DNA of 64,000 nt from Croceicoccus estronivorus (GTDB taxonomy: Bacteria > Pseudomonadota > Alphaproteobacteria > Sphingomonadales > Sphingomonadaceae): positions 62,001-126,000 of the forward strand of contig NZ_JRQQ01000002.1 in assembly GCF_001625325.1 (NCBI RefSeq). Reading direction: 5' to 3'. Below are positions 1-64,000 of the stretch, one piece after another. Numbering within the stretch: the first letter of the stretch is position 1; each line of letters begins with the position of its first letter. The position numbers were made by a program, and so were the translations under genes. A model generated the notes under the pieces. The model ran no database searches. It had not been told where the DNA came from and saw only the letters and a program-made list of their open reading frames with translations.

Positions 1-163
1 CAACTTCGAGCTGCTCTTGCAGTTTGTTAAGCTCATCAAGAGCGCTTTCCCCGCTCTCGTCATTACTGTCGAGCATGTCTTCGGGCACGCCTTTCAGTTC
101 GGCTGCCACAGCGGGATCGGTCTGCGCCTCATCCTTCGGCGCTTGTGTCTTGTCGTCAGTCAT
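1..163 (-). CDS. grpE: GrpE nucleotide exchange factor, N-terminal part (cut by window edge)
   Basis: The first 54 codons of a gene that runs off the left edge. The translated part starts MTDDKTQAPKDEAQTD, is very acidic, and ends in a helical, leucine-spaced stretch (residues about 41-54), as expected for the disordered head and start of the long coiled coil of GrpE. GrpE releases ADP from DnaK. It starts 18 bases after the stop of hrcA on the same strand, and hrcA-grpE is a standard alphaproteobacterial pair. The identity rests mainly on position and composition because the conserved beta domain is outside the window. Confidence 0.75.
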   Translation of the reverse strand, partial: MTDDKTQAPKDEAQTDPAVAAELKGVPEDMLDSNDESGESALDELNKLQEQLEV

Positions 164-181
164 TGTCTCTATCTATCTGTT

Positions 182-1225
182 CTAGCCGATCAATTTGCCC
201 AAACTCTGAGCCGTGAAATCCACCATGGGGACGACCCGTGCATAATTCAACCGCGTTGGGCCGATAACTCCAACCACGCCAACGACCCTGCCCTCGCGAT
301 CCCTGTAAGGAGACGCAATCACCGAGGAACCCGAAAGCGCGAACAACCGGTTTTCCGAGCCGATGAATATGCGGGTAGATTCCGCTTCTCGTGCTGTTTC
401 CAGCAATTCCGCGATGGATTGCTTGTTTTCGAGGTCGTCGAGCAACTGGCGGATGCGCTCTATATCAAGCAAAGTATTTTCGTCGAGCAGGTTTGCCTGC
501 CCTCGCACGATCAAAACCGGGCGCCGTGTGGCGTCCTCGCTCCAGACAGCAAGGCCGCGTTCGACGAGATCCCGGCTGGCCGCGTCAAGCGCGGATTGAC
601 CAGAGGCAATTTGCTGTCCCATGACACGCGCCGCTTCTGCCAGGGTTCGTCCGCCAAGATGAGCGGTAATATAATTCGTTGCCTGCTCCAACGTCGAAAT
701 CGGCAGGCCAGGAGGCAAATCGAGCAAGCGGTTTTCAATATTCCCATCTTCCCCCACCAATACGGCCAGTGCCTTGCCAGGAGCGAGTGGTACAAGGTTC
801 ATCTGGGACAACCGAGGTTCCCGGCTTGGAACCATCACGACTCCCGCTGCGGCGGAGAGGTCGGAAAGCAGGGAACTGGTCGCCTCCAGCGCATGCTCGA
901 TCGGACCAGGTTGGGATAGCCGCCTTTCAATAGCCGCTCGTTCCTCGGCTGTAGGTTCTGCAACCTGCATCATGCCATCGACAAACAGCCGCAATCCGAT
1001 CTCGGTCGGCATCCGGCCGGCGCTGGTATGCGGGGCGGCCAGAAGGCCAAGGCTTTCCAGTTCCGCCAACACCGAACGGATCGAGGCCGGCGAGAGGTTT
1101 ACCTGCCCTGCGCCGGCCAGCGTGCGGGATCCGACCGGCTGACCGCTCGAAAGATATTCTTCGACAACCAGGCGGAAAATGTCGCGTGCACGGTTGGTCA
1201 ATTCGGTAACGGGTGGTGTCGGCAT
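182..1225 (-). CDS. hrcA: Heat-inducible transcription repressor HrcA
   Basis: 347 residues, the normal length for HrcA, the repressor that binds CIRCE operators in front of chaperone genes and needs GroEL for activity. The N-terminal winged helix covers about residues 8-75 (starting LTNRARDIFRLVVEEYL, with the family's SRTLAGAG and SPASIRSVLAELE stretches), followed by the GAF-like and dimerisation regions with the conserved end GVVGVIGPTRLNYARVVPMV. It is divergent from rph and probably co-transcribed with grpE. No CIRCE element is visible in its 83-base upstream gap, so autoregulation through CIRCE is not supported here. Confidence 0.95.
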   Translation of the reverse strand: MPTPPVTELTNRARDIFRLVVEEYLSSGQPVGSRTLAGAGQVNLSPASIRSVLAELESLGLLAAPHTSAGRMPTEIGLRLFVDGMMQVAEPTAEERAAIERRLSQPGPIEHALEATSSLLSDLSAAAGVVMVPSREPRLSQMNLVPLAPGKALAVLVGEDGNIENRLLDLPPGLPISTLEQATNYITAHLGGRTLAEAARVMGQQIASGQSALDAASRDLVERGLAVWSEDATRRPVLIVRGQANLLDENTLLDIERIRQLLDDLENKQSIAELLETAREAESTRIFIGSENRLFALSGSSVIASPYRDREGRVVGVVGVIGPTRLNYARVVPMVDFTAQSLGKLIG

Positions 1226-1308
1226 GCTCCCAATTTAGTCACTGCCCTTGCTCTCACAAGCGGTAAGCGCCTAACGATCCCCACGATTCACATTAATAAG
1301 GATTCTCC

Positions 1309-2022
1309 ATGCGACCTTCCGGCCGTGCGCCCGACGAAATGCGCGCTATCGACATCCAGACAGGCTTCACCAAGCACGCGGAGGGATCCTGCCTGATTTC
1401 CTTCGGGGATACCCGTGTATTGGTGACTGCCAGCGTGGAAGAACGCGTGCCGCCTTTCCTTCGCGGAAAGGGCGAAGGATGGGTTACGGCTGAGTATTCC
1501 ATGCTTCCGCGTGCGACCCACACTCGCGGCAGTCGTGAGGCGGCCAGAGGCAAGCAGACCGGACGGACACAGGAAATTCAACGCCTGATCGGCCGATCCC
1601 TGCGCGCAGTCACGGACATGAAGAAGTTGGGCGAGCGGCAGATCACACTCGATTGCGATGTTATTCAGGCCGATGGAGGGACCCGTACCGCGGCTATTTC
1701 CGGCGCCTGGATTGCCCTGCGCCTTGCGGTCAACAAGCTGATGGCAAATGGTGCGATTTCCGAAGACCCGCTGACGGCCAAAGTGGCAGCGATCAGTTGC
1801 GGCATTTATCAAGGCACGCCAGTGCTCGATCTCGACTACGTGGAAGACAGCTCGGCGGACGCCGATGCCAACTTCGTATTGATAGAAGGCGGCAACATTG
1901 CCGAAGCGCAAGCGACGGCCGAAGGCGCACCCTATGACGAAGAAGGGTTGCTGCGCCTGCTGCGTCTTGCCCGGATGGGATGCGATCGCATTTTCGCTGC
2001 TCAGGACGCTGCAGTGAAATGA
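1309..2022 (+). CDS. rph: Ribonuclease PH
   Basis: 237 residues, full length for RNase PH, the phosphorolytic 3'-5' exoribonuclease that trims tRNA 3' ends. The N-terminus begins [12 protein letters not shown], and the phosphate-binding [13 protein letters not shown] segment lies near residues 123-135. The conserved [18 protein letters not shown] block follows. An ATG preceded by the purine-rich AAGGA at about 1299 supports the start. The stop overlaps the rdgB start (ATGA), so rph begins an operon rph-rdgB-hemW-xerC. Divergent from hrcA. Confidence 0.96.
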
Positions 2023-2648
2023 CGCGCAAGCTCGGTTCCGGCAAGCTGGTCATAGCAACGCATAACGCGGGTAAGCTTAAGGAAATTTCGGCTCTGCTCG
2101 CCCCTTATGGGATGGAATGTATTTCCGCAGGCGCGCTGGGGCTGCCGGAACCGGCTGAAACGGGCACGACATTCATTGAAAATGCGCTGATCAAGGCGCA
2201 TGCGGCGGCAAAAGCGTCGCAATTGCCTGCGCTTGCCGATGACAGCGGGCTCTCGGTTGCAGGGCTCGGCGGCAAACCTGGTGTGTACACGGCAGACTGG
2301 GCGGAACGGCAATGGTTCGAAGGCGAACCTGGGCGTGATTGGTATATGGCCATGGGGAAAGTCGAGGGCATGTTGCAGGCCTTTGGCCCGCAAGCCGATC
2401 GCAATTGCTGGTTTTCATGTGTCCTTGCGATTGCGTGGCCGGACGGAACAAGCGCCGTTTATGAAGGCCGTGTCGATGGCCACTACATATGGCCTCCCCG
2501 GGGCGAAAGGGGCTTCGGCTACGATCCTGTATTCGTCCCGAAAGGTCAGAAGCGATCGTTTGCCGAGATTGACCCCGAGGAAAAGCACCGGATCAGCCAT
2601 CGCGCAGATGCCTTCGCCAAGCTGGTCGCGGAGCAATTCAGCGGTTAA
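2019..2648 (+). CDS. rdgB: RdgB/HAM1 family non-canonical purine NTP pyrophosphatase
   Basis: 209 residues from the ATG that overlaps the rph stop; a longer in-frame start at 1980 lies deep inside rph and is not needed. The enzyme hydrolyses dITP, ITP and XTP to monophosphates and keeps deaminated purines out of DNA and RNA. Visible family motifs are the substrate loop [11 protein letters not shown] near residues 14-24, LADDSGL near 75, GFGYDPVF near 165 and SHRADAF near 195. Translationally coupled to rph and 8 bases before hemW. Confidence 0.95.
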
Positions 2649-2656
2649 CATAGGCC

Positions 2657-3808
2657 GTGGCTCGCGCGCTTTACATACATTGGCCTTTCTGCCTGAAAAA
2701 ATGCCCATACTGCGATTTCAACTCGCATGTTCGGGCTACTGTGGAAGTCGACCGCTGGAAGGCGGCGTTGCTCGCCGATATGCGGCATGAAGCGACCCTG
2801 GCGGGCGGAGAAGCACTTGGCAGCATATTTTTCGGCGGTGGCACACCATCGCTTATGCCTCCTGATTTGGTCGATGCCCTGCTGGGCGAGGCGGAGCGGT
2901 TGTGGGGCTTCGCACCCGGAGTCGAAATTACACTGGAAGCCAATCCTTCATCCGTGGAGACGGCAAATTTCCGGATTCTGAAGAATGCTGGAATCAACCG
3001 TGTTTCGATAGGCATACAATCCCTGGATAACGAGGCATTGGGATTTCTGGGGCGCCTGCACAATGTGAAAGAGGCGCTCACGGCGCTGGAGACGGCGCAG
3101 AGCATATTCGAAAGGGTCGGCTTTGACCTCATTTATGCCCGCCCAGGGCAGTCTCTGGACCAATGGCGCGCCGAGTTGCTGCGTGCCCTTTCATTCGGGA
3201 CCGGTCACCTTTCGCTTTATCAGCTGACCATAGAGGATGGCACTCGCTTTGCGACTGACGTTCGCCAAGGGAAGTTTGTTCCGCTGGATGATGATGAAGC
3301 TGCGGATATGTTCGCGCTAACCTCTGAATTGACATCGGCTGTCGGGCTCCTTCCCTACGAGATCAGCAACCATGCATGGAAAGGCGAAGAAAGCCGTCAT
3401 AATCTGACTTATTGGCGCTATCAGGATTATTGCGGAATAGGCCCCGGAGCCCATGGCCGAAGAGGACAGATCGCAACTGTCCGTCACCGCAAACCGGAAA
3501 ACTGGCTGGAGGCAATTGCCAGTTATGGGCATGGCATCAGCGAAGAGCGTGCCTTGCCCACGTCAGAGCAGGCAAGTGAAGCTCTGCTGATGGGGCTCAG
3601 ACTGCGCGAGGGTATCGACCTGGATATGCTTTCGCAGCGTTTTGCTATCTCGGCCGGAAAGTTGGTCGACGCTGCGCGGCTTGATTTCTACACGCAACAG
3701 GGCCTCATGTGGCAAAATGGACATCGGATAGGAGTGACCGGCGCGGGCATGCCATTGCTTGACGCTCTTTTGGGAGAGCTGGTTCCCGCCGAGTTGGTTT
3801 CGGCATGA
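2657..3808 (+). CDS. hemW: HemW-like radical SAM protein (heme chaperone, formerly annotated coproporphyrinogen III oxidase-like)
   Basis: 383 residues with a GTG start. The radical SAM cluster motif CxxxCxxC is at Cys12, Cys16 and Cys19 (FCLKKCPYC), followed by FGGGTPSLM and the LEANPSS segment. These are typical of the HemW branch, which binds heme and is thought to deliver it to respiratory proteins rather than to oxidise coproporphyrinogen. It sits in the rph-rdgB-hemW-xerC operon, and its stop overlaps the xerC start (ATGA). HemW versus HemN is assigned from length and motif spacing. Confidence 0.9.
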   Translation: MARALYIHWPFCLKKCPYCDFNSHVRATVEVDRWKAALLADMRHEATLAGGEALGSIFFGGGTPSLMPPDLVDALLGEAERLWGFAPGVEITLEANPSSVETANFRILKNAGINRVSIGIQSLDNEALGFLGRLHNVKEALTALETAQSIFERVGFDLIYARPGQSLDQWRAELLRALSFGTGHLSLYQLTIEDGTRFATDVRQGKFVPLDDDEAADMFALTSELTSAVGLLPYEISNHAWKGEESRHNLTYWRYQDYCGIGPGAHGRRGQIATVRHRKPENWLEAIASYGHGISEERALPTSEQASEALLMGLRLREGIDLDMLSQRFAISAGKLVDAARLDFYTQQGLMWQNGHRIGVTGAGMPLLDALLGELVPAELVSA

Positions 3809-4704
3809 ACCGCGCGGATATTCTGGCGGCCTGGTATGATCACCTGTCGCAGGGTCGAAGACGTTCGCCGCATACCATTCGAGCTTATACAGCCACAGCG
3901 GCACGCCTTCTGGATAGTATGGGAGATACGGACTGGTCTGCCCTCGCCCGACTGGATGCCCGTGCGTTGCGAACGCAACTTGCGTCCCGTCGGGCGGAAG
4001 GGCTCGGAAATGTTTCAGCCGCACGGGAGTTGTCAGCTCTGAAAGCCCTTATCTCATTCTCTCGCGGGCAAGCTGGAATGGAAGATGTGGCACCGCCCCG
4101 TCTGAGAGGGCCCCGGCTCAAGAAAGGCCTGCCCCGGCCCATTACGCCGGACGATGCGGAAAATCTCGCGGCGACAGTATCGGACAGTGCCCCCGAAGAC
4201 TGGATTGGCGCGCGTGACCGGGCGGTGCTGTTACTGATGTATGGCGCAGGGTTGCGCATTGCGGAGGCCCTTTCCCTGACAGGTTCAGACATACCTTTGG
4301 GCCAAGTTCTGACAGTAACGGGCAAGGGCAACAAACAGCGTGTAGTGCCTGTCCTGCCAATTGTACGGGATGCGGTGGAAGAGTATCTGGACCGCTCCCC
4401 ATGGCCTCTTCAGCGGGATGCCCCCTTGTTTCGCGGTGCCAAGGGTGGGGCTTTGTCACAAGGGATGGTGCAAAAGGCCGTAGCACGTGCACGGGTTGCG
4501 TTAGGTCTTCCAGCTACGGCGACACCTCACGCATTACGGCATAGTTTTGCCACACATTTACTGGGCGCCGGTGCAGATCTGCGATCACTGCAGGAGTTAC
4601 TCGGGCATGCAAGCCTGGGCTCGACGCAGATTTACACCAAGGTCGATGCGGCAAAGCTGCTGGAAACCTATCGGAACGCTCACCCGAGGGAGCGGGAGAC
4701 ATGA
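3805..4704 (+). CDS. xerC: Tyrosine recombinase XerC
   Basis: 299 residues, the usual size of XerC/XerD, which resolve chromosome dimers at dif. An N-terminal SAM-like core-binding domain (residues about 1-95) precedes the catalytic domain. The active-site set is visible: Arg in GAGLRIAEAL (about 150), Lys in TGKGNKQR (about 175), HALRHSFATHLL (about 241), the His in LLGHASLGST (about 267) and the nucleophile Tyr in QIYTKVD (about 276). It is the last gene of the operon and is coupled to hemW by ATGA. Unlike the integrase near 48 kb, it has no adjacent tRNA or mobile genes. Confidence 0.93.
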   Translation: MNRADILAAWYDHLSQGRRRSPHTIRAYTATAARLLDSMGDTDWSALARLDARALRTQLASRRAEGLGNVSAARELSALKALISFSRGQAGMEDVAPPRLRGPRLKKGLPRPITPDDAENLAATVSDSAPEDWIGARDRAVLLLMYGAGLRIAEALSLTGSDIPLGQVLTVTGKGNKQRVVPVLPIVRDAVEEYLDRSPWPLQRDAPLFRGAKGGALSQGMVQKAVARARVALGLPATATPHALRHSFATHLLGAGADLRSLQELLGHASLGSTQIYTKVDAAKLLETYRNAHPRERET

Positions 4705-4732
4705 GTGTGATCGTTTACTTGGGCGTCGACAA

Positions 4733-5425
4733 TCAAACAACTTTGAGGCCTAGTTCGCCCAACAGCTCGCTTGCCTGTGAGGGCGAAATCGTCGCTCCCC
4801 TGAAAGGCCTGGCATCAATCAGACGCAGGCCTCCCAGATCGGCCCCGCGCAAATCGGCGCCGTCGAACCGCGCACCCTCCAGATTGGCATCGCGCAGACT
4901 GCATTCATCGAAAATTGCTTTGCGAAAATCGCATTTCCGCATTTCGGCATGACTGAAATCGATTTTCGTGAGTTGCTGCTTATGGAATGAAAATGCTGGC
5001 AATCTGGCACTGATGAGAAGCGTTTCAGCAAAGCGAACATCAATAGCGCGGGCCTCAGACAAATCTGCGCCGGTTAGTTTGCAATTCTCGAACGACGCGG
5101 CATGCAAGATGGCCATCCTGAAATCGCTATTGTTGAGATCGGAGGAAAAGAACCTTGCGTCGCTGAGATCCGCACTTGAAAAATTTGCCTGCGATGCTCG
5201 ACAGGATTGCCAAGCGGTCCCATCCAGCTTGGCTGACGTCAGATCGGCATTGCGCAAATCGCACCGTTCAAACAACCAGCCATCCAAAGTGAGCTCGGAA
5301 AGGTCGGCTTCCTCCAGATCGCAGTCGATCAACTGCACGGGCTGCCCCTCTTCGCCCATGCGCTGGATGGCGGCTCGATCCAGCGAACGCTCACGAACCG
5401 CGCGGTCGGAAATCGGGCTATTCAC
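4733..5425 (-). CDS. Pentapeptide repeat protein
   Basis: 230 residues, with much of the chain made of A(D/N)LSx-type pentapeptides (ADLSELTLDG, ADLTSAKLDG, ADLSDARFFS, ADLSEARAID, ADLRGADLGG). These form a right-handed quadrilateral beta helix. Some relatives mimic DNA and protect gyrase, but nothing here shows that role. No signal peptide or membrane segment is visible. It lies 27 bases after gshB on the same strand and may be the last gene of rsmI-yraN-gshB. Function unknown. Confidence 0.85.
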   Translation of the reverse strand: MNSPISDRAVRERSLDRAAIQRMGEEGQPVQLIDCDLEEADLSELTLDGWLFERCDLRNADLTSAKLDGTAWQSCRASQANFSSADLSDARFFSSDLNNSDFRMAILHAASFENCKLTGADLSEARAIDVRFAETLLISARLPAFSFHKQQLTKIDFSHAEMRKCDFRKAIFDECSLRDANLEGARFDGADLRGADLGGLRLIDARPFRGATISPSQASELLGELGLKVV

Positions 5426-5452
5426 GGCTGCTACTCATTGGTTGGGCGTTGA

Positions 5453-6406
5453 TCACTTGCCCAATCGCCTCTCAATCGCATCCCAGATCATACCGCTCGT
5501 ATCGGTGCCGTTAAACCGGTCGATTGCGACGATTCCGGTAGGGCTGGTGACATTGATCTCGGTCAGCCATTTGCCACCGATCACGTCGATGCCAACGAAG
5601 ATAAGCCCCAGACGCTTGAGCTCAGGGCCCAGCGCCGCGCATATTTCCCGCTCTTTGTCCGTCAGGCTGGTGGCTTCAGCCGAGCCGCCCACTGCGAGGT
5701 TGCTGCGAAATTCACCTTCGCCAGGTATCCTGTTGATCGCACCTGCCACTTCACCATCGACCAGGACGATCCGCTTATCCCCCTCCGACACTTCGGGCAG
5801 GAAAGGCTGCAACATGTGCGGTTCAGGCCATGTCTGATTGAACACCTCGAACAAGGCGGACAGATTATCGCCACCTTCGGGCACACGAAAAATGGCCTTG
5901 CCGCCATTACCGTGGATCGGCTTCATCACCACAGCCCCGTGGCGTGTCATAAACTGCCGGGCTTCTTCGACACTTCTGGTTACCAAGGTCGGAGGCATGA
6001 ACCGCCGAAAATCCAGTACGAAGACTTTTTCCGGCGCGTTTCTCACGCTGACCGGATTGTTTACCACCAAGGTTTCACTCTCGATCCGCTCAAGCATATG
6101 CGTTGCGGTGATATAGCCCATATCGAAAGGTGGGTCCTGACGCATCAGAACGACATCCACGTCCTTGCCCAGATCAAGCCGACGAGATTCACCCACCTCG
6201 AAATGATCGCCCGCGAGAGGACGAACAATTACCGGACGTGCGTGTGTGTGCAGTCGATTATCTTCATCCAGAGTCAGTGCAGTGACGTCATAATGATAAA
6301 GCTCATATCCTCGCTTCTGCCCGGCAAGCATCAGGGCGAACGAAGAATCGCCTGCGATATTGATCGATTCTAGCGGGTCCATTTGAACCGCGACACGCAA
6401 AGTCAT
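5453..6406 (-). CDS. gshB: Glutathione synthetase
   Basis: 317 residues, standard for the bacterial ATP-grasp enzyme that joins gamma-glutamylcysteine and glycine. The N-terminus MTLRVAVQMDPLESIN, the DxxLMRQDPPFDMGYI segment, the MKPIHGNGGKAIFR glycine-rich ATP loop (about 185-198) and the C-terminal GIDVIGGKWLTEINVTSPTG metal and substrate region are all conserved. It follows yraN by 20 bases in the same transcription unit, an order frequent in alphaproteobacteria. Confidence 0.95.
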   Translation of the reverse strand: MTLRVAVQMDPLESINIAGDSSFALMLAGQKRGYELYHYDVTALTLDEDNRLHTHARPVIVRPLAGDHFEVGESRRLDLGKDVDVVLMRQDPPFDMGYITATHMLERIESETLVVNNPVSVRNAPEKVFVLDFRRFMPPTLVTRSVEEARQFMTRHGAVVMKPIHGNGGKAIFRVPEGGDNLSALFEVFNQTWPEPHMLQPFLPEVSEGDKRIVLVDGEVAGAINRIPGEGEFRSNLAVGGSAEATSLTDKEREICAALGPELKRLGLIFVGIDVIGGKWLTEINVTSPTGIVAIDRFNGTDTSGMIWDAIERRLGK

Positions 6407-6426
6407 GAAATTCCCCTGAGCCTGTT

Positions 6427-6777
6427 TTATGGCTGGTATGCGTTGACGATGTGCCGTGGGAAACGTCCGGGCGCAAGCAGCAGCACATCTATCCGCATAT
6501 CATCGCCTGTCCTGGCGTAACGATGGGCTTCCGCCTCCGCCGCAGCCGCTACGCGTCGAAGGCGGTAGGCATCAATGGCCTGATCGAGGTTTTTCGCGCG
6601 ATTTCGCCATTTGACCTCGACGAAAGCCACTGTTCTCCGTCGCCGAGCTATGAGGTCGATTTCGCCACGCGAATTTTTCACCCGGCGAGCCAGAATGTGC
6701 CATCCTTTCAGCCGGAGAAACCAGGCGGCAAGATTTTCCGCCCTCCTCCCCTGTCTTTCCCGCTTCGCGCGGCTCAC
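6427..6777 (-). CDS. yraN: YraN/UPF0102 family nuclease-fold protein
   Basis: 116 residues. The core RAENLAAWFLRLKGWHIL ... NSRGEIDLIARR ... VAFVEVKWR contains the GEIDLI and FVEVK blocks that match the PD-(D/E)xK nuclease-like fold of UPF0102 proteins. The biochemical activity of the family is poorly established. The start overlaps the rsmI stop (ATGA), so translation is probably coupled. Confidence 0.9.
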   Translation of the reverse strand: MSRAKRERQGRRAENLAAWFLRLKGWHILARRVKNSRGEIDLIARRRRTVAFVEVKWRNRAKNLDQAIDAYRLRRVAAAAEAEAHRYARTGDDMRIDVLLLAPGRFPRHIVNAYQP

Positions 6778-7625
6778 CCTGTTTGGTGCTCCTGGGATTT
6801 TAGCTCCAGCGCACGAGCATAGAGCATCTTGCGGTCCATTCCTGTCGCGCGGGCCACCTGTGCGGCGGCTTGAGATGGTTTCTCATGCAACATCGCCGCA
6901 AATAGCAAGGCGTCCAGATCTGTTTCTGTATTTTCCCTTTCAGCTGGCGGGCCAACCAGCAGAACGATCTCACCTCTGGGGGGATGAGCCGTGTAATGGT
7001 CGATCAGCTGCTGTGGAGGCCCTCTCCTGCATTCCTCATGCAATTTCGTAAGTTCGCGGGCAACAGCGACATCGCGTCCCGGCAAACCGAGTTCGATGGC
7101 GGCGAGAGTCTTCACGAGCCGAGGCGCGCTCTCATAAAAGATCAAAGTGGCACGTACCTGCGCCAGTTCGGCCAATGCGTCCGCACGCGCCTTTTCCTTG
7201 GGCGGGAGGAAGCCCGCGAAGAGGAAGCGGTCGTTTGGAAGCCCGGACAATGTGAGAGCGACGATTGCAGCGCTTGGGCCCGGCAAGCTCGTAATGGCAA
7301 TTCCCGCTTCTCTCGCTGCCTGGACCAGACGATATCCCGGATCTGAAATAAGCGGTGTTCCAGCATCCGAGACTAGCGCAATCGCCTTTTCTCTCATGGA
7401 CGCAAGCAAACGCTGTCGGTCTACCTCACTGCTGTAATCGTCATATCGCCAGAGCGGTTTATGTAACGACAGATGCCGGAGAAGCTTCGCGGTCACCCGC
7501 GTATCCTCGCAGGCGATTGCATCGCAGCGTGCCAATATGTCGGCTGCCCGCAATGTTATGTCCCCGAGATTGCCAATCGGGGTCGCCACTATATAGAGGC
7601 CCGGAGCTAATGGTTCGTCAGTCAC
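6774..7625 (-). CDS. rsmI: 16S rRNA (cytidine(1402)-2'-O)-methyltransferase RsmI
   Basis: 283 residues from a GTG start at 7625, close to the 285 of known RsmI. A longer reading frame to 7919 only adds sequence that is antisense to the next gene. RsmI methylates the 2'-O of C1402 in 16S rRNA with SAM. Visible blocks are GLYIVATPIGNLGDITLRA, CEDTR, VSDAGTPLISDPGYR, LPGPSAAI and FLFAGFLPPK, all of the tetrapyrrole-methylase fold. First gene of rsmI-yraN-gshB, divergent from the lipoprotein gene. Confidence 0.95.
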   Translation of the reverse strand: MTDEPLAPGLYIVATPIGNLGDITLRAADILARCDAIACEDTRVTAKLLRHLSLHKPLWRYDDYSSEVDRQRLLASMREKAIALVSDAGTPLISDPGYRLVQAAREAGIAITSLPGPSAAIVALTLSGLPNDRFLFAGFLPPKEKARADALAELAQVRATLIFYESAPRLVKTLAAIELGLPGRDVAVARELTKLHEECRRGPPQQLIDHYTAHPPRGEIVLLVGPPAERENTETDLDALLFAAMLHEKPSQAAAQVARATGMDRKMLYARALELKSQEHQTG

Positions 7626-7650
7626 GATGAGCCTCTTGGACCAGACTGGC

Positions 7651-8805
7651 ATGGAGCGGCAAGTGATCAAGGGTATAAGGTTCGATCGACGGGGCTTCGC
7701 GCTGGCGCTGACGACTGTGCTGCTGGCAGGTTGTGCCATCGTTCCCAAAGGAACCGGTACGGTCGGGCCGGCGCAAGAGCCTGATGCAACCGTACTCCCT
7801 GATGATGACGGTCGCCATAGGATTGCCTTGCTGGTTCCCCTGTCCGGTTCAAATGGAGAAGTTGGGCAGTCCATTGCAAATGCCACGACAATGGCTTTGC
7901 TGGATACCAATGCCAGCAATCTGCGGATTACAACCTATGACACGGCAACAGGTGCCGAAAGCGCGGCTGCCAAAGCCATGACGGATGGAAACCGCCTTAT
8001 CCTGGGCCCGCTGTTGGGTGAAAACACGCGTGATGTCGTCAAGGTCGCCCGCCGCAAACGGGTGCCGCTGATCAGCTTTTCCAATGATATCACGACCGCC
8101 GCACGCGATGTTTTCCTGATGGGCCATATTCCGTCTCAATCGATCGGGCGTACGGTCGATTATGCCTTTTCCCATGGGTCACGGCGGTTTTCTGCACTCA
8201 TTCCCAATGGGGAATATGGCCGTCAGGCCGAACTGGCTCTCTCAAGCGCAGTGCTGCGCGAAGGTGCCGCACTGATGGCGGTCGAGAAATATGATCGTGG
8301 AAGCACGGCTGTGATCGAAGCGGCGAAGCGCCTTGAAGCAAAGGGGCCGTTCGACTCTGTGCTGATTGCGGATGGCGCGAGACTTTCCGCGCTTGCCGCC
8401 AATCAATTCACGAAGAAGCCCCAGATACTCGGCACCGAATTGTGGAGCGGCGAATCCAGTGTCACTGCCAACGCATCCCTGCGGGGGGCATTATTCTCCG
8501 CTGTTTCGGACGGACGGTACAAACAGTTTGCGAGCAGCTACAAGGCTCGTTTCGGGAATCAGCCCTATCGTATTTCGACGCTCGGCTACGATGCTGTCCT
8601 GTTGACGCTCAAAATCGCTCGTGACTGGAAGCCTGGCACCTCGTTTCCGACAGCCAAGTTGCTTGATAAAGGTGGTTTTCTAGGTGTCGATGGACCGTTC
8701 CGTTTTCTTTCAAACGGTGTGGGTGAACGCGCCATGGAAGTCCGGAAGGTCGGTAATGGGGCTGTCAGCGTGGTGTCCCCTGCCCCCGCTCGTTTCGACG
8801 ACTGA
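7651..8805 (+). CDS. Penicillin-binding protein activator family lipoprotein (LpoA-like periplasmic-binding fold)
   Basis: 384 residues from the ATG at 7651; an upstream in-frame ATG at 7627 is also possible but would give an over-long n-region. The start reads MERQVIKG..., then a hydrophobic stretch ending in the lipobox LLAGC (Cys28). The mature part has a type I periplasmic-binding fold: IALLVPLSGSNGEVGQSIANA, then GPLLGENTRDV and FGNQPYRISTLGYDAV. This is the family of LpoA/LppC-type outer-membrane lipoproteins that stimulate penicillin-binding proteins. Location next to rsmI-yraN is the usual one. The LpoA function itself is by analogy. Confidence 0.85.
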   Translation: MERQVIKGIRFDRRGFALALTTVLLAGCAIVPKGTGTVGPAQEPDATVLPDDDGRHRIALLVPLSGSNGEVGQSIANATTMALLDTNASNLRITTYDTATGAESAAAKAMTDGNRLILGPLLGENTRDVVKVARRKRVPLISFSNDITTAARDVFLMGHIPSQSIGRTVDYAFSHGSRRFSALIPNGEYGRQAELALSSAVLREGAALMAVEKYDRGSTAVIEAAKRLEAKGPFDSVLIADGARLSALAANQFTKKPQILGTELWSGESSVTANASLRGALFSAVSDGRYKQFASSYKARFGNQPYRISTLGYDAVLLTLKIARDWKPGTSFPTAKLLDKGGFLGVDGPFRFLSNGVGERAMEVRKVGNGAVSVVSPAPARFDD

Positions 8806-8861
8806 CGATAACCTTCAGTTGATGCTTGAACGCCCATGAATCCACGGGTTATGGCGTTGGC

Positions 8862-10838
8862 ATGAGCGACGACCTCTTCGATAAGTTACCCACTGGCGGT
8901 GGCGACTATGATGCTTCCGCGATCGAGGTCCTGGAAGGTCTGGAGCCAGTTCGGCGGCGCCCCGGCATGTACATCGGGGGCACGGACGACCGTGCACTTC
9001 ATCATCTCGCGGCCGAAGTAATCGACAATGCGATGGATGAGGCGGTCGCTGGTCATGCGACACGGATCGAGGTTACTCTTGATGAAGAAAACCGTCTGTC
9101 GGTCACCGACAACGGCAGAGGTATCCCGGTTGATGAACATCCAAAGTTTCCGGGTAAATCGACTTTGGAAGTCATCATGGGCACGCTCCATTCGGGCGGC
9201 AAGTTTTCAGGCAAGGCCTATGCGACATCCGGCGGCCTGCACGGCGTTGGGGTCAGCGTCGTCAATGCCTTGTCCGAACATACTCGTGTCGAGGTTGCCA
9301 GGGATAAACAGCTTTACGCTCAGGAATTTGCGCGCGGGGTAACTCTCGGGCCGTTTCAGAAGCTCGGCACGACGCCCAATCGGCGGGGCACGACCGTAAT
9401 ATTCACGCCGGATCCGGAGATATTCGGTGATCGGCAATTCAAACCGGCCCGCCTGTTCCGCTTGGCGCGTTCAAAGGCATACCTGTTCGCGGGAGTGGAA
9501 ATTCGCTGGAAATGTGCGGAAAGCCTGACCTCTCCCGAGGTTCCTGCTGAGGCCGTATTTCAGTTTCCGGGTGGTCTGGCCGACCATTTGGCCGAGCAAA
9601 TCAGCGGCCGGGAATGCGTAACGAGTCAGCCTTTTTCTGGCAGGCAGGATTTTACTGATGAACAGGGACGCGTGGAGTGGGCCATCGCTTGGCCGCTCTG
9701 GTCGGATGGCTCCACCAGTTGGTACTGCAACACCGTGCCGACACCGGACGGAGGCACGCACGAACAGGGGCTACGCGCCGCACTGACCAAAGGTCTGCGG
9801 GCGTTCGGGGATCTTGTCGGGCAAAAGAAAGCCAAGGACATTTCCGCCGACGATGTCATGGCCGGTGCGGAAGTCATGCTGTCCGTATTCATTCGCGAAC
9901 CGCAATTCCAGAGCCAGACGAAAGATCGGCTGACGTCACCCGAAGCTGCTCGCTTGGTAGAAAATGCGGTGCGGGACCACTTCGATCATTTCCTTGCCGA
10001 CAACATGGAACGTGGCAAGGCTCTGCTCGGGCAGGTCATGGAAAGGATGGACGAACGCCTGCGCCGCAAGGCCGAACGGGAGATCAAGCGCAAGACGGCG
10101 ACCAATGCCAAGAAGCTGCGTTTGCCAGGCAAGCTGACCGACTGTTCCGGCGAAGACGGCGGCGAAACGGAATTGTTCATCGTCGAAGGAGATTCTGCAG
10201 GTGGAAGTGCCAAGCAGGCACGAAATCGCAAAACCCAGGCGATCCTTCCCATTCGGGGCAAGATTCTCAACGTGGCAAGCGCAAGTGCGGACAAGATCCG
10301 CAACAATCAGGAGATTGCGGATCTCGCGCTCGCCATGGGATGCGGCATGCGCAAGGATTGCGATCCGGAGAGCCTGCGGTACGACCGGATCATCATCATG
10401 ACGGATGCCGATGTCGATGGCGCTCATATTGCCACCTTGCTGATGACCTTCTTCTTTCAGGAAATGCCTGAAATCGTCAGGCGGGGGCATCTCTTCCTCG
10501 CTCAGCCACCGCTATACAGGCTCACAGCGGGGAAAGAGAGTGCTTACGCCCGGGATGACGCTCATCGGGTGGAATTGGAAAAAACCGTCTTCAAGGGCAA
10601 GAAAGTCGATGTCGGGCGTTTCAAGGGCCTTGGCGAGATGAATCCGCAGCAACTCCGTGAAACGACAATGAGCCCGGACACCCGGAGCCTGATCCGCATC
10701 ACATTACCGCCTGAATTCGAACAGCGAGCAGCGATAAAGGAGCTGGTCGATCAGTTGATGGGCCGCAATCCGGAACATCGCTTCAACTTCATCCAGAACC
10801 GTGCAGGTGAACTGGATCGCGACCTGATCGACGCCTGA
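8862..10838 (+). CDS. parE: DNA topoisomerase IV subunit B
   Basis: 658 residues from the ATG at 8862 (MSDDLFDKLP); the open frame continues 36 bases upstream without a better start. The GHKL ATPase part has EVIDNAMDEAV, DNGRGIPVD and SGGLHGVGVSVVNAL. The Toprim part has ELFIVEGDSAGGSAKQARNR and the metal site DADVDGAH. The length fits ParE and is shorter than GyrB, which usually exceeds 800. It forms topoisomerase IV with ParC, not seen here, and decatenates daughter chromosomes. Confidence 0.94.
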   Translation: MSDDLFDKLPTGGGDYDASAIEVLEGLEPVRRRPGMYIGGTDDRALHHLAAEVIDNAMDEAVAGHATRIEVTLDEENRLSVTDNGRGIPVDEHPKFPGKSTLEVIMGTLHSGGKFSGKAYATSGGLHGVGVSVVNALSEHTRVEVARDKQLYAQEFARGVTLGPFQKLGTTPNRRGTTVIFTPDPEIFGDRQFKPARLFRLARSKAYLFAGVEIRWKCAESLTSPEVPAEAVFQFPGGLADHLAEQISGRECVTSQPFSGRQDFTDEQGRVEWAIAWPLWSDGSTSWYCNTVPTPDGGTHEQGLRAALTKGLRAFGDLVGQKKAKDISADDVMAGAEVMLSVFIREPQFQSQTKDRLTSPEAARLVENAVRDHFDHFLADNMERGKALLGQVMERMDERLRRKAEREIKRKTATNAKKLRLPGKLTDCSGEDGGETELFIVEGDSAGGSAKQARNRKTQAILPIRGKILNVASASADKIRNNQEIADLALAMGCGMRKDCDPESLRYDRIIIMTDADVDGAHIATLLMTFFFQEMPEIVRRGHLFLAQPPLYRLTAGKESAYARDDAHRVELEKTVFKGKKVDVGRFKGLGEMNPQQLRETTMSPDTRSLIRITLPPEFEQRAAIKELVDQLMGRNPEHRFNFIQNRAGELDRDLIDA

Positions 10839-10862
10839 AAACAGGTGGTTCGGTGTGGGGGC

Positions 10863-10888
10863 GGCAGAGGTGCTATTGCGCCTCTGCC
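10863..10888. terminator. Possible bidirectional terminator hairpin between parE and the TerC gene
   Basis: A perfect 8-bp stem, GGCAGAGG at 10863-10870 and CCTCTGCC at 10881-10888, with a 10-base loop. It sits between convergent genes and covers the last codons of the TerC gene. There is no strong T-run on either side, so this is a structural suggestion only. Confidence 0.35.
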
Positions 10889-11859
10889 TGTTCATCTTTG
10901 CGTGTCTTCCACAGAGACCAGACAACTCCACCAAGTATGAGTGCGAATGTCACACCCAGGCTGAAGGCCGGTGGAACTTTGCCGGTTTCAGTCAGAAAAT
11001 CGCCGATGAATATCTTGGCTCCAATGAATACCAGGACCAAAGCCAACGCATATTTCAGATAGTGGAAGCGGTGCACCATGGCAGCCAGCGCAAAGTAGAG
11101 CGCGCGCAATCCAAGGATTGCCATGATGTTTGACGTATAAACGATGAAGGTGTCCGTGGTGATGGCAAAGATCGCGGGCACTGAATCGACCGCGAACACG
11201 ATATCCGCGATGTTTATGATGACGAGGGCAAGCAGAAGGGGCGTTGCGGCCCACACGATTTTTCCACTCGCTGCATCACGTTCCCGCACCAGGAAACTCG
11301 GGCCATGCAATTTTTGCGTAATTCGCATGTGTCGGGACAGCCAACGCACCAGAACATTGTTTCCTATGTCTGGTTCGTGATCGGCAGCCCATAGCATGCG
11401 GATGCCCGTCACGATCAGGAAAGCGGCAAAGATGTATAGCGTCCAGTAGAACTCCTGGACCAGCGCGGCCCCGGCAGCGATCATGCCCCCGCGCAACACG
11501 ATGACGGCCAGTATCCCCCACAGCAGGGCACGGTACTGATAGCGCCGCGGGATCGCGAAGAAGCCGAATATCAGGGAAATGATAAAGACGTTGTCGATCG
11601 AAAGCGCCTTCTCGATGAAATAGCCGGTGAAGTATTTCATCCCCAGATCCGGCCCTCTCTCGATCCAGACCCACAAACCGAAAACCATCGCAACGGCGAT
11701 ATAAAACGCCGACAGGATCAGGGATTCACGTACGCCCATCTCGCGATCTTCCTTATGAAGAACGCCAAGGTCGAAAGCCGTCAGTGCGATGACGATCATC
11801 CCAAAGGACAACCAGAACCAGGCCGGTGTCCCCAGCCAGTCGGCAGATAGAAATTCCAT
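10873..11859 (-). CDS. TerC/Alx family integral membrane protein
   Basis: 328 residues with about eight hydrophobic segments. Conserved features include FWLSFGMIVIALTAFDLGV, the acidic SIDNVFIISLIFGFF, IADIVFAVDSVPAIFAIT and the TSNIMAILGLRALYF block. These mark the TerC/Alx family, which is linked to manganese export at the inner membrane. The two Asp-containing membrane motifs (SIDN and AVDSVPA) are the likely cation site. No ter tellurite genes are nearby, so a general metal-efflux role is more likely than tellurite resistance. Convergent with parE. Confidence 0.92.
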   Translation of the reverse strand: MEFLSADWLGTPAWFWLSFGMIVIALTAFDLGVLHKEDREMGVRESLILSAFYIAVAMVFGLWVWIERGPDLGMKYFTGYFIEKALSIDNVFIISLIFGFFAIPRRYQYRALLWGILAVIVLRGGMIAAGAALVQEFYWTLYIFAAFLIVTGIRMLWAADHEPDIGNNVLVRWLSRHMRITQKLHGPSFLVRERDAASGKIVWAATPLLLALVIINIADIVFAVDSVPAIFAITTDTFIVYTSNIMAILGLRALYFALAAMVHRFHYLKYALALVLVFIGAKIFIGDFLTETGKVPPAFSLGVTFALILGGVVWSLWKTRKDEQAEAQ

Positions 11860-11934
11860 TTAACGGATCTCGCAAGAAGGAAAGCTGAGAACTGAGGCTC
11901 CCGCAGAAAAGATCGGCCTCGATATGCCTGCAGT

Positions 11935-12132
11935 TTAGCGGCTTGGGCTATCGCAATGTCTTAATCCGCGATGATCCCGGGTCAGACGCCGCAAGCGATT
12001 CTCGACAGTGAGCTTGAGAGCCTTCAATCGCATGATCTTTAATCTGTCCGAAAAACTGCGGGGTCGGATACGACGCAGCATTTCATCCAGCTTCTGGCGC
12101 CGCTCCATAAGGCGGAATATGGAATTGGACAT
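11935..12132 (-). CDS. Small basic protein, DUF465/YdcH-like
   Basis: 65 residues from MSNSIFRL. The pattern RRQKLDEMLRRI ... RLKALKLTVENRLRRL resembles the helical hairpin of DUF465 (YdcH) proteins, in which KLD and LKxxKLxLKD are the recognisable parts. No function is established for the family. It is monocistronic, 75 bases upstream of the TerC gene on the same strand. The assignment is from pattern, not a search. Confidence 0.55.
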   Translation of the reverse strand: MSNSIFRLMERRQKLDEMLRRIRPRSFSDRLKIMRLKALKLTVENRLRRLTRDHRGLRHCDSPSR

Positions 12133-12457
12133 CGGCAACACTCCCTATCGAAACGATGTTGACGTTCGATCGGATGTGCCGAGCCTAAGCCTTGAGGGGA
12201 TGAGGTGGGCAAAACCCGGACCCAGGCATCGGCAACATCCGATGCGGTCCGACATCACGCGACACATTGCCCTAAGGGGCCAAAGTGCCGCGCCAGAGGG
12301 GCCCGGTCCGCTGTTGGAATATGACTTGGCCCGAGAGAGGTTTCAAGAGTGCCTGGCGCAATTATTTTGATCTTGGGAGGTAAACATGCGCAACCTTGCC
12401 CTTTGCATTGGTCCAACCTAGGCAAGACACACTCTTCCATTCGGACAGGATATCCGC
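12133..12457. other. Intergenic region upstream of the MoxR gene with a possible leader peptide ORF
   Basis: 325 bases without an established gene. Near its right end a very short frame, MRNLALCIGPT-stop at 12386-12421, is preceded by a strong ribosome-binding sequence GGGAGG (12375-12380). Its stop is 36 bases before the MoxR start. It could be a regulatory leader peptide. No attenuator hairpins or repeated codons that would settle this were recognised, and the remainder shows nothing identifiable. Confidence 0.3.
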
Positions 12458-13306
12458 ATGACGCAACGCTTTGAAGGCACACAGAACTACATCGCGACCG
12501 ATGATCTCAAAGTTGCAGTGAATGCCGCAGTAACTCTACGCCGCCCCCTGCTCGTGAAAGGGGAACCTGGTACCGGCAAGACCGTGCTGGCGCAGGAAAT
12601 CGCGAAAGCGATCAGCGCGCCATTGATCGAGTGGAATGTCAAATCCACGACGAAGGCTCAGCAAGGGTTGTATGAATATGACGCGGTTGCCCGCCTGCGC
12701 GACGGTCAGTTGGGTGATGAGCGGGTCCATGACATCCGCAATTACATCAAGAAGGGTAAACTGTGGGAGGCGTTCACTGCCCCTCAGCTTCCAGTTCTGC
12801 TGATCGACGAGATCGACAAGGCCGATATCGAATTTCCCAACGACCTTTTGCAGGAACTCGATCGCATGAGTTTCGATGTATATGAAACTCAGGAACGGAT
12901 CGAAGCAAAAGAACGCCCGATTGTCGTCATCACATCGAACAATGAGAAGGAATTGCCGGATGCGTTCCTTCGTCGTTGTTTCTTCCACTATATCAAGTTT
13001 CCCGATCCGGACACTATGCGCGACATTGTGGAGGTCCATTTTCCCGGCATTCAGAAGCAGCTCGTTACCAAGGCAATGGAAATGTTCTACGAACTGCGCG
13101 AAGTTCCCGGCCTCAAGAAGAAGCCGAGCACTTCGGAACTGCTGGACTGGCTCAAGCTGCTGATGGTCGAGGACATGCCGCTGGACATTCTTCAGAACCG
13201 TGATCCGACCAAGGCCATCCCGCCATTACATGGTGCATTGCTGAAGAACGAACAGGATGTGATGATGTTCGAACGGCTAGCGTTCATGGCCCGTGGGAAA
13301 CGCTGA
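12458..13306 (+). CDS. MoxR-family AAA+ ATPase
   Basis: 282 residues. Walker A is GEPGTGKT at 35-42, Walker B is VLLIDEIDKAD near 108-118, and sensor 1 is VITSNNEKELPDAFLRRCFF. MoxR ATPases act as chaperones that mature metalloenzymes or complexes together with a von Willebrand (VWA) partner. Such a partner, CoxE-like, is encoded 0.4 kb downstream, so this is a CoxD-type MoxR/VWA pair. No molybdenum hydroxylase genes are in view, so the client is unknown. Confidence 0.9.
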   Translation: MTQRFEGTQNYIATDDLKVAVNAAVTLRRPLLVKGEPGTGKTVLAQEIAKAISAPLIEWNVKSTTKAQQGLYEYDAVARLRDGQLGDERVHDIRNYIKKGKLWEAFTAPQLPVLLIDEIDKADIEFPNDLLQELDRMSFDVYETQERIEAKERPIVVITSNNEKELPDAFLRRCFFHYIKFPDPDTMRDIVEVHFPGIQKQLVTKAMEMFYELREVPGLKKKPSTSELLDWLKLLMVEDMPLDILQNRDPTKAIPPLHGALLKNEQDVMMFERLAFMARGKR

Positions 13307-13308
13307 CC

Positions 13309-13743
13309 ATGACAGCACCCTATTCCGGTCGATGCGCCTGTGGGCAGATCACTCTCACAATAGCAGGCGAAACACTCGGCACTCGCCAATGCTGGTGTCG
13401 CCAGTGCCAGAAAATTGCCGCTGGAGGACCGACACACAACGCCGTTTTTCGCAGCGAGGACGTGGAAGTCCAAGGCGTTCTGGCCACGGCGGCATGGACT
13501 GCAGCCAGTGGGAATACGCTCACATTTTCGTTTTGCCCATCTTGCGGCACGCAAGTGTATGGGCAAAGCTCGGCGAGAATGCATCTTAAAACCGTCCGGT
13601 TCGGGGTGATCGACGAACCACACGGCCTTAAGCCTCAAATGGTAATCTGGACTGCGGATGCGCCTGAGTGGGCTGTGATTGATCCTGCGCTGGAGCGGTT
13701 TGAAGGCCAGCCGCCAAACCCGGCTCCAGCACCGAAGGATTGA
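13309..13743 (+). CDS. GFA family protein (glutathione-dependent formaldehyde-activating enzyme-like)
   Basis: 144 residues. The zinc ligands of the GFA fold are visible: C9xC11G near the start, C28xCxxC33 and a late CPSCG (about 75-79). The founding member was proposed to speed formaldehyde addition to glutathione, but most GFA proteins are uncharacterised. It starts 2 bases after the MoxR gene and ends 4 bases before the VWA gene, so it is embedded in that operon. Confidence 0.88.
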   Translation: MTAPYSGRCACGQITLTIAGETLGTRQCWCRQCQKIAAGGPTHNAVFRSEDVEVQGVLATAAWTAASGNTLTFSFCPSCGTQVYGQSSARMHLKTVRFGVIDEPHGLKPQMVIWTADAPEWAVIDPALERFEGQPPNPAPAPKD

Positions 13744-13747
13744 TCGC

Positions 13748-14929
13748 GTGTTCCTGAATTTTCTGGACGAATTGCGCGCGGCGGGAATCCCGGCCAGCCT
13801 CAAAGAACACCTGCTTCTGTTGGAAGCTCTGGATCGCGAAGTCATCGAGCAGACACCAGAGGCGTTCTATTACCTGTCGCGCGCGACCTATGTGAAGGAC
13901 GAAGGACTGCTGGATCGTTTCGATCAGGTGTTCCAAAAAGTCTTTAAAGGCGTGCTGACGGACTACGGGCAGCAGCCTGTCGATATTCCTGAAGACTGGC
14001 TCAAGGCGCTTGCGGAAAAGTTCCTGAGTCCTGAAGAAATGGAAAAGATCGAATCCCTGGGTAGCTGGGATGAGATCATGGAAACGCTCAAGAAGCGGCT
14101 TGAGGAGCAACAGGGTCGACACCAGGGCGGCAACAAGTGGATCGGTACCGGGGGCACCTCTCCATTCGGAAACGGGGGATACAACCCTGAAGGTGTGAGG
14201 ATCGGCGGGGAAAGCAGACACAAACGCGCCATCAAGGTTTGGGAAAAGCGGGAATTTGCCAATCTCGACAACACTCGAGAACTGGGGACGCGCAATATCA
14301 AGGTTGCGCTACGCCGGCTGCGGCGGTTCGCTCGGGAAGGTGCGGCAGAAGAACTGGACCTTGACGCCACCATTCGTGGCACAGCACGGCAGGGCTTCCT
14401 TGACATTCGCATGCGCCCGGAGCGGCATAACGCGGTCAAGGTCCTGCTGTTTCTTGATGTCGGCGGCTCGATGGATCCGTATATCCGCATGGTCGAAGAG
14501 TTGTTCAGTGCAGCAACCACCGAATTCAAAAACCTTGAGTTCTTCTACTTTCACAATTGCCTCTATGAAGGCGTGTGGAAAGACAACCATCGCCGCTGGC
14601 AAGACCGAACTCCCACATGGGATGTCCTGCATAAATACGGCCACGATTATAAGGTGCTTTTCGTAGGCGATGCGGCGATGAGCCCATACGAAATCACGCA
14701 TCCGGGCGGCTCGGTCGAATATATGAACGAGGAACCGGGTGCAGTCTGGCTCGAGCGTGTGCTGCACACCTATCCCGCAACTGTATGGCTCAACCCGGTC
14801 AAGCAGGATATCTGGAGCTATAGTCAGTCGACAACGATGATCCGGCAGTTATTCGGGGAAAGGATGTACCCCCTCACTCTCGGCGGTCTTGACGATGCGA
14901 TGCGCGAACTCACGCGCAAAAAGCACTAA
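13748..14929 (+). CDS. VWA domain protein, CoxE-like partner of MoxR
   Basis: 393 residues from the GTG at 13748; the reading frame extends further upstream but only inside the GFA gene. The C-terminal VWA domain carries a MIDAS-like loop in LLFLDVGGSMDPYIRM (about residues 236-251), where the usual DxSxS reads DVGGS. A glycine-rich linker (GTGGTSPFGNGGYNPEG) precedes it. These proteins pair with MoxR ATPases; here both lie in one operon with a GFA gene between. The client is unknown. Confidence 0.88.
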   Translation: MFLNFLDELRAAGIPASLKEHLLLLEALDREVIEQTPEAFYYLSRATYVKDEGLLDRFDQVFQKVFKGVLTDYGQQPVDIPEDWLKALAEKFLSPEEMEKIESLGSWDEIMETLKKRLEEQQGRHQGGNKWIGTGGTSPFGNGGYNPEGVRIGGESRHKRAIKVWEKREFANLDNTRELGTRNIKVALRRLRRFAREGAAEELDLDATIRGTARQGFLDIRMRPERHNAVKVLLFLDVGGSMDPYIRMVEELFSAATTEFKNLEFFYFHNCLYEGVWKDNHRRWQDRTPTWDVLHKYGHDYKVLFVGDAAMSPYEITHPGGSVEYMNEEPGAVWLERVLHTYPATVWLNPVKQDIWSYSQSTTMIRQLFGERMYPLTLGGLDDAMRELTRKKH

Positions 14930-14936
14930 TCAATCC

Positions 14937-16142
14937 TCAAGGATAAAGCAGGAAATGCCGGGATTCGTCTTCCCAGCGTTGTTCATCGGCACCTGCCAGC
15001 CTGTCGAGATCTCCGGGTGTGGTCTCGGTATCGTCTACCCATTCGCGCAAGCCTGGGCCGCCATTGATTACATCGATGGCGAGCCTGTCAAACTCATATT
15101 CATAAGGGAAATCACGCCAGAGCTTGTAATCGGGATATAGATTGCGAATGCCCTTGAACGCCAAGGCTTGCAGGCGCCATGGCTGAAACGCCTGATGCTC
15201 ATAAAATCGGCCCTCGGCATGGATCATCAGGGCATTGCAGAGCCGCCCTTGATGTTTATGGAATGTCGGTTCGAACCAGCAAGGCCTGATTGCGCAACCG
15301 GTCAGCCAATCTGGTGCCAAACGCTCCATTTCACGCAGCACAGCAGTGGCGTCGATATCCGGAGCTCCAAATAGCACTTCCAGCGGACGGGTTGTCCCTC
15401 TCCCCTCGCTTAAAGTCGTGCCTTCCAGCATGACCGTACCGGCGTAGGATCGCGCCATGTTGAGATTGGCGGCGTTGGGACTTGGGTTGATCCAGATGCG
15501 GCTGTCCGGCCATCCAAAACCGGGCGCTGTATCAGGATGCCAGCCTTCCATACCAATCACCCGATAATCGACGTCCAGCTTGAAATGCCGAATGAACCAG
15601 TGCCCCATTTCGCCCATCGTCAGTCCGTGGCGCATCGTCATCGGCCCTGCCCCAACGAAACTTTCCTGTCCGGCGAGCAACAACGTCCCTTCAACGGGAC
15701 GTCCTGCCGGATTGGGGCGATCGAGTACCCACACGGCTTTACCCCGATCCGCTGCGGCTTCCAGCAGATAGAGCAGCGTAGTTACGAACGTATATATCCG
15801 GCATCCCAGATCCTGCAGATCGAACAGGAACACATCTGCCGTGTCCATCATCGCAGCGGTCGGTCGCCGTACCTGGCCATAAAGGCTGAATACCGGAATC
15901 CCATAGGCTGGATCCAGCTCATCTGCCGTTTCGACCATATTATCCTGCTTGTCGCCCTTGAGGCCATGCTGCGGCCCCAACGCCGCTGTCAGCGTCACAT
16001 CCGGACAGGCTGCGAGAGCGTCGAGAGAATGAACGAGGTCTGCCGTAACCGATGCGGGATGTGCGATCAGTGCGACCCGCTTACCGGCCAGGGGCTTGCG
16101 CAGCTCAGGATTGGCGAGAAGACAGTCTATGCCGAATTTCAT
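14937..16142 (-). CDS. DUF1343 / NamZ-like exo-beta-N-acetylmuramidase
   Basis: 401 residues from the ATG at 16142 (MKFGIDCLLANPE). Family blocks include GKRVALIAHPASVT, LGPQHGLKGDKQDNM, PVFSLYGQVRRPT, LFDLQDLGCRIYTFVTTL and LEGTTLSEGRGTTRPLE. NamZ-type enzymes cleave N-acetylmuramic acid from peptidoglycan fragments in cell-wall recycling. No signal peptide is obvious, unlike the secreted NamZ of Bacillus, so the protein may work on imported muropeptides or simply lack a detectable signal. Its start overlaps the stop of the DOMON-like gene. Confidence 0.88.
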   Translation of the reverse strand: MKFGIDCLLANPELRKPLAGKRVALIAHPASVTADLVHSLDALAACPDVTLTAALGPQHGLKGDKQDNMVETADELDPAYGIPVFSLYGQVRRPTAAMMDTADVFLFDLQDLGCRIYTFVTTLLYLLEAAADRGKAVWVLDRPNPAGRPVEGTLLLAGQESFVGAGPMTMRHGLTMGEMGHWFIRHFKLDVDYRVIGMEGWHPDTAPGFGWPDSRIWINPSPNAANLNMARSYAGTVMLEGTTLSEGRGTTRPLEVLFGAPDIDATAVLREMERLAPDWLTGCAIRPCWFEPTFHKHQGRLCNALMIHAEGRFYEHQAFQPWRLQALAFKGIRNLYPDYKLWRDFPYEYEFDRLAIDVINGGPGLREWVDDTETTPGDLDRLAGADEQRWEDESRHFLLYP

Positions 16143-16678
16143 ACGGGTTGCGGTGCCGGAAGCTCGGCAATGAAGCAAGCGGGATCATGAAAGTCTGGCT
16201 GGCCCGGTGGATGGGCCAAAGCCCAGAAGCTCTTTATGCCGTCCTGCTCTTCTATCACGGCGCTCAGTCCGGCTTGAGTTCCACCACATTCCATGGGCAG
16301 TCTCGGTATTTTTGCGGTCAAGACAAAGATGCGTTCTCCCGTCTGGTGATCGATTTGGGGAGAATCGGATAGGTCGAGATTGCTTGTGCCGGATCGATAA
16401 CCGTCGAAACGATAGGCAGCCCAACGCTGGGATGGCGAAAAGTTGAATTCACAATAGGCGTCACCCTGGCCGCGCACGAACAGTTCGAAGCAGGTGGTTT
16501 TCCAAAGATCATCGGCTCTGCCTGAGCCAGAGTATGGAGGTAGAACGAGACGCATGCATCCTGCGACCCGCCACCTCAGAAGCAATCCTCCCTTTGCATC
16601 TGAAGAAATACTGACGTTGACGCTTTCAACCGCGGCCGGTGGCGTGTCCGGATGGCAGATCAGCCTATGCGTTCCCAA
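16139..16678 (-). CDS. DOMON-like domain protein
   Basis: 179 residues. The beta-rich pattern LLLRWRVAG ... DDLWKTTCFELFVRGQGDAYCEFNFSPS ... WAAYRFDGYR matches the DOMON-like group often found beside DUF1343 genes. DOMON folds bind sugars or heme; a sugar-binding role beside a muramidase is plausible but inferred. ATGA overlap with the NamZ-like gene implies coupled translation. Confidence 0.75.
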   Translation of the reverse strand: MGTHRLICHPDTPPAAVESVNVSISSDAKGGLLLRWRVAGCMRLVLPPYSGSGRADDLWKTTCFELFVRGQGDAYCEFNFSPSQRWAAYRFDGYRSGTSNLDLSDSPQIDHQTGERIFVLTAKIPRLPMECGGTQAGLSAVIEEQDGIKSFWALAHPPGQPDFHDPACFIAELPAPQPV

Positions 16679-16709
16679 GCGCGTTTCTCCGTGCTAGGCG
16701 CGCGCCGAA

Positions 16710-17945
16710 ATGACACGCGCCATGACTTATCAATCGACTTTGCTCCGCTTGCTGGACGAGCGCGGCTACATTCATCAGCTTACCGATGCCGAGGGGCTCG
16801 ATACACTTGCTCAGGAGCAGGTCATCCCCGGCTATATCGGTTTCGATGCGACCGCACCATCTCTGCACATCGGCAGTCTTGTGCAAATCATGATGCTGCG
16901 GCGTTTACAGCAAGCCGGGCACAAGCCGATTGTCCTGATGGGCGGTGGGACCACGCGGATCGGAGATCCGACCGGTCGCGATGAAAGTCGCAAAATGTTG
17001 AGTGACGAGACGATCGAGGACAACATTGCCTCCATCCGCAAGATCTTCTCGCGCCTGCTGACCTTTGGCGATGGCCCCACGGACGCGGTGATGGTCAACA
17101 ACCACGACTGGTTGGGGCAGTTGGGCTACATCGAATTGCTGCAGGAAGTGGGGACGCATTTCACCGTAAATCGGATGCTGACATTCGACTCGGTTAAATT
17201 GCGGCTCGATCGTGAACAGCCCATGACCTTCCTCGAATTCAACTACATGATCTTGCAAGGCTATGATTTCCGCCATCTAGCCAAGGACATGGGCGTGCGC
17301 TTGCAGATGGGCGGATCCGATCAGTGGGGCAATATCATCAACGGGATCGAATTGACCCGGCGGATGGATGGACAAGAAGTGTTTGGTCTGACCACGCCTC
17401 TACTGACCACCGCCGATGGCGCGAAGATGGGAAAGACGGCGGCCGGTGCTGTCTGGCTGAATGAGGATGCACTGCCAGCTTATGATTTCTGGCAATACTG
17501 GCGCAATTGCGATGATCGCGACGTGGGCCGGTTCCTCCGTCTCTTCACTGACCTGCCGCTCGATGAAATCACCCGGCTCGAACAGTTGGAAGGCAGCGAA
17601 ATCAACGCCGCCAAGGTAGTGCTCGCAAACGAGGTGACGGCGCTTTGTCGTGGTGAGGACGCCGCGAAAGCTTCCGAAGCTACGGCAGCTGCGACTTTCG
17701 CTGGCGGCGGAGTGGGCTCTGCACTCCCGGAACTCTCGCTTCCTAAAGAAGGCATCGGTTTGATTGACGCGCTTGTCGGCATTGGTTTTGCAGCCAGCCG
17801 GGGGGAGGCCAAACGCCTGATCGCAGGCGGTGGAGCCAAACTGGATGGCGAATCTGTCAAGGATGAAGGCTACGTTATTGCCGGCGGTGCCGAGGTGCGG
17901 ATCTCCGCCGGAAAAAAGAAACACGGCGTGTTACGGCCTGCCTGA
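16710..17945 (+). CDS. tyrS: Tyrosine--tRNA ligase
   Basis: 411 residues, full length for a bacterial class Ic synthetase. The HIGH motif is HIGS in [12 protein letters not shown], and the KMSKS motif is KMGKT in [17 protein letters not shown] is present for tyrosine and ATP binding, and a C-terminal S4-like domain ends with [21 protein letters not shown]. It charges tRNA-Tyr. Divergent from the DOMON-like gene. An alternative in-frame ATG at 16722 exists. Confidence 0.96.
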
Positions 17946-17993
17946 GTAAATGCCGTAGAGGGCATTTACCAATTCGCAGCCAATTGCCGCCAT

Positions 17994-18371
17994 ATGGGCT
18001 TCCACACTACAGGAATGGAGGCATTGGCGAACGTGACTGGAGGAGCTCAACTTTCCGTCCCGGAACTGCGCCGCGCGGCGCGCCATCCGGTGGATTTTCC
18101 CGTGATTGCGGAACACCGCGACCATGGGGATATACCGATGCACGTCGCCAATATCTCGGCGCAGGGATTCATGATCGATAATGCGGGCGATCTCGCTCGC
18201 GGTGATCGCGTCTTGCTTCGGCTGCCCCTGATAGGCCGCATTGAGGCTTACTGCATCTGGATACGCGAAACCCGGGCCGGATTTCAGTTTGAGCGCCTTA
18301 TCCGCCTCGACGATTTCATGAAGATGATCGACGATATCCAGCCCAACCCCAAGTTGCGCCGCTCCCGCTAA
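17994..18371 (+). CDS. PilZ domain protein
   Basis: 125 residues. The c-di-GMP-binding signature appears as RRAAR (RxxxR) near residues 26-30 followed by VANISAQGFMI (D/NxSxxG) near 51-61, in a small beta-barrel protein. It probably senses cyclic di-GMP, though no output domain is present. It is 48 bases after tyrS. The start is uncertain because an internal ATG at 18015 is also possible. Confidence 0.8.
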   Translation: MGFHTTGMEALANVTGGAQLSVPELRRAARHPVDFPVIAEHRDHGDIPMHVANISAQGFMIDNAGDLARGDRVLLRLPLIGRIEAYCIWIRETRAGFQFERLIRLDDFMKMIDDIQPNPKLRRSR

Positions 18372-18494
18372 GGCCCGCACTTGCGTGCTCAATAAGTTCA
18401 TTGGGTGTTGGCCCAACGTAGCTCTTGGCACAAGTTTGATAGTGTAGCGCCGTGGGCGCTTGGCAAGAGCTTCCGCACCTGCCATGGCCATGCT

Positions 18495-19769
18495 GTGAAC
18501 GAGCCCAATTCGCCGCTGCAAATCCGCGATTACCGATTTTTCTGGTTTGCGCGTTTCTTCGCGGTTTTTTCAACGCTCTCAATGGTAGTCCTGATAGGTT
18601 ACCAGACGTATGACGTGGCTCGTAGCGACTATGGGATGGACAGCCCTGAGGCTGCCTTCCAGTTGGGCCTTCTGGGGCTCGCTCAATTCGTTCCCCTATT
18701 TCTGCTGACACCCGTTGCAGGTTATGCTGCAGACAGGTTCGAACGGCGGAAAGTCGTAGTATTCGCCAATTTGCTGGACAGTTGCAGTGCAATTGCCCTT
18801 GGGGTGCTGACCTGGCTGGATGCGCTCAACCTACCTATCTTGTTCAGTATCGCTGCGGCTCATGGTGCAGCGCGCATTTTTACAGGGCCGGCGATGAGTG
18901 CGATCGGCCCCAACATCGTTCCACCGCGCCTCCTGCCTAAAGCCATCGCTCTGAGTTCAATCGCCTGGCAGGCTGCCACGGTCATTGGTCCCGCAATCGG
19001 TGGCTTGTTGTTCGCGTTGCATGAGCCCCTGCCCTACTTCGTTTCATTCGTAATGCTGATTGGTTCGGCAACGCTGACTCTTGCAATCAGACCTGTTTAT
19101 CCGCCCGACGAAGGCCGTGAGGTTCACCCAGTCAGGCGGATGGTCGATGGTTTGCAGTTCACCTGGAAAGAACGCTTTCTGCTGGGTTGCATTACTCTCG
19201 ATCTCTTCGCGGTCTTGCTGGGTGGAGCAACGGCGATGCTCCCCGTCTTTGCCCGCGACATCTTGCAGGTCGGTTCGGAAGGGCTTGGTATCATGCGGGG
19301 GGCACCTGCGCTTGGCGCGGCATTGGTAGCCCTATGGCTCTCTTTCCGGCCAGTTGAGCACAATGTCGGACCAAAGATGTTATGGGCGGTCGTCATCTTC
19401 GGAGGCGCAACCGTCGGCTTTGGCTTGTCGACCGATTTGTGGCTTTCACTTTTCATGCTCTTCATCCTCGGAGCAGCCGATATGGTATCGGTGTTCATAC
19501 GCGGCACACTCATCCAGTTGAACACGCCCGATTCGATGCGTGGACGCGTATCTTCCATCTCCGGCCTAGCTATTTCCGCATCCAACGAACTTGGGGAAAT
19601 GCAGTCAGGCGTCACGGCGGCGTTCCTCGGGGCCGTCGGCGCGGTTGTTTTTGGCGGGGCAGGTGCGATAATCGTAACGGCAATATGGGCTTGGTTGTTT
19701 CCTGAGCTTCTTCGGGCCAAGACATTTGAACCGCAATATCGCGAACCAGAGAGAGGACGTGCGACATGA
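18495..19769 (+). CDS. MFS transporter (MFS_3, enterobactin-exporter-like)
   Basis: 424 residues from the GTG at 18495, chosen because the first membrane segment ([24 protein letters not shown]) then lies near the N-terminus. About twelve hydrophobic segments are present, with the MFS loop motif [15 protein letters not shown] between TM2 and TM3. The family contains EntS-like exporters, but the substrate cannot be told from the sequence. Its stop overlaps the cysK start (ATGA). Confidence 0.88.
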
Positions 19770-20683
19770 AAGCCGACAATATTCTCGCCACGATTGGCCG
19801 GACACCGCATATCCGTCTGTCCCGTTTGTTCCCCGATCATGAAGTCTGGGTGAAATCCGAACGCTCCAACCCGGGCGGTTCGATCAAGGATCGTATCGGC
19901 CTGGCTATGGTTGAAGCGGCCGAAGCCGATGGCAGCCTCAAGCCGGGCGGAACCATTATTGAGCCAACCTCCGGCAACACCGGGATCGGTCTGGCGATGG
20001 TGGCAGCGGTGAAAGGCTACAAGCTGGTTCTGGTAATGCCTGAAAGCATGTCAATTGAGCGGCGGCGGCTGATGCTGGCATATGGTGCCACATTCGACCT
20101 GACGCCAAAGGAAAAAGGCATGAAGGGAGCGCTGGAACGCGCGCAGGAACTGGTTACGACAACCCCTGGGGCATGGATGCCGCAGCAGTTCGAAAATCCG
20201 GCCAATGTTTCAGTTCATGCACGGACCACCGCCCAAGAGATTCTGGCTGATTTCTCGGATAGTCCGATAGACGTCGTGATCAGTGGCGTCGGAACGGGCG
20301 GCCACCTTACCGGCTGCGCCGAAGTGCTCAAGAAATCATGGGGTTCGCTGAAAGCTTTCGCCGTCGAACCAGCGCTGTCTCCGGTCATTTCAGGCGGGCA
20401 GCCCGGCCCCCATCCGATCCAGGGCATCGGTGCGGGATTCATTCCGGGGAATCTGCATACACAGTCCATTGATGGTGCAATTCAGGTCGATGCAGAGGAT
20501 GCGAAGGAAATGGCTCGGCGTTCCGCCCGGGAAGAAGGCATTCTGGTCGGAATCAGTTCGGGCGCGACATTGGCTGCAATCGCCAAGAAACTGCCCGACT
20601 TGGCATCTGGTTCGCGCGTGCTGGGTTTCAATTACGATACTGGCGAACGGTATCTCTCCGTCCCGGATTTCCTCCCGGAATGA
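19766..20683 (+). CDS. cysK: Cysteine synthase A
   Basis: 305 residues of the fold type II PLP family. The Schiff-base Lys is Lys41 in NPGGSIKDR. The substrate loop [11 protein letters not shown], the phosphate-binding [10 protein letters not shown] and ISSGATLAA are present. It makes cysteine from O-acetylserine and sulfide. It is tightly packed, overlapping the MFS gene upstream and the dienelactone hydrolase gene downstream (both ATGA). Confidence 0.93.
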
Positions 20684-21405
20684 ACGGGTTGCAAACGCAT
20701 ACCTATCGTGACGGCACAACAGCGCTGACCGGGTGGGTTGCCAGACCGGACGGCCAGCCCCGTGGCGCGATAGTGGTATATCCGACGATCGCAAACATTG
20801 GCGAATGCGTAGCTGGAAGAGCGGCTTTGCTAGCGCAGGCGGGTTTCTTGGTTCTGGTCGCAGACTTCTATGGAGCGGCACCCGAAGATTCTCTCGATAT
20901 CCATGAGCAAGCTCGCGAATTACGCGCGGATACAGCAATATATCGCCGCCGCCTGGTTGCTGCGATCGAGGCTACGCAGGCGCTCCCGGAGGCAGACGGA
21001 CTGCCAGTCGGCGCAATTGGCTTCTGTATGGGAGGACAGGCAGTTCTTGAGATCGCGCGTGAGGGTGTGAACCTGGCTGCCGTTATCAGCTTGCACGGCG
21101 TGCTCGACAGTACCTCACCTGCCAAACAAGGCGACACCATTCATCCGCGGATACTTATTTGCCACGGTGACAAGGATCCTCTGGTCCCACGGGAACAGGT
21201 ATTCGGGTTCATGCAGGAAATGGATGCTGTAGATGCGGATTGGCATCTCCACATCTACAGCAAGGCAAAGCATGGCTTTACCGATCCGGCGAGCGATCTG
21301 CGTCAACTTGATGCAGTGGCTTATGATGCAAGCGCTGATCGCCAGAGCTGGGCCGCTACGCTCAATTTCCTGGACGAAATCTTTCCGCTCGAAAAAGCGG
21401 TCTAG
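20680..21405 (+). CDS. Dienelactone hydrolase family protein
   Basis: 241 residues with an alpha/beta hydrolase fold. The triad of the family is visible: nucleophile Cys in [12 protein letters not shown], Asp in [10 protein letters not shown] and His in [10 protein letters not shown]. The substrate is unknown; members range from carboxymethylenebutenolidase to general carboxylesterases. It is coupled to cysK by ATGA and its stop overlaps, on the opposite strand, the stop of the acyl-CoA dehydrogenase. Confidence 0.85.
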
Positions 21406-23204
21406 CTCCGTTCGAACTGTTCGGGTTGCAGGGCCATCATGGCTTCGCAACCGGTTTCGATTTCGCGCCGCAGGGCACCTGCCTCTGGGGTCATACGCTC
21501 GGCAAAATAGCGAGCCGTGGTCAACTTGGCTTCATAAAAGGCGCTGTCCTCACGGCCTTCTGCGAGCTTGCGGGCAGCTACTCTGGCCATGCGCAGCCAC
21601 ATCAACCCAACCGAAACGATACCCATGATGTGAAGATATGGGTGGGCCCCTGCCCCCATGTTGTCGGGGTTGGTCATGGCATTCTGCAGAAACCACATCG
21701 TGGCGGCTTTCTGTTCGCCAGCTGCCTTGGCGAGACGCATCGCGATATCGCCCACTTGCGGATCATCCTTCGCTGCGGCAACCTCATCGTCCACAAGCTT
21801 GAAGAATGCTTGCACGGCACGCCCGCCATGCAGGGCCAGTTTCCGCCCGCACAGATCCATGGCCTGTATGCCATTGGTACCCTCGTAAATCATCGGAATA
21901 CGGGCATCGCGAACGAACTGTTCCATACCCCATTCCTTGATATACCCATGGCCACCGAAGACCTGCTGCATATTGACGGTAATCTCGAAAGCCTTGTCCG
22001 TGGTGTACCCCTTCACAACCGGGGTCAGCAAACCCACCAGATCATCAGCGACCTGTCGCTCTTCATCGGTTTTTGCGCTGTGCGCCAGATCAACCAGCAA
22101 TCCGCTCCACAAAGCCAGAGCGCGCAAGCCTTCCGTCAACGCCTTCGCATCCATCAACATACGGCGCACATCTGGATGGACGATAATCGGGTCGGCGGGC
22201 TCGGCAGGTTCCTTGGGACCGGTCAAAGCCCTGCCTTGGCGTCTTTCACGCGCATAAGTAACGGCATTCTGGTAGGCCACTTCGGCCACTCCGAGGCCCT
22301 GAATGCCAACACCGAGACGCGCGGCGTTCATCATCACGAACATCGCCGCGAGGCCACGGTTCTCCTCGCCCACGATCCAGCCCTTTGCTTCGTCGTAGTT
22401 CATCACACAGGTCGCACTGCCATGCAGACCCATTTTTTCTTCCAGTGCGCCGCAGGACACTCCGTTGGGTTCACCCAGCGACCCATCCGGATTTACCTGG
22501 ACTTTCGGCACAACAAACAGGGAAATGCCTTTGGTGCCTTCAGGGGCGCCAGGCGTCTTTGCCAACACGAGATGCACGATATTGTCCGTAAGATCGTGTT
22601 CGCCGGACGAAATGAATATCTTCGTTCCCGTGATGGCGTAGGAACCATCAGACTGCGGCTCAGCCTTGGTGCGGATCAATCCAAGATCGGTACCGCAATG
22701 CGGTTCCGTCAAATTCATTGTCCCGAGCCATTCGCCTGAAACCAGCTTCGGCAAATAGGTCTGCTTTTGCTCTTCGGATCCGGCGGCATACAATGCAGAA
22801 ACCGCACCGGCGGCGAGCAGCGGGAAAAGACCGAAACCAATATTGGCCGAGTCTATGAACTCTTCCATTACGAAGCCAAAGGTATGGGGCAATCCTTGAC
22901 CGCCATATTCAGCCGGCATTGAGATCGCTCCCCAACCCGCTTCGCGGAACTGGGAATAAGCTTCCTTGAAGCCTGAGGGGGTAGTAACCGTCCCGTCTGG
23001 GTGGCGAGTGCACCCTTCACGGTCGCTGATCTGGTTCAAAGGAGCCAATACCTCGCTGGTGAACTTGCCAGCTTCCTCGACCAACGTGTTCACGAGATCC
23101 GGCGTCACCATCTCGAAGCCAGGCAAATCGGCATACGATGACAACTCAAGCAACTCGTTAATAACGAAACGTGTATCCCGCACCGGGGCCTGATAGCTCG
23201 GCAT
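21402..23204 (-). CDS. Acyl-CoA dehydrogenase, long form with C-terminal extension
   Basis: 600 residues, in the roughly 600-residue branch that includes DmdC-like 3-methylmercaptopropionyl-CoA dehydrogenases. The FAD and substrate motifs LTEPHCGTDLG and FISSGEHDLTDNIVHLVLA and the catalytic-Glu region MIYEGTNGIQAMDL are present. About 130 residues follow the canonical fold. It oxidises an acyl-CoA to the enoyl-CoA in the cytoplasm; the chain specificity cannot be read. It is preceded on the strand by hisI (75-base gap). Confidence 0.9.
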   Translation of the reverse strand: MPSYQAPVRDTRFVINELLELSSYADLPGFEMVTPDLVNTLVEEAGKFTSEVLAPLNQISDREGCTRHPDGTVTTPSGFKEAYSQFREAGWGAISMPAEYGGQGLPHTFGFVMEEFIDSANIGFGLFPLLAAGAVSALYAAGSEEQKQTYLPKLVSGEWLGTMNLTEPHCGTDLGLIRTKAEPQSDGSYAITGTKIFISSGEHDLTDNIVHLVLAKTPGAPEGTKGISLFVVPKVQVNPDGSLGEPNGVSCGALEEKMGLHGSATCVMNYDEAKGWIVGEENRGLAAMFVMMNAARLGVGIQGLGVAEVAYQNAVTYARERRQGRALTGPKEPAEPADPIIVHPDVRRMLMDAKALTEGLRALALWSGLLVDLAHSAKTDEERQVADDLVGLLTPVVKGYTTDKAFEITVNMQQVFGGHGYIKEWGMEQFVRDARIPMIYEGTNGIQAMDLCGRKLALHGGRAVQAFFKLVDDEVAAAKDDPQVGDIAMRLAKAAGEQKAATMWFLQNAMTNPDNMGAGAHPYLHIMGIVSVGLMWLRMARVAARKLAEGREDSAFYEAKLTTARYFAERMTPEAGALRREIETGCEAMMALQPEQFERS

Positions 23205-23279
23205 GGCTCTCCTTCCTTGCTGGCCTTCTTATAAGGACCTTAATCCGATCCACTTCAATGGTTCCCGAACAAATATAGT

Positions 23280-23621
23280 TCAGGAACCGTCCTGTCGCAC
23301 GAGTTGTTCGCCTTCGAGGCGGCGGTAGAAACAGCTTGTGGCGCCGGTATGGCATGCGGGCCCTGCAGGCAGGACTTTCATCACCACCGCGTCCTGATCG
23401 CAATCGACAAGTATCTCCTGTACACGCAGGACATGTCCCGAAGTCTCGCCCTTCATCCACAGCTTGCCGCGGGAACGGGAATAGAAATGGGCGAAGCCTG
23501 TCTCACGCGTTTTTGCCAGAGCTTCGGCGTCGAGAAAGGCAACCATCAGGACGTCCCCTTTGTCTGCGTGAACGGCAACGCCGGTCAGCAGCCCGTCGCT
23601 GTCGAATTTGGGCATGAACAC
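23280..23621 (-). CDS. hisI: Phosphoribosyl-AMP cyclohydrolase
   Basis: 113 residues, the stand-alone cyclohydrolase form without the HisE domain. It opens the adenine ring of PR-AMP in histidine biosynthesis. The metal sites DCDQDAV (magnesium) and PACHTGATSCFYR (zinc cysteines) are visible, as is the start DVLMVAFLDAEALAKT. Start may be the Met at residue 3. No other his gene is in the window. Confidence 0.92.
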   Translation of the reverse strand: MFMPKFDSDGLLTGVAVHADKGDVLMVAFLDAEALAKTRETGFAHFYSRSRGKLWMKGETSGHVLRVQEILVDCDQDAVVMKVLPAGPACHTGATSCFYRRLEGEQLVRQDGS

Positions 23622-23786
23622 CGAGCCCTGCTCGCGCGCAGTCGAATCATCTGAAACGCCAGAAATGGTGAAATCCTCTCGGCTCTAACTATCGCCCGCC
23701 AGGTGCAGGCCACCTTGTTGCACGATAACCACAGATGGCGCGCAAAATCCACGAAACAAGCGGAAGCCACTTCACTTCACCCCCTG

Positions 23787-23792
23787 TTTAAT
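23787..23792 (+). promoter_or_regulatory. Candidate -10 element for the structured RNA
   Basis: TTTAAT, five of six matches to TATAAT, lies about 7 bases before the outermost stem of the structured RNA. No good -35 hexamer was found at 16-18 bases upstream, so this is weak support by position only. Confidence 0.3.
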
Positions 23793-23798
23793 GGGAAA

Positions 23799-24004
23799 CC
23801 ACACTTGCGGTCTTGGAGGGCCGCCCGCCGGATCTGGCGCGCTAGAAGAAGCGCCAAGGTACAGGGGGTATGAGGTAGCAGCCCGGTTATACGTGGCGCA
23901 CCACATGAGGGATCGGACCGGTGGGCCCTGTGGGGGTGGCTCTGAGTGTCCAAACAATTTCGTCACGCGGGCGCCCGTAACTTCGGTTTCGGGCGCCTTC
24001 GTTT
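23799..24004 (+). ncRNA. Candidate structured non-coding RNA, 6S-like rod (unidentified)
   Basis: In the hisI-comF gap a rod can be drawn: ACACTT (23801-23806) with GAGTGT (23944-23949); AGGG (23817-23820) with CCCT (23926-23929); CCCGCCGG (23824-23831) with CCGGTGGG (23918-23925, one G-U); then a large internal bubble; then GCGCCA (23851-23856) with TGGCGC (23894-23899). GCGCCA can instead pair with TGGCGC at 23835-23840, giving two exclusive folds. A strong terminator follows on the plus strand. The size (about 150 nt before the terminator), closed base and central bubble resemble 6S RNA, but sequence identity was not recognised. Confidence 0.5.
23970..24004 (+). terminator. Rho-independent terminator with UUCG loop
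   Basis: GGCGCCCG (23970-23977) pairs with CGGGCGCC (23990-23997), extended inward by AAC/GTT around a TTCG tetraloop, then TTCGTTT. The T-tract is on the plus strand only, so it ends a rightward transcript from the hisI-comF gap rather than comF, which is read leftward. Confidence 0.75.
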
Positions 24005-24761
24005 AAGTTGGTTCCTGGGCAAGCTCCTCCACAACTCTCGCAAAACAGGCGATCCGTACTGTCTTGGCGCCAGCTTGCTTGAGCGCGTTGACGCATGCAT
24101 TTGTTGTGGCTCCGCTCGTGAGTACGTCATCAACGAGTACGATATCTGCTCCATCGAGGCGCCCTGCCCAGCCACGTCTAACTTCAATGGCCCCTGAAAG
24201 CGCGCGAACCCGGGCCTTTTTGCCAAGCCCGCCAAGAGGTGGAGTGGATTTACGCCGCCGCAACGCATCCACAGCGGGTATTGTGCCGGTAATCTTTGCA
24301 ATTTCCTGCACAAGCAGACCCGCCTGATTATACCCGCGTCGCCACAAGCGCAGGTGATGAAGGGGCACCGGCACCAGAATTGCGTTAGGCGCAATCAAAG
24401 ACATCTTCGCTGCCATCAGTCGGGCCATCATGGGAGCAAGAGCAATCCTGCCCCCGTGTTTATAAGTCAGGACGAGTTTTCGAGAGGCGGAATTGTAGAG
24501 AGTTGCCGCTATGACCCCATCATGGCGAGGAGGATCGGCCAGACATGGCGCACAAATTGCGCCCTCACTGAGCGATTCGGAGGCAAAGGGCCGCTGACAT
24601 GAAGCGCAACTGGGCTCCCCGGGGATGACGAGTTCATTCCAGCAAGTGCTGCACAATCCGTTCTGTACGGCCAAAGCCTCCCCACAGAGGGGGCACCGTG
24701 GCGGATAAACGAAATCTATTAGCGGTGCGAGGGATCGGAAGAGAGTCTGCCGGATACTCAT
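24003..24761 (-). CDS. comF: ComF family protein (phosphoribosyltransferase-type competence factor)
   Basis: 252 residues from the ATG at 24761; the open frame extends upstream but only antisense to the methyltransferase gene. The N-terminal zinc site is PPRCPLCG ... CSTCW ... CASCQ. The C-terminal phosphoribosyltransferase domain has LVPVPLHHLRLWRRGYNQ and the PRPP loop VLVDDVLTSGATTNAC. Homologues help natural transformation, but the family is also common in non-competent bacteria. It is divergent from the methyltransferase gene. Confidence 0.9.
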   Translation of the reverse strand: MSIRQTLFRSLAPLIDFVYPPRCPLCGEALAVQNGLCSTCWNELVIPGEPSCASCQRPFASESLSEGAICAPCLADPPRHDGVIAATLYNSASRKLVLTYKHGGRIALAPMMARLMAAKMSLIAPNAILVPVPLHHLRLWRRGYNQAGLLVQEIAKITGTIPAVDALRRRKSTPPLGGLGKKARVRALSGAIEVRRGWAGRLDGADIVLVDDVLTSGATTNACVNALKQAGAKTVRIACFARVVEELAQEPT

Positions 24762-24836
24762 AGCTGTCCCATGCCGTCGAGGAATACGCGCGGCAAGGTG
24801 CTTGCGCCGGTGTCTCAGGCGCGGCAGGGAGAGCAA

Positions 24837-25613
24837 ATGGCGAATAATGCCCCACCCCGAATATTCTCTCCTTCGCGGCGAAAGGCGGCACGGTTGCGGA
24901 TGCGCCAGATGCAGGCTGCAACCGATGCCCCTCGCTACATTCTCGATGACATGGTCGAAGATGTGCAGGAACGCCTTGCCTTCCTTCGGCATGAACCTTC
25001 CCGAGCCTTGGTCATTGGTGACTGGAGCGGTGAGCTTACGGCGGCCTTGGTGGCAAAAGGATGTCTGGTGACGAATGCCGATGTTGCGACCGGTCAGGAG
25101 GGAACGGAGCTCGATGAAGAACAGCCTTATCCTTTCGGGCCATTCGATCTGGTCGCAAGCCTGGGCACGCTTGATACGGTAAATGACCTTCCGGGGGCGC
25201 TTGTCCACATTCGCAACGCCCTCGCCCCTGGTGGCTTGGCCATCGCCAGCTTCATCGGTGCCGGCAGCCTGCTTACCTTGCGCGGGGCCATGCTGGCGGC
25301 CGATGAAGAACGTCCAGCGGCACGGATACATCCGATGGTTGATGTCCGTTCAGGGGGGCAGTTGTTGCAGCGCGTTGGTTGGGCACAACCAGTAGTGGAT
25401 AGCCGCACTCTGACTGCTCGCTTCGGTTCGCTCGATCGTCTCGTCGAGGATCTCAGAGCACAGGGACTGTCCAATGTGCTGGCATCGCCCGGCCCTATCC
25501 TGACGAGGGCGATGCGGGACCGGGCTCATGCAGCATTTCTCGAAGCGGCGGACGCAGATGGACGTGTGCCCGAACGCTTCGAGATATTGACCCTAAGTGG
25601 CTGGCGAATTTAG
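24837..25613 (+). CDS. SAM-dependent methyltransferase, BioC/NDUFAF5-like
   Basis: 258 residues from the ATG at 24837 (MANNAPPRIFSPSRRK). The start PRIFSPSRRKAARLRMR and the fold order (ALVIGDWSGELTAALVAKG for SAM binding, FDLVASLGTLDTVNDLPGALVHIRNALAPGGLAIASF) fit the BioC/NDUFAF5-type methyltransferases with an N-terminal RxxxxxR segment. The first glycine-rich loop reads IGDWSGE. The substrate is unknown. Its stop overlaps the ppdK stop on the opposite strand. Confidence 0.78.
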   Translation: MANNAPPRIFSPSRRKAARLRMRQMQAATDAPRYILDDMVEDVQERLAFLRHEPSRALVIGDWSGELTAALVAKGCLVTNADVATGQEGTELDEEQPYPFGPFDLVASLGTLDTVNDLPGALVHIRNALAPGGLAIASFIGAGSLLTLRGAMLAADEERPAARIHPMVDVRSGGQLLQRVGWAQPVVDSRTLTARFGSLDRLVEDLRAQGLSNVLASPGPILTRAMRDRAHAAFLEAADADGRVPERFEILTLSGWRI

Positions 25614-28273
25614 CCTAGCGCCGCTTGAGCCGCCGCCAGTTTGGCAATCGGGACGCGGTAAGGTGACGCACTGACGTAATCGAGCCCGACTTTCTCGCAG
25701 AACGCGATGCTGGCCGGGTCGCCGCCATGCTCTCCGCAAATGCCCAGCTTGATATCGCTGCGCGTGCTGCGTCCGCGTTCGGCGGCGAGTTCGACCAATT
25801 GCCCTACCCCTTCGACGTCGAGGCTGACGAATGGATCGCGCTGATAAATGCCCTTTTCGACATATTGCGCGAGGAAACGCGCGGAATCGTCGCGACTGAC
25901 GCCCAATGTGGTCTGCGTGAGATCGTTTGTGCCAAACGAAAAGAAATGCGCCGTCTGCGCGATATCGCCTGCCATCAGGGCTGCTCTCGGCAGTTCGATC
26001 ATCGTCCCGACAATGTAATCGAGCGTTTGCCCTTTTTCTGCAAATACTTCCCCAGCCACTCGATCGATCAGGTCCTTCAGGATATCGAGCTCACGCTTCG
26101 TTCCGACCAAGGGAACCATCACTTCCGGGACAATCGCTTCGCCGTGGGCGCTGGCGACATCACAGGCTGCTTCGAAGATCGCACGTGCCTGCATCTCGTA
26201 AATTTCGGGATAGGTAATTCCCAGGCGACAGCCCCGGTGGCCGAGCATGGGATTGAATTCATGCAATTCCTCCGCCCGGCGACGGAGATGGTCGACCCCA
26301 TAGCCGGTTGCCTGCGCCAGATCCTCGAATTCGGCATCGCCGTGCGGAAGAAATTCGTGGAGCGGCGGATCGAGCAGGCGGATAGTGACAGGCAATCCCC
26401 TCATGACTTCGAAAATCTGGTGGAAGTCCGCCCGCTGTTCCGGCAGCAACTTCGTCAGGGCTTCCCTGCGGCCGGCCTCGTTATCGGCCATGATCATCTG
26501 ACGAACCGCAGTGATCCGGGTATCGTCGAAGAACATATGTTCCGTCCGACAGAGCCCGATACCTTCCGCGCCAAACTGCCGTGCCATGCGGCAATCGGCA
26601 GGGGTTTCCGCATTGGTCCGCACCTTCATGCGGCGATGCTTGTCCGCCCAGCCCATCAGGATCGCGAAATCACCCACGAGTTCAGGCTCGATAGTCGGCA
26701 CTTCCCCGGCCATGACATCGCCTGTCGCGCCATCGAGCGTGATCAGGTCGCCTTCCTTCAACTCGCGATTCCCGATCTGCAATGTGCGTTTGCTCATATC
26801 GATGTGGATTGCCGACGCACCTGAGACGCATGGGCGCCCCATGCCACGCGCTACCACTGCCGCGTGGCTTGTCATGCCTCCACGCGCGGTCAGGATGCCT
26901 TTGGCGGCATGCATACCGTGGATATCTTCCGGGCTGGTTTCCACGCGCACGAGGATCACGGCATCACCACGTTCCGCGCGTTTTTCCGCCGTATCGGCAT
27001 CAAGCACGATGGCCCCGGCGGCGGCACCCGGTGATGCCGGGAGGCCTTTGGTCAGAATATCACGCGTGGCATCGGGATCGAGCGTCGGGTGCAGCAACTG
27101 GTCCAATGCCATCGGATCGACACGCTTGATTGCGGTCGGTTCGTCGATCAACCCTTCTCCGACCATATCGACCGCCATTTTAAGCGCGGCCTTCGCCGTG
27201 CGCTTGCCGGTACGGGTCTGGAGCATCCAGAGCTTGCTGCGTTCGACCGTGAATTCAATATCCTGCATGTCCTTGTAATGCTGTTCCAGCAATTCAAAGA
27301 CATGGGCCAGTTCAGCATAGGCCACGGGCATTGCTTCTTCCATGCTCAATGGCTTGGCATTGGCAGATTCGCGGGCCTTTTTGGTAAGGTACTGCGGCGT
27401 GCGGATGCCGGCGACAACATCTTCACCCTGCGCGTTGATCAGCCATTCGCCATAATAGGCCTTTTCACCCGTCGCCGGATCGCGCGTAAAAGCAACGCCG
27501 GTGGCGCTGGTATCGCCCATATTGCCGAAGACCATCGCCTGTACGTTGACGGCAGTGCCCCAGTCGCCCGGAATATCGTTCAACCGGCGATAGACCTTCG
27601 CGCGATCTGAATCCCAGCTGTCGAACACAGCGGCAATCGCACCCCAGAGCTGTTCGGTCACGTCCTGAGGAAATGGGCGGCCAAGCTCCCGTTGAACGAT
27701 TGCCTCGTATTCCGAAACGAGCGCCTTCCAGTCGGCGGCTTCCAGTTCCGTGTCGGAGAAGTAGCCCTTGTCTTCCTTGACCACTTCCAGCGCTTCCTCG
27801 AAATCATCGTGATCGAGGCCCAGCACCACGTCGGAATACATCTGGATGAAACGGCGGTAGGAATCCCAGGCAAACCGTTCGTCGCCGGACGTTGCGGCAA
27901 GCCCCTTCACTGTCTCGTCATTCAGGCCGAGATTGAGCACCGTGTCCATCATGCCAGGCATGGATACCCGTGCGCCGGAACGGACCGACACAAGCAACGG
28001 GTCTGCAGGATTGCCGAATGTCTTGCCAACCGACTTTTCGATATGAGTAAGGGCGGCGGCCACTTCGGCCCGCAATTCGGCGGAAAAGTCGGAACCACCG
28101 GCGAGATAGTCCACACACTGTTCGGTCGTGATCGTAAAACCCGGAGGGACCGGCAGGCCGATACCCGCCATCTCCGCCAGGTTTGCACCCTTGCCGCCGA
28201 CAATTGTCTTGTCCTTGGCGCGAGCGTCATCGTGGTGGGCACCACCGCCGAATGTGTAGACCGACTTGTTCAT
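25610..28273 (-). CDS. ppdK: Pyruvate, phosphate dikinase
   Basis: 887 residues, full length. It interconverts pyruvate, ATP and Pi with PEP, AMP and PPi. The N-terminal ATP-grasp domain (KTIVGGKGANLAEM, VRSGARVSMPGMMDTVLNLG), the central phosphohistidine domain (GGMTSHAAVVARGMGRPCVSG, catalytic His near residue 463) and the C-terminal PEP/pyruvate barrel (FFSFGTNDLTQTTLG, and GICGEHGGDP with its Cys near 843) are all intact. It follows glyQ-glyS on the same strand after a 71-base gap. Confidence 0.97.
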   Translation of the reverse strand: MNKSVYTFGGGAHHDDARAKDKTIVGGKGANLAEMAGIGLPVPPGFTITTEQCVDYLAGGSDFSAELRAEVAAALTHIEKSVGKTFGNPADPLLVSVRSGARVSMPGMMDTVLNLGLNDETVKGLAATSGDERFAWDSYRRFIQMYSDVVLGLDHDDFEEALEVVKEDKGYFSDTELEAADWKALVSEYEAIVQRELGRPFPQDVTEQLWGAIAAVFDSWDSDRAKVYRRLNDIPGDWGTAVNVQAMVFGNMGDTSATGVAFTRDPATGEKAYYGEWLINAQGEDVVAGIRTPQYLTKKARESANAKPLSMEEAMPVAYAELAHVFELLEQHYKDMQDIEFTVERSKLWMLQTRTGKRTAKAALKMAVDMVGEGLIDEPTAIKRVDPMALDQLLHPTLDPDATRDILTKGLPASPGAAAGAIVLDADTAEKRAERGDAVILVRVETSPEDIHGMHAAKGILTARGGMTSHAAVVARGMGRPCVSGASAIHIDMSKRTLQIGNRELKEGDLITLDGATGDVMAGEVPTIEPELVGDFAILMGWADKHRRMKVRTNAETPADCRMARQFGAEGIGLCRTEHMFFDDTRITAVRQMIMADNEAGRREALTKLLPEQRADFHQIFEVMRGLPVTIRLLDPPLHEFLPHGDAEFEDLAQATGYGVDHLRRRAEELHEFNPMLGHRGCRLGITYPEIYEMQARAIFEAACDVASAHGEAIVPEVMVPLVGTKRELDILKDLIDRVAGEVFAEKGQTLDYIVGTMIELPRAALMAGDIAQTAHFFSFGTNDLTQTTLGVSRDDSARFLAQYVEKGIYQRDPFVSLDVEGVGQLVELAAERGRSTRSDIKLGICGEHGGDPASIAFCEKVGLDYVSASPYRVPIAKLAAAQAALG

Positions 28274-28344
28274 CTATCCCCGCCGTTTCCTGTGCATTCT
28301 AGGACAAGTTGACACAAGTGACACTGTCCCGCGAGAAAAGAGGC

Positions 28345-30516
28345 TTACCCCTCGATACGTGAAAAATCTGCAACTTTGTGCACTGCGGCACGAAAACGTG
28401 CAAGCAGGTCGAGCCGGGCCGAGCGTTTGTCAGGGTTGGCGTCATTCACCGTTACCTCTTCAAAAAAGGCATCGATCGGCGCGCGCAGCAATGCGAGGGC
28501 AGCCATCGCCCCGGCAAAATCTTCTTCTTCCACGGCATTGGCCGCTTTCGGTTCCGCCGCATCGAGAGCGTCGATCAGCGCCTTTTCAGCAGGCTCGGCG
28601 GTGTAGGAAAGCTCTTTTTGATGACGTTGCGCCATCTTGGCGGCAACCACCGGGGCAAGATCGGGATCATCCACCATGGCGAGGGGATCTTCTTCCCCGG
28701 TACGGGCGATTTCGCCCTCCATACCCAGCCATTCCTCCTTCTTGAGGATATTGGCAGCACGCTTGTAACCTGCAAGCAGGTTCATCCCGTCTTCGGTGCC
28801 CACGAATGCCTGCAGGGCATGGACACGCGCCAGCAGGCGAACGAGATCGTCTTCTCCGCCAAGCGCAAACACCGCGTCAATCAGGTCATGCCGGACGCCA
28901 GCCTCTTTCTGCTGAACTTTGAGGCGGTCTGCGAAGAAGTCGAGCAAATCGCCCTCCGCAACGCGCATTCGCAGACCGTTGTCCGTGACAAGCCGAATGA
29001 TGCCGAGCGCGGCACGGCGGAGCGCGAACGGATCTTTTGAACCCGTGGGCTTTTCATCAATGGAAAAGAAGCTGCGCAAAGTGTCGAGCTTATCCGCCAA
29101 CGATACGGCCACTGTCACCGGAGCGGAGGGGGCATCATCACCCTGCCCAACCGGTTTGTAATGATCGCGAATAGCATCGGCCACAGCATCCGGCAGGCCC
29201 TCAGCACGAGCGTAGTATCCGCCCATAAGCCCTTGAAGTTCAGGAAATTCTCCGACCATTTCCGTGACGAGATCAGCCTTGCAAAGCTCCGCAGCCTGAC
29301 GGGCCAGAGCCGGGTCGCAGTTCGGCACAACGCCTTCGCTGGCCAGCCATTCGGCCAGTTTCGCGACACGTTCGACCTTTTCGGCGACCGTTCCCAGCTT
29401 CTCGTGAAAAACGATATTGCCGAGTTTTACCGCGTGTTCGCGCAGCGTTTTCTTGCGGTCCACGTCCCAGAAAAACCGTGCGTCCGACAGTCGTGCGGCC
29501 AGGACTTTGCGGTTGCCGTCGACAATCGCTGCACCACCATCCAGCGCGACGATATTGGCCGTGCAGACGAAAGCATTCGCCAGTGCACCCTGCTTGTCAC
29601 GGCAGATGAAATATTTCTGGTTTGTACGGGCAGTTAGCTGAATAACTTCAGGTGGAACCTCAAGGAAGTTCTCGTCGAAACGGCCGAGCAAAGGCACAGG
29701 CCATTCGGTAAGGCCAGCATTCTCGACCACCAGCCCTTCATCTTCAACCAGCACCAACCCTGCATCATGCGCGGCGGCACTGGCCCTTGAGCGGACAATG
29801 CCTTCACGCTCCGCATGATCGACAATCACATGGCAAGCCCGCAGCTTTTCCGCGTAGTCGTGCGCTCCGCCGATCGTGATAGTGCCCGGATGGTGCGGCA
29901 CGTCGGTTTCCGTGAACCCGGTGCCGGTAACATCGTGTTCCGGTTTCGCGCCATGGAAACGATGTCCTTTGGTGCCGTACCCGCTCTTGATGCCGCCGAT
30001 CTCGCATTCGACAAGATCTTCGCCAAGGATCGCGACAATACCGGACAGCGGCCGCACCCAGCGCAAGCTTTCGGTTGAGGACGACGCCGCGCCCCAACGC
30101 ATCGACTTGGGCCAGGAGAATGCACGAATAATTGCAGGGATCGCATCGGCCAGCAGATCTTTCACCGCGCGGCCAGGAATGTTCTTGACCGCGAAGTAGG
30201 TTGCCCGCCCCTTCACGTCTCGCAGTTCGAGCTGATCGCGTGTCACACCTGCCTTGCGGCAGAAACCGTCAATCGCCTGATCCGGCGCGCCTTCGGGTGG
30301 GCCCTTGGCCTCTTCGCTGACAGCTTCCGTCCGTTCAGGAAGCCCTTTCGCGATCAGCGCGAGCCGACGTGGCGTGGACCAAACAGTCAGATCGCCGAGT
30401 TCAACCCCGGCATCGGACATTTCCTTGCGAAACAGCTTTTCCAGTTCGGCGCGTGCACCGGCCTGCATCCGTGCGGGGATTTCCTCGCAACGCAGTTCGA
30501 GGAGGAAATCGCTCAT
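28345..30516 (-). CDS. glyS: Glycine--tRNA ligase beta subunit
   Basis: 723 residues from the ATG at 30516 ([17 protein letters not shown]); the frame stays open 489 bases further inside glyQ and is not real there. This is the large subunit of the alpha2-beta2 bacterial GlyRS and carries tRNA recognition and HD-like domains. The conserved GKRFWDV-type segment appears as [15 protein letters not shown]. It overlaps glyQ by ATGA. Confidence 0.95.
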
Positions 30517-31424
30517 GCCGTCCACCCCGGATATTCCCTGGCCCAGCGTTCCGCCTCCTTGGCCATGTAGGCTTCGCACGAACCGCGCGCCAGTTCGCGC
30601 ACCCGGCCCATATAGCTGGCGCGTTCCTGTACGCTGATGACGCCGCGTGCCTGCAATAGGTTGAACACATGGCTGGCTTCGATTGCCTGCTCGTATGCCG
30701 GAATCGGCAGGTTGGCAGCCAGACAATTTTCGCACTCTTCCGCGGCTTTGCGGAACAGGTCGAACAGGGCATCCGTGTTGGCGACTTCGAAATTCCAGGT
30801 GCTCATCTGCACTTCGTTCTGGTGGAACACATCGCCGTAAGTCACGCCATGCTTGTTGAAGGCGAGGTCGTATACGTTGTCGACGCCCTGAATGTACATC
30901 GCGAGACGTTCCAGCCCGTAAGTCAGTTCGCCGGCCACGGGCTTGCAGTCGAACCCGCCCATTTGCTGGAAATAGGTGAACTGCGTCACTTCCATCCCAT
31001 CGCACCAGACTTCCCAGCCCAGCCCCCAGGCGCCCAACGTCGGGCTTTCCCAGTCATCCTCGACAAACCGAATGTCATGCTTGAGCGGATCGATTCCGAT
31101 CACTTCCAGGCTCTTGAGATAGAGTTCCTGAATGTTTTCAGGGCTTGGCTTCAGTATCACCTGATACTGATAGTAATGCTGCAGCCGGTTCGGATTTTCG
31201 CCATAGCGACCGTCCGTCGGACGGCGGCATGGCTGCACGAAGGCCGCATTCCATGGCTCCGGCCCAAGGGCGCGCAAGGTCGTCGCAGGATGGAACGTGC
31301 CCGCCCCCATCCGCATATCGTAAGGCTGCAGGATAAGGCAGCCCTCCTCACCCCAATAATTGTGGAGCGCGAGGATCATGTCCTGCAGGCACATTGTCCG
31401 GCCATCACTCATGGCGCGGCCCAA
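30513..31424 (-). CDS. glyQ: Glycine--tRNA ligase alpha subunit
   Basis: 303 residues; a start at residue 5 (31412) is also possible. The class II catalytic subunit has [53 protein letters not shown] and the dimer motif [18 protein letters not shown], all nearly invariant. It forms one translation-coupled operon with glyS, and ppdK follows. Confidence 0.97.
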
Positions 31425-31557
31425 TGGCGGATGGGCCTTTGCGGGTCAATGGCGCATACGCAGCGCGACATGGAAAAACGCCGTTTCATGCCGAATACAA
31501 GACGCGTAGGGGCAGGCATTCACCAGGATGCAACCTTTGACAGGGCAATTCGGCACG

Positions 31558-32496
31558 ATGAACTTCCCTCTACAACGGATTATGGGCGCATTTTGCGCAG
31601 CGGCCATCGCCTTGTCCGGATCGGCTTGCGGTTCGGAAATGCCCCAGGGGGCGCCTCCGGCCGCACAAGAAACACCAGCAAGTGTGGAAGGCGCGCGCGA
31701 GGGGCACCCTGCCCTGTGGAAAGTGGCGGACGACGACACGACGATCTACCTGTTCGGGACGATCCATGCCTTGCCGGGCAAGACCCAATGGTTCAACCCG
31801 GCGATAGCATCCGCGCTCGGCAGTGCCGACGAACTGGTAACGGAGATCGACCTGGCCGATGCCGGGGCCCTGCAAACGGGCCTGATGCAGAAATCGCTCT
31901 TGCCCAGAGGCCAGAACCTGCGGGACCTCATGAGCGATGACGACAGGCTTGCCTATGAAAAGGCGCTGGCCGCCCTCGGTTTGCCAAGCGAAGCCTTCGA
32001 TCGTTTCAAGCCGTGGTACGCAGGCTTGATGTTGTCGATGTTACCAGTGTTGAAGAGCGGCTATTCGTCCGACGCGGGTGTCGAGAAAGTGCTCGACGCG
32101 CATCGCGCGCCCAAAACCCGGACCGGCGCACTGGAAACGGCTGAATTCCAGTTGAACCTGTTCGATTCCATGCCAATGCAGGAACAGCTTTCCTATCTGC
32201 GCAGCAGCGTGGATGCCGCACCGGAGATGGTTGCCATGCTCGATGAAATGGTTGTCGAGTGGCTGGACGGCGACGCGGAAGAACTGGCTGACCTGATGAA
32301 TGAACAAGCCGACGATCCTGCCCTTATGGAACGGTTGCTCTATTCCCGTAACCGCACCTGGGCCGGTTGGATTGCCAAGCGGCTCGATCGCCCGGGCACG
32401 GTATTCCTCGCGGTAGGAGCCGGGCATCTAGCCGGGACGGGCAGCGTTCAGGATGTGCTGGCCCAGCACGGCATCGTCAGCGATCGCATACAGTGA
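31558..32496 (+). CDS. TraB/GumN family lipoprotein, first copy
   Basis: 312 residues from the ATG at 31558 (MNFPLQRIMG); a longer start at 31528 is possible. A signal peptide ends in a lipobox-like SGSAC. The TraB/GumN fold shows TTIYLFGTIHALPGKTQWF near the start and VFLAVGAGHLAGTGSV near the end, the two GxxH motifs of the family. TraB-domain proteins are putative metal-dependent proteases in some lineages; the bacterial role is not settled. The next gene is a paralogue that starts inside its stop (GTGA). Confidence 0.85.
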   Translation: MNFPLQRIMGAFCAAAIALSGSACGSEMPQGAPPAAQETPASVEGAREGHPALWKVADDDTTIYLFGTIHALPGKTQWFNPAIASALGSADELVTEIDLADAGALQTGLMQKSLLPRGQNLRDLMSDDDRLAYEKALAALGLPSEAFDRFKPWYAGLMLSMLPVLKSGYSSDAGVEKVLDAHRAPKTRTGALETAEFQLNLFDSMPMQEQLSYLRSSVDAAPEMVAMLDEMVVEWLDGDAEELADLMNEQADDPALMERLLYSRNRTWAGWIAKRLDRPGTVFLAVGAGHLAGTGSVQDVLAQHGIVSDRIQ

Positions 32497-33362
32497 AAGC
32501 TCGGATCGCACTGGTTTTTGTCGCCGCGCTATTGGTATGGGCTTGCGGTGAATCGCGCCCGGCAGTCACTGCCACCCCTGCGTTATGGGAAGTGACCGGA
32601 ACCGAAGGGCAACATGCCTACCTCTTCGGTACAATTCACTCATTGCCCGAGAATGTCGATTGGCAATCCCCGGAAATCAAGCGTGCCCTGCAGGCCTCCG
32701 ACCGGCTCGTGCTTGAAATAGCCCAACTGGACGATCCGGGAACCATGCAGCAGGTTTTCTCCCGCCTGGCTGCCGCACCCGCACAACCGCCTCTTTCCGC
32801 CCGGCTCTCGCCACAATATCGGCCTGCCCTGGCCCGAGTGCTGAAACAATCGGGTCTGGTGGAAGAAAGCTTTGCAAAAATGGACACCTGGGCGGCGGCA
32901 CTTACTCTGGCCCAAGCGGCTCAAGGCACCGATGACGGCGAAAGCGTGGACAGGGCGCTCATGGAGATGGCCGATGGGAAGCCTGTCATGGAACTGGAGG
33001 GCACGTATCGGCAACTCGGCCTGTTCGATGCCTTACCTGAACAGGAGCAGCGCGATCTGCTGGACGCTGTAGTCGCCGAAGCCGACACGGCAGAGCGGGA
33101 GGACGATACTCTCGACATCCTCTGGCGTCGCGGCGATATGACTGCACTTGCGCGGGAAACCCGCCGGGGAATGCTGGCAGACCCGGAATTGCGGCAGGCG
33201 CTTCTGGTCCAAAGGAATGCCCGCTGGATAACGCAGATCGTTGCCATGCTGGAGCAGCGGCAGCACCCGTTTGTGGCCGTGGGGGCGGCGCATATGGCCG
33301 GGCCTGACGGGCTCCCTGCATTGCTCCGGCAGCAAGGCTACAAGGTAACCCGGGTGCAATGA
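32493..33362 (+). CDS. TraB/GumN family lipoprotein, second copy
   Basis: 289 residues from the GTG at 32493. A type II signal peptide ends LLVWAC. The family motifs recur as HAYLFGTIHSLPENVDW and PFVAVGAAHMAGPDG. It shares the same domain plan with the gene upstream, so the pair looks like an old tandem duplication held as a coupled operon. Function unknown; both proteins should sit on the periplasmic side of a membrane. Confidence 0.85.
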   Translation: MKARIALVFVAALLVWACGESRPAVTATPALWEVTGTEGQHAYLFGTIHSLPENVDWQSPEIKRALQASDRLVLEIAQLDDPGTMQQVFSRLAAAPAQPPLSARLSPQYRPALARVLKQSGLVEESFAKMDTWAAALTLAQAAQGTDDGESVDRALMEMADGKPVMELEGTYRQLGLFDALPEQEQRDLLDAVVAEADTAEREDDTLDILWRRGDMTALARETRRGMLADPELRQALLVQRNARWITQIVAMLEQRQHPFVAVGAAHMAGPDGLPALLRQQGYKVTRVQ

Positions 33363-33487
33363 AGCGTGGTCGACCGCTAATGCTTGCAATTCCGCCACTT
33401 TGCCATTAGGGGCCCGCGCTTCGCGTTATGGTCATCCCTGGAGGCGTGGCGCGATGCATGTATCAACCAGTTTTGAAAGGTAAGCAG

Positions 33488-34126
33488 ATGAGCGACGCTC
33501 TTACGTTGCCGGCCGAAGCACGCGAACGGGCAGGCAAGGGAGCCTCCCGCGCATTGCGTCGTGAAGGCCGTGTCCCCGCCGTGATCTATGGCGGCAAGGA
33601 AGAACCCCAAGCCATCCACGTTGAAGAGAAGGAACTGGTTCGCCAGCTTGGCACCGGTCACTTCGCCAACTCGATCGTCATGATCACTCTGGGTGGCAAG
33701 AGCGTGCGCACCCTGCCCAAGGATGTTGCCTTCCATCCCGTGACGGATCGCCCGGTCCATGTCGACTTCCTGCGTCTCGCAAAGGACGCCACCGTGGAAG
33801 TTCAGGTGCCGGTGATCTTCACGAACGAAGAAGCTTCGCCGGGCCTCAAGCGCGGCGGCGTGCTCAACGTTGTTCGCCACGAACTCGATCTGATTTGCGA
33901 AGCGGACAAGATCCCTTCGGAAATCGAAATCGACGTGACGGGCACAGAGGTTGGCGATTCGATCCACATCAGCCAGGTCAAGCTCCCGGCCGGTGCGGAA
34001 AGCGCGATTACCGATCGTGACTTCACCATCGCCACTGTCGTTGCCCCGTCGGCTCTCAAGCGCGCCGAAGGCGCTGCTGATGCTGAAGGTAGCGAAACCG
34101 AGGAAAGCGAAGAAACCGGCGAGTAA
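33488..34126 (+). CDS. rplY: 50S ribosomal protein L25/general stress protein Ctc
   Basis: 212 residues from [21 protein letters not shown], the long L25-TL5-Ctc form. The N-terminal L25 domain binds 5S rRNA; the C-terminal TL5 domain covers about residues 100-190 ([20 protein letters not shown]), followed by an acidic tail. A longer frame to 33428 lacks a good start. It is followed by a terminator and then pth, the usual alphaproteobacterial order. Confidence 0.95.
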
Positions 34127-34156
34127 GCTCTTCGGTATTCTTCTGTCGAATGAAAG

Positions 34157-34195
34157 GCGCCGGTTACGCAGATGCGTGGCCGGCGCTTTGCTTTT
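34157..34195 (+). terminator. Rho-independent terminator after rplY
   Basis: GCGCCGG (34157-34163) pairs with CCGGCGC (34180-34186), with an inner ACGC/GCGT stem, and is followed by TTTGCTTTT. It lies between rplY and pth. Confidence 0.7.
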
Positions 34196-34223
34196 GGATG
34201 CACATTGGGGTTAGGGAGCCAGC

Positions 34224-34793
34224 ATGCAGCTTTGGGTTGGTCTTGGAAATCCCGGTCCGCAATATGCGATGCACCGGCATAATGTGGGCTTCATGGCCCT
34301 TGACGTCATTGGTGATATTCACGGCTTCGGCTCGATCCAGAAGAAGTTTTCCGGATGGGTTCAGGAAGGCAGGATCGGCAGCGACAAGGTCATTCTGCTC
34401 AAACCGGCGACGTTCATGAACGAGAGCGGACGTTCGGTTTCGGAAGCGATGCGCTTTTACAAGCTTGAACTGTCAGCGCTGACGGTGTTCCACGACGAAC
34501 TCGATCTTGCCCCGTTCAAGGTCAAGGTAAAGTCCGGCGGCGGTACGGCCGGGCACAATGGTTTACGCTCCATCGCTCAGCACCTGGGGCCTGATTTCCG
34601 CCGCGTCCGGATCGGCATTGGCCATCCCGGTCACAAGGACCGTGTCACGCCATACGTCCTTGGCAATTACGCCAAGGCGGAAATGGATGACCTGGCAACC
34701 ATGCTGGGTGGCATTGCCGCAGAGGCCGAATGGCTGGCCCGCGGCGATGATGCCCGTTTCATGAGCGAACTGGCCCTTCGGCAGCAGCCCTGA
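34224..34793 (+). CDS. pth: Peptidyl-tRNA hydrolase
   Basis: 189 residues, standard. It cleaves the ester bond of peptidyl-tRNAs that drop off ribosomes. The motifs GLGNPGPQYAMHRHNVGFM (catalytic His in RHNVG), FMNESGRSV, FHDELDL and GGGTAGHNGLRSI are intact. Convergent with the TIGR02466 gene. Confidence 0.96.
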   Translation: MQLWVGLGNPGPQYAMHRHNVGFMALDVIGDIHGFGSIQKKFSGWVQEGRIGSDKVILLKPATFMNESGRSVSEAMRFYKLELSALTVFHDELDLAPFKVKVKSGGGTAGHNGLRSIAQHLGPDFRRVRIGIGHPGHKDRVTPYVLGNYAKAEMDDLATMLGGIAAEAEWLARGDDARFMSELALRQQP

Positions 34794-34806
34794 TTGAGGG
34801 CAGCAA

Positions 34807-35583
34807 TCAGGTTTTTGCCGGTTGCCTTTTCTTCGCTGGAGCCTTCTTCCGCGCAGGCTTCGCCTCCTTCGCAGCAGGCGCTTCCCCGCCGGGAGCGTCG
34901 AGCCCCGGAACCTGCCGGTTGGATTCATGTGCGGCGGCGACTTTGGCTTGCTTCATCTTGGCCGGATCGACGCCGATCTTGGCATTGATCGCAATCGTAA
35001 TCCGATCTTCTTCGGCATCGTTCGGATGTACCCAGTGCTTCAGAGTGCTGGGAAACACCACCAACGTTCCCGGGGTGGGCCTCATGGCGTGAAGCGAGCG
35101 CATGTAAGGTGATTTTACCATGCCCTGACCCGGAGGGGCGGAACGGTGATCGATAAATTCGATGGCCCCCGCCATGCCTCCGGAAGCTGGTGGCGGCACC
35201 TGAATATAATAGGCGGCCGACCAGAATGCCCCTGGGTGATCGTGCGGGACGTTGTAACCGCCCTTAGGATTCACATTGACCCAACCGTCACATTCCAGAC
35301 GCAGATTTTCGAGAGCTTCCCTGTTGGCGACACGCTTCGTCGCATCGGCCAGACATTGCATGATCTTCTGGGCAAGTTCGCGGTGCGCCGGTTCCTTTCG
35401 AGCGAAGAAATCCAGATCGCTGTGCCATCCGCTCCGGTTGGAACGGACCATCCCCTGTTCCTTTTCCCGGCGAACTTCGATTTCCCTGATGATCTCCGCA
35501 TTGATGCGCTCATAATCAGCGATTTCGTAAACCGGGATCGGTGTGGCGAAGACGAGATTCAGTTTCTTGAAAGTGTTGGTCAT
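34807..35583 (-). CDS. TIGR02466 family protein, 2OG-Fe(II) oxygenase-like, with a basic tail
   Basis: 258 residues. The double-stranded beta-helix metal site is suggested by HDHPGAFWSAAYYIQVP (about residues 117-133), the distal His in LKHWVHPN (about 184) and Arg in DRITIAIN (about 195). This fits the TIGR02466 family of predicted 2-oxoglutarate/iron oxygenases. After residue 225 the tail is rich in Lys, Ala and Pro (KEAKPARKKAPAKKRQ), histone-H1-like and not part of the catalytic fold. The substrate is unknown. Confidence 0.82.
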   Translation of the reverse strand: MTNTFKKLNLVFATPIPVYEIADYERINAEIIREIEVRREKEQGMVRSNRSGWHSDLDFFARKEPAHRELAQKIMQCLADATKRVANREALENLRLECDGWVNVNPKGGYNVPHDHPGAFWSAAYYIQVPPPASGGMAGAIEFIDHRSAPPGQGMVKSPYMRSLHAMRPTPGTLVVFPSTLKHWVHPNDAEEDRITIAINAKIGVDPAKMKQAKVAAAHESNRQVPGLDAPGGEAPAAKEAKPARKKAPAKKRQPAKT

Positions 35584-35842
35584 AATCCTGCCCAGGGTTT
35601 GTATGCCGCCCTATCCGATGCATGCGGAGGCGAGGCAAGCCTTAACAGGCGATCTTTCACCGATTTGCGTTGATCCAGCGCAATAATGGCCTCCCACTCT
35701 GCGTCCGGAAAATTACAGCCCTGCACTTATGACATTGATGACTTTCGCCACCCCTGACCAAAGGCTCCAAAGTGTCGGAATAGCTGACACCTCTACCGAA
35801 TATCCAGAGGTGTTAACTTTCATATACCGCAGAAATCCGTGC
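35584..35842. promoter_or_regulatory. Regulatory region with two overlapping inverted repeats upstream of the PEP-CTERM gene
   Basis: Two inverted repeats stand just before the sigma-54 promoter. GTGTC (35772-35776) and GACAC (35786-35790) form one; ACACCTCT (35787-35794) and AGAGGTGT (35806-35813) form a perfect 8-base second one. Their centres are about 45-65 bases upstream of the -24 element, a normal place for an enhancer-binding activator. The rest of this gap shows nothing recognisable. Confidence 0.5.
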
Positions 35843-35858
35843 TTGGCACGCCTTTTGC
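35843..35858 (+). promoter_or_regulatory. Sigma-54 (RpoN) promoter
   Basis: TTGGCACG-CCTT-TTGC matches the -24/-12 consensus, with GG at 35845-35846 and GC at 35857-35858 separated by exactly 10 bases. It lies 57 bases before the start codon of the PEP-CTERM gene and points toward it. Confidence 0.8.
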
Positions 35859-35915
35859 GAACTCCTTTGTAAACCATTCATCATGACGACTTCGAACTTA
35901 GGGGGTATTTCGAAT

Positions 35916-36227
35916 ATGAAGAAAACACTGTTGGCGCTTGGGGCACTTGGCACAGTCGCCATTGCTTCGCCCGCTATGGCCACTTTTGGTAGCTGGGGTG
36001 GTTCTTCGGGTGGCTGGAGTTCGCACAAGCACTATTGCGGCTGTGGTGACCGGATCGGCGATTCCCAGTGTGGTGGTTCGACGACTTCGGGTAGTTCAAC
36101 TACCACGTCCACCACATCGACTTCTTCCGGCAACGAAGTGCCTGAGCCGGGCATGCTGGGCATGGCCGCTGCGGGGCTTATCGGCCTTGCCGCGCTCCGT
36201 CGCCGCAAGGCTCTTGGCAAGGCATGA
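35916..36227 (+). CDS. PEP-CTERM sorting domain protein, small
   Basis: 103 residues from the ATG at 35916 (an upstream ATG at 35883 adds 11 non-signal residues). A signal peptide (MKKTLLALGALGTVAIASPAMA) is followed by a Gly/Ser/Thr-rich, Cys-containing middle (HYCGCGDRIGDSQCGG and a long Ser-Thr run). The C-terminus is a PEP-CTERM signal: VPEPGMLGM, a hydrophobic helix, then RRRK. Exosortase A cleaves such proteins, which are often glycosylated and linked to exopolysaccharide and floc formation. No exosortase is in the window. Confidence 0.85.
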   Translation: MKKTLLALGALGTVAIASPAMATFGSWGGSSGGWSSHKHYCGCGDRIGDSQCGGSTTSGSSTTTSTTSTSSGNEVPEPGMLGMAAAGLIGLAALRRRKALGKA

Positions 36228-36276
36228 AGCCGGCCATCTGACAAGTTCATCTGAGGATAGCTCCCGGATGTATTGG

Positions 36277-36307
36277 CGCCCCTTCCCCTGTGGAAGGGGC
36301 GTTTTTT
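36277..36307 (+). terminator. Rho-independent terminator after the PEP-CTERM gene
   Basis: CGCCCCTTCC (36277-36286) pairs with GGAAGGGGCG (36292-36301) around a 5-base loop, then six T. The PEP-CTERM gene is therefore a single-gene transcript. Confidence 0.85.
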
Positions 36308-36526
36308 ATTGCCATGCCCGTTTTGCCCGCTCCTTGAGCCCGCGATAAGCTGACCCAGGATGACTGTCCGGCCAAAGCCCTGACGCACGGCTATTATCTG
36401 TCGAAGCCAAAGTTTCCGTTGGTATGGAGGGAGTGGCCTCAGACTTGCCGTCGGGGCGCGATGGAGGCCATAAACCCTCCAGCGCAAGTCCAGTGGAACA
36501 GAGACCTGCCGAACGGGAGAAAGTTC

Positions 36527-37516
36527 ATGCCAGATTTCGATCGCCGTACCATCCTGGCCGGAGGCGCCGCGGCAACCGCGCTTGCAGCGATACCGTCGAC
36601 TGCAACCGCCCGGACGGGTCAACCGGATCTGTCCGGCAAATCAATATTGGTCACAGGCACCTCTTCCGGCTTCGGGCGCCTCGGCGCAGAACATTATGCT
36701 CGCTTGGGTGCCAAAGTGTTTGCAACCATGCGCGACCTGCCACGCCCAGAGGCAGAAGACCTGCGCCTGCTTGCCAGCAAAGAGGGGCTCGACATCACAG
36801 TGCTGGAAATCGACGTGCTGGACGACGCGCAGGTTGCAGATGGCGTCGCCGAGGCCGAAAGGCTGACAGGCGGGGCTCTGGATGTACTGGTCAACAATGC
36901 CGGCATCATGATTACAGGGCCGGTCGAGATGCAGGACATGGACGCCTTTCACCTTCTGTTCGAGACAAATGTCTTCGGCTATCAGCGCATGGCCCGGGCG
37001 GTACTTCCCGCTATGCGCAAGGCGCGTTCAGGCTATATCGTCAATGTCGCCTCGCAGGCAGGGCGTTTGATTTATCCCGGCCTCGGCGCGTACTCGGCCA
37101 GCAAGTTCGCAGTGGAATCCTGGGCCGAACAGCTTGCTTACGAATTGGCCCCGCTGGGCGTCGGCATCGGCATTATTCAGCCGGGGGGCTATCCCACAAA
37201 GATCATGCCTAACTCCAACGCTGCGTCGGAGGCACTCAAGCAACGAGAACCGGAAGAGCGCAAGGCTGACTACCCGGGCCTTGCCGCACAAATGGGCAGT
37301 TCGGCAACAAGCGCGCCGCAAAACGATCCGATGGATATCCCCAATGCCATTGCGGAACTGATTGCGATGGCTCCGGGTGAGCGTCCGCTACGTCGGGCGG
37401 TAGCAAATGGGCCTTCGCCACAGGAGCCTATCAATCAGGTCTGTGCAGAGGTCCAGCTATCGATGTTGGGAAGTGGCCCATTCGGTCCTGCCGCACGAAA
37501 GGTCCATGGTGCCTGA
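36527..37516 (+). CDS. Short-chain dehydrogenase/reductase with a twin-arginine signal
   Basis: 329 residues from the ATG at 36527. The N-terminus has a Tat-like signal, DRRTILAGGAAATALAAIPSTATA, before the SDR fold. The cofactor loop TGTSSGFGRLGA, NNAG and the catalytic YSASKFAVE (Tyr and Lys) with Ser in NVASQAG are intact. The substrate is unknown. A Tat signal on an NAD(P)-dependent SDR is unusual since the periplasm lacks free NAD(P), although the RR is immediately followed by TIL and could be non-functional. Confidence 0.87.
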   Translation: MPDFDRRTILAGGAAATALAAIPSTATARTGQPDLSGKSILVTGTSSGFGRLGAEHYARLGAKVFATMRDLPRPEAEDLRLLASKEGLDITVLEIDVLDDAQVADGVAEAERLTGGALDVLVNNAGIMITGPVEMQDMDAFHLLFETNVFGYQRMARAVLPAMRKARSGYIVNVASQAGRLIYPGLGAYSASKFAVESWAEQLAYELAPLGVGIGIIQPGGYPTKIMPNSNAASEALKQREPEERKADYPGLAAQMGSSATSAPQNDPMDIPNAIAELIAMAPGERPLRRAVANGPSPQEPINQVCAEVQLSMLGSGPFGPAARKVHGA

Positions 37517-37617
37517 TCGGCTTCCAACCTTGATTCCACGGACAAAGCGTATAAGCGCCCTGCCCTGACCGGAGGCATTGTGCCTGACGATCGCGACCTT
37601 ATGGCGAAGGAGTAACA

Positions 37618-38718
37618 ATGGGTTTCCGTTGCGGAATCGTAGGCCTGCCCAATGTCGGCAAGTCGACCCTGTTCAATGCGTTGACCGAAACGCAAGCGGC
37701 GCAGGCTGCCAACTACCCCTTCTGCACTATCGAACCGAATGTCGGACAGGTTGCCGTGCCGGACGAACGCCTGGACAAGCTGGCCGGGATCGCCGGTTCG
37801 GCAAAGATCATCCCCACCCAGCTCGCGTTCGTGGACATCGCCGGCTTGGTGAAAGGCGCAAGCCAGGGCGAAGGACTGGGCAACCAGTTTCTCGGCAATA
37901 TCCGCGAAGTTGACGCAATCGTACACGTTCTGCGTTGCTTTGAAGATGACGACATCCAGCACGTTGCGAACAAGGTTGACCCGATTGCCGACGCGGAAGT
38001 CGTCGAAACGGAATTGATGCTTGCGGATCTGGAAAGTCTGGAAAAGCGCGTTCCCAATGCACAGAAGCGCGCGACCGGCGGTGACAAGGAAGCGAAGATC
38101 ATTGCCAGCGTCCTTGGTCAGGCACTCGAACTGCTGCGTGCAGGCAAGCCCGCAAGACTGACAGAGCCCAAGGACGACGAAGAAGCGCAGGTATTCCGTC
38201 AGGCCCAACTGCTTACCGCCAAGCCCGTGCTTTATGTCTGCAATGTTGCGGAAGAAGATGCGGCAAACGGTAACGCGCTGTCCGCCACCGTATTCGAAAA
38301 GGCCGCTGCTGAAGGCGCTCAGGCCGTGGTGGTATCGGCGGCGATCGAATCCGAACTGGTTGGCATGGAACCTGAAGAACGTGGCGAATTCCTCGCCGAA
38401 CTCGGACTTGAGGAAACGGGCCTGGCCCGCGTGATTCGCGCAGGATATGAGCTGCTTGGCCTCAAGACATTTTTTACCGTGGGACCAAAGGAAGCGAGAG
38501 CCTGGACCTTTCCCGCAGGAGCCAAGGCTCCGCAGGCAGCCGGTGAGATCCATACTGACTTCGAAAAAGGCTTTATTCGTGCTGAAACGATTGCCTTCGA
38601 AGACTATGTCGCACTTGGTGGGGAATCCGGCGCCCGGGAAGCTGGCAAACTGCGGCAGGAAGGCAAGGAGTACGTCGTCCAGGACGGTGACGTAATGCAC
38701 TTCAAATTCAATGTCTGA
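37618..38718 (+). CDS. ychF: Redox-regulated ATPase YchF (Obg-related)
   Basis: 366 residues, with a good ribosome-binding site (AAGGAG) before the ATG. P-loop GLPNVGKSTLFNAL at about 7-20, switch DIAGLVKGASQGEGLGNQFL, and a C-terminal TGS domain. YchF is a conserved ATPase associated with ribosomes and with oxidative-stress control. It overlaps the MaoC gene by 8 bases, so the two are co-transcribed. Confidence 0.96.
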   Translation: MGFRCGIVGLPNVGKSTLFNALTETQAAQAANYPFCTIEPNVGQVAVPDERLDKLAGIAGSAKIIPTQLAFVDIAGLVKGASQGEGLGNQFLGNIREVDAIVHVLRCFEDDDIQHVANKVDPIADAEVVETELMLADLESLEKRVPNAQKRATGGDKEAKIIASVLGQALELLRAGKPARLTEPKDDEEAQVFRQAQLLTAKPVLYVCNVAEEDAANGNALSATVFEKAAAEGAQAVVVSAAIESELVGMEPEERGEFLAELGLEETGLARVIRAGYELLGLKTFFTVGPKEARAWTFPAGAKAPQAAGEIHTDFEKGFIRAETIAFEDYVALGGESGAREAGKLRQEGKEYVVQDGDVMHFKFNV

Positions 38719-39196
38719 ACAGCCAGACATGATATATTTCGAAGACTTCGAAATCGGCGACCGCGAGCGTTTCGGACGCTACGAAGTAACGCGTGATGAA
38801 GTCATCGAATTTGCCGGGAAGTACGACCCCCATCCATTTCACCTGTCAGATGAAGAGGCTGCCAAGACGCACTTCGGCCGTATATCGGCCAGCGGGTGGC
38901 ACACCTGTTCGATGATGATGGCGATGTTCGTGGAACACATCCAGTCGCCCCCACATGCAAGCCATGGCGGTATCGGAACCGACGAACTGCGCTGGCTCAA
39001 GCCGGTTTATCCCGGCGATGTGCTGAGCATGGAGACGGAAATCGTCAAGAAGCGCCGCAGCCGGTCCCGCCCGGAAATGGGGAGTCTCTGGACACGAATG
39101 ACCACGTACAATCAGGACGGAGTGGCAGTGCTCAGCATGATTACGATTGCGTTATATGGCCTGCGCAATCCGGATGCTCCCATCGCGGAAAGCTAA
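38711..39196 (+). CDS. MaoC-like hotdog-fold dehydratase
   Basis: 161 residues. The hydratase 2 motif is visible as YDPHPFHLSDEEA with Asp39 and His44 as the likely catalytic pair, within a hotdog fold. Members hydrate enoyl-CoAs; the substrate is unknown. It starts inside the last codons of ychF. Convergent with the small lipoprotein gene. Confidence 0.87.
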   Translation: MSEQPDMIYFEDFEIGDRERFGRYEVTRDEVIEFAGKYDPHPFHLSDEEAAKTHFGRISASGWHTCSMMMAMFVEHIQSPPHASHGGIGTDELRWLKPVYPGDVLSMETEIVKKRRSRSRPEMGSLWTRMTTYNQDGVAVLSMITIALYGLRNPDAPIAES

Positions 39197-39197
39197 G

Positions 39198-39695
39198 TCA
39201 ACTGCCGCATTGGAACATACCGTTCTTGTCGTAGACGATATGTCCCTTCTGATCGCGGACACTCAGTCGGCCATTGTAATCGACCCGTTCGGTTGCCGTC
39301 TGGCGCCCTTCATCTGACGCAAGATCCAATTCGAGCGAGTACTTCTTGCCAGCATAGCGGGCATGCGCGCCAAAGGGCAGTTCCCCACTGCCCTTGTCGG
39401 CAGCGAAACGGATCAGGTTGTCATCGAGTTTCATGTAACCGTCGCCAATCCTGGCCAGCATTACGGCGCCAAGTCCTCCATCGCTTGCAACAAATGCACA
39501 GCCGGTACCGTAGAGGCTATTCGCCTGAATGTCGGGATACAGGATCGGTTGCGGGGCAATCGGTATGGCGGAGCCGGCATTGGCCTCCACCACCATGGCT
39601 ATATCACGCTCGTCTCTTGCCGCACGTTCCTCTGGCGTCAGGGGATCGTTGCAGGCCGCCAAGAGTGCCAGCACAACGACCGCAAAATACCGCAT
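39198..39695 (-). CDS. Small predicted lipoprotein
   Basis: 165 residues from the ATG at 39695 (MRYFAVVVLALLAAC). A type II signal peptide ends in LLAAC at residues 11-15, giving a periplasmic or membrane-anchored protein. The mature region is mainly beta (YGTGCAFVASDGGLGAVML, DDNLIRFAADKGSGEL). I do not recognise a family. The start overlaps the mutL stop (TGATG), so expression is coupled to mutL, a link with no obvious functional meaning. Confidence 0.75.
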   Translation of the reverse strand: MRYFAVVVLALLAACNDPLTPEERAARDERDIAMVVEANAGSAIPIAPQPILYPDIQANSLYGTGCAFVASDGGLGAVMLARIGDGYMKLDDNLIRFAADKGSGELPFGAHARYAGKKYSLELDLASDEGRQTATERVDYNGRLSVRDQKGHIVYDKNGMFQCGS

Positions 39696-41524
39696 CAATG
39701 CCTCCCGAACAGCTTCTCGACATCCGCCATGGACAATTTGACCCATGTCGGGCGGCCATGATTGCACTGACCTGAACGCGGCGTGCGCTCCATTTCTCGC
39801 AGCAACGCATTCATTTCAGAAACGGAAAGCGTTCGTCCTGCCCGCACCGATCCGTGACAAGCCATCGTAGCCAGCACATGATCCAGCTTCTCTCCGAGCA
39901 GCAAGGACTCCCCGTGTTGGGCGATATCGTCGGCGAGGTCTTGCAGCAATTTGTGGGGGTCCCCTCCCTTGATTGCCGATGGCATGGCTCGCACCAGCAT
40001 TGCCCCTGGACCGAACCGTTCAATGGTGAGCCCCAGGCGCCCGAAATGTTCGGCTTGCTCCTCCAGCCTGTCGCAGGCCGGTTCATCGAGTTCCACGACC
40101 TCCGGGATCAACAAAGCCTGGCTGCCTGCGACAGCTTCTTCGGCGCCGGCAGCACGCAGCCGTTCCAGCACGAGCCGCTCGTGCGCCGCATGCTGGTCAA
40201 CTATCACAAGTCCATCAGCTGCTTCTGCGACAATATAGGTATTGGCGACCTGCCCCCGGGCGACGCCGAGTGGATAGTTCGCAGCCTCATCGGGAATATC
40301 CTGCGCCTCCTCGGCCCTCCCCGCTGGTGCTGCCAACGGTTCGTCCGTCACGCCGGCATCCTGTGCGCGCCAGGCTTGTCCCGCCTCACGAACGCCAGCA
40401 GACGGGTGAGACCAGTCCCGCCCTGCAAAAATGGACCGCATGGCGGGAGATGGTTCTGCCGGGGAGAGCTCCGAAACAATGGGCTCTGTCTGCCAGCGGC
40501 TCATCGCCTCTGCCGCCGGTTCCTGAGCACTGCGGCGATCACCTGTGGAAAGAGCCTGCCGCAAACCCGAGACGATAAATCCGCGCACCGCCGCCGCATC
40601 GCGGAAGCGCACCTCTGTCTTGGCAGGATGGACGTTTACGTCGACTTCTTCCGGTGGCAGATCTAGGAACAGCGCCAGGACGGCATGCCGGTCGCGGGCC
40701 AGCATATCCGCATAGGCCCCGCGAACGGCACCGGTCAGCAAGCGATCCTTTACCGGGCGTCCGTTTACGAAGAGGTATTGGTGGTCTGCCACGCCCCGGT
40801 TGTAGGTCGGCAGACCGGCAACACCCGTCAACTGCATGGGCCCGCGCTCCAATTGAATATCCACGCCATTCTCGTCCAGTTCGCGGGCCACGATCTGGGC
40901 TGCTCTCGCAGTCGGCCCTTCTCCACCCTGCACGGCCAGAATCCGCCTGCCATCGTGTTCCAGCGAGAATCCGATATCCGGACGAGCCAGCGCAAGTCGC
41001 CGCACGACATCGAGACAGGCGGCATATTCGCTGCGAGGTGTACGAAGAAATTTCCGCCGCGCGGGAACCTTGGCGAACAACTGCTCCACTCGAACCCGTG
41101 TACCTGGAGGCAAAGCCGCGGGGCCTTCTGCGGACATGACCCCATGATCGATCACGCGTTTCCATCCCTGTTCCGCATCCCGCGTCCGACTTTCGAGGGT
41201 CAGCCGGGCAACACTTGCTATGGACGGCAGAGCCTCCCCGCGAAAACCCAGGGTGCTGACCTGTTCGATGGCTTCATCCGGAAGCTTTGAGGTCGCATGA
41301 CGCTCCAGCGCCAGTGACATCTCGTCGGGTGACATCCCGCAACCGTCATCCGTGACCTCCACTTTCGCAAGACCGCCTTCGCCCAGCGAAATTGCGATAC
41401 GCATAGCACCGGCATCAATGGCGTTTTCCACCAGTTCCTTGAGCGCGGATGATGGCCGTTCGACAACCTCGCCGGCAGCAATGCGATTGACGAGGGTTTC
41501 GGGAAGGCGGCGGATTGCGGGCAT
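39695..41524 (-). CDS. mutL: DNA mismatch repair protein MutL
   Basis: 609 residues. The N-terminal GHKL ATPase has ELVENAIDAGAM, DDGCGM and TLGFRGEALPSIASV. The C-terminal domain carries the nicking-endonuclease motif DQHAAHERLVLE and the later ACHGSVRAG and SGQCNHGRPTW pieces, so this MutL should nick DNA as in organisms without MutH. It couples MutS recognition to downstream repair. Divergent from mreB. Confidence 0.95.
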   Translation of the reverse strand: MPAIRRLPETLVNRIAAGEVVERPSSALKELVENAIDAGAMRIAISLGEGGLAKVEVTDDGCGMSPDEMSLALERHATSKLPDEAIEQVSTLGFRGEALPSIASVARLTLESRTRDAEQGWKRVIDHGVMSAEGPAALPPGTRVRVEQLFAKVPARRKFLRTPRSEYAACLDVVRRLALARPDIGFSLEHDGRRILAVQGGEGPTARAAQIVARELDENGVDIQLERGPMQLTGVAGLPTYNRGVADHQYLFVNGRPVKDRLLTGAVRGAYADMLARDRHAVLALFLDLPPEEVDVNVHPAKTEVRFRDAAAVRGFIVSGLRQALSTGDRRSAQEPAAEAMSRWQTEPIVSELSPAEPSPAMRSIFAGRDWSHPSAGVREAGQAWRAQDAGVTDEPLAAPAGRAEEAQDIPDEAANYPLGVARGQVANTYIVAEAADGLVIVDQHAAHERLVLERLRAAGAEEAVAGSQALLIPEVVELDEPACDRLEEQAEHFGRLGLTIERFGPGAMLVRAMPSAIKGGDPHKLLQDLADDIAQHGESLLLGEKLDHVLATMACHGSVRAGRTLSVSEMNALLREMERTPRSGQCNHGRPTWVKLSMADVEKLFGRH

Positions 41525-41545
41525 CCGACGATCCTAGCTGCGTAA

Positions 41546-42745
<1,200 letters not shown>

Positions 42746-42800
42746 TGCAGATATTCCGGCGACGCGATATCGGCGCCGGCCAGAAAGGGAGCAGGCGCTG

Positions 42801-43688
42801 ATGGCGCCGCCTACGTCTCGACACTCGAGCTTTTCTCGCAAGGCTCAGTTCAGCTTGTTCACCGGCTACGTTCTGGCCGGTGCGGGCGCGCTGGCGGGTG
42901 CCGCTCTTCTGGCCATTTCGTTGTTCAATCCGGGCGCGTTTTCCGGGTTGCGCAGCGTTGCGAGTGATGTCGCCGCACCGGCCGGAGAACTGGGTGCGGA
43001 AGCCCGGACAGGATCGCAGGGCCTGTTCGCTTCTCTTGCCGGATATTTCTATTCCGGGAGCAGGAATGCCGCCCTGCGGGAAGAAAATGAAATCGCACGC
43101 ATCCGCCTGGCTGAAGCAGAGGCCGTGCGGGCCGAAAATGCCCGCCTGAAAGCCTTGCTGGGCTTGCGTGACGATGCAGTGAAGCCGGTGGTGATGGCCA
43201 GATTGATCGGCTCCACTTCCTCAAGCACCCGGCGTTTCGCCTATCTTTCGGCAGGAAGGTCGGATGGAGTCGCCCCCGGCATGCCGGTACGCAGCCCCAG
43301 AGGGCTTGTCGGCCGGGTGCTCGAAACCGGCGCCTCGAGTTCACGTGTATTGTTGCTGACCGATAGCGAAAGCCTCGTCCCGGTGCGGCGGGTCAAGGGT
43401 GACGTGGTAGCTTTTGCCGAAGGCCGTGCCGACGGCACCCTGCGGCTGCGTCTGGTGAATCTCGGGATCAATCCGATCAAGACTGGCGATGTATTCGTGA
43501 CTTCGGGCGCGGGTGGCCTCTATCGCCCGGGCATTGCGGTTGCGGTTGCGACCAAGATCAACCGGGACGGTGCGATTGCAAGGGTGCTGAGCGACCCCGC
43601 AGCGACAGACTTCGTCGCCGTCGATCCGATCTGGCAACCCGAAGCACAAGCCGTTTCTCACGCACAGCAGCGCCGGGTCCAGCCCTGA
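42801..43688 (+). CDS. mreC: Rod shape-determining protein MreC
   Basis: 295 residues. One N-terminal membrane segment (about residues 15-42), a coiled coil (EENEIARIRLAEAEAVRAEN, about 94-113) and a beta-sandwich C-terminal domain with SAGRSDGVAPGMPVRSPRGLVG. It is periplasmic and links MreB to the elongasome. It follows mreB by 55 bases and overlaps mreD by one base. Confidence 0.93.
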   Translation: MAPPTSRHSSFSRKAQFSLFTGYVLAGAGALAGAALLAISLFNPGAFSGLRSVASDVAAPAGELGAEARTGSQGLFASLAGYFYSGSRNAALREENEIARIRLAEAEAVRAENARLKALLGLRDDAVKPVVMARLIGSTSSSTRRFAYLSAGRSDGVAPGMPVRSPRGLVGRVLETGASSSRVLLLTDSESLVPVRRVKGDVVAFAEGRADGTLRLRLVNLGINPIKTGDVFVTSGAGGLYRPGIAVAVATKINRDGAIARVLSDPAATDFVAVDPIWQPEAQAVSHAQQRRVQP

Positions 43689-44239
43689 TGCCGGAATATC
43701 GCTCCTCCACGCGGCGTGACCGCTATGGTTCGCAGATAAATCGCGCACATTCACCATTGATCGCTTTGATATTGCCGTGGGCTTCGATTGTATTGGGTTC
43801 GCTGACTCCCCTTCTCCCGCTGATTTCTTCAATGCCGTTGTTACCGCCCATGGGCTTCATCATGCTTCTGGCGTGGCGGCTCGTTCGTCCCGGTCTGCTG
43901 CCCGTCTGGGCCGGATTCCCGCTGGGACTGATCGATGACATGTTCAGCGGACAGCCATTGGGGAACGCTATCCTGTTATGGTCATTGACACTGCTTGCTC
44001 TGGATCAGTTCGAAGCACGGATCCCATGGGTCGGCTTCGCACAGGAATGGCTTGTCGCCACGGTCGTGATCGTGATTTACATTGTTGCAAGCGGGTTCAT
44101 TGCAGGTGCGATGCTGCCTAATCTGATGTCATTGCTGGTACCACAACTCGTGTTGTCTATTTTGCTATTCCCCGTGTTCGGACGCCTGGTCGCCATACTG
44201 GACCGCTTCCGTCTCAGGCGTTTCCGGACGATCGGGTAA
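43688..44239 (+). CDS. mreD: Rod shape-determining protein MreD
   Basis: 183 residues with about five membrane segments and short loops, consistent with MreD of the elongasome. Sequence conservation in this family is low; the assignment is supported by position between mreC and the PBP2 gene, overlapping both by a base. Confidence 0.88.
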   Translation: MPEYRSSTRRDRYGSQINRAHSPLIALILPWASIVLGSLTPLLPLISSMPLLPPMGFIMLLAWRLVRPGLLPVWAGFPLGLIDDMFSGQPLGNAILLWSLTLLALDQFEARIPWVGFAQEWLVATVVIVIYIVASGFIAGAMLPNLMSLLVPQLVLSILLFPVFGRLVAILDRFRLRRFRTIG

Positions 44240-46329
44240 TGCCGCGCAGGTTTACCCAGCATGTCACTCAAGCGACACTGCAAAACAGATTTGACCGCCG
44301 CAGCGCCATAGTTGGCGCATTACAAGGCGGCGTCGGTGTCCTGCTGGCTGCGCGAATGGCCTATATTTCCGTGGCCGAAAACGAAAAATACCAGATGGAG
44401 GCCGAGAGCAACCGGGTAAACCTGGCGCTTATCCCGCCGCGCAGAGGCTGGATACTCGATCGGAATGGAGCCCCACTGGCATCCAACAAGGCCGACTTTC
44501 GCGTCGATATTATTCCTGATCGAATGCAGGATACCTCGCGGGAAATCGACACTCTTGGCAAGTTGCTTCACCTGAATGCCGTCGAAGTTCAGGATCTGAA
44601 GGACAAGATCGAGGATTCAAGCGGCTGGCAACCGATCGAAGTCGCCAGCGGGCTTGATTGGGACCGGTTTGCCGCAGTCAGCGTCCGCTTGCCTGATCTA
44701 CCCGGTGTTGTCCCCCAGCGTGGTTATAGCCGCTATTATCCGACCGGCCCGTCTGTTGGGCATCTTATCGGCTATGTCGGCACTGCATCGGCCAAGGAAT
44801 ACGAAGAGGAGAAGATCCCCCTTCTGGTCACACCGGGCTTCAAGCTGGGCAAGGACGGGATCGAGAAGCAGTTTGAGAAGATCCTGCGCGGGCAACCCGG
44901 CGCGCGACGAATGGAAGTAACGGCGAGCGGCCGGATCGTGCGCGATCTGGAAACCCGAGAGGACATTCAGGGAAAACCGGTCCAATTGACAATCGACGGG
45001 CCCCTGCAGGACTATGCGGCGCGCCGGATCGGTCTGGAGTCAGGATCGGTGGTAGTCGTCGATTGCCTGACCGGCGACTTGCTTTGCATGGCATCCATGC
45101 CAAGTTTCGATCCAAACAGCTTTTCGGACGGTATCGGGCGTATCGAATGGAAAATGTTGTCCGAGGACGACCATGTTCCTTTACGCAACAAGGTGCTTAA
45201 GGGGCTTTACCCGCCCGGTTCAACGGTCAAGCCGATGGTCGCCATGTCATTTCTAGAAGCAGGCCTGGATCCCTCCGCATCGACCTTTTGCGGCGGCGGT
45301 TTGCGTGTTGGCAATCGCGTATTCCACTGCTGGAACCGACGTGGACATGGTCAGGTCGACATGGCCAAAGGCATCTATCAAAGTTGCGACGTTTATTTTT
45401 ACCACTTCGCGCAGCAGCTCGGGATGGATGTCATAGCCCCCATGGCCCGCCGCCTTGGCATGGGGCAGGAATTTCCCTTGCCGGTACTCAGCCAGTTCTA
45501 CGGCACGGTTCCCGACCCCGCATGGAAGCTGAAGAAGTATGGCCGGGAATGGCAGGCATATGACACCGTCAACGCGACAATTGGCCAAGGCTACATGCTC
45601 GCCAACCCACTGCAACTGGCCGTTATGGCATCGCGCCTTGCGACCGGCCGCAAGCTCATGCCCAGGTTGATACTCGGCAATGATAAACCGCAAATTGAAT
45701 CCATGGGCTTTCATGGCGATCATGTGCAGGTCATCCAGAATGCGATGAGCGAAGTCGTCAATGGCCGCGGAACCGCAGGGCGCGCGCGCATTCCGCTGGA
45801 TGGCATCCAGATGGCTGGTAAGACCGGCACGGCCCAGGTTGTTTCTCTCAATGTGTCCAGCGGCAAGGGTGGCCCCTGGAAATACAGGGATCACGGGCTG
45901 TTCATCTTCTTCGCCCCCTTTGACAATCCCCGCTATGCCGGAGCCGTGGTTATCGAACATGGTGGCGGGTCCAGTGCCGCCTATCCCATCGCGCGCGACG
46001 TCGTCACCTACCTGTTCGACCGACAAGTCGGCCTCGAAAAGCTCCACGAACTGGAGAAACAATGGGGCGGCACCGCGCAGCAGCGACTGGCCGCCAGATA
46101 CGCATCCTATGCGGCGACTTACGGCAGCGCGGCCCCCAAGCCCCCTAGCGGGGACGCCGCGATCGCTCGCGAGGTCGAGCAGGAGGATCGGGCCGCCGCA
46201 CAGCCCAGCCCTATCGCCAGCGAAGTGACATCGCCATCTCCCGAACCGGTTGCCGCTTCACATGGCGAGGGCAATGGCAGGACTACGCCCGACAGTTCGC
46301 AGGCGGGCGCCGCGGGAGGTGACGAATGA
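44239..46329 (+). CDS. mrdA: Penicillin-binding protein 2 (elongasome transpeptidase)
   Basis: 696 residues, longer than E. coli PBP2 because of an Ala/Ser/Pro-rich tail after about residue 610. The N-terminal membrane anchor is followed by the PBP dimer region, and the transpeptidase motifs STVK in YPPGSTVKPMVA, SCD in YQSCDVYFY, and KTG in MAGKTGTAQVV. It crosslinks lateral-wall peptidoglycan and pairs with RodA. Overlaps mreD by one base and rodA by ATGA. Confidence 0.94.
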   Translation: MPRRFTQHVTQATLQNRFDRRSAIVGALQGGVGVLLAARMAYISVAENEKYQMEAESNRVNLALIPPRRGWILDRNGAPLASNKADFRVDIIPDRMQDTSREIDTLGKLLHLNAVEVQDLKDKIEDSSGWQPIEVASGLDWDRFAAVSVRLPDLPGVVPQRGYSRYYPTGPSVGHLIGYVGTASAKEYEEEKIPLLVTPGFKLGKDGIEKQFEKILRGQPGARRMEVTASGRIVRDLETREDIQGKPVQLTIDGPLQDYAARRIGLESGSVVVVDCLTGDLLCMASMPSFDPNSFSDGIGRIEWKMLSEDDHVPLRNKVLKGLYPPGSTVKPMVAMSFLEAGLDPSASTFCGGGLRVGNRVFHCWNRRGHGQVDMAKGIYQSCDVYFYHFAQQLGMDVIAPMARRLGMGQEFPLPVLSQFYGTVPDPAWKLKKYGREWQAYDTVNATIGQGYMLANPLQLAVMASRLATGRKLMPRLILGNDKPQIESMGFHGDHVQVIQNAMSEVVNGRGTAGRARIPLDGIQMAGKTGTAQVVSLNVSSGKGGPWKYRDHGLFIFFAPFDNPRYAGAVVIEHGGGSSAAYPIARDVVTYLFDRQVGLEKLHELEKQWGGTAQQRLAARYASYAATYGSAAPKPPSGDAAIAREVEQEDRAAAQPSPIASEVTSPSPEPVAASHGEGNGRTTPDSSQAGAAGGDE

Positions 46330-47447
46330 GACATTCGATTGTCCCAGCACCCATCGCAAGCCTGCCATGGGGGATGATCCTGCCTTTGACGGCACTGGTG
46401 ATATTCGGCGCCAGTGTGCTCTATTCTGCGGCTGGCGGGCATATGCAGCCTTATGCCCAGTCGCATCTGATCCGTTTCGGCGTTTTTCTGATCATGGCAT
46501 TCGCCATGACAAGAGTAACCCCCGATCTGGTGAAGTTCATCGCATATCCGGGGTACGTGGCGGTTCTCGTCCTTCTTATATTGGTGGAAGCGCTGGGCGC
46601 AATCGGAGGTGGAAGCCAGAGGTGGCTCAATATCGGCCCTCTTGTGCTGCAGCCATCTGAATTCATGAAGCCTGGTATCGTCCTGGTACTCGCGCGCTTC
46701 TACAGCAACCTGCCCGCCAATATGGTTGGGGACTGGCGAGCGCTTATCCCGGCGGGCGGCATGGTAGCCATGCCTATGGCACTGGTCCTCATGCAACCGG
46801 ATCTCGGCACAGCTCTTGCGATAGCGTTCGGAGCAGGTGTGGTCATGTTCCTCGCCGGGTTGCCAATGAGGTGGTTCGCAGGCGGTGGTGTGGCTGCCAT
46901 GGTGATGATCCCCCTCGCTTATTTCTTTGGCCTCAAGGACTATCAGCGCCGTCGGGTGACAACATTCCTTGATCCGGAAAGCGATCCCTTGGGGGCTGGC
47001 TACCATATTACCCAGTCGAAAATCGCGATCGGTTCTGGCGGCCTTACAGGCAAGGGATTTGGCCACGGTTCGCAAAGCCACCTCAATTATCTGCCGGAAC
47101 CTCACACCGATTTCGTATTCGCGACAATGGCGGAAGAATGGGGCCTGTTGGGGGGGCTATTCGTATTGGCGATTTTCGCAATCGTGCTTCGCTGGGGCAT
47201 GGGCGTGGCGGAACGCGCACCAGACCGCTTCTCCCGCCTGCTGGCAGCAGGAATGGTCGCAACGATTTTCTTCTACGTTGCAATCAACCTCATGATGGTG
47301 ATGGGCCTGGCCCCGGTGGTGGGAATTCCTTTGCCATTCATGAGTCATGGCGGTTCATCCATGCTGACGAACATGATCTGTATCGGCACATTGATGATGA
47401 TTGATCGCTGGAGCAGAACGAGGGGGCGCAGCGGGCTTTCCAGCTAG
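46326..47447 (+). CDS. rodA: Rod shape-determining protein RodA (SEDS glycosyltransferase)
   Basis: 373 residues with about ten membrane segments. SEDS motifs include GGGSQRWLNIGPLVLQPSEFMKP and FGHGSQSHLNYLPEPHTDFVFA with the Asp region of the catalytic loop and PLPFMSHGGSSMLTNM near the end. RodA polymerises glycan strands with PBP2. Last gene of the mre operon. Confidence 0.96.
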   Translation: MRHSIVPAPIASLPWGMILPLTALVIFGASVLYSAAGGHMQPYAQSHLIRFGVFLIMAFAMTRVTPDLVKFIAYPGYVAVLVLLILVEALGAIGGGSQRWLNIGPLVLQPSEFMKPGIVLVLARFYSNLPANMVGDWRALIPAGGMVAMPMALVLMQPDLGTALAIAFGAGVVMFLAGLPMRWFAGGGVAAMVMIPLAYFFGLKDYQRRRVTTFLDPESDPLGAGYHITQSKIAIGSGGLTGKGFGHGSQSHLNYLPEPHTDFVFATMAEEWGLLGGLFVLAIFAIVLRWGMGVAERAPDRFSRLLAAGMVATIFFYVAINLMMVMGLAPVVGIPLPFMSHGGSSMLTNMICIGTLMMIDRWSRTRGRSGLSS

Positions 47448-47540
47448 GTTGGGAATTTATCTCAACTGCCCCCTTTCTTCTCCGGAAACAGCCGCTATAG
47501 GGATGCCTCCCACGCGAATCGCGTGGTTCGAAAACGGTGT

Positions 47541-47616
<76 letters not shown>

Positions 47617-47630
47617 ATCTTTTCAGTCAC

Positions 47631-48704
47631 TTACTTGACAACACGCAGGTGCCCATAGGGGCCACTGGGGGTGGTTTTGTGCCGTTCCGTTTCCCGGATT
47701 ACCGTGCTTTCCAGTTGGGGCACGTTAATCAGCAGGTCGGAATAGGGCTGCAAGTGCTTCACCGACATGTGGGCATAGCGCCGCACCATCGATTCCGACT
47801 TCCAACCCCCCAGCTCCTGAAGCACCCAGGTGGGCACGTCATTCTGCCGCAGCCAGCTCGCCCATGTGTGCCGCAGATCGTGCCAGCGGAAATCCTCGAT
47901 CCCGCAAGCCTTCAACGCCGCACGCCAATTACGCGTGTTCGCCGAACGGAGCGGACTGCCCCGATAGGTGAACACATGGGTCGGATGCTTGCCCCATTGG
48001 CGTTGCAGCACGGCCAGCGCGACCTCGTTGAGCGGAACGCCTAGCGCGCTGCCGTTCTTCGTGTCGCCATGCCCGATCGTGGCCATGCGGCGGGCCATAT
48101 CGACCCTGTCCCATGTCAGACCGAGAATATTGCCCTGCCGCAGCCCCGTCGAAAGGGCGAACAGCACCACTTCACGCTGGTGATCGGGCAAGGCTTCAAG
48201 CAGGGCTTCGGCCTGTTCGTGCGTCAGATGCCGCACCCGGATCTTGCTGCCCTCGCCATAGGCCTTGAACGCCGGTATCTGGTCGATCCACTCCCATTCA
48301 CGCTGGGCCTTGCGGAAGATGGCGCGAATGAGCGCCATATATCGGTTCCGCGTGGCGTCCGTCGCCTTGGGCAAGCGGGTCGTCAGCAACCGGTCGATCA
48401 TGTCCCGGCTCACCTCGTCGAGCCGCTTGCCGCGAAGATGGGTGGTGAACCAGCGGATGCGTTGCACATCGTCCCTGCGGGACTTCTTGTGCGCCTTCTC
48501 CTTCAGCCACCGTAAAGCCGCTTCGTCCCATGTCCGCTTCGGCTTCTTCTTCAGTCGGCTCGCTTCCCACAGCTCGGCTTTCAACCGGTCGTGATATTCC
48601 TCGGCCTTCCGCCTGTCGGACGTTCCAGTAGAGCGTCTAACTCTCGTTCCGTCCGGTGCTGTGAACTCGACATAGTATTTCGATGCACGTTTCCAGAGTG
48701 CCAT
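47631..48704 (-). CDS. int: Tyrosine integrase of the mobile element
   Basis: 357 residues. An N-terminal arm-binding region (FTAPDGTRVRRSTGT) and a core-binding SAM-like domain precede the catalytic domain: Arg in STGLRQGNILGL (about residue 190), Lys in DTKNGSALGVPL, HDLRHTWASWL, Trp in GGWKSESM and nucleophile Tyr in RRYAHMSV. It reads toward the tRNA-Lys 15 bases from its end, as in tRNA-targeting ICEs. The first 124 bases overlap the excisionase-like gene in another frame; a later start is possible. Confidence 0.9.
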   Translation of the reverse strand: MALWKRASKYYVEFTAPDGTRVRRSTGTSDRRKAEEYHDRLKAELWEASRLKKKPKRTWDEAALRWLKEKAHKKSRRDDVQRIRWFTTHLRGKRLDEVSRDMIDRLLTTRLPKATDATRNRYMALIRAIFRKAQREWEWIDQIPAFKAYGEGSKIRVRHLTHEQAEALLEALPDHQREVVLFALSTGLRQGNILGLTWDRVDMARRMATIGHGDTKNGSALGVPLNEVALAVLQRQWGKHPTHVFTYRGSPLRSANTRNWRAALKACGIEDFRWHDLRHTWASWLRQNDVPTWVLQELGGWKSESMVRRYAHMSVKHLQPYSDLLINVPQLESTVIRETERHKTTPSGPYGHLRVVK

Positions 48705-48925
48705 ATTGCCTCCTTTCGTGAGGCACCCGGCTGCGTCCGTGCGGGATCAGGATAGCCGGAGCGAATCCAGGCGACAAGCTCGGCCTCCACGAAGCGCCAT
48801 TGGCGCCCGACACGCGCGGCCGGGATGGTGCCCGCCTTGATGAGATTGCGCACCGTGTTGGGATGAACCTTGAGCAGCCGGGCGGCTTCGGCAACGGTCA
48901 GGATATGCTCGCTCGCCTGGCTCAT
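48581..48925 (-). CDS. Helix-turn-helix protein, excisionase-like
   Basis: 114 residues. The first 60 are a MerR-type HTH_17/excisionase domain (ILTVAEAARLLKVHPNTVRN, then AARVGRQWRFVEAELVAWI). The C-terminal part, rich in polar residues, lies over the 5' end of the integrase gene. It probably promotes excision or controls the integrase, as its position suggests. Confidence 0.75.
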   Translation of the reverse strand: MSQASEHILTVAEAARLLKVHPNTVRNLIKAGTIPAARVGRQWRFVEAELVAWIRSGYPDPARTQPGASRKEAIWHSGNVHRNTMSSSQHRTERELDALLERPTGGRPRNITTG

Positions 48926-48937
48926 CGCTCGCCCCCG

Positions 48938-49246
48938 TCAGCGGCGCCACATCAGCCGCGCGGTTGCGCCGTCATCGTCGGGAAAGAGCGCAGCGGTCAT
49001 CGGGCGCGCGAAGCCAGGATCGTCGAGCCGCAGCCGCAGATAGTCGCGCTCCCTCTCGTCCTGCGTGCAGGCTTCCCAGGCATCGCCGATCCGCTGGCGG
49101 CCGAGCATTATGCGAAAGGCGGGCGCATCGTCGGAGGACCGGTCGTCATTGGGGACGAGCCGCAGGCGCTCGTTGATGCCGAGCGTGCGAAGATTGCCTT
49201 CCCAGCCTCCCTCCTTCGAGGGCTTGAAGATACCAATGACGGACAT
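48938..49246 (-). CDS. DUF736 domain protein
   Basis: 102 residues, starting MSVIGIFKPSKEGGWEGNLRTL, which matches the DUF736 family repeatedly found on alphaproteobacterial conjugative elements. The central block RIMLGRQRIGDAWEAC is also typical. Function unknown. It stands 12 bases before the HTH gene and 3 bases after the DUF2274 gene. Confidence 0.8.
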   Translation of the reverse strand: MSVIGIFKPSKEGGWEGNLRTLGINERLRLVPNDDRSSDDAPAFRIMLGRQRIGDAWEACTQDERERDYLRLRLDDPGFARPMTAALFPDDDGATARLMWRR

Positions 49247-49249
49247 GGC

Positions 49250-49471
49250 CTAGCCCTCCCCCGCCTGTTCCTTGCGCGCCTTGGCAAAGGCCCGGTCGCT
49301 GGCAAGGAAGCTTTCAAGCATGGCGGGAATGAGATCGGGGACTTCGGCCTTCTCGCCATAGGTCCGGGCATAGATCGCGGCGTAGTCGGCAAGCGTGTGA
49401 GCCAGATCGGGCATCACCGTTATGGAAATCTTGACCGGCGTGCGGTCGGGCAGCTTGTCGAGCTTGAGCAT
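49250..49471 (-). CDS. DUF2274 domain protein
   Basis: 73 residues beginning MLKLDKLPDRTPVKISI, a small family regularly encoded after trbI. The middle (VMPDLAHTLADYAAIYARTYG) looks helical and ribbon-helix-helix-like. The role is unknown. It starts 15 bases after the trbI stop, in the same operon. Confidence 0.8.
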   Translation of the reverse strand: MLKLDKLPDRTPVKISITVMPDLAHTLADYAAIYARTYGEKAEVPDLIPAMLESFLASDRAFAKARKEQAGEG

Positions 49472-49486
49472 GGCACGTTTCCTTTC

Positions 49487-50758
49487 TCAGCGCCCGCCCC
49501 AGGGCCGGAGCGTTAGATCCTTGTGAACGAGAACGCGCAGCGGCCATCCGGGGCTAACGGTGATCGTGGGCTGGATGTTGAGGTTCTTGGACACGATCTG
49601 TTGGCCGGCCTGGGCGGCGGATTGCTGGGACGACTGGCGGATCGCGCGAACGACATCGCTTTCATCGTCGCCAATCGACAATTCGGTGCCGACGCCAAGC
49701 AGGGTCGAAAGTCCGACGCCCTTGAGCAATTGCCAGCTATGGAAGTCGACCTCGTCCTCAAGCCCGGCATAGCCGGCGGCATCGGTGGCGGGCAGATTGT
49801 CGATCCGGATCGATGAACCATCGGGCAGGATGATCCGCTGCCAGACAAGCAGCGCGCGGCGTTGGCCGAAAGCGACGACGCTGTCATAGCTGCCGATCAG
49901 GCGCGCGCCCTGCGGGATGAGCAAGGTTCGGCCCGTCACGGTATCGAACACATTCTCGGTCACTTGCGCGATGACCATGCCCGGCAGATCGGAGTTGAGC
50001 CCGGTCAGCAGGCTGGCGGCGATGACGCTGCCCGCCATCACCTCATAGGGCGAAGCCGGGGTCTGGAGCGCATGGGTGTTCGTCACGCCGCCTGAAATCT
50101 GCTGGCCGAGAAAATCGAGTTTGCGTTGCTGGTTGTTCTGATCGCGGCCCGGATCGAGGGCCACGCGGTCGCCGTCCGATCGACCGGTTTCATCCGCGCC
50201 CGGTACTGACGGTGTGGGCGCGTTTCCCAATGCCGATGCAATCGAAGCTGCCGGCGAGCCGCCCGCGGACCGGATCATCACGCCTGCTTCACGCGCCTGC
50301 CTCGCCTGCGCCGCGATGCGCTGGCGCTCGGCTTCGGCCGCCTGCTCTGCGGGCGTCATGGCGGCGGTGCTTCCCGGTTCGAGGCCAAGCTCGCGCTGGC
50401 GTTCGAGGATCGGTCCGCCCAGATCACCCGGCAAGGGCGCGCCCAGGATGGGCGTATCGGGCGTCACCTTGCTGTAGTCGCCGGGAAGGTTCATTACCTC
50501 GTCGGCGGGCGTATGGCGTTCGGTAATCGCCTTGCCGTCATCGCCGCTGACGATCCCGACCGTCTTCGGTCCCAGCGCCATCCAGGCGACGCCGGCAATG
50601 GCCAGCGCGCCCGCTGCCGTGCCGCCGATAACAACACCGCGGCGGAAACGCACGACACGGCGCGGTGCGGCCCGAAGCGTCAGCGTATCGGGGGCAGCCT
50701 TGCGCGACGTTTCCGGTGTTTGCGGATCGAGAGCGTCGGGTTCGACGGGATCGGCCAT
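49487..50758 (-). CDS. trbI: Conjugal transfer protein TrbI (VirB10-like)
   Basis: 423 residues. One N-terminal membrane segment (GVVIGGTAAGALAIAGVAWMA, near residue 45), a Pro/Ala-rich periplasmic linker and a VirB10-type C-terminal domain with VMAGSVIAASLLTGLNSDLPGMVIAQV and IPQGARLIGSYDS. It spans both membranes and forms the T4SS core with TrbG and TrbF. Overlaps the trbG stop by one base. Confidence 0.92.
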   Translation of the reverse strand: MADPVEPDALDPQTPETSRKAAPDTLTLRAAPRRVVRFRRGVVIGGTAAGALAIAGVAWMALGPKTVGIVSGDDGKAITERHTPADEVMNLPGDYSKVTPDTPILGAPLPGDLGGPILERQRELGLEPGSTAAMTPAEQAAEAERQRIAAQARQAREAGVMIRSAGGSPAASIASALGNAPTPSVPGADETGRSDGDRVALDPGRDQNNQQRKLDFLGQQISGGVTNTHALQTPASPYEVMAGSVIAASLLTGLNSDLPGMVIAQVTENVFDTVTGRTLLIPQGARLIGSYDSVVAFGQRRALLVWQRIILPDGSSIRIDNLPATDAAGYAGLEDEVDFHSWQLLKGVGLSTLLGVGTELSIGDDESDVVRAIRQSSQQSAAQAGQQIVSKNLNIQPTITVSPGWPLRVLVHKDLTLRPWGGR

Positions 50759-51720
50759 TACTGCCTCCCGTCCGTCCGGCTGATCCGCACGACCTGCTGT
50801 GGGTCCTCGCCGAGCCGTAATTCGGCCGCCGCAAACAGGCGATCGACGATATAGTGATTGCCGCTCACCCGGTAATTGACGAGCTGGTTGTCGCCGAGCG
50901 GTCCGACGACGAAGAGCGGCGGCGCCTCGCCCTGATCGAGCCGCGCGGGAAACTCGATATAGACCTTGCTGCGGTCATCCCATGCGCGGACCGGACGCCA
51001 AGGTGGATCGTCGCCACTAATCTCGTAGCGAAAGCGCAGATTGGTCAGCGCAACATTCTCGGCAATGGGGCTCGCCTGTTCGGCGCGCGCGTTCTGACGG
51101 CGTAGCGCCACAAGCCGGTCCTGCGGATAGGTCCAGCTGATCGCCGCCATCGACGTGGCATCGGTGCTTTCAAGCGCGAGATGATAGGCGCGGCGGTCGG
51201 TGGTGATAACCATATTGGTCGCGAGGCCGGGCGCAAACGGCTTCACCAGCACATGCACGCGCGCATTGTCGCCCGCGCCGCTACTGGTATCGCCGATGAT
51301 CCAGCGCACCGTATCGCCCGCCGATACCGCCACCAGCTTCTCGCCAGGTTGCAAGGCAATGTCGCTGACGCGCTCGGGTGCGGCAAAAAGGCGGTAGAGC
51401 GCGCCTTCGGTCCAGGGATAGACCTGCACCGCATTGATATAGCCCGAACTGCTCGGCTCCTTTGTGGCTGCACGGTTCGCGGCATCGACCCGCGCGGTCG
51501 GTGGACCGGCGTCTTTCTTCACCGATGGCGGCGGTTGAAGCTGGCCAGGCAGTGGCAACGGCACGGGCGTCTCGACGATTTCGACGGGCTTTTCCGGTTC
51601 CGCCCCTCGCGCCGCTGGGCGAAAATCGGCGGCGTCATAATGAATCGTGGGCGGCGGGGTCTTGCCCGCGCAGGCGGTGAGCACCAGGGCGGAGGCCGAT
51701 GCGAACAGCAGACGTATCAT
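50758..51720 (-). CDS. trbG: Conjugal transfer protein TrbG (VirB9-like)
   Basis: 320 residues. A signal peptide ends in a lipobox-like LVLTAC, so it may be a lipoprotein, combining the VirB7 and VirB9 roles. The VirB9 domain includes AINAVQVYPWTEGALYRLFAAP-like and LRFRYEISGDDPPWRPVRAWDDRSKVYIEFP. Outer-membrane part of the core complex. ATGA overlap with trbF. Confidence 0.9.
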   Translation of the reverse strand: MIRLLFASASALVLTACAGKTPPPTIHYDAADFRPAARGAEPEKPVEIVETPVPLPLPGQLQPPPSVKKDAGPPTARVDAANRAATKEPSSSGYINAVQVYPWTEGALYRLFAAPERVSDIALQPGEKLVAVSAGDTVRWIIGDTSSGAGDNARVHVLVKPFAPGLATNMVITTDRRAYHLALESTDATSMAAISWTYPQDRLVALRRQNARAEQASPIAENVALTNLRFRYEISGDDPPWRPVRAWDDRSKVYIEFPARLDQGEAPPLFVVGPLGDNQLVNYRVSGNHYIVDRLFAAAELRLGEDPQQVVRISRTDGRQ

Positions 51721-52568
51721 GGGTTGGTTCCTTTCTGATCGGAAGCCTCGGATTCAGGCGCGGCGGGGGCCACAGGCGCAGGCAGAGCCGGCATTGGTTC
51801 GATGCTCTCGGGAGCGGTGGCGGGCTGCGGAAGGCTTGTTGGCGCAGGACGCCGTGTTTCATTTCCGGGATTTACGGGCGGCGCGCCTTCCAGTTCGCGC
51901 GCCCAGTCGATCGCGTTGACGAACAGCCCGAGCGGATTTTTGCGCAGCGCATCGGCGGTCTTGGGCGGCTTCATCACCACGGTCAGCATCGCGGTCCAGC
52001 GTTCGGTTCGCGCCAGACTGCCGCGCTCGTAAATGCTCTCGGTCCATTTGACCTGAAAGCTGGTGTCGGATGCGCGCACGACGCTTGTCACCTGCACCGA
52101 AACGCTGCGTTGGCCGATCCCGGCAAAAGGATCGTTGGAACGCGCATAGTCGTTGAGGAACGTCGCCGCGCGGTCGGTGGCGAAATCATAGGCGGCGAGC
52201 CAGTTGGTCTTCACCAGCACCGGATCGGTCGAGACGGAGCGCACGTTCGATATGAACCGGCTAAGGTGCCAGGCGACCTGCCCGTCGGTCGGCTTGTAGT
52301 TCTGGATCGCCGGCGCGACGCTGCGCGCTTCGCCCAAGCGATCAACCTCGACTACATAAGGCGCAACGCGCGACTGCATCGACTGCCAGACATTCGATGC
52401 GATCAGGACGCCGGTAAGCCCAAGGCAGGAGAACGCGACAAGCCGCCAGTTCCTCGCCTGGACGCGCGCCGAGCCGATACGCTCGTCCCAAAGCTGGCCG
52501 GCGCGCTGGTAGGGCGTCTCGGGTTCGGGCGTCTGCCCATATCGCTGGATGGATCGTTTGAAGAACAT
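51717..52568 (-). CDS. trbF: Conjugal transfer protein TrbF (VirB8-like)
   Basis: 283 residues from the ATG at 52568 (MFFKRSIQRYG). Cytoplasmic N-terminus, one membrane helix (WRLVAFSCLGLTGVLIASNVW), then a VirB8 periplasmic domain with SFQVKWTESIYERG. A Pro-rich tail follows after residue 240. It overlaps trbG by ATGA and is 5 bases from trbL. Confidence 0.9.
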   Translation of the reverse strand: MFFKRSIQRYGQTPEPETPYQRAGQLWDERIGSARVQARNWRLVAFSCLGLTGVLIASNVWQSMQSRVAPYVVEVDRLGEARSVAPAIQNYKPTDGQVAWHLSRFISNVRSVSTDPVLVKTNWLAAYDFATDRAATFLNDYARSNDPFAGIGQRSVSVQVTSVVRASDTSFQVKWTESIYERGSLARTERWTAMLTVVMKPPKTADALRKNPLGLFVNAIDWARELEGAPPVNPGNETRRPAPTSLPQPATAPESIEPMPALPAPVAPAAPESEASDQKGTNP

Positions 52569-52573
52569 GGGAA

Positions 52574-53884
52574 TCAGTCCTTTTCGCTGAGGTCGGGATT
52601 GGCGCCGCTGCCGGGCCGGTCGCCTTCGCGCACGGTCTGCATCGCCATGTGGCGGCGGTGTCGGGCATTCTGTTCGCTGCGCAGGCGCTGCGCCCAGGCT
52701 GGCGCACCTGCGCTTTCGGTAGCAGTGGAGGATGTGGCGCTCGCGCCACCCGATCCCCGCATGGCAAAATCGCGGCCTCTTGCGGCGCCGTCGCGGAACG
52801 GTGCCGCGACGCGCGAGGCCATCGCGCGCGCGCCCTGTACAGCCGCACCGCCTGCCGTGCTGGCGATGCCGCCAAGACCTGCCGCGACGGTGGAATTTCC
52901 GGAGGTTGCCTGCCCGAGCCGGTAGGAGGTGGATGCAGCCGATCCCATCGCCGTGCCGGCGCGGATCGCTTTCATGCCGCCCGATCCTGCGGCCATCGCG
53001 GCGCGCGCACCGATCAGCCCGGCCCCGCCCGCCATGATCGCCGCCCCTGCCGCCGTTCCGACGGCGGCACCGGCGCCAAGCTGCGGTGCGCCCGACACAA
53101 GGCCCGAGGCGATGCCGGGACCGAAGATGCCAAGCCCCATCAGTGATAAAGCGCCCAGCAGCAGCGTCATCGCATCCGAAGTATCGGGATCGGGACCGAT
53201 TAACGCGGCAAGCTCGGCGAAGAAATTGCTGCCGATGCCGATGATGACCGCCAGCACCATGACTTTGATGCCTGAAGAGACGACATTGCCCAGCACCCGC
53301 TCGGCAAGGAAACTGGTCTTGTTCCACAGCGCAAAGGGCACGAGGATGAAGCCCGCCAGCGTCGTCAGCTTGAACTCCAGCACGGTGATGAAGAGCTGGA
53401 TCGCGAGAATGAAGAAGGCGAGGACGACCAGAAACCAGGCGACCAGCAGCACGACGACGATCAGGAAATTGCCGAAGATTTCGGGAAAACCGAGCAGGTC
53501 GCTCACCTTCTCGATCATCGGATGCGCGGCTTCGAAGCCGGTCCCGGCAATGGCGCCGGGATGCAGGAGGTCATCGGCCGAAAGCCCGCCTCCGCCGGCA
53601 GTGATGCCGAGACCGGCAAAGCTGCGATAGATGATGTCGGCGAGCCGCTGAAAATTGCCGATGATGAAGGCGAAGGCGCCGACATAAAGCACCTTCTTGA
53701 TGAGCTTGCCGAGCACATCCTGGTCGTTGTCCATAGCCCACCACAGCGCGGCCAGGGTCACGTCGATGCCGATCAGGACCGTGGTGAGAAACGCGACATC
53801 GCCCGACAGCAGCCCGAAACCGCTGTCGATGTAATTGCCGAACGCCTCCATGAAGCGGTCGATGATGTTGAGATCGGGGTCCAT
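52574..53884 (-). CDS. trbL: Conjugal transfer protein TrbL (VirB6-like)
   Basis: 436 residues from MDPDLNIIDRFMEAFGNYID. Six or so membrane helices in residues 25-280 and a long Ala/Gly-rich C-terminal region are typical of TrbL/VirB6, the inner-membrane channel protein. A longer frame to 54022 only covers the trbJ gene in another frame. Confidence 0.92.
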   Translation of the reverse strand: MDPDLNIIDRFMEAFGNYIDSGFGLLSGDVAFLTTVLIGIDVTLAALWWAMDNDQDVLGKLIKKVLYVGAFAFIIGNFQRLADIIYRSFAGLGITAGGGGLSADDLLHPGAIAGTGFEAAHPMIEKVSDLLGFPEIFGNFLIVVVLLVAWFLVVLAFFILAIQLFITVLEFKLTTLAGFILVPFALWNKTSFLAERVLGNVVSSGIKVMVLAVIIGIGSNFFAELAALIGPDPDTSDAMTLLLGALSLMGLGIFGPGIASGLVSGAPQLGAGAAVGTAAGAAIMAGGAGLIGARAAMAAGSGGMKAIRAGTAMGSAASTSYRLGQATSGNSTVAAGLGGIASTAGGAAVQGARAMASRVAAPFRDGAARGRDFAMRGSGGASATSSTATESAGAPAWAQRLRSEQNARHRRHMAMQTVREGDRPGSGANPDLSEKD

Positions 53885-53924
53885 CCCGGCTTCGCCTTCT
53901 CGAATATGTCCGATGCGCGGTGGG

Positions 53925-54656
53925 TTACGGCCGCGTGTAGGCGGTGGCCGTGCCGATGAAGCGCTTGGTCTGTTCGCGGGCCGCGTCCATTGCCTGCTGC
54001 TGGCGCGCGCGTTCGATCGCATCCGCGCGGTATTGCGCCGCCATCATCTGCTGGATCTGAAGCTGCTGCTTGGTCGAGAGCGCGATAAGCTGGTTGGTCG
54101 CTTGGCTTACTTGCAGGCTGCCGCTTGCGGACTGGCTTTGCGAGACCAGTTCGGCCAGTAGGCCGGAATCGGCCTGGACGTTCTCGACCACCTGCGCCTG
54201 GACACGCATCGTCTGACGATAGCCTTGCTTCGCCGCCTGCCACTGCGCCTGCGCCGCCGCCAGCATCTGGTCGCTGGTCATCGCGGTGTCGAACACGTCC
54301 GGGAATTGTTCGCGCAATGCCGCTTCGGTTGAAGTGAGATCGAAGGCAATGCCCTCCGCCTGGTTCATCAGCGTATCGATGCGCTGCATCGAACGGGTGA
54401 GCTGGGTCAGCGAGGAGAAATCGAGCCGCTGGAGGTGCTTGGCCATATTGGTCAGCATCGACGCTTCGTTCTGCAGCGACTGGATCTGGTTGTTGATCTG
54501 CTGCAGCGTTCGCGCTGCGGTCAGGACATTCTGCGCGTAGTTCGACGGATCGAACACGACGCCGCCAAACTGCGCATGAGCTGGTGTAACCGGCATGATG
54601 ACCGCGCCAGTGAGTGCGGTGGCCGTTAGGGCGGCCGCGAAAATAGGGGATTTCAT
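53925..54656 (-). CDS. trbJ: Conjugal transfer protein TrbJ (VirB5-like)
   Basis: 243 residues with a signal peptide (FAAALTATALTGAVIMPVTPAHA), followed by a mostly helical secreted protein (QQINNQIQSLQNEASMLTNM). VirB5/TrbJ proteins lie at the pilus tip. The usual trbK entry-exclusion gene is absent between trbJ and trbL (40-base gap). Confidence 0.9.
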   Translation of the reverse strand: MKSPIFAAALTATALTGAVIMPVTPAHAQFGGVVFDPSNYAQNVLTAARTLQQINNQIQSLQNEASMLTNMAKHLQRLDFSSLTQLTRSMQRIDTLMNQAEGIAFDLTSTEAALREQFPDVFDTAMTSDQMLAAAQAQWQAAKQGYRQTMRVQAQVVENVQADSGLLAELVSQSQSASGSLQVSQATNQLIALSTKQQLQIQQMMAAQYRADAIERARQQQAMDAAREQTKRFIGTATAYTRP

Positions 54657-57121
54657 AGGTCTAACTCCTTCTGTTCGGGGGTGGAAAGGTCAGGCCCGGC
54701 GCTTGGTGCGCCGGCAAATTCCGTCATCACGTCGGTCGCCCAGGGCAAGCCGCGCGCGGCAAGAAAGGCGGCGGTGAAATCATGCCCGCCATGCTCGGCG
54801 AGCGTCTCGTCGATCAGCTTCTGCGTGTCGGGATCGGAGGCGCCGCACAGCGCCAGCGCGACCGGACCGAGCGCCAGCTCGAACAACCGGTTGCCGCGCC
54901 GCGACTGAAGGTAATAATGCCGCTTGGGCGTCGCCCGGGCGACAAGCTCGATCTGCCGCTCATTAAGCCCGAAGCGCTCGTAAGCCGCGCGCGCCTGCGG
55001 TTCGATTGCCCGGTCATTGGCAAGCAGGATTCGCTGCGGGCAGCTTTCGATGATCGCGGGGGCAATCGAACTGTCGGCGATATCGGCGAGCGATTGCGTC
55101 GCGAAGACGACCGAGACGTTCTTCTTGCGCAGCACCTTCAACCATTCGCGGATGCGGGCGGCGAACAGCGGATTGTCGAGGAACACCCAGGCTTCATCGA
55201 GAATGAGCAGCGTCGGGCGTCCGTCGAACCGCTCTTCAAGCCGGTGGAACAGATAGGTCAGCACCGGTAGGACGACACCGGCGGTGTTCATCAGTGCTTC
55301 GGTTTCGAAACATTGCACGTCGGAGAGCGCGAGGCTGTTTTCCGCCGCGTCTAGCAGCCGGCCGAACGGGCCTTCCAGCGTGTAGGGCAGCAAAGCGGCC
55401 TTGAGCGCGTTGGATTGCAGCAATACCGACAGCCCGGTCAGCGTGCGTTCCTCGGGCGGCGCGCTGGCAAGGCTGGTCAGCGCCGACCACAGCGCCTCCT
55501 TCACCTCGGGCGTGACATCGACCTTTTCATGCGCCAGCAGCGAGGCAACCCATTCGGCGGCCCATGTGCGCTCGGCATCATCGTGGATCTTGCGCAGGGG
55601 CTGGAACGCCAGCGCGTCGCTCTCGCCCAGCGCATGATGCTCGCCGCCCATCGCCAAAACTGCGGCGCGCGCCGAGAGGCCCTTGTCGAAGATATAGACC
55701 TGCGCACCGGCATAACGACGGAACTGCAAGGCGAGCATCGCCAGCAGCACCGATTTGCCTGCGCCGGTCGGACCGACGATCAGCATGTGACCGACATCGC
55801 CGACATGGGTAGACAGGCGGAACGGTGTGGAACCCGACGTCTCGGCATAGAGCAGCGGCGGGCCTGCAAGATGATCGTTGCGCGCCGGCCCCGCCCAGAC
55901 CGAGGACAGCGGCATCAGATGCGCTAGGTTCAGCGTATGGATCAGCGGTTGCCGGACATTGGCGTAGACATGGCCAGGCAGGCTCGACAGCCAGGCTTCG
56001 ACGGCGTTCACGCTTTCGCGGATGCAGGTAAACCCCAGCCCATTGACGATCCGCTCGACGATACGGACCTTCTCGTCCGCCCGCGCCCGATCCTCATCGC
56101 TGACCGTGATCGTGGCGGTGTAGTAGCCGAACGAAACATGGTCGCCGCCAAGCGCCTGCAAGGCGAGATCGCTGTCAGCCACCTTGTTGTCGGCATCACT
56201 ATCGGTCAGCGGCACCGGCTCGTTCATCATCACCTCGCGCATGAGCTGCGCAATGGACTTGCGCTTGTTGAACCATTGCCGGCGGATGCGGGTCAGCGCC
56301 TTGTTGGCGGCGGTTTTGTCGAGCGCGATGAAGCGGGTCGCCCAGCGATAGGCGAAGTCCTGATGGTTGAGCGCATCGAGAATGCCAGGCCGGGTGGCAT
56401 TGGGAAAACCGAGTACGGTTACGGTGCGCAAATGCTGATCGCCCAGCATCGGCTCGATCCCGCCCGACAGCGGCGTATCGACCAGCAGACCGTCGAGATA
56501 GATTGGCGTGTCCGGCACGGCGACCGGATGGCGTTTGGCGGAGATGCAGCCATGCAGGAATGTCAGCGTTTCGGCATCGTCAAGAGCGCGAATTTCAGGC
56601 ACGAAGCCCGAAAGCAGGTCGAGCACGCGGTCGGTTTCCGCGATGAAGGCGCGCAATTCCTGCCGCCAGTCGCGCCCCTGTTGCGGCGCGTCTCGTTCCA
56701 GCAGCGCCCGTTCCGCGCGCGATACCTGATCGGCGGGCGGCAGGTAGCACAGCGTCAGATGATAGCGGCTCTCGAAATGCTGGCCCTTGCGCCCGTCGAA
56801 ATGCGCGCGCCGTTCCTCGTCCACCAGCCAGGAAGCCGGATCGGGAAAGGCGCTGTCGGGGTAGCCCAGCGCCTCGATGCGTTCGGCATCGAAGAACAGC
56901 GCCCAGCCCGATCCCAGACGCCGCAGTGCATTGTTGGCCCGCGCGCAGACCGAGACCAGTTCGGATTCGGTCGCGGATTCAAGATCGGGACCGCGAAACC
57001 GCAACGTGCGCTGAAAGCTGCCGTCCTTGTTCAGCACCACGCCGGGCGCGACCAGCGCGGCCCAGGGCAGATGATCGGCGAGCCGGTCGGCAGTGCCACG
57101 ATATTCCTTGAGGTTCAGCAT
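54653..57121 (-). CDS. trbE: Conjugal transfer ATPase TrbE (VirB4-like)
   Basis: 822 residues from the ATG at 57121 (MLNLKEYRGTADRLADHLPW). CagE/VirB4 N-domain, then Walker A VGPTGAGKSVLL (near residue 460) and Walker B LLILDEAWVFL (near residue 640), with the ATQSLADI motif. The frame is open 570 bases further upstream, inside trbD and trbC, without being coding there. It powers pilus assembly. Overlaps the trbJ start by ATGA. Confidence 0.94.
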   Translation of the reverse strand: MLNLKEYRGTADRLADHLPWAALVAPGVVLNKDGSFQRTLRFRGPDLESATESELVSVCARANNALRRLGSGWALFFDAERIEALGYPDSAFPDPASWLVDEERRAHFDGRKGQHFESRYHLTLCYLPPADQVSRAERALLERDAPQQGRDWRQELRAFIAETDRVLDLLSGFVPEIRALDDAETLTFLHGCISAKRHPVAVPDTPIYLDGLLVDTPLSGGIEPMLGDQHLRTVTVLGFPNATRPGILDALNHQDFAYRWATRFIALDKTAANKALTRIRRQWFNKRKSIAQLMREVMMNEPVPLTDSDADNKVADSDLALQALGGDHVSFGYYTATITVSDEDRARADEKVRIVERIVNGLGFTCIRESVNAVEAWLSSLPGHVYANVRQPLIHTLNLAHLMPLSSVWAGPARNDHLAGPPLLYAETSGSTPFRLSTHVGDVGHMLIVGPTGAGKSVLLAMLALQFRRYAGAQVYIFDKGLSARAAVLAMGGEHHALGESDALAFQPLRKIHDDAERTWAAEWVASLLAHEKVDVTPEVKEALWSALTSLASAPPEERTLTGLSVLLQSNALKAALLPYTLEGPFGRLLDAAENSLALSDVQCFETEALMNTAGVVLPVLTYLFHRLEERFDGRPTLLILDEAWVFLDNPLFAARIREWLKVLRKKNVSVVFATQSLADIADSSIAPAIIESCPQRILLANDRAIEPQARAAYERFGLNERQIELVARATPKRHYYLQSRRGNRLFELALGPVALALCGASDPDTQKLIDETLAEHGGHDFTAAFLAARGLPWATDVMTEFAGAPSAGPDLSTPEQKELDL

Positions 57122-57381
57122 GCGAAATAGACTTTCTGGCGGAGGTGCCGCGCGAGGACAGCCGCGAAGTCGGGATCGCGCTTGGCGGCGAACACCGCGA
57201 GGCTGTGTCCGGCGAGCCAGAGCAGCAGCCCCGCGATCCATTGCTGAAGTCCCAGCCCCATCGCGGCGGCGAGCGTGCCGTTGAGGATCGCGATCCCGCG
57301 TGGCGCGCCGCCGAGCAGGATCGGCTCGGTGAGCGCGCGATGCAGCGGCACCTCGAAGCCGTCGATGGAACCGGCGCTCAT
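57115..57381 (-). CDS. trbD: Conjugal transfer protein TrbD (VirB3-like)
   Basis: 88 residues, starting MSAGSIDGFEVPLHRALTEP, with VirB3-like LLGGAPRGIAILNGTLAAAMG and one hydrophobic region near residues 35-60. It overlaps trbE by 7 bases and trbC by one. Confidence 0.88.
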   Translation of the reverse strand: MSAGSIDGFEVPLHRALTEPILLGGAPRGIAILNGTLAAAMGLGLQQWIAGLLLWLAGHSLAVFAAKRDPDFAAVLARHLRQKVYFAC

Positions 57382-57716
57382 CAGACCAGCGCTCCGCCGC
57401 CGAAGCTGAAAAAGCTGAGGAAGAAGCTCGATGCCGCGAAGGCGATCGACAGGCCGAAGACGATCTGGATGAGCTTGCGAAAGCCGCCGCTCGTTTCGCC
57501 GAACGCCAGTGCCAGCCCGGTGATGATGATAATGATGACAGCGACGATCTTGGCGACCGGCCCTTGCACCGATTCCAGGATCTGCTGGAGCGGCTCTTCC
57601 CAGGGCATGCCCGAGCCGGCGGCAAAGGCCGCGACCGGCAGCATGAGCGTGGCTGCTGCTGCAAGAACGAGCCGCTGCGGCAGGCGCGCAAGCGTAGTCG
57701 GATTGGTGGTGTGCAT
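57381..57716 (-). CDS. trbC: Conjugal transfer pilin TrbC (VirB2-like)
   Basis: 111 residues. Long signal sequence (RLVLAAAATLMLPVAAFAAG), then two hydrophobic helices (IVAVIIIIITGLALAFG and IVFGLSIAFAASSFFLSFF), the plan of the VirB2/TrbC pilin subunit, which in RP4 is cyclised. TGATG overlap with trbD. Confidence 0.9.
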   Translation of the reverse strand: MHTTNPTTLARLPQRLVLAAAATLMLPVAAFAAGSGMPWEEPLQQILESVQGPVAKIVAVIIIIITGLALAFGETSGGFRKLIQIVFGLSIAFAASSFFLSFFSFGGGALV

Positions 57717-57718
57717 AT

Positions 57719-58696
57719 TCAGTCTCCTGTGCTGTGGGGAATGGCGAGATCGGTGACGGCGTAGTCGCCATCGGCATCGAGTCCGGTCACTTCGGCGACG
57801 CTCTCGACCTTTCGGCCGGTGCCGCGCCCGGAAATGAACACGACGAGGTCGATGGCCTCGGCGATCAGGCGCCGGGGAACGGTGACGACATTTTCCGAAA
57901 CGAGCTGTTCGATGCGGTAAAGCGCGGACCGTGCGCTGTTGGCATGGACGGTCGCGATGCCGCCCGGATGGCCGGTATTCCAGGCCTTGAGCATGTCGAG
58001 TGCTTCCCCGCCCCGCACTTCGCCGACGATGATACGGTCAGGACGAAGACGCAGGGTGGAGCGCACCAGATCGGCCATACTGACGACGCCCGGCCGGGTT
58101 CTGAGCGCCACCGTGTCGGGCGCGGCGCATTGCAGCTCGCGCGTATCCTCGATCAGGATCACCCGCTCGTCGAGCGCGGCCATTTCGTTCAAGAGCGCGT
58201 TAGCCAGCGTGGTCTTGCCCGACGACGTGCCGCCGGCAACCAGGATATTCTTGCGCTTGACCACCGCCATCGACAGCGCCAGCGCAACTTCGGCACGCAT
58301 GATGCCATCGGCGACATAGTCTAGCAGCCGGTGGATGCGTGCGGCCGGTTTGCGAATGGAGAAGCACGGCGCGGCAGATACTGGGGGCAAAAGCCCCTCG
58401 AACCGTTCGCCACCCTCGGGCAATTCGGCTGAGACGATCGGTGCATTGCCATGCACTTCGGCACGGACATGCGAAGCGACCAGGCGGATGATGCGTTCTG
58501 CCTCGGCGGCTTCGAGCCTGTTGCCAGTATCCACGCGGCCCTCGCCCAGCCGGTCAAGCCGCAGCACACCGTCCGGGTTGACCATGATCTCAATGACCTG
58601 CGCATCGGTAAGCGCCGCCGCGATGGCCGGCCCCATCGCCGTGCGCAGCATCGCGCGGCGGCGGCCCTGTGCCTGGATATTCGCTGGACCACTCAT
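57719..58696 (-). CDS. trbB: Conjugal transfer ATPase TrbB (VirB11-like)
   Basis: 325 residues. Walker A VAGGTSSGKTTLANALL, Asp box LIEDTRELQ, Walker B DRIIVGEVRGGEALDML and His box GGIATVHANSA make this a VirB11-family hexameric ATPase of pilus assembly and substrate transfer. Overlaps the CopG-like gene by ATGA and is 2 bases from trbC. Confidence 0.94.
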   Translation of the reverse strand: MSGPANIQAQGRRRAMLRTAMGPAIAAALTDAQVIEIMVNPDGVLRLDRLGEGRVDTGNRLEAAEAERIIRLVASHVRAEVHGNAPIVSAELPEGGERFEGLLPPVSAAPCFSIRKPAARIHRLLDYVADGIMRAEVALALSMAVVKRKNILVAGGTSSGKTTLANALLNEMAALDERVILIEDTRELQCAAPDTVALRTRPGVVSMADLVRSTLRLRPDRIIVGEVRGGEALDMLKAWNTGHPGGIATVHANSARSALYRIEQLVSENVVTVPRRLIAEAIDLVVFISGRGTGRKVESVAEVTGLDADGDYAVTDLAIPHSTGD

Positions 58697-59106
58697 GATG
58701 CGGCCTCATTGGCATTTGCCAGCGGCTTCGCGCCGGAAGCCATCTGGCGGCCAATCTGTTCGATGAACCTGTCGAAGCGTTCGCGCCCTACGGCGCGCGC
58801 GGCTGCATCGGGCTCGGGAATCTGGGCGTTGAGGCAGAATTGCTGATGAACGAAGAGCGACAGGCTTTCGAGCAGCACCTGCAGGTCGCGCCCAAGGCGT
58901 CCGATCTGCAAGCTCATCCGATCGAGCCGGGGACCGAACCGTTCATCCAGTTCGTTGCTTCCCTGCCGGGTGAGCCAGGCGTCGAGTGCGGCCACCAATA
59001 TGTCCGAGCGAGCCACGCCCGGCTGTGCGGCCATTTCTTCCAGTCGCTCTGCGAGCCGGGGTTCGAGGAAGAGCTGATAACGGACCTTGTCGCGGTTCAG
59101 CATCAC
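58693..59106 (-). CDS. CopG-like ribbon-helix-helix protein
   Basis: 137 residues. The N-terminus RYQLFLEPRLAERLEEMAAQ-PGVARSDILVAAL has the ribbon-helix-helix pattern, a short strand and two helices. Genes of this type are commonly placed between traG and trbB and may regulate the operon, but no operator was found. It overlaps traG and trbB by ATGA. Confidence 0.8.
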   Translation of the reverse strand: MMLNRDKVRYQLFLEPRLAERLEEMAAQPGVARSDILVAALDAWLTRQGSNELDERFGPRLDRMSLQIGRLGRDLQVLLESLSLFVHQQFCLNAQIPEPDAAARAVGRERFDRFIEQIGRQMASGAKPLANANEAAS

Positions 59107-61139
59107 TGATCCCCTCCGAAGCTCGGGATCAGGTCGCCGCGATCCTTGCCTTCGTTGACGGCGACGGCGCGTGCCACATTGCTGAGTGTGGTCATGGCGC
59201 GCCGATCGGCGGCGGGATCGCTGTCATCATCATCACCGGGGGCGACTTCCGGCGCGCGCTCGGTTGGTTTGACGGATTGCTCTTCGGGAAGGCCGGGATG
59301 GCGCTGCTGCTGCAGGCCGCCTTCGCCGTCCTCGCCAAGGCCGTCGCCTTCAGCCTCGATCGCCAGCTTCTCGTGCAGACCACGCACCTGTCCGCTCCAG
59401 TCGTCGGGCCGCGGCGCAGGCCGATCACGCCAGCAGCCATTCAATAGTTCGGGCGGTGGCATCACGCGCGACGTGAAGTTCCGATCCTCGTAATAGCGCA
59501 GCTTCTTCGCGCGGATCGGGGCCAGGCCCGATACCAGCACCAGTTCATCGGCAGGCGGCAATTGCATCACTTCGCCCGGCGTCAGCAGCGGACGGGCGGT
59601 CTCCTGCCGCGACACCATCACATGGCTGAGCCAGGGCGCGAGCCGGTGCCCGGCATAATTACGCTGCGCGCGCAGTTCGGTCGCGGTGCCGAGGGCGTCG
59701 GAAATCCGCTTGGCCGTGCGCTCATCGTTAGAACTGAACGCGATGCGGACATGACAATTGTCGAGGATGGCGTTGTTCTCGCCATAAGCCTTGCTGATCT
59801 GGTTGAGGCTCTGGGCGATCAGATAGGCGCGAATGCCATAGCCGGCCATGAAGGCGAGCGCGGTCTCGAAGAAGTCGAGCCTCCCGAGCGCCGGAAACTC
59901 GTCCAGCATCATGAGGAGTTGATGTTTGCGGCTCTTCTTCGGGTCGCCTTCGAGCCGTTCGGTCAGGCGTCGACCGATCTGGTTAAGCACCAACCGGACC
60001 AACGGCTTGGTACGAGAAATGTCCGACGGAGGAATGACGAGATAGAGCGATACCGGGGACTTCGCATCGACCAGATCGGCAATGCGCCAGTCACATGAGC
60101 TGGTGTTCCGCGCGACGATCGGATCGCGGTATAGCCCAAGGAACGACATGGCCGTCGACAGGACGCCGCTGCGCTCGTTCTCCGACTTGTTCAGGACTTC
60201 GCGCGCCGCGCTGGCGACGACCGGGTGAACCTGCGGATGTTCTTTCGTGCCGAGATGATTGGTCGCCATCATCCGGCGCAACGTGTGCGCGAACGATCGC
60301 TGCGGATCGGACAGAAAGGTGGCGACACGCGCGAGGGTCTTTTCTTCCTCGGCGTAGAGGACATGAAGGATCGCGCCGACCAGCAGCGAATGGGACGTTT
60401 TCTCCCAATGCGACCGACGCTCCAGTGCGCCTTCCGGGTCTACGAGAATGTCCGCGATATTCTGGACGTCGCGCACTTCGTCCGGGCCTTTGCGCACCTC
60501 CAGAAGCGGATTGTAGCGTGCCGAACGTGCATCGGTCGGGTTGAACAGCAGGCAATGCGAAAAGCGCGCCCGCCACCCCGCCGTCAGGGTCCAGTTCTCG
60601 CCCTTGATGTCGTGGACAACGACGCTGCCCGTCCAGGACAGCAGCGAGGGAACGACAAGCCCGACGCCCTTACCCGAGCGCGTCGGCGCGAAGGCCATGA
60701 CATGCTCCGGCCCGTCATGGCGGAGATACTCGCTGCCGTGCCGCCCCAGGAACACGCCGGCATTGCGGAAAAGGCCAACACGGGCGATCTCCCAGCGTTT
60801 CGCCCAGCGGGAAGAGCCATAGGTGGTGACATTGCGCTTCTGCCGAGCGCGCCAGAGCGAACCGGCAATGGCGGACGCACAGCCGAGAAAACCGCTGGCA
60901 CCGGCCAGCGCCCCGGCCTTGTCGAACACCTCCGGCGCATAGGCTTCATAGTGATACCACCAACGAAAGAGCTGCCAGGGCCGGTAGATCGGTGTGTCGA
61001 ATGCAATCGTCCACGGGGCACCAAGCTGAGCCTGATAGCCCAGCATGGACGCCGCCCATTGGGTCGCCGCCCACAGCCCCAGAATGACGATGGCGAATAC
61101 AATGAAAATCTGGCCAACGAGCAGCTTGGTTGGGGTCAT
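59103..61139 (-). CDS. traG: Conjugal transfer coupling protein TraG (VirD4-like)
   Basis: 678 residues. Two N-terminal membrane segments (IFVIVILGLWAATQW-like start, then AGALAGASGFLGCASAIAG), Walker A FAPTRSGKGVGLVVPSLL (near residue 160) and Walker B LLMMLDEFPALG (near residue 412). It recruits the relaxase-DNA complex to the secretion channel. It is the first gene of the trb operon. Upstream of it the relaxase expected for such an element is missing. Confidence 0.94.
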   Translation of the reverse strand: MTPTKLLVGQIFIVFAIVILGLWAATQWAASMLGYQAQLGAPWTIAFDTPIYRPWQLFRWWYHYEAYAPEVFDKAGALAGASGFLGCASAIAGSLWRARQKRNVTTYGSSRWAKRWEIARVGLFRNAGVFLGRHGSEYLRHDGPEHVMAFAPTRSGKGVGLVVPSLLSWTGSVVVHDIKGENWTLTAGWRARFSHCLLFNPTDARSARYNPLLEVRKGPDEVRDVQNIADILVDPEGALERRSHWEKTSHSLLVGAILHVLYAEEEKTLARVATFLSDPQRSFAHTLRRMMATNHLGTKEHPQVHPVVASAAREVLNKSENERSGVLSTAMSFLGLYRDPIVARNTSSCDWRIADLVDAKSPVSLYLVIPPSDISRTKPLVRLVLNQIGRRLTERLEGDPKKSRKHQLLMMLDEFPALGRLDFFETALAFMAGYGIRAYLIAQSLNQISKAYGENNAILDNCHVRIAFSSNDERTAKRISDALGTATELRAQRNYAGHRLAPWLSHVMVSRQETARPLLTPGEVMQLPPADELVLVSGLAPIRAKKLRYYEDRNFTSRVMPPPELLNGCWRDRPAPRPDDWSGQVRGLHEKLAIEAEGDGLGEDGEGGLQQQRHPGLPEEQSVKPTERAPEVAPGDDDDSDPAADRRAMTTLSNVARAVAVNEGKDRGDLIPSFGGDQ

Positions 61140-62034
61140 GTGGGCCTCCTGGCGATAGGCGCAGAAGCGCGCCTCCGACTGTTGGCCCTATTGTCCGTTC
61201 ATTCTCTGCCGCTCACCATGTGCCCAACGTGCGCCAGCTTGCGCCGTGGCAGACATCTCGACGGATTCTCGACTTAGGAACTCCGAGTGCTTCGGACGGA
61301 AACGCTTGGAAAACGAATCGCGCAGCAAGACAACCGAGTGCTCAAAGGGATTACGCATGCCAGATGTCTGACGATGTTACTGGCGGCACACTCCGTGACG
61401 AGTTCCGCGAACATAGCTGACATTCGAGCGCTCGAAGCGTTTACCCAAAAACCTGCTGTTCGGTCACCAACTAGTCTTGCGGTAGCGATTGGCCGGAATT
61501 GGGACGAAGCCGTCGTTCCCGACCCGACACCAATGACGTGCGCGATGTGCAGAATATCGCCGACATCCTGGTCGACCCCGAAGGCGTGCTCGAGCGGCGC
61601 AACCATTGGGAGAAGACCTCGCATTCGATGCTGGTCGGCGCGATCCTCCATGTCCTTTATGCCGAGGAGGATAAGACGCTCGCGCGGGTGACCCACCCCA
61701 TCGCCCGCGATAATCGCACTGCCAATTCTTCCCAGCATCAGACGCCGCGCGAAGTTCCTCGTGATCAGATCGCCAACCTGGAGGTGACCGCCGATCATTG
61801 CCCGTGCGTTCTGCTGCGGGTCCTCGGCCTGATTGCCCGACATGGCGCCATCCCCACGGCATTCTCTTCGAACGAGAGCATAACTCCCTCCGGATCGAAG
61901 TCGAAGTCGACACCTTGGCGCCCGCGCATCTGCGGACGCTCAACTTCAAGATCGAAGAGAACCCCAATGTTCGTTCGTCGCGGATTCGCGATGTCCGCAG
62001 CGCAGCAAAGGCAGGTCAAGCGCCGGCTGCAAAA
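61140..62034. other. 0.9 kb of gene debris upstream of traG
   Basis: No intact gene. The region holds at least three fragments with good codon use. The first is a plus-strand traG piece (61538-61690). The second is a minus-strand fragment near 61695-61843 that could begin MSGNQAEDPQQNARAMIGG and is of unknown family. The third is a plus-strand fragment near 61855-62037 with FEREHNSLRIEVEVDTL, also unknown. They are in alternating orientation, which points to past rearrangements or insertions rather than simple decay. The leftmost 350 bases show nothing recognisable. Confidence 0.6.
61538..61690 (+). pseudogene. Inverted fragment of a second traG gene
   Basis: 51 codons read VRDVQNIADILVDPEGVLER... 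and end KTLARV, the same as TraG codons lying at 60324-60476 on the opposite strand, with 4 differences in 51 residues. The rest of the gene is absent on both sides. It is too different for a fresh duplication and so probably comes from a related element. Confidence 0.8.
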
Positions 62035-63207
62035 CTATCCTGATGTGCCGCCAGTAGGCAGAGCCTTCTTGCTTTCGGCATAGTCTAGCATGCGCTGCTG
62101 CCGTCGGGATTCCAGCTCTGCCATCATCTTCCTCGCCGCCTTGATCTGGTCGGGGGGCGGCTCGCTGTCGAACATATGTCCATATTCTTCCAACGCTGCC
62201 CGCTCGACACCCTCAAAGGAGAAGTCGGTCTGGAATCCATGGCGAAATACCTGGCGCATCAGGTCCCATGATGCCGGACCGATCTCCCGCCGGGCTGATA
62301 GCCGATTGAACAGCCACAGAAGCGTATCGGCCACCTGAATTCCCGGGCTGTCCTTAGATGAAGACATCTCCAGCTTACTACCATACCCCTTCTGCATGAC
62401 GAATTTTTCACCGTACAGCCATTCGACGGCGTCAGGCGAGGCATTGGCGAACGTCTCGTGCCAAAATTTAAGCGCAGCAGCGAACTGACTTTGCTCGTCG
62501 TGCCGGATAAGCCTGATTTGCTTCCCAAGCCGCTTTGAGTGCTTCTCGATTCCATCCAGGAGATTGCCGAACCCGACCGTGTTCGGAAGATGACCATGGC
62601 GTGCGAGCTTGCCAGAAGAATGCAGATAGATTGCCTCGGAATTGTCTCGCGCCCAAACGAGCGCTTGCTCAAGTCGCTCGGCAGCACCCCGATCGGCCAT
62701 GCTCGGTATCACCTCGAGCATGTCCTCGCAGAACTTGCCCAAGCCCGCCTCGGCCACCTGCGGGTTCTTGGCCATCATCGCTGCCCAGAAGTTGCGAGCC
62801 AGCGGCTCCGGGACTGCGGCAGCAAACTTGAACAACAGCATCAGGCGTAAGGGTCGGATATTGTAGATATGCCAGGCTGCACCGAGATTTTCGCCGGAAT
62901 CGAAAATTGCGTCGAAAATTTTCGATGCGAGCAAATAGCGCTTCTCAAGCCGGGAGATCGCAAATCGCGCGCCAGCATCCTTCAGGATTGTCTGCAATTC
63001 GGGCGCGATCTCCTCGATTCGATCGGTGCCCAGCTCTGCGGCATGCAGTTCAGCAACGCCGAGCCGCGCGGCTAGACCCAGCACCTTCTTACCCGCAAGC
63101 TTATCGAAGTCTGATCGGGTGAGCAGCGCAAGGGTCGTAAAGATCGGCTGCGCCTCGTCGAACAAATTCTGGCCGGTATTGCCGGACTCATCGACGAATG
63201 CGTACAT
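62035..63207 (-). CDS. DUF3800 domain protein
   Basis: 390 residues from the ATG at 63207 (MYAFVDESGNTGQNL). The DUF3800 hallmark FVDESGN is at residues 4-10, and the late GIQVADTLLWLF carries the second motif QVAD near residue 305. Two acidic motifs like these suggest metal-dependent catalysis. DUF3800 proteins often occur on mobile elements and in defence islands, but their activity is not established. It is 99 bases after a phosphoribosyltransferase-like gene. Confidence 0.82.
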   Translation of the reverse strand: MYAFVDESGNTGQNLFDEAQPIFTTLALLTRSDFDKLAGKKVLGLAARLGVAELHAAELGTDRIEEIAPELQTILKDAGARFAISRLEKRYLLASKIFDAIFDSGENLGAAWHIYNIRPLRLMLLFKFAAAVPEPLARNFWAAMMAKNPQVAEAGLGKFCEDMLEVIPSMADRGAAERLEQALVWARDNSEAIYLHSSGKLARHGHLPNTVGFGNLLDGIEKHSKRLGKQIRLIRHDEQSQFAAALKFWHETFANASPDAVEWLYGEKFVMQKGYGSKLEMSSSKDSPGIQVADTLLWLFNRLSARREIGPASWDLMRQVFRHGFQTDFSFEGVERAALEEYGHMFDSEPPPDQIKAARKMMAELESRRQQRMLDYAESKKALPTGGTSG

Positions 63208-63306
63208 GCGACACTCCCAGTTGCTTAAACCTGCCCCCTCAGACAAATGGGAAGCGCTGCGCCCCGATCAATATTTGCTGCGGGCTGCCGACGCCCCCCA
63301 ATCATG

Positions 63307-63951
63307 TCAGAATGGATCGTCGCCTTGCGGCGGAAAAATCCGTCGCGCGATGAAGAGGCCGATAATGGGCGCCGCCGGGAAGCGGGCTGAAAGAATGCTG
63401 TGCATTGCGCGGTAGTGCGTACCGGCGGTCAGCACATCGTCTATAATTCCGATCGCTCGAGGCTCGGGCGCAGCCGCTCCTTCGTCGATCTCATAAAGCT
63501 GCTGGAGCTGTTCCAATGTGACCCGCTCGCCAGGGACCGCTTCATGCGACGCGATCGTTGAGTCAGTCTGCACAACCAGATTGCGCACATCGACTTGCGC
63601 GCCGATTCCGCGACAAATCCGTTCGATGCGATCGTCAAAGTCAGGATGGTCGCGGGCTTTTGAGCCCGGAACCGGCACCAAGGTCGCAAATCCGAGCCAA
63701 CCAGCATTGAGAGACTGCCGCAGCGCAACGGCCGCTTCGCCGATCACCCGCGTCTTGTGCGCAAGGCTCTGGACGTTGCATTGGCTTGGCTTCTTTTTAA
63801 GATTGGAAATGAGATTGTTGGTCGCGCTGAACGAATAATCACGACCGGATGTATATTCGTAGAGATACAGGCATGTGTCGTCTGCCGCGAGGTGATGGTG
63901 GTCGCCGCGCGTGCTATCGTCGATCTGCGAAAGCCGGATCGGTTCAGCCAA
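63307..63951 (-). CDS. Phosphoribosyltransferase-like protein
   Basis: 214 residues from a TTG start, the only start available since the frame is otherwise closed or uses no ATG or GTG. The PRPP-binding loop appears as AIGIIDDVLTAGTHYRAM (about residues 165-182), and an upstream stretch ATLVPVPGSKARDHPDFDDRI resembles ComF-type proteins. It lacks the zinc fingers of the comF gene at 24 kb. Its start overlaps by 8 bases the stop of an unknown gene, so translation is coupled. Confidence 0.7.
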   Translation of the reverse strand: MAEPIRLSQIDDSTRGDHHHLAADDTCLYLYEYTSGRDYSFSATNNLISNLKKKPSQCNVQSLAHKTRVIGEAAVALRQSLNAGWLGFATLVPVPGSKARDHPDFDDRIERICRGIGAQVDVRNLVVQTDSTIASHEAVPGERVTLEQLQQLYEIDEGAAAPEPRAIGIIDDVLTAGTHYRAMHSILSARFPAAPIIGLFIARRIFPPQGDDPF

Positions 63952-64000
63952 GAGCGCTCCAGATATCGTCTATATGGCGTACCCGGATCGCGCCTTGCTC
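63944..64000 (-). CDS. Unknown gene, C-terminal 18 codons only
   Basis: A frame entering from the right edge ends EQGAIRVRHIDDIWSALG-stop. The stop lies 8 bases into the TTG start of the phosphoribosyltransferase-like gene (TTGGCTGA), the typical layout of coupled genes, so it is probably the upstream partner in the module. The family cannot be judged from 18 residues. Confidence 0.5.
   Translation of the reverse strand, partial: EQGAIRVRHIDDIWSALG

Follow-up and report, generated by a model that had tools for sequence, protein, structure and literature searches.

The control regions closest to the one described here are those reported by Haft et al. 2006 for proteobacterial PEP-CTERM genes, in which a 17-nt motif (motif 1, occasionally repeated) is followed by a spacer of 32–92 nt and a sigma-54 motif (motif 2). 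According to the sections of that paper drawn on here, both motifs precede 99 of 167 such genes, and the architecture was tied by phylogenetic profile to PrsR and PrsK, the PrsR motif being regarded as putative (PMC1569441). For pepA of Aquincola tertiaricarbonis a -24/-12 start was mapped and RpoN1 is needed (PMC9850573). A preliminary description of the locus studied here stated that control of PEP-CTERM genes by PrsK/PrsR and RpoN is known from other bacteria. In D. vulgaris, the five predicted targets of DVUA0057, a predicted PEP-CTERM regulator, were enriched in DAP-chip, and the response regulator DVU0679 has an sRNA as a target (PMC3333781). As regards CtrA, the consulted parts of the literature give TTAACCAT as the ungapped variant of its motif and tie repression to a half-site that overlaps the -10 region (PMC6180460); regulation of exopolysaccharide synthesis in S. 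melonis has also been attributed to CtrA (PMC8921679, citing another paper).

Here, a 64-kb window (the whole stretch of DNA that was analysed, 64,000 nt) of the genome of Croceicoccus estronivorus (3.67 Mb, 25 contigs) was studied around a PEP-CTERM gene. With the promoters of Haft et al. this locus shares the 17-nt enhancer motif, a spacer within the reported range (54 nt between the palindrome and TGGCA), the sigma-54 motif, the single-gene operon and the presence of prsK and prsR; it differs in that the text of that paper, as distinct from its logos, mentions no TTAACC box, start-site box, fixed 25/35-nt phasing or RNA target. Like pepA of Aquincola, it presents a PEP-CTERM gene with a -24/-12 promoter of the RpoN-dependent type and a putative terminator behind; in Aquincola, however, prsT adjoins pepA, and the consulted sections give the enhancer one sentence, without a test (PMC9850573). 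The CtrA promoters of Caulobacter and Rhodobacter carry a TTAACCAT-type box (PMC6180460), which the boxes described here resemble; here, however, the promoter is of the sigma-54 type, no TTAA-N7-TTAA full site was seen and binding of CtrA is putative. DVU0679 offers the parallel of a response regulator with an sRNA target, but both regulator and RNA are others, and the RNA described below shares its enhancer and box with PEP-CTERM genes.

The promoter core is of an already known type; the conserved boxes with their one-turn phasing and the RNA-type targets are new. Among the open-access papers listed, a scope outside which most subscription papers lie, none was found to describe the TTAACC/AACCAT boxes or the sRNA, as judged by title, opening of the abstract or passages. 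In this family of sphingomonads, many promoters of the PrsR type carry two extra boxes at fixed distances from the enhancer.

The PEP-CTERM gene of C. estronivorus and its promoter region

The window gene encodes a protein with the anatomy of an exosortase substrate, i.e. a signal peptide (as read by eye) and a PEP-transmembrane-basic anchor, and matches PF07589 with 27.3 bits (cut-off 20.7) and TIGR02595 with 18.3 bits (cut-off 16). The start codon at 35916 was preferred over that at 35883 because a Shine-Dalgarno-like AGGGGG is present and the signal peptide begins there. The other in-frame ATG, 33 nt further 5′, has no Shine-Dalgarno-like sequence. A non-coding stretch of 332 nt lies 5′ of the gene, and its upstream neighbour, a putative 2OG-Fe(II) oxygenase gene (PF13759), is oriented away from it. 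A terminator-like stem of 12 pairs (36275–36303) followed by T's lies on the 3′ side, and the gene forms a single-gene operon, in agreement with the preliminary description, which had proposed a single small PEP-CTERM gene ending in its own terminator.

The near-perfect -24/-12 element with GG-N10-GC spacing, also proposed there, was found in the sequence (Table 1). Within the window the pattern TGGCAC-N5-TTGC occurs twice on the plus strand (3238 and 35844) and not on the minus strand. The copy at 3238–3252 apparently lies within coding sequence and is probably due to chance. The looser TGGCA-N6-TTGC was counted 98 times genome-wide, against 25 for a reversed control pattern, and no sigma-70-type promoter was found in 35590–36400. 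Transcription from sigma-54 promoters begins 12 nt after the C of the -12 GC, and the predicted start was placed by this rule.

Upstream of this element, exact GTGTC/GACAC arms (35772–35790) enclose the 17-nt core TGTC-N9-GACA, a pattern that equals its own reverse complement, occurs once on the plus strand of the window and arises in 0.2% of cases when the 260 nt upstream are shuffled. A search of the named genome collection with the oxygenase retrieved three relatives, the closest two of which, from Novosphingobium and Caenibius, are 83% and 79% identical, respectively. The orthologous region of Novosphingobium keeps the palindrome (with the identical sequence in the same-genus genome G002), and that of Caenibius keeps it as TGTC-N9-TACA. 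Across the window and these two regions, 29 of 35 element columns are invariant versus 20 of 85 other columns. The length of the palindrome and its spacer fit motif 1 as described in the text, rather than the logo, of Haft et al. 2006; the 3′ end TTTACA of the published motif reads CTGACA in the window and TTTACA before another PEP-CTERM gene of the genome (contig C1).

The preliminary description had regarded two overlapping palindromes as candidate PrsR sites. The first retains this status, being conserved in the orthologues and fitting the published motif; the second was rejected as a conserved site. An 8-bp inverted repeat with a loop of 3–20 nt appears in 5.5% of shuffles (2.6% with a loop of up to 11 nt), which does not set the second palindrome clearly above chance, and its arms pair at 2/8 and 4/8 positions in the two orthologous regions, in both of which the repeat is lost. 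This second palindrome is probably incidental. A TTAAC box (35813) is the sequence that has been conserved where the right arm of this repeat ends. Of the preliminary description, the promoter and the likely regulators stood and the second palindrome did not; this box as such, the downstream AACCATT box and the fixed spacing were beyond its view.

In the window the elements follow one another as palindrome, 23 nt, TTAACT (one letter away from TTAACC), 25 nt, TGGCAC..TTGC and, 13 nt on, AACC; the last box (AACCATT) covers about +2 to +9 relative to the predicted start.

The genes that the preliminary description proposed to look for (rpoN, prsK, prsR and an exosortase) are all present in the genome. 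PrsR (TIGR02915, 684.8 bits, cut-off 502.6), PrsK (TIGR02916, 474.9 bits, cut-off 300), EpsB2 (TIGR03013, 522.5 bits, cut-off 393.35) and, beside prsR, a PrsT-like TPR protein (112.7, below the cut-off of 312.2) are encoded in one cluster, and there is one exosortase (PF09721, 227.9 bits). CtrA is encoded as well (NF045991, 421.5 bits, cut-off 350), by the gene that immediately follows rpoN in the same orientation; TTAACC occurs in the interval between the two (contig C19, L050).

Table 1. Elements of the C. estronivorus PEP-CTERM locus (positions in the window) and loci with a probable sRNA
Feature	Position or loci	Strand	Basis
Candidate PrsR enhancer site, 17-nt palindrome TGTCGGAATAGCTGACA, about -97 to -81	35773..35789	+	sequence, conservation
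Second palindrome of the preliminary description, ACACCTCT/AGAGGTGT, arms 35787–35794 and 35806–35813	35787..35813	.	exact repeat
Box 2, TTAACT (family consensus TTAACCAT), 23 nt past palindrome, 25 nt before TGGCA	35813..35818	+	family comparison
-24/-12 sigma-54 promoter TGGCACGCCTTTTGC, near-consensus	35844..35858	+	sequence, pattern counts
Predicted transcription start, 12 nt past C of GC	35870..35870	+	inferred from -12 position
Box 3, AAACCATT, AACC 13 nt past TTGC, over first transcribed bases	35871..35878	+	family comparison
Shine-Dalgarno-like AGGGGG	35900..35905	+	sequence
PEP-CTERM protein, 103 aa: signal peptide, Gly/Ser/Thr-rich body, VPEPG-transmembrane-RRRK anchor	35916..36227	+	ORF, profile matches
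Intrinsic terminator: stem and T tract	36275..36307	+	sequence scan
Probable sRNA loci, strong sites	L120, L130, L133, L144–146, L150, L151, L156–162, L165		
Probable sRNA loci, reverse search	L191–194, L197–200, L202–211, L219		

Distribution and geometry of the module

When the palindrome was followed by 35–65 nt and TGGCA-N6-TTGC, 69 matches were obtained in 56 of 397 genomes of the family, versus 1 control match; several of the 69 sit in long open frames and may be due to chance. The TTAAC box is not universal, because just a part of these sites carry TTAAC 23–24 nt past the palindrome. A second pattern, with the palindrome, 22–25 nt and TTAACC and without sigma-54 letters, gave 50 matches in 50 of 397 genomes, versus 14 control matches. 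The window site is not among them, since TTAACT does not fit TTAACC patterns. A sigma-54 element scoring at least 16.5 lies within the next 80 nt in 45/50 matches (background 5.3% at a score of 16 and 2.1% at 17), and in 44/50 it lies 24, 25, 34, 35 or 36 nt past TTAACC. The first set, for which sigma-54 had been required, already contained 17 of the 50; among the 33 outside it, 28 score at least 16.5 and 27 are at the preferred distances. The 45 that remain after removal of the 5 matches scoring below 16.5 are referred to as strong sites. For the palindrome letters that the pattern leaves free, their consensus is TGTCGGAATTYTTGACA, G5 and T13 being present in 45/45, and TTAACC is followed by AT in 24/45.

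In the reverse search, TTAACC with 34–36 nt and TGGCAY-N6-TGC, without palindrome letters, was found in 138/397 genomes and 48/96 genera, against 5 control matches (counted from the table). At least 7/8 palindrome letters lie 21–26 nt upstream in 23/29 loci, taken from among the matches listed from the 138 genomes; in the new loci (5 of the 29 overlap earlier sets) the count is 20/24, with near-duplicates among the 29 (L191/L192 and L203–205/L209). At random places the same agreement was seen in 17/5940 cases and, in a repeat over more loci, in 26/6360 (background 0.3–0.4%), some of these places being real sites because they were drawn from the same loci. Taken together, the forward and reverse searches show mutual prediction among the elements of the module.

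When the search was extended to the whole class (385 genomes), the matches outside the family stayed at noise level, with 20 against about 36 for the control (by our own count). One convincing PEP-CTERM case outside the family, L179, has the 35-nt form. Within the family, a threshold of E up to 1e-140 retrieved PrsR from 336/397 genomes (with 335 over the cut-off) and from 44/45 module-bearing genomes; the co-occurrence (Fisher p = 0.004, relatedness ignored) gives modest support, because PrsR is so widespread.

The distance from TTAACC to the sigma-54 element in the 45 strong sites is 35 nt (n = 26), 25 nt (n = 12), 36 nt (n = 3), 34 nt (n = 2), 24 nt (n = 1) or 56 nt (n = 1), and the two main classes are thus 10 bp, one helical turn, apart. 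In the 24/25-nt class, AACC(AT) stands 13 nt past TTGC in 10 of 13 sites (L122, L124, L126, L127, L138, L139, L143, L147, L149 and L080, the others being L123, L125 and L148). In the 34–36-nt class, TTAACC lies 0–1 nt past TTGC in 9/31 (L131, L132, L134–L137, L140, L152 and L155) and at none of the 16 RNA-type sites. By arithmetic on these distances, the end of the palindrome and the start-site box are about 80 nt apart in both arrangements, and the boxes therefore appear fixed while the promoter slides.

Genes and RNA-type loci behind the module

Of the 45 strong sites, 27 were read as standing before PEP-CTERM-type genes (with PEP, EPG or PAPG anchors), 16 before stretches that lack a convincing ORF and 2 before unclassified loci (L141 and L153). 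A looser mechanical test leaves 18 sites without an anchored ORF, missing L148 (anchored by eye) and passing L145 (read as RNA type). PF07589 was matched at E up to 0.01 by 21 of 28 proteins scanned, which comprise the window's own, 26 from strong sites and L048 (the same gene as L143).

In the genome of C. estronivorus the module stands before three of the four PEP-CTERM genes that exceed the Pfam cut-off. In a check suggested in the preliminary description, the module with the first palindrome was found again before other PEP-CTERM genes at L049 and at the C1 gene, and not at C11:492550 (L041), where no recognisable PrsR/sigma-54 module was found. Upstream of the C1 gene, TGTC-N9-TACA is followed by 22 nt, TTAACC, 25 nt and TGGCAC. 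A reading of the sequence TGTCATTAACCACGACA before this gene as a palindrome, at a distance of 19 nt from the promoter, was given up in favour of a TTAACC box in chance flanks, with TGTC-N9-TACA, 22 nt upstream of TTAACC, as the enhancer candidate. A PF07589 match at C1:387155 fell below the cut-off and was dropped. The L049 gene (C22, 230444–230539 and downstream; module site L142, 34-nt form) lies between a His_biosynth gene (PF00977) and hisE (PF01503, phosphoribosyl-ATP pyrophosphohydrolase) and encodes a protein of 61 aa in which almost nothing separates the signal peptide from the PEP-CTERM anchor (PF07589, 22.5, cut-off 20.7). Short anchored ORFs were also observed behind the module in the genus g2 (L059–L062).

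A short leader opens the 16 stretches without a convincing ORF, which contain a GC-rich hairpin that often has GGUCUC in its loop. The stem letters vary between genera with pairing kept, as judged by eye (GACGGGUCGG/CCGACCCGUC in L151, GAGGCGGGAUC/GAUCCCGCCUC in L156). Among the loci of the reverse search, 19/29 are RNA-type by reading, and in 16 of these 19 the opposite strand shows a glutaredoxin-like motif no more than 900 nt away. A structured small RNA is the probable product of the stretches, and in many cases it converges with a glutaredoxin-like gene. An Rfam scan of 15 of the 16 loci (all except L159) gave no family at the gathering score, the sole match being a tRNA elsewhere in L156, and RNAalifold predicted no pairs on a first sRNA alignment, apparently because the stems were misaligned. 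In C. estronivorus itself the sRNA was not detected with two strict patterns, a result that leaves room for a variant form.

A small membrane-protein-like family with a motif like RLFxIKTRFEA was observed at L051, L052, L068, L073, L082, L083, L090, L091 and L101; the two members tested had no Pfam match. Here the palindrome is 42–43 nt from the sigma-54 element and the start codon mostly about 13 nt past TTGC, so near that the message may be almost leaderless.

A model of control and its alternatives

The window gene is very probably a single-gene PEP-CTERM operon controlled by PrsK, PrsR and RpoN, a reading well supported because of the gene content, the conservation and the published motif architecture. 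The model that follows starts from observed sequences, positions, conservation and gene content; every step of binding, activation and sorting in it is carried over from what is known of these protein families, and the second regulator is named with less certainty. Once phosphorylated by PrsK, PrsR would bind the 17-bp palindrome, some 90 bp ahead of the start, and loop over to the -24/-12 element, where it would open the sigma-54 polymerase. After export via its signal peptide and handling by the exosortase, the protein would be located on the cell surface or within the matrix of exopolysaccharide. A second regulator, binding the TTAACCAT and AACCAT boxes, would gate PrsR-driven transcription; such gating is the most likely role of the boxes, with repression at the start-site box the likelier mode of action.

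The part of this model that concerns sigma-54 and PrsR has three unlikely rivals. That the -24/-12 match arose by chance and the gene uses another promoter is extremely unlikely: TGGCA-N6-TTGC does occur 98 times in the genome (25 for the control), but the place of the element is conserved together with the others in the orthologous regions, and the search of 35590–36400 for a sigma-70-type site was negative. It is very unlikely that both overlapping palindromes are PrsR sites occupied by two tandem dimers. Both repeats are exact and motif 1 is sometimes repeated (PMC1569441), but the second repeat is built as 8-11-8 and the first as 5-9-5 in arms and loop, and the loss of pairing in the orthologues (2/8 and 4/8) and the frequency of such repeats in shuffles (5.5%) speak against a second site. 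Use of the palindrome by an NtrC-family regulator other than PrsR, for which three further long matches to the PrsR model (245 to 342 bits, all below the cut-off) could be cited, is also unlikely, since many targets are PEP-CTERM genes, the motif architecture was tied to PrsR by phylogenetic profile (PMC1569441) and the predicted PEP-CTERM regulator of D. vulgaris enriched PEP-CTERM genes (PMC3333781).

For the second regulator, CtrA is the leading candidate because the ungapped form of its motif reads TTAACCAT, because repression has been tied to a half-site at the -10 region (PMC6180460) and because a role in exopolysaccharide synthesis has been stated (PMC8921679). The window boxes, TTAACTTT and AAACCATT, resemble the CtrA half-site TTAACCAT, and we name CtrA as the regulator acting at them tentatively. 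It is quite possible, if short of probable, that the TTAACC boxes serve another DNA-binding protein, e.g. one that bends DNA and aids looping. Bending proteins often act between enhancer and promoter at sigma-54 promoters, and box 2 occupies this usual place; moreover, when one form of the CtrA full site, TTAACC-N5-TTAA, was sought in the C. estronivorus genome, there were 0 forward matches against 3 for the control, and no TTAA-N7-TTAA full site was seen at the window promoter. A pure bending role is ill suited by the second copy at the start site, and IHF was set aside as owner of the box, as its consensus apparently does not fit TTAACCAT. The identity of this sequence with the ungapped CtrA motif variant (PMC6180460) likewise argues against a protein other than CtrA.

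With CtrA as the second regulator, the four-part promoter may, as a tentative proposal, couple this cell-cycle regulator to the PrsK/PrsR/RpoN surface programme in the family, a programme that would also drive a structured sRNA and micro-PEP-CTERM proteins of about 60 aa, some of them translated from nearly leaderless messages. Exosortase substrates are widespread and their control has hardly been tested. The fixed geometry, with the promoter at one of two places about 10 bp apart and the boxes at a constant distance from the enhancer, provides a model, open to direct test, in which PrsR-driven transcription receives a second input. Further members of the regulon can also be recognised by the module without protein homology, as illustrated by the micro-proteins, the family of small membrane proteins and the probable sRNA.
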